Assembly (NCBI GenBank): GCA_017454075.1
Contig: JAFTDQ010000079.1
Location: 1-9,886 of the forward strand
Direction: 5' to 3'
DNA length: 9,886 bases
From: Clostridia bacterium
GTDB taxonomy: Bacteria > Bacillota_A > Clostridia > Oscillospirales > CAG-272
The notes below the pieces were generated by a model, which did not search any database, was not told the origin of the DNA, and saw nothing but the letters and a program-made list of their open reading frames with translations. Positions 1 to 9,886 of this stretch are shown here, piece by piece. The translations under genes and the position numbers were made by a program. Numbering within the stretch: the stretch's first letter is position 1; each line of letters begins with the position of its first letter.

Positions 1-2019
1 CATGCTTTCGATATGGAGCTTCAGACCGTTTTCAGATACCCCGTCCGCGGCTACCTTGAAGGTGATATAGCCGGGCTCTGATGGGTTTCCGACCCTGAGA
101 ACGCCGTTTTTCGTATCGTAAACCGCGTTTGCGGATTCCGTCACCCCGTAAATCTTTTTCCAGTCGCCGACCGACACGTCACGGTTAAAATTCGCGTCGA
201 GCAGCGGAACGTCGTAATGATTGACCGTATACGTGGCTTTTTCGTTACCTATCGAGTCAAGATCGGCTATTATTTTCGCCGTTCCGTATGAGGTCGAGTC
301 ATTAAAGAGAGTGAGATATTCGAATCCGAGCTCATACGCCTTTCGTAAAAGGCCGCGCCTCCCCGTAAGATCCGTCGACCTGCTGTACGATACCTCGAAA
401 TTGACCGTTCCTATCCTGCCGTAGGCAGCCTTGTACTGATAGAATCTCGGGTCATCCCACCACATATCCTCGGAGCTCGAGTACATTCCGTCGCCGACGC
501 CGGATTTCCATCCCGAGGCGAGCATATCGCCGTAAGCGGGGCTTCTCTCGGCCCACTGAACTCCGTGAGTCAGAAGGTTGTCGGCTGTCTGTTCCGTCGG
601 ATAACGCACGTTTGCCCCCGATACGATTATCGAATCGCTGCCGAGAGCGCGGTTATACGCGTCCGCAAGCTCCTGAAAATAATCGGCGTGATGCTTTATC
701 ATCCAGAGCTTTTCCGTTCGGCTGAGCCCGTCCGTCGGGTCGAGATCAACGCCGTCCGCCGCCGCGAGCGCCTTCATGAGCGGGCCGAAATCCGCGCAGT
801 CGAGAGCGTTGAAAGTCACGCCGACCGAGCTCTCCGGTCCTTTATAGCAGACGCCGTGCTCAATTACTACGGCGACTCTGCCGTCGAATCTGCCGTTTGC
901 CCTCGCCTGCCCTACTATTCCCCCGATCCTTTTGAACACGCTCTCGATTTTTGACGTAAAAGCGCCGTTAAGCACGTCGCTTGCCGAAGTTATCCAGACC
1001 GTGCTGCCGTAAACGTTCGGCACGGAACCGTAATACCGGCCGTCGAGACTGTTGAATGCGATCTGCTGATACTTTGCGTCGGTCATCATCCCGCTCTGCC
1101 CGTCCGGCAGATTCGGCTGTCCCCAGTATACCGTCGGCATGAGCTGGATATCCCAGCCGTTTTCACCGGCGGCGTTCAGCATCAGGATCACAGACGACGT
1201 GATCTCGTCCGGCGTTTTGTTCATGTAGTCAAGCTTGAAGAGCAGACCGAACCGGTAGAGATCGAAAGAAAATCCTTTGAAATCGTTTCTATGTTCGTAC
1301 GCTTTTTCAACGGAGTCGCTGCTGTGAAGATAAATACCGAGCCGGTCGTCGGCGCCCGACGCTCTGTTTGCCTCAAAAAGGCGGGTATATACCGTTACGT
1401 CGGATATCGAGAAAACAGCCCCCGATCCGCTTGTGATCCCCACCGTGACGTTTTCTAAGTCGATTATATCTTTTCTCGGAACGAGAACGTAAAGCACGTT
1501 CGGCGCCGACGCGATCTGCCCGTAAGTTCTGAAATAGACGTCCCTCCCGTCAACGCTGACGGTATAAGCGAACACTTCTTCGTTTTCACGGTGGATCTCT
1601 CTTATCGCGATAACGACGGGCTCCCCGGGATCCCGGGGCTCGGGGGAACTTATGTCGACGGTAAACTCGGCGGACGCGCCTTTTTCATTAAAATCTATAA
1701 CATTGAATATATCGGAGCGTGTGCCCGTTTCCGCCGTCAGGCTGCCGTGCGACGCCCCTCCCGAAAGACTTATCAGTTCGCTGTCGGCAGCGACAAAAGC
1801 GGCGATCGCCGGCTCCGCGCCCTCGGTCTTTATTACGATATCCGTTATATCCATCGCTTCGTGAGAGTCGGTATAGGTCGTCGCGGCTGCGCTCTCCGGA
1901 TGCCCGGTCGCCCGGCGATCCCCGATTCTGATAACAAGCGCGACCGTGACCGCCGCAAAAGCCGTGAGCAGGAAGATCAGAAATACGATCTTACCCGTCA
2001 TGCCGTTTTGTTCTTTCAT
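1..2019 (-). CDS. Large exported protein with possible glycoside-hydrolase-like barrel, C-terminus cut by window edge
   Basis: The reading frame is open from an ATG at 2019 to the window edge, giving 673 residues without a stop, so the C-terminus is missing. An in-frame TAA three codons upstream makes 2019 the earliest ATG, but no clear Shine-Dalgarno precedes it. Residues 10-31 (GKIVFLIFLLTAFAAVTVAL and on) form one hydrophobic segment, either an uncleaved anchor or a signal peptide, with the rest outside the cell. Residues about 100-215 are beta-rich. Residues about 225-600 alternate hydrophobic strands and helices like a TIM barrel, with aromatic and acidic stretches (LMPTVYWGQPNLPDG at 293-307, VVIEHGVCYKG at 384-394, SSSEDMWWDD at 514-523). 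Such patches suit a carbohydrate-active enzyme, but I cannot name a family or the catalytic acids. From about 605 a new beta-sandwich-like module begins (GDWKKIYG, GYITFKVAADG). The glycosidase role is inference. Confidence 0.72.
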   Translation of the reverse strand, partial: MKEQNGMTGKIVFLIFLLTAFAAVTVALVIRIGDRRATGHPESAAATTYTDSHEAMDITDIVIKTEGAEPAIAAFVAADSELISLSGGASHGSLTAETGTRSDIFNVIDFNEKGASAEFTVDISSPEPRDPGEPVVIAIREIHRENEEVFAYTVSVDGRDVYFRTYGQIASAPNVLYVLVPRKDIIDLENVTVGITSGSGAVFSISDVTVYTRLFEANRASGADDRLGIYLHSSDSVEKAYEHRNDFKGFSFDLYRFGLLFKLDYMNKTPDEITSSVILMLNAAGENGWDIQLMPTVYWGQPNLPDGQSGMMTDAKYQQIAFNSLDGRYYGSVPNVYGSTVWITSASDVLNGAFTSKIESVFKRIGGIVGQARANGRFDGRVAVVIEHGVCYKGPESSVGVTFNALDCADFGPLMKALAAADGVDLDPTDGLSRTEKLWMIKHHADYFQELADAYNRALGSDSIIVSGANVRYPTEQTADNLLTHGVQWAERSPAYGDMLASGWKSGVGDGMYSSSEDMWWDDPRFYQYKAAYGRIGTVNFEVSYSRSTDLTGRRGLLRKAYELGFEYLTLFNDSTSYGTAKIIADLDSIGNEKATYTVNHYDVPLLDANFNRDVSVGDWKKIYGVTESANAVYDTKNGVLRVGNPSEPGYITFKVAADGVSENGLKLHIESM

Positions 2020-2045
2020 ACTGTATTAAAGCGTAGTTCAAATAC

Positions 2046-2076
2046 GCGGGCGGAAGACACCTGGTCCTCCGCCCGC
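2046..2076 (-). terminator. Strong hairpin ahead of the large exported gene, terminator-like without a good U tract
   Basis: Read on the minus strand, GCGGGCGGAGGAC (2076-2064) pairs with GTCTTCCGCCCGC (2058-2046) around a 5-base loop, CAGGT. That is 13 pairs including one G-U. The hairpin lies 27 bases before the start codon of the large exported gene. Only GTATTTGAAC follows it, so it lacks the run of U expected of an intrinsic terminator. It could be a leaky terminator, an mRNA processing or stability element, or an attenuator that lowers expression of the downstream gene relative to the repeat-protein genes. Confidence 0.45.
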
Positions 2077-2104
2077 CGATCTTTAAACTGCTATTGACTT
2101 GATC

Positions 2105-2173
2105 GGGCATAGGAATGCCCAGATTATTATTTTGTCCGTTTCCGGATCACGGATAGACGGCTTTTGCCGCCGT
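2105..2173 (-). other. Run of three small inverted repeats in the spacer downstream of the small gene
   Basis: This is part of the 157-base spacer between the small gene and the large exported gene. Three short inverted repeats lie in a row: ACGGC/GCCGT at 2157-2161 and 2169-2173, TCCGT/ACGGA at 2135-2139 and 2149-2153, and GGGCAT/ATGCCC at 2105-2110 and 2115-2120 around a 4-base loop. With the 13-pair hairpin at 2046-2076 they make the spacer strongly structured. None is followed by a convincing U run, and I recognise no known riboswitch or small RNA. I see no convincing promoter or open reading frame here. Confidence 0.4.
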
Positions 2174-2176
2174 ATC

Positions 2177-2374
2177 TTACGCGTCTGTCCAGGTTCCGCT
2201 GGCGGCGGTACCTACGAGCGAACCGTCCTCGGCGTATACGACGCCGGACACGAGCGTGGCGTTATTATAGGTCGTTCCCGCGGCGTCAACAAACGTTCCG
2301 CGTACGATCGGACCTTTCCCGTCTACTGATTTTTCAATTCCGTTTGTGCTTAAAAGCATTATTCCCTTCGGCAT
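2177..2374 (-). CDS. Small 65-residue protein of unknown function, coupled to the repeat-protein gene
   Basis: The preferred start is the ATG at 2374. AGGAGG at 2388-2383 ends 8 bases before it, while the other ATG at 2380 is only 2 bases away, too close for initiation. A longer frame upstream overlaps the 632-residue gene and is not needed. The Shine-Dalgarno overlaps the TAA stop of that gene, which argues for translational coupling and a real gene. The product (MPKGIMLLSTNGIEKSV..., ending SGTWTDA) has no cysteine, no signal peptide and no membrane segment. It looks beta-rich (GTFVDAAG, ATLVSGVVYAEDGSLVG). I recognise no family. It may be a small cytoplasmic partner of the exported proteins or a detached remnant of an extracellular domain. 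Confidence 0.68.
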   Translation of the reverse strand: MPKGIMLLSTNGIEKSVDGKGPIVRGTFVDAAGTTYNNATLVSGVVYAEDGSLVGTAASGTWTDA

Positions 2375-2387
2375 TTTCATGTCCTCC

Positions 2388-4286
2388 TTATTCCAGATAC
2401 GCAAGCGGAAGAGCGTTCGTTCCGTCGGAAAGAGATATTTCAGCGACCGCGCCGTAATCATACGTTCCGTCGCTGTTCTTTGCAAACGTGCGGGCGTAGA
2501 GCGTGCCTGTCGGCATCTCCTGCCAGTAAACGGCGATGACGCTGTCGCCTTCCTCACCGCCGAGGTGTTCGGCGAGAATGATGTTTGAGCCGTAGCATCC
2601 GCTCTGGATGAAGCCGCCTGCGCTCTTTCCGTGGCCTTCCTCGGCAACGCGGATGAAGAGCGGCTTCGCGCCGGCTTCGCAGCTTGCTTCAGTGTCGGAG
2701 AAGATGATCCCGACCTGTCTCGTCTCGGACGCGCTGATAGCGGCGTTCAGATAGAGATGATCGATCTTGTCGTCGCCTGCCTCGTCGCTGATCGAAGCGA
2801 TGATTCCGGGAAGAGCGGGCGCGGCGGCCGGCTCGCCTTCGGTGGCGGTGAGCTTGAGTGCTGTGACTCCCATTCTCTGCGTAGTGCCCTGATCTGTGGA
2901 TTCCTCATATCCCCTATTCAGGAGGATTATGACGTAGATATCACGACTGTTAAGTGCCTTTACCGCATCATCGAGGTCAAGCTGTGTGCTGACAGGATTC
3001 TTGTGATTTCCAACGCCGGCAGTATCTGATGAAGTCAGAAGCGCGGCGTAATCATTCGCAGTAAAATCGTACGCTCCGTTTGCATCATGGGAGAATTCAT
3101 TTGCAACCCATACTCCAACCTGATAAAAACAGAGATTCCCAACCACTCTGAGATAATAACTTATGTCGACTTTCAGGCTGTCAACAACCTTTCCTTCGCC
3201 GGCTGAAAGCTTGTATGCAACGTAAGAGTTGTAAAGAGCGTTCTCGTTAGCAATATTTTCAGGCTGTGCGCCAAACCTTACGTTTCCGTTATCGGTATTT
3301 ATTGTATTGTCAGGATCAAGGTCGTAATTTGCCGTTGACATCCCCTTCAGCGGGATGAGCGCGTTGTTAACGCTTCCGTTGCCGACCGTAACATTGTGAA
3401 CGTAGAAGGCCTTGATTGCCGCGGGATCAGCCTGTTTTGTGTAATCATCAGTAACAGTCGCCGCGGCTATCCCGGCATTGATCGACAGGACTGAATCACC
3501 GGCGCCCTCATCTTCCTTCTGAGTGGCCGAAAAGGCAAGAGAATAAAGTCTGACACGGGCGAGGTCAGAAGCGCCGCGCATAAGCACTACGATTACGTAA
3601 ACCTCCGACGTATCGGAAAGCTTTTTAACGGCGTTGGTGAGATCTACTGTCATAGGACCGTCCTTTGAGGCCCTCATATCGACGTTGGCGGTGCTTACGG
3701 AACGGTCGTTTCCGCACAGCACTGTGCCGAGAACGCTGTCAGAAAAATCAAATTCTCCGGTTGTAGTATTGACGCCGGCGTCAAAATCATCGGTGACAAA
3801 CAGACCGATCTCGCTGCGCACGTGATTGAAAGGTGCAAGGATATACTCGAGATCAACCGTAAGCTGGTCGATAGCCATACCTGAATCGGCGCTGATTTTA
3901 TATGCGACGTATGGATTGTAAACGACTCTCGAAGAATGTCCGAGTTCCGTTCCCTCGGGCTTGACTCCCGGGAACATGGCGTTTGTTCCGTATGTGGAGG
4001 GAGTATTGGGATCGAGACTGTATCTCTCTGATTTGATATCGTCAACCGGGGTAAGGCACCTTCCGTTGCTGTTGGCGATACCGATAAGATGCGTGGCGTA
4101 CGCGCCGATCTTGTCGGCTGCAAGCTCGTTTGCAGTATCGATCGCGATCGACGTCATACCGTTAAAGTTATACGTCAGGCTGATATTGTTGCTTGCCGCC
4201 GCCCCTCCCGTTACCGAGAGGAACGTGAAGCATGAGGCTATCATTGATAGCGTGACGATAACCGAAATTATCTTTCTTGTTTTCAT
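2388..4286 (-). CDS. Secreted 632-residue protein with two copies of an unrecognised repeat domain plus a C-terminal beta domain
   Basis: The ATG at 4286 follows AAAGGAG at a 6-base spacing. Residues 1-31 form a signal peptide: MKTRK, a hydrophobic core, then GGAAAS as a likely cleavage region. Residues about 35-257 and 264-482 are two divergent copies of the domain duplicated in the neighbouring 500-residue protein. Shared motifs include a YxLDPN element (Y89, Y321), YNPYVAYK or YNSYVAYK (133-140, 352-359), paired hydrophobic strands near 141-150 and 368-380, GVWVANEFSHDANGAYDFTA in copy 2 (391-410), and VKKLSDTSEVYVIVVLMRG (220-238) or VKALNSRDIYVIILLNRG (442-459). Residues about 492-632 are a different beta-rich module ending in TLYARTFAKNSDGTYDYG with two cysteines (C536, C564). 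There is no C-terminal anchor or sorting motif, so it is probably released. Function is unknown; a binding module for carbohydrate is a guess from the beta-sandwich pattern. It lies 51 bases after the anchored paralogue, apparently in one operon. Confidence 0.88.
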   Translation of the reverse strand: MKTRKIISVIVTLSMIASCFTFLSVTGGAAASNNISLTYNFNGMTSIAIDTANELAADKIGAYATHLIGIANSNGRCLTPVDDIKSERYSLDPNTPSTYGTNAMFPGVKPEGTELGHSSRVVYNPYVAYKISADSGMAIDQLTVDLEYILAPFNHVRSEIGLFVTDDFDAGVNTTTGEFDFSDSVLGTVLCGNDRSVSTANVDMRASKDGPMTVDLTNAVKKLSDTSEVYVIVVLMRGASDLARVRLYSLAFSATQKEDEGAGDSVLSINAGIAAATVTDDYTKQADPAAIKAFYVHNVTVGNGSVNNALIPLKGMSTANYDLDPDNTINTDNGNVRFGAQPENIANENALYNSYVAYKLSAGEGKVVDSLKVDISYYLRVVGNLCFYQVGVWVANEFSHDANGAYDFTANDYAALLTSSDTAGVGNHKNPVSTQLDLDDAVKALNSRDIYVIILLNRGYEESTDQGTTQRMGVTALKLTATEGEPAAAPALPGIIASISDEAGDDKIDHLYLNAAISASETRQVGIIFSDTEASCEAGAKPLFIRVAEEGHGKSAGGFIQSGCYGSNIILAEHLGGEEGDSVIAVYWQEMPTGTLYARTFAKNSDGTYDYGAVAEISLSDGTNALPLAYLE

Positions 4287-4306
4287 TTGTTTCTCCTTTA
4301 TTTTTT

Positions 4307-4320
4307 GTCCCCGGAGGGAC
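4307..4320 (-). other. Small hairpin between the two repeat-protein genes
   Basis: GTCCC and GGGAC pair around TCCG (minus strand 4320-4307) in the 51-base gap between the two repeat-protein genes. The hairpin sits just upstream of the ribosome binding site of the 632-residue gene. It is followed by A residues rather than U on the transcribed strand, so it is not an intrinsic terminator. It is short and may be chance or may tune translation or mRNA decay. Confidence 0.3.
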
Positions 4321-4337
4321 TTATTACTCTGTCGGAT

Positions 4338-5840
4338 TCAGTCCGCTTTGCGGCGGATCTTTGTGACGGCGGGCAGAACGAGCGCGCAGAACACGGCGCC
4401 GGCGACCGCGGCGGACACCGTGGGATCGGAGGTCGCGGCGGACGCGATCTTCTGGGTGGCCTTAAGGGCCATATCCTGTATCCTTATCCTTCCGCCCGCA
4501 GCCGAGTTGTCCGCTCCGCGGATGAGCAGGATGATAACGTACACGTCCCTGCTGTTCAGTTTTTTGACGGCACTGCTGAGATCGATGACCTCCGCCTCGC
4601 CCCTGTGATCGTTTGCCTCGCCCTCTCCCGAGGTGAGGAGCTTTGCGTACGGCCTGGCCGTGAAATCAAAGGCCCCATTTGCGTCATGCTCGAATTTGTC
4701 GGTCACCCAGATCCCTATCTGATAATAGGCCTGGTTGTGTCCCGCAAGATAGTACCTTATATCGAGCTCAAGCGTGTCGATAACGTTGCCCCTGTCGCCG
4801 GCTATCTTATACGCGACGTAGGGATTGAAGACCTTGTCATTGCCTTCCGTGTTCTCCGGCTGGGCCCCGAGCTTTATCTTCCTGAGGGTCCCTCCGGCGT
4901 CCGGCACTTCCTCCGGGCCGTTCGGATCGAGATTGTACTGTGAAGTCGTCTGTCCGTCTGCAGGAGCGAGCGCCATGTTACCGCTTATCGTCGTAACGAC
5001 GCAGTTGTGATTATAGAAAGCGCCGATGTCGTTTATTCTCGAAGACGACGGAATGTTTGCGTTGATTACGACGTCCTCCCCCTGCTTTATCACGGCGCCG
5101 CCCGACGAACCGCCGGACTGCTTCGCCTTCCGGGTGGCGGTGATGGTGAAGTCCTGAATTCTTATACGCCCGCCCGCCGCGCTGTTGTCAGCTCCGCGGA
5201 TCATGAGGAAAATGACGTAAATATCTTCGCTGTTGAGCTTTCTGACGTCGTCGGTCAGGTCGATATGTTCGGTGTCCTCCGCCCTTCTGTGATCGGCGGC
5301 ATTCGTTTCGTCGGACGTCAGGAGCTTTGCGTAGGGCTGAGCCGTGAAGTCGTACGCTCCGTTTTCATCGTGTTCGAACTTATCGGTGACCCAGATGCCG
5401 ATCTGATAATACGCGTGGTTGTGCTGTCTGAGGTAGTACCTCATATCGATCGAAAGGGTGTCGATGACCTTCCCTTTCTCACCCCCTACTTTATATGCGA
5501 CGTAGGGATTGTAGAGCGCGTTCTGCTCGGATATGTTCTCCGGCATTGCGCCAAGCTTGATCGCCTTGCCGTCATATTCCGCGGGGCCGTTCGGATCGAG
5601 ATTGTACTGTGAAGTTGTCTGTCCGTCGGCCGGGGCGAGCGCCATGTTGCCGCTTATCGTCGTGACGACGCAGTTGTGAACGTAATAAGCGCCGATCCCG
5701 TTAACGTCCGTTGCCGACGGGATGTTCGCGCTTATCGTGATCTCGCTTTCTCCTCCGGCGTCATCTTCCGCATACGCGAAAACGGCCGTCAGCGACAGGA
5801 CAAGCGCCGCCGCGAGGATAAGACCTGTCAGTTTCTTCAT
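4338..5840 (-). CDS. Membrane-anchored 500-residue exported protein made of two near-duplicate unrecognised domains
   Basis: The start is the ATG at 5840, where AGGAG (5850-5846) lies 5 bases upstream. An in-frame ATG 24 bases earlier lacks such a site and would precede the signal peptide. Residues 1-24 (MKKLTGLILAAALVLSLTAV, then FAYA) are a classic signal peptide. Copy 1 spans about 33-239 and copy 2 about 256-464, joined by a Gly/Ser linker (QSGGSSGGA, 241-249). The copies share a 30-residue identical block (57-86 and 280-309, starting at a cysteine) and the motifs NPYVAYK, YYQIGIWVTDKFEHD and RGADNSAAGGRIRIQD. Residues about 474-493 are a hydrophobic segment followed by KIRRKAD, a stop-transfer anchor, so both domains face outside. 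The first gene of the cluster, it has its own promoter and structured leader. I do not recognise the domain; the beta-rich pattern suits a ligand-binding sandwich, which is inference. Confidence 0.9.
   Translation of the reverse strand: MKKLTGLILAAALVLSLTAVFAYAEDDAGGESEITISANIPSATDVNGIGAYYVHNCVVTTISGNMALAPADGQTTSQYNLDPNGPAEYDGKAIKLGAMPENISEQNALYNPYVAYKVGGEKGKVIDTLSIDMRYYLRQHNHAYYQIGIWVTDKFEHDENGAYDFTAQPYAKLLTSDETNAADHRRAEDTEHIDLTDDVRKLNSEDIYVIFLMIRGADNSAAGGRIRIQDFTITATRKAKQSGGSSGGAVIKQGEDVVINANIPSSSRINDIGAFYNHNCVVTTISGNMALAPADGQTTSQYNLDPNGPEEVPDAGGTLRKIKLGAQPENTEGNDKVFNPYVAYKIAGDRGNVIDTLELDIRYYLAGHNQAYYQIGIWVTDKFEHDANGAFDFTARPYAKLLTSGEGEANDHRGEAEVIDLSSAVKKLNSRDVYVIILLIRGADNSAAGGRIRIQDMALKATQKIASAATSDPTVSAAVAGAVFCALVLPAVTKIRRKAD
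4449..5075 (-). repeat. Domain-encoding repeat, copy 2 (anchored protein)
   Basis: This encodes residues about 256-464 of the anchored protein. It is a tandem duplicate of 5124-5744. The most similar block is 4915-5010, which matches 5584-5679 at 90 of 96 bases by direct alignment. All six differences are synonymous because the encoded 30 residues are identical. Copy 2 has a short insertion after the LDPNGP motif (EEVPDAGGTLRK compared with AEYDGKA). Confidence 0.85.
5124..5744 (-). repeat. Domain-encoding repeat, copy 1 (anchored protein)
   Basis: This encodes residues about 33-239 of the anchored protein. It is the partner of 4449-5075 at an offset of 669 bases (223 codons) over the most conserved block. 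More divergent versions of the same domain are encoded at about 3516-4184 and 2841-3497 in the next gene, giving four copies in two genes. Confidence 0.85.
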
Positions 5841-5885
5841 ATTGGCTCCTCTGTTTTCAGGCACGATGCTTTACTGCCTTTCAAT

Positions 5886-5950
5886 AAATTGCTGCGTTTG
5901 CCGCGGGCGGATCCGCGCCGTCTGCGCCGAAATCCGCCGCGCTGCAATTT
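5886..5950 (-). promoter_or_regulatory. Long GC-rich hairpin at the start of the surface-protein transcript
   Basis: On the minus strand AAATTGCAGCG (5950-5940) pairs with CGCAGCAATTT (5896-5886) with a single A-A mismatch. Inside it GGCGGAT (5938-5932) pairs with ATCCGCC (5912-5906), extendable by three pairs after a bulge. The predicted transcription start, about 7 bases past the -10 box at 5959-5964, falls near 5952, so the hairpin would sit almost at the 5' end of the RNA. 5'-terminal stem-loops are known to protect mRNAs from decay. A ligand- or protein-responsive leader is also possible, but I recognise no known riboswitch. A second small stem (AGGCA/TGCCT, 5859-5863 and 5875-5879) lies just before the ribosome binding site. 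Confidence 0.6.
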
Positions 5951-5958
5951 TCATCTAT

Positions 5959-5987
5959 ATTATATTCGCGGTGCGGCATTTTTTCAA
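5959..5987 (-). promoter_or_regulatory. Promoter of the surface-protein cluster
   Basis: Read on the minus strand, TTGAAA (5987-5982) and a perfect TATAAT (5964-5959) are separated by 17 bases, which is near-consensus for the vegetative sigma factor. It leaves a 5' leader of about 110 bases before the ATG at 5840. The intergenic region is shared with the divergent AraC-type gene. Confidence 0.75.
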
Positions 5988-6008
5988 CCGCTCTTAGATA
6001 CGAGTATT

Positions 6009-6034
6009 TCCTATTTTGTTGTTTATTGTCCTAT
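6009..6034. promoter_or_regulatory. Candidate operator: direct repeat of TCCTAT with 20-base period
   Basis: TCCTAT occurs at 6009-6014 and again at 6029-6034, each preceded by TATT or TATTG. The period of about two helical turns puts both on one face of the DNA, the arrangement used by the two helix-turn-helix motifs of AraC-family dimers or monomers. The pair lies between the two divergent -35 boxes, upstream of both. This is inference from geometry; short AT-rich repeats can arise by chance. Confidence 0.35.
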
Positions 6035-6070
6035 CTACCCGTGAACAAATTGTAAATTAATTCGGCCCTC

Positions 6071-6098
6071 TTGCTTTTCGGTAAAAAAATGATACAAT
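6071..6098 (+). promoter_or_regulatory. Promoter of the AraC-family regulator gene
   Basis: TTGCTT (6071-6076), a 16-base spacer, and TACAAT (6093-6098) preceded by TG at the extended -10 position form a plausible promoter. Transcription would start near 6105, about 33 bases ahead of the ATG at 6138. The gene is divergent from the surface-protein promoter, with about 85 bases between the two -35 boxes. Confidence 0.6.
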
Positions 6099-6137
6099 AT
6101 ACACATCAAAAATCCATATACTGAAAGGATGCGAACT

Positions 6138-6995
6138 ATGCCCTACAAAGTTCCAGACATTTTTGTCAGCCAGGACAACACCGATCCCTATCTCAGCTTT
6201 GTCCAGGCGGGCAGCGAACAGTGCGCCCCCTCGTACTGCTACGGACCTGCCGTCCGTGATTTCTATCTCATTCACTTCATTTCGTCCGGCTCCGGAGAAT
6301 ATCAGATCGGTGAAATGACCTATCGCGTCGACGCCGGCGAGGCGTTTATAGTATATCCCGGAGAGCCCGTCACCTACAAGGCCGACAAGAGATATCCCTG
6401 GGCGTACAGCTTTATCGGTCTCCGCGGCTCAATGGTCGAGTCTCTCATCGAGCGTACCGCGTTCGCCGGACACAAATACGTCGTCAGAGTACGCAATCCC
6501 GAGATCTTCGACGTTATCAACGAGATCGCCAACGAGATAAACGCAAACGCCGACATGCCAAACAAGGACCTTTACGCGCTTGAGCGCGCGATCCGCGTCA
6601 TGCGCGTTCTCATCGACGAGTCGGGCGACTCTCAGAAGGAAGTCCACGTCCTCAACGCCTACGTTTCAAAGGCGATCGGTTATATCCAGGAGCATTACGC
6701 CGAGGATATGAACATCGGATCGGTTGCAGAGTCTCTCAATATCAACCGCTCATATTTCTTCCGTCTGTTCAAGGATGAGACCGGACTTGCCCCGATACAG
6801 TATCTCAGCAGATACCGCGTTATGATGGCACGCAAGCTTCTCATCGAGACGGAGACCCCCGTTTCCGAGATAGCCGGTCTCTGCGGCTTCACGACCGCCT
6901 CGGCCTTCTACCGTATGTTCAATATCGAGTACGGAACGTCACCGAGCAAATACCGCAAGCTTTACAGAAAGCACACAAAGGGCCTTCCGGGCTGA
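6138..6995 (+). CDS. AraC-family transcriptional regulator with N-terminal cupin-type sensor domain
   Basis: The ATG at 6138 is preferred because AAAGGA (6124-6129) lies 8 bases upstream; the in-frame ATG at 6129 overlaps that site. The 285-residue product matches the usual AraC/XylS length. Residues about 35-100 form the cupin-like ligand-binding half (FYLIHFISSGSGEYQIG, then AGEAFIVYPGEPVTYKAD). Residues about 175-280 form the DNA-binding half with two helix-turn-helix units: IGSVAESLNINRSYFFRLFK (193-212) and VSEIAGLCGFTTASAFYRMF (242-261). The ending GTSPSKYRKLYR is family-typical. Such regulators often respond to sugars and activate an adjacent divergent operon. Given the shared intergenic region, its likely targets are the surface-protein cluster on the minus strand and its own gene. 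The ligand is unknown. A strong terminator follows. Confidence 0.93.
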   Translation: MPYKVPDIFVSQDNTDPYLSFVQAGSEQCAPSYCYGPAVRDFYLIHFISSGSGEYQIGEMTYRVDAGEAFIVYPGEPVTYKADKRYPWAYSFIGLRGSMVESLIERTAFAGHKYVVRVRNPEIFDVINEIANEINANADMPNKDLYALERAIRVMRVLIDESGDSQKEVHVLNAYVSKAIGYIQEHYAEDMNIGSVAESLNINRSYFFRLFKDETGLAPIQYLSRYRVMMARKLLIETETPVSEIAGLCGFTTASAFYRMFNIEYGTSPSKYRKLYRKHTKGLPG

Positions 6996-7010
6996 TATTT
7001 TAAAAAAATG

Positions 7011-7042
7011 CGCGCTTTTCCGCCCGGAAAAGCGCGTTTTTT
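7011..7042 (+). terminator. Intrinsic terminator after the AraC-family gene
   Basis: CGCGCTTTTCC (7011-7021) and GGAAAAGCGCG (7026-7036) form a perfect 11-pair stem with a GCCC loop, followed by six T (7037-7042). An A-run at 7002-7008 would give a U tract on the opposite strand too, so it may act in both directions, although no minus-strand gene ends here. Confidence 0.93.
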
Positions 7043-7054
7043 ATTCCCGGGCAC

Positions 7055-7083
7055 TTGCTTTTTATCGGGAAATATGATAAACT
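7055..7083 (+). promoter_or_regulatory. Probable promoter of the acyltransferase gene
   Basis: TTGCTT (7055-7060) and TAAACT (7078-7083) are separated by 17 bases, with TG at the extended -10 position. It follows directly after the upstream terminator, which leaves little other space for a promoter. The -10 is weak. The stretch resembles the AraC-gene promoter (TTGCTTTT, TCGG, an A-rich spacer, ATGATA). Confidence 0.45.
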
Positions 7084-7112
7084 TTCCGGGATCAGACAGG
7101 GAGGGCCAGGAA

Positions 7113-8456
7113 ATGAAAAAAGAAAAACCGGCGCCAAAGACAAAACCGACTCTTCAGGAAAAGCTCGCGGCGAGAAAATACCGCTCCCCGGGGAAGGCCG
7201 TCACCTGGACGTATCACCTTCTCGGCACGACGGCGCTCCTGCCGAAATACGCTCCTCATTTCACTTATGACGACGAGCTTCCGGAAAAAGGCCCCTTCAT
7301 CCTCGTCTGGAATCACCTTTCCCGGGTCGATCATCTGTTCACTATGAAGGCGCTCTATCCCCTGAGCTACAATATGGTGGCGGGATACAACGAGTTTTTC
7401 CGCAGCCACCTTCAGACGGTGTTCAGACTCAACCGGATACTTCCGAAAAAAATATACGAACAGGACATCCCGGGTATCAAGGCGATGAATTCGATCCTCC
7501 GCAAGGGCGGCGTCGTCACCTTCTCGCCCGAGGGTATGAGCTCCATTTACGGGACGAATCAGCCGGTCGTCCCCGGCTCGGGGAGGTTTATTCAGTTCTT
7601 CCGTGTCCCTGTCTACTGCCTTGAACTGAGAGGACAGTACCTCACGACGACGAAGCATTATCTCGAGGAGAGAAAGGGCCGCACCGAGGCGCGTCTCTAC
7701 AAGCTCTTTTCCCCGGAAGATCTCGAGAGGATGACCCCCGACGAGATAGACCTTAAACTGAACGAGGCCTTCCGCCACGACGAGTTTGAGTGGACGAGGC
7801 AAAGGCACATAAAATGGAACATGCACGGGCGGAGCTGCGAACACCTCGACGAGCTCTGCTACCGCTGTCCGCGCTGCGGCTCCGAGCTTTCAATGACAGC
7901 CGAAAAAGACCGCATATTCTGCCGTGAATGCGGCAACGGCGCGGTCCTTAACGATTACTATGAATTCGAACCCTTCGACGGCGACTGCGTCATTCCCGTT
8001 TCATCGTCAAAATGGGTGGAAGAGGAAAGGATCGACGTCATTCATAAAATCAGGGAAGATCCCGGTTATTCGTTTACCGAGAAAGTCTCGCTCGGATATC
8101 TTCCCCCGTACAGCTACGTGAAACACAAGAAAAACAGCGTCCCGTGCGGCGGCGGAGAGATCACCTTCGATCACTCGGGGATACATTTCCGAGGCACCCG
8201 TCACGGGGAGCCGTGGGAATTCGATCTCGGATGGAAGACCGTCTTCTCGCTCGTCATCACGACGACGACGGCGCAGTTCGCGCTTTACGTGAACGGAGAG
8301 TTTTACGAGTTCATTCCCGAGCGCCGCTCGGTCGGCAAGATGCTCCTTATAACCGAGGAGATGCACCGCCTGCACTATAACGTCTGGAAAAACTTCCCGT
8401 GGAACGACCGGATGTACGAGGGTCTTCCGCTCGGCGTCGACGCCGAAAACAAATAA
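7113..8456 (+). CDS. PlsC-type acyltransferase with zinc ribbon and beta-rich C-terminal domain
   Basis: The ATG at 7113 is chosen over an in-frame ATG at 7008 because AGGGAGG (7098-7104) lies 8 bases upstream and the earlier one falls inside the terminator. The 447-residue product is about twice the usual PlsC length. Residues about 30-200 carry the acyltransferase hallmarks: NHLSRVD (67-73), the catalytic H-x4-D with H68 and D73, and FSPEG (137-141), the glycerol-phosphate-binding block. Residues 252-273 form a four-cysteine zinc ribbon (C252-x2-C255, C270-x2-C273), with C249 nearby. Residues about 340-425 are beta-rich ending in a helix, reminiscent of PH/GRAM-like folds. Family knowledge suggests transfer of an acyl chain to lysophosphatidate or a related lipid at the inner membrane face; the true acceptor is not evident. 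There is no clear membrane helix. It has its own promoter and terminator, so it is monocistronic. Confidence 0.87.
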   Translation: MKKEKPAPKTKPTLQEKLAARKYRSPGKAVTWTYHLLGTTALLPKYAPHFTYDDELPEKGPFILVWNHLSRVDHLFTMKALYPLSYNMVAGYNEFFRSHLQTVFRLNRILPKKIYEQDIPGIKAMNSILRKGGVVTFSPEGMSSIYGTNQPVVPGSGRFIQFFRVPVYCLELRGQYLTTTKHYLEERKGRTEARLYKLFSPEDLERMTPDEIDLKLNEAFRHDEFEWTRQRHIKWNMHGRSCEHLDELCYRCPRCGSELSMTAEKDRIFCRECGNGAVLNDYYEFEPFDGDCVIPVSSSKWVEEERIDVIHKIREDPGYSFTEKVSLGYLPPYSYVKHKKNSVPCGGGEITFDHSGIHFRGTRHGEPWEFDLGWKTVFSLVITTTTAQFALYVNGEFYEFIPERRSVGKMLLITEEMHRLHYNVWKNFPWNDRMYEGLPLGVDAENK

Positions 8457-8463
8457 AATCAAA

Positions 8464-8488
8464 GGCACGCCGCCGGCGCGCCTTTTTT
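8464..8488. terminator. Shared terminator between convergent genes
   Basis: GGCACGCC (8464-8471) and GGCGCGCC (8475-8482) pair with one A-C mismatch around a GCC loop. AAA before the stem and TTTTTT after it (8483-8488) complete the terminator. It serves the acyltransferase gene on the plus strand. It lies just past the stop of the minus-strand PLP enzyme gene, where the exit tract is TTTGATTTT, so it probably stops both transcripts. Confidence 0.87.
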
Positions 8489-8496
8489 GAGCGTTT

Positions 8497-9531
8497 TCAT
8501 ATACTGCAAAGCACCCGGTCGAGCCCCTCGAGATCCCGGTCGGTCGTCGACCAGCTCGTCGCGAACCTCACGACCGTGTGCCGGCAGTCGTATTTTTCCC
8601 AGAAATCAAAGGCGATCTCTTTCCCGAGCTTTTCCATGAAGGAGTCCTCGAGTATCGCAAACTGCTGATTCGTCGGAGAGTCCACGAAAAGCCGGATGCC
8701 GTGAGAAACAAGGATCTCCCTGACCCGCTCGGCGGCGTCGATCCCGTGCTTCCCTATCCTCATGTAAAGACCGTCCGTGAAAAGGGCGTCGAACTGAACG
8801 CCGAGCAGGCGTCCTTTCGCGAGAAGCGCGCCGCGCTTCTTGACTGACGTCATAAAATGCGGCGGAGTATTACCGCGCGTGAAAACGACGGCCTCCCCGC
8901 AGAGGGCGCCGACCTTCGTCCCGCCGATATAGAACACGTCGCAGAGCGAGGCGACGTCGCGGAGCGTAAGATCCGCCCGTCTGCTCATCAGACCATAGCC
9001 GAGACGCGCGCCGTCGAGGAAAAGCGGTGTGCCGTATCCGCGGCAGATCCCGGATATTTCCGTCAGCTCGGCTTTTGAGTAAAGCGTCCCGTATTCCGTG
9101 GGATGGGAAATATAGACCATCCCCGGGAAGGTCACGTGTTCGTGATTCGGATCGGCGAAAAACGCCGAGAGATATTCTTTAAGCTCGCCGGGATCGATCT
9201 TCCCTTCGTGTCCCGGGATCGTGAGCACCTCGTGACCGGTGTACTCTATCGCACCGGCCTCATGGGCGCTTATATGTCCCGTTTCGGCGGCGACGACCCC
9301 CTCGTAGTCGCGCAGCATCGTCGAAATGACGACCGCGTTCGTCTGCGTGCCGCCGGCGATAAACTCGACTCCGGCGTCGGGAAGCCCGACGGCTTCCCTG
9401 ATTTTTGTTTTTGCGCTCTCCGTGAAACGGTCGGAACCGTAACCCGGCTGCGGCTCGAGGTTGGTCTCGACAAGCCTTCTCAGCACCTCGGGATGCGCTC
9501 CGGCAACGTAATCGCTGACAAATGAGATCAT
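8497..9531 (-). CDS. ltaE: Low-specificity L-threonine aldolase family PLP enzyme
   Basis: The 344-residue product has the length and layout of fold-type I threonine aldolases, which cleave L-threonine or allo-threonine to glycine and acetaldehyde in the cytoplasm. Visible hallmarks are an N-terminal SDY element, PGYGSD (29-34), GGTQTN (60-65) for cofactor phosphate binding, ETGHIS (83-88) with H86 as the residue stacking on the cofactor, FLDGARLGYG (171-180) with D173 and R176, and GGTKVG (203-208) with K206 as the Schiff-base lysine. No key residue is missing. The ATG lies 6 bases after the stop of the upstream gene and has no good Shine-Dalgarno, so translation is probably coupled. Some family members act on other beta-hydroxy amino acids, so exact substrate choice is open. 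Confidence 0.88.
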   Translation of the reverse strand: MISFVSDYVAGAHPEVLRRLVETNLEPQPGYGSDRFTESAKTKIREAVGLPDAGVEFIAGGTQTNAVVISTMLRDYEGVVAAETGHISAHEAGAIEYTGHEVLTIPGHEGKIDPGELKEYLSAFFADPNHEHVTFPGMVYISHPTEYGTLYSKAELTEISGICRGYGTPLFLDGARLGYGLMSRRADLTLRDVASLCDVFYIGGTKVGALCGEAVVFTRGNTPPHFMTSVKKRGALLAKGRLLGVQFDALFTDGLYMRIGKHGIDAAERVREILVSHGIRLFVDSPTNQQFAILEDSFMEKLGKEIAFDFWEKYDCRHTVVRFATSWSTTDRDLEGLDRVLCSI

Positions 9532-9537
9532 TTCGGA

Positions 9538-9886
9538 TCAGTAGAGTTTCGCGCCGGCCGGGATGTGGGGATCGACCGTCAGAAGATGAAGTTTTTCTTC
9601 CTCGCCCTCATGGTGAACGGCACTGATCAGCATGCCGCAGGACTCTAGTCCCATCATGGGGCGGGGAGGCAGATTGAGAATGGCTATGCACGTCTTTCCT
9701 ACGAGCTGTTCCGGCTCGTAGAACGCGTGGATTCCGCTTAAAATCGTGCGTTCCGTGCCCGTTCCGTCGTCGAGCGTGAACTTCAAAAGCTTCTTGGATT
9801 TCGGCACGGCTTCGCAGGCGAGGACCTTTACGGCTCTGAAATCCGACTTCTGGAAAGTCTCAAAATCCACGTAATCAGCGAACAGC
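9538..9886 (-). CDS. EMAP/CsaA-type tRNA-binding domain protein (MetRS C-terminal-like), start not certain
   Basis: The visible 115 residues end at a TGA (9540-9538) and form one OB-fold tRNA-binding domain of the type found as CsaA, as stand-alone MetRS beta-like proteins, or as the C-terminus of methionyl-tRNA synthetase. Hallmarks are FQKSDFRAVKVLACEAVPKS, LKFTLDDG, ILSGI, LVGKTCIAILNLPPRPMMG, ESCGMLISA and the ending IPAGAKLY. It probably binds the tRNA elbow or anticodon side without specificity of its own. A GTG at 9870 could start it, but no Shine-Dalgarno is visible there and the frame stays open (LFADY before it) to the window edge. The gene may therefore be longer, either a stand-alone protein with a few more residues or the tail of a synthetase. 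It is followed after 6 bases by the threonine-aldolase-family gene. Confidence 0.8.
   Translation of the reverse strand, partial: LFADYVDFETFQKSDFRAVKVLACEAVPKSKKLLKFTLDDGTGTERTILSGIHAFYEPEQLVGKTCIAILNLPPRPMMGLESCGMLISAVHHEGEEEKLHLLTVDPHIPAGAKLY

Follow-up and report, generated by a model that had tools for sequence, protein, structure and literature searches.

Two adjacent genes on the minus strand of a 9,886-bp stretch of Clostridia DNA (contig JAFTDQ010000079.1; the whole stretch is referred to as the window) encode exported proteins with internal repeats. What are these repeats, and what might they do at the cell surface?

Four copies of one domain in two genes

Gene B (4338–5840 bp, minus strand, 500 aa) encoded a signal peptide, two domain copies and a C-terminal hydrophobic segment followed by a basic tail (SAATSD...KIRRKAD). 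Gene A (2388–4286 bp, minus strand, 632 aa) encoded a signal peptide, two copies and a C-terminal region of ~146 aa, with no second hydrophobic segment. The copies, all on the minus strand, lay at 5124–5744 bp (B1) and 4440–5069 bp (B2) in gene B and at 3513–4190 bp (A1, the divergent copy) and 2829–3491 bp (A2) in gene A, with lengths of 207–226 aa (~210 residues, n = 4). B1 and B2 were 70% identical (z = 129 for the local alignment score against 200 shuffles), A1 and A2 28% (z = 26, 200 shuffles), and the four pairs of A with B copies 34–45% (z = 49–71, 200 shuffles each). Chance likeness was excluded by these z values (26–129), confirming the first-pass annotation, which had placed four copies of one domain in the two genes between 2841 and 5744 bp. 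The motifs it quoted did reflect a shared domain, but the strings themselves were composites, each exact in one to three of the four copies: YxLDPN in three, F/LGAQPEN, YNPYVAYK and GxVIDxLxxD in two each, and the long string beginning YQIGIWVTD and LNSxDVYVIILLxRG in one each.

By hydropathy and tail sequence, the end of the gene B product (4341–4433 bp, minus strand) resembled a membrane anchor or sorting signal. The gene A product had no such tail, in agreement with the proposal that two copies are anchored and two secreted. No NCBIfam sorting-signal model matched the gene B product, including the NPXTG sortase model NF033846, which reached only 16.3 bits (cut-off 23.5) with a relative at locus L089. 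The C-terminal region of the gene A product (2391–2828 bp, minus strand) matched no Pfam family; a similar end was seen by eye in one relative (P0005).

Novelty and spread of the domain family

Proteins A and B had no match above curated cut-offs in Pfam or NCBIfam, MAM, PAW and Eph ligand-binding domains of Pfam included, and only weak matches in PHROGs (E 0.036 or worse); no PDB sequence matched protein B or the domain profile. Carbohydrate-binding module (CBM) models of Pfam and NCBIfam likewise found no match in the domain proteins scanned. A known family under another name was ruled out by the searches of Pfam, NCBIfam, PHROGs and PDB sequences, so that the domain deserved its description as unrecognised; judged by sequence, it is a new family of a known kind. 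Restriction to this genome was ruled out by copies in other proteins and genomes. Thus neither a characterised family nor confinement to one genome, the two outcomes named beforehand as refuting the proposal, was found.

Three protein searches, each scoring 7993–7996 candidates and limited by length, together with the genome searches, brought the total to 22 full and 5 short copies, from the window, 13 further database proteins (one of them, P0006, partial) and two other genomes; the short variant lacked an N-terminal insert. Alignments A1, A3 and A7 held 10 copies, 11 rows and 9 rows, respectively, alignment A8 omitted window copy A1 (misplaced by MAFFT), and the tree had 27 rows, one for each full or short copy. 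All four proteins with an organism name came from Clostridia or Ruminococcaceae metagenome-assembled genomes. The 15 proteins found carried no listed Pfam domain, catalytic or other, so that no copy was seen to share its chain with an enzyme. In P0009 one copy was joined to a borderline dockerin (PF00404, 21.4 bits against a cut-off of 22.9).

Profile A1 matched one of 295 family genomes and profile A3 two of nine in the genus of genome G247. The counts of 1/394 and 1/391 genomes are lower bounds for the domain, since genome G312 seems to have been one of the 295, and profile A1 did not detect it. Scanning genome contigs with the domain profile gave 11 pattern stretches, none of them a relative. 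A phage origin, weakly tested, was rejected: none of eight pattern stretches in viral contigs was confirmed as a relative, and viral fold matches were weak (nine at E ≤ 0.001, TM-scores 0.20–0.38 over the query).

Regulator, glycosidase-like gene and neighbourhoods

Divergent from gene B lay an AraC-family regulator (6129–6995 bp, plus strand; Pfam HTH_18 and AraC_binding). An orthologous AraC gene was divergent to the domain gene in all three readable loci. In G247 the window regulator best matched the gene that is transcribed divergently from the domain gene (298 bits, the next of 15 matches 59.5), and the same held for G312 (230 bits, the next of 16 matches 63.9). The three intergenic stretches between AraC and domain genes shared no match common to all; an inverted 14-base match with one mismatch linked those of the window and locus L082, and the other pairwise matches were AT-rich. 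To the right of the regulator, Pfam identified acyltransferase, beta-eliminating-lyase-type and tRNA_bind genes.

On the other side of gene A, the window edge cut a gene (1–2019 bp, minus strand) for a putatively glycosidase-like, surface-tethered protein. It was 51% and 39% identical to two proteins of locus L082, 41% to one of L090 and 22% to one of L095. Neither it nor these relatives matched a recognised family in Pfam or NCBIfam, glycoside hydrolase clan A included, and PDB sequence searches gave nothing or chance-level matches; this is the 'possible glycosidase' noted next door. Four glutamates (window residues 141, 387, 436 and 542) were invariant in all five sequences, and IENEPQ occurred in the L095 protein only. 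L090, where the relative lay 5 kb from a GH27 gene, and L095, where it lay beside ABC-transporter genes, a GH38 and an SGNH-type gene, are outside G247 and had no domain copy. The glycosidase-like profile matched 2/295, 1/35 and 3/391 genomes (one of the last three a short stretch). The proteins of this linked group may constitute a novel family of enzymes, perhaps of as much interest as the domain.

A survey of homologue neighbourhoods had been suggested for glycoside hydrolases and AraC regulators, and in G247 and G312 both turned up next to the domain gene. In G247 the neighbours of the domain gene were GDSL, GH78 and GH27 genes, two glycosidase-like genes and a CBM_6 lipoprotein gene; in G312 they were GDSL, GH27 and FAD_oxidored genes. 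The GH27 gene of G247, ~7 kb from the domain gene, was the only GH27 match in that genome, whereas that of G312 weighs less because the genome held seven. A synteny comparison with 80 aldolase loci gave no match at E ≤ 1e-5 to the glycosidase-like gene or to either domain gene of the window. The neighbourhood favours glycans.

As defined in PMC5320581, a Gram-positive polysaccharide utilization locus (PUL) comprises a transcriptional regulator, a polysaccharide-degrading enzyme and a carbohydrate transport system. The regulator is represented here by the AraC gene, with its divergent best matches in G247 and G312. For the enzyme, the 9.9-kb window offered only the glycosidase-like gene without a family and no named glycoside hydrolase, and relatives had GH27 and GH78. 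No transporter was found in the window; lipoproteins at L082 and L089, solute-binding-like by eye, had no Pfam match (that of L089 also no PDB sequence match), and ABC-transporter genes occurred only at L095, a locus without a domain copy. The locus resembles the Roseburia and E. rectale PULs in clustering a regulator with degrading enzymes (here in relatives), but differs in that the window is without a transporter and its surface modules belong to an undescribed family.

Predicted fold and proposed role

The AlphaFold2 model of copy B2 alone (pLDDT 88.0, pTM 0.89) was a jelly-roll beta-sandwich, supporting the fold that had been proposed from the alternation of hydrophobic strands; B1 was modelled in a two-domain prediction (pLDDT 72.8). 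Foldseek gave three PDB matches at E ≤ 0.001, a chondroitin-sulfate CBM (8wab), the modular Xyn30D (4qaw) and an alginate CBM (8zqf), all with low TM-scores (0.26–0.36 over the query). CBMs were also among the VIA-align rows, and the predicted fold is a beta-sandwich of the kind found in carbohydrate-binding modules. The domain shares with beta-sandwich CBMs (8wab, 8zqf and CBM6E 8j3y) the jelly-roll, a similar size, the extracellular location and, in relatives, carbohydrate-active genes nearby. It differs in having no CBM sequence match, in standing alone or in tandem outside enzyme chains, and in being a predicted binder.

Given the four copies, their predicted fold, the hydrophobic ends, the AraC linkage and the carbohydrate-active neighbours in relatives, we lean towards reading the copies as surface modules that catalyse nothing themselves and capture glycans, as part of a sugar-utilisation locus of Gram-positive type. 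Counting against this reading are the failure of CBM models to match the domain proteins scanned, the low Foldseek TM-scores, the 40 of 50 VIA-align rows given below, the lack of a Pfam enzyme domain in the same chain, the window's lack of a transporter and of a named glycoside hydrolase, the genes to the right of the regulator, and loci L090 and L095 with a glycosidase-like gene but no domain copy. A less probable reading is that they are adhesin or docking modules whose ligand is a protein (on the host, a particle or another cell, or the tethered enzyme itself) instead of a glycan. MAM and Eph ligand-binding domains bind proteins on the same fold, and Eph domains bind ephrins, whereas PAW binds mannose. 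Among the best 50 VIA-align rows, 40 were Eph (29), meprin or scavenger-receptor MAM (8) or reelin (3), one was a gingipain adhesin and nine were carbohydrate-related; absence from this list does not exclude a family. The surface tail of B would also suit docking. However, the 40 rows represent a small number of proteins many times over, and their Z scores are level with those of PAW, CBM6E and legume lectins; in both G247 and G312, the domain gene also has carbohydrate-active genes as neighbours. Identity to the MAM, PNGase PAW, Eph and gingipain adhesin domains was 5–12% in these rows, and their functions differ.

It is unlikely that the domains are structural spacers without a ligand of their own. 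Such a role would fit the tandem copies, the short variant and the anchored ends, but all 22 full copies keep Tyr341 and Tyr344 (gene B numbering) and an aromatic residue at position 378, although these could be core residues. That the domains are themselves catalytic is very improbable: nothing direct points to it beyond the existence of jelly-roll enzymes such as PNGase F (among the Foldseek matches of the two-domain model), no enzyme family matched above cut-off in Pfam or NCBIfam, and the only charged or histidine columns kept in at least 90% of the 22 copies (H278, D349, D392 and D420) form no recognisable catalytic set.

In the glycan-capture reading, the four copies would be extracellular, non-catalytic jelly-roll modules of a Gram-positive glycan-utilisation locus. 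The C-terminal tail would display B on the cell surface, and A would be released or held by other means; the divergent AraC regulator probably controls both. The tandem modules would keep a polysaccharide, or pieces of it, on the cell surface, and the tethered glycosidase-like protein, joined in relatives by GH27, GH78 and GDSL enzymes, might act on the held glycan. Because GH27 and GH78 occur together, a galactose- and rhamnose-bearing polysaccharide can be suggested as substrate, though this guess is a doubtful one. More broadly, and only tentatively, the locus could represent an undescribed Clostridia glycan-capture system, in which two new families (tandem surface beta-sandwich modules, full and short, and a large tethered glycosidase) are joined under one AraC regulator for a galactose/rhamnose glycan. 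By description, the modules can be likened to Sas20 of Ruminococcus bromii, a starch-binding part of the amylosome that is described (PMC9112005) as a surface protein without catalytic activity, whose two binding domains were not predicted from sequence.

A recurring surface module that is new in sequence and is accompanied by a regulator, and in relatives by glycan enzymes, gives a concrete, small target for the question of how such bacteria hold polysaccharides.

Domain copies in two adjacent genes

Genes B (4338–5840, 500 aa counted from the ATG at 5840) and A (2388–4286, 632 aa) lie head to tail on the minus strand, separated by 51 bases. An N-terminal hydrophobic segment of the signal-peptide type was present in both products; at the C-terminus, a hydrophobic segment plus basic tail occurred in that of B only. 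The first-pass annotation had proposed four copies of one domain, two per gene, and all four were located on the minus strand: B1 (5124–5744) and B2 (4440–5069) in gene B, and A1 (3513–4190) and A2 (2829–3491) in gene A. The six copy pairs gave z values of 26 to 129 (alignment scores vs. 200 shuffles), which excludes chance similarity. The motif strings listed for the domain proved to be composites: none is exact in all four copies, and each occurs exactly in one, two or three of them. By eye, a small inverted repeat (GTCCC-TCCG-GGGAC, 4307–4320, minus strand) was spotted between B and A. Directly after gene A is a 67-aa reading frame (2177–2380, minus strand), preceded by AAGGAGGAC, in which no signal peptide was seen.

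A and B had no match above cut-off in Pfam or NCBIfam, and their best matches in PHROGs were at E 0.036 or worse. The gene B protein and the domain profile matched no PDB sequence. No description of the family was seen among the open-licence papers listed by subject, and its locus tags led to no paper.

Relatives of the domain and a short variant

Three protein searches yielded 15 proteins with the domain, two of which (P0001 and P0004) were the window's own; organism names were given for 4 of the 13 others (three “Clostridia bacterium”, one “Ruminococcaceae bacterium”). Together with proteins read in two relatives' genomes, G312 and G247, they gave 22 full and 5 short copies. The short copies, which lack the N-terminal insert, formed a single tree group (support 100/100) and were weakly similar to the full copies (z 4 to 8). 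All were in tail-anchored proteins, namely those of locus L082 of G247 (340–1161, minus strand), locus L089 of G312 (2786–3697, plus strand), P0007, P0008 and P0010, and in two of these cases the gene shared its locus with full copies. P0003, P0005 and P0007 are probably on one contig, since each reports a longest contig of 16605 bases; this would repeat the B–A pairing and add a third protein that combines one short copy with one full copy. P0009 carried a single copy and, after it, a type I dockerin of borderline score, a hint that this relative may use docking of a cellulosome-like kind. Tails such as NPATSD, NPDTSD and APTGD, preceding the last hydrophobic segment, resembled NPXTG sorting signals; the sole match to a sorting-signal model fell below cut-off.

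B1 and B2 clustered with copy 2 of P0002 and P0003 (99/98), and copy 1 of each of these proteins fell outside the group. The grouping suggests that in the window's B (pair at 4440–5744) a second version of copy 2 probably took the place of copy 1, in the manner of an overwriting duplication or a conversion.

Gene neighbourhoods and the glycosidase-like gene

The survey was centred on G004, a relative reached via the acyltransferase gene (PF01553, 7008–8456, plus strand; 66% identity), which is followed in the window by a zinc-ribbon-like stretch below cut-off. Genes right of the window's AraC gene had no glycan link. In G247, a single-copy, tail-anchored domain gene (288–293 aa) and an AraC gene are in divergent orientation. 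Behind the domain gene come a GDSL gene, two glycosidase-like homologues of window 1–2019 and a short-variant gene; the other side holds a CBM_6 lipoprotein, a solute-binding-like lipoprotein, GH78 and GH27. The order in G312 is AraC, domain gene, short variant, solute-binding-like lipoprotein, GDSL, GH27 and FAD_oxidored. The solute-binding-like label was assigned by eye at both loci; neither lipoprotein had a Pfam family, and that of L089 also had no PDB sequence match. Among 15 AraC matches in G247 and 16 in G312, the one beside the domain gene was by far the best match to the window's AraC (47% and 38% identity, respectively). G247 had a single GH27 match, G046 two and G767 none; of the seven in G312, two are probably parts of the same frame. 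By our own after-the-fact arithmetic, a GH27 gene would lie within 10 kb in G247 in about 1% of placements by chance; the GH27 neighbour in G312 weighs less. GAAAAAATGCCGCA in the AraC–B intergenic region (5972–5985, minus strand) had an inverted counterpart, differing at one position, in the corresponding stretch of L082 and none in that of L089; it may be a regulator site, or else a chance match.

The glycosidase-like gene (1–2019, minus strand) is cut by the window edge. Its relatives, all on the minus strand and given here with their identity to it over the aligned part, were found at L082 (1204–4533 and 4537–7845; 1102 and 1109 aa; 51% and 39%), L090 (7887–11276; 1129 aa; 41%) and L095 (7303–11007; 1234 aa; 22%). 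GH27 lies 5 kb away in L090 and 10 kb in L082; the L095 gene adjoins ABC-transporter genes, GH38, an SGNH-type gene and AraC. No domain copy was found in L090 or L095, so each family can also be present without the other. All five sequences share four Glu and six Asp, and two Glu (window 387 and 542) were singled out by their surroundings, which read IENEPQ and VNIE in the distant L095 member. Asn-Glu-Pro is a mark of clan A enzymes; it is not kept in the window, which reads IEHGVC and VNFE. No Pfam, NCBIfam or PDB match was found for the family (Pfam and PDB only for the L095 protein). The window gene may encode a glycosidase, and these large proteins, tethered at the surface and sharing the four invariant Glu, are a candidate new glycoside hydrolase family.

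Proposed role of the domain

The domain copies would act as non-catalytic surface modules holding glycan for linked enzymes. This reading, slightly more likely than not, needs the fewest assumptions to account for the fold, the tandem arrangement, the hydrophobic ends, the regulator and the neighbouring genes. In 22 of 22 full copies, the residues matching Tyr341 and Tyr344 of B were invariant and position 378 was aromatic. A protein-binding adhesin is a less likely reading, and a spacer less likely still. For a surface binder missed by sequence-based prediction, Sas20 is a precedent (PMC9112005). A Gram-positive PUL comprises, by definition, an enzyme, a transporter and a regulator (PMC5320581). 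The domain is not filed as a CBM, because tests for a family match and for attachment to an enzyme found neither; it most likely works in the manner of a CBM or a surface glycan-binding protein. By sequence the domain family is real and new, and its locus is a recurring glycan-type locus in Clostridia relatives.
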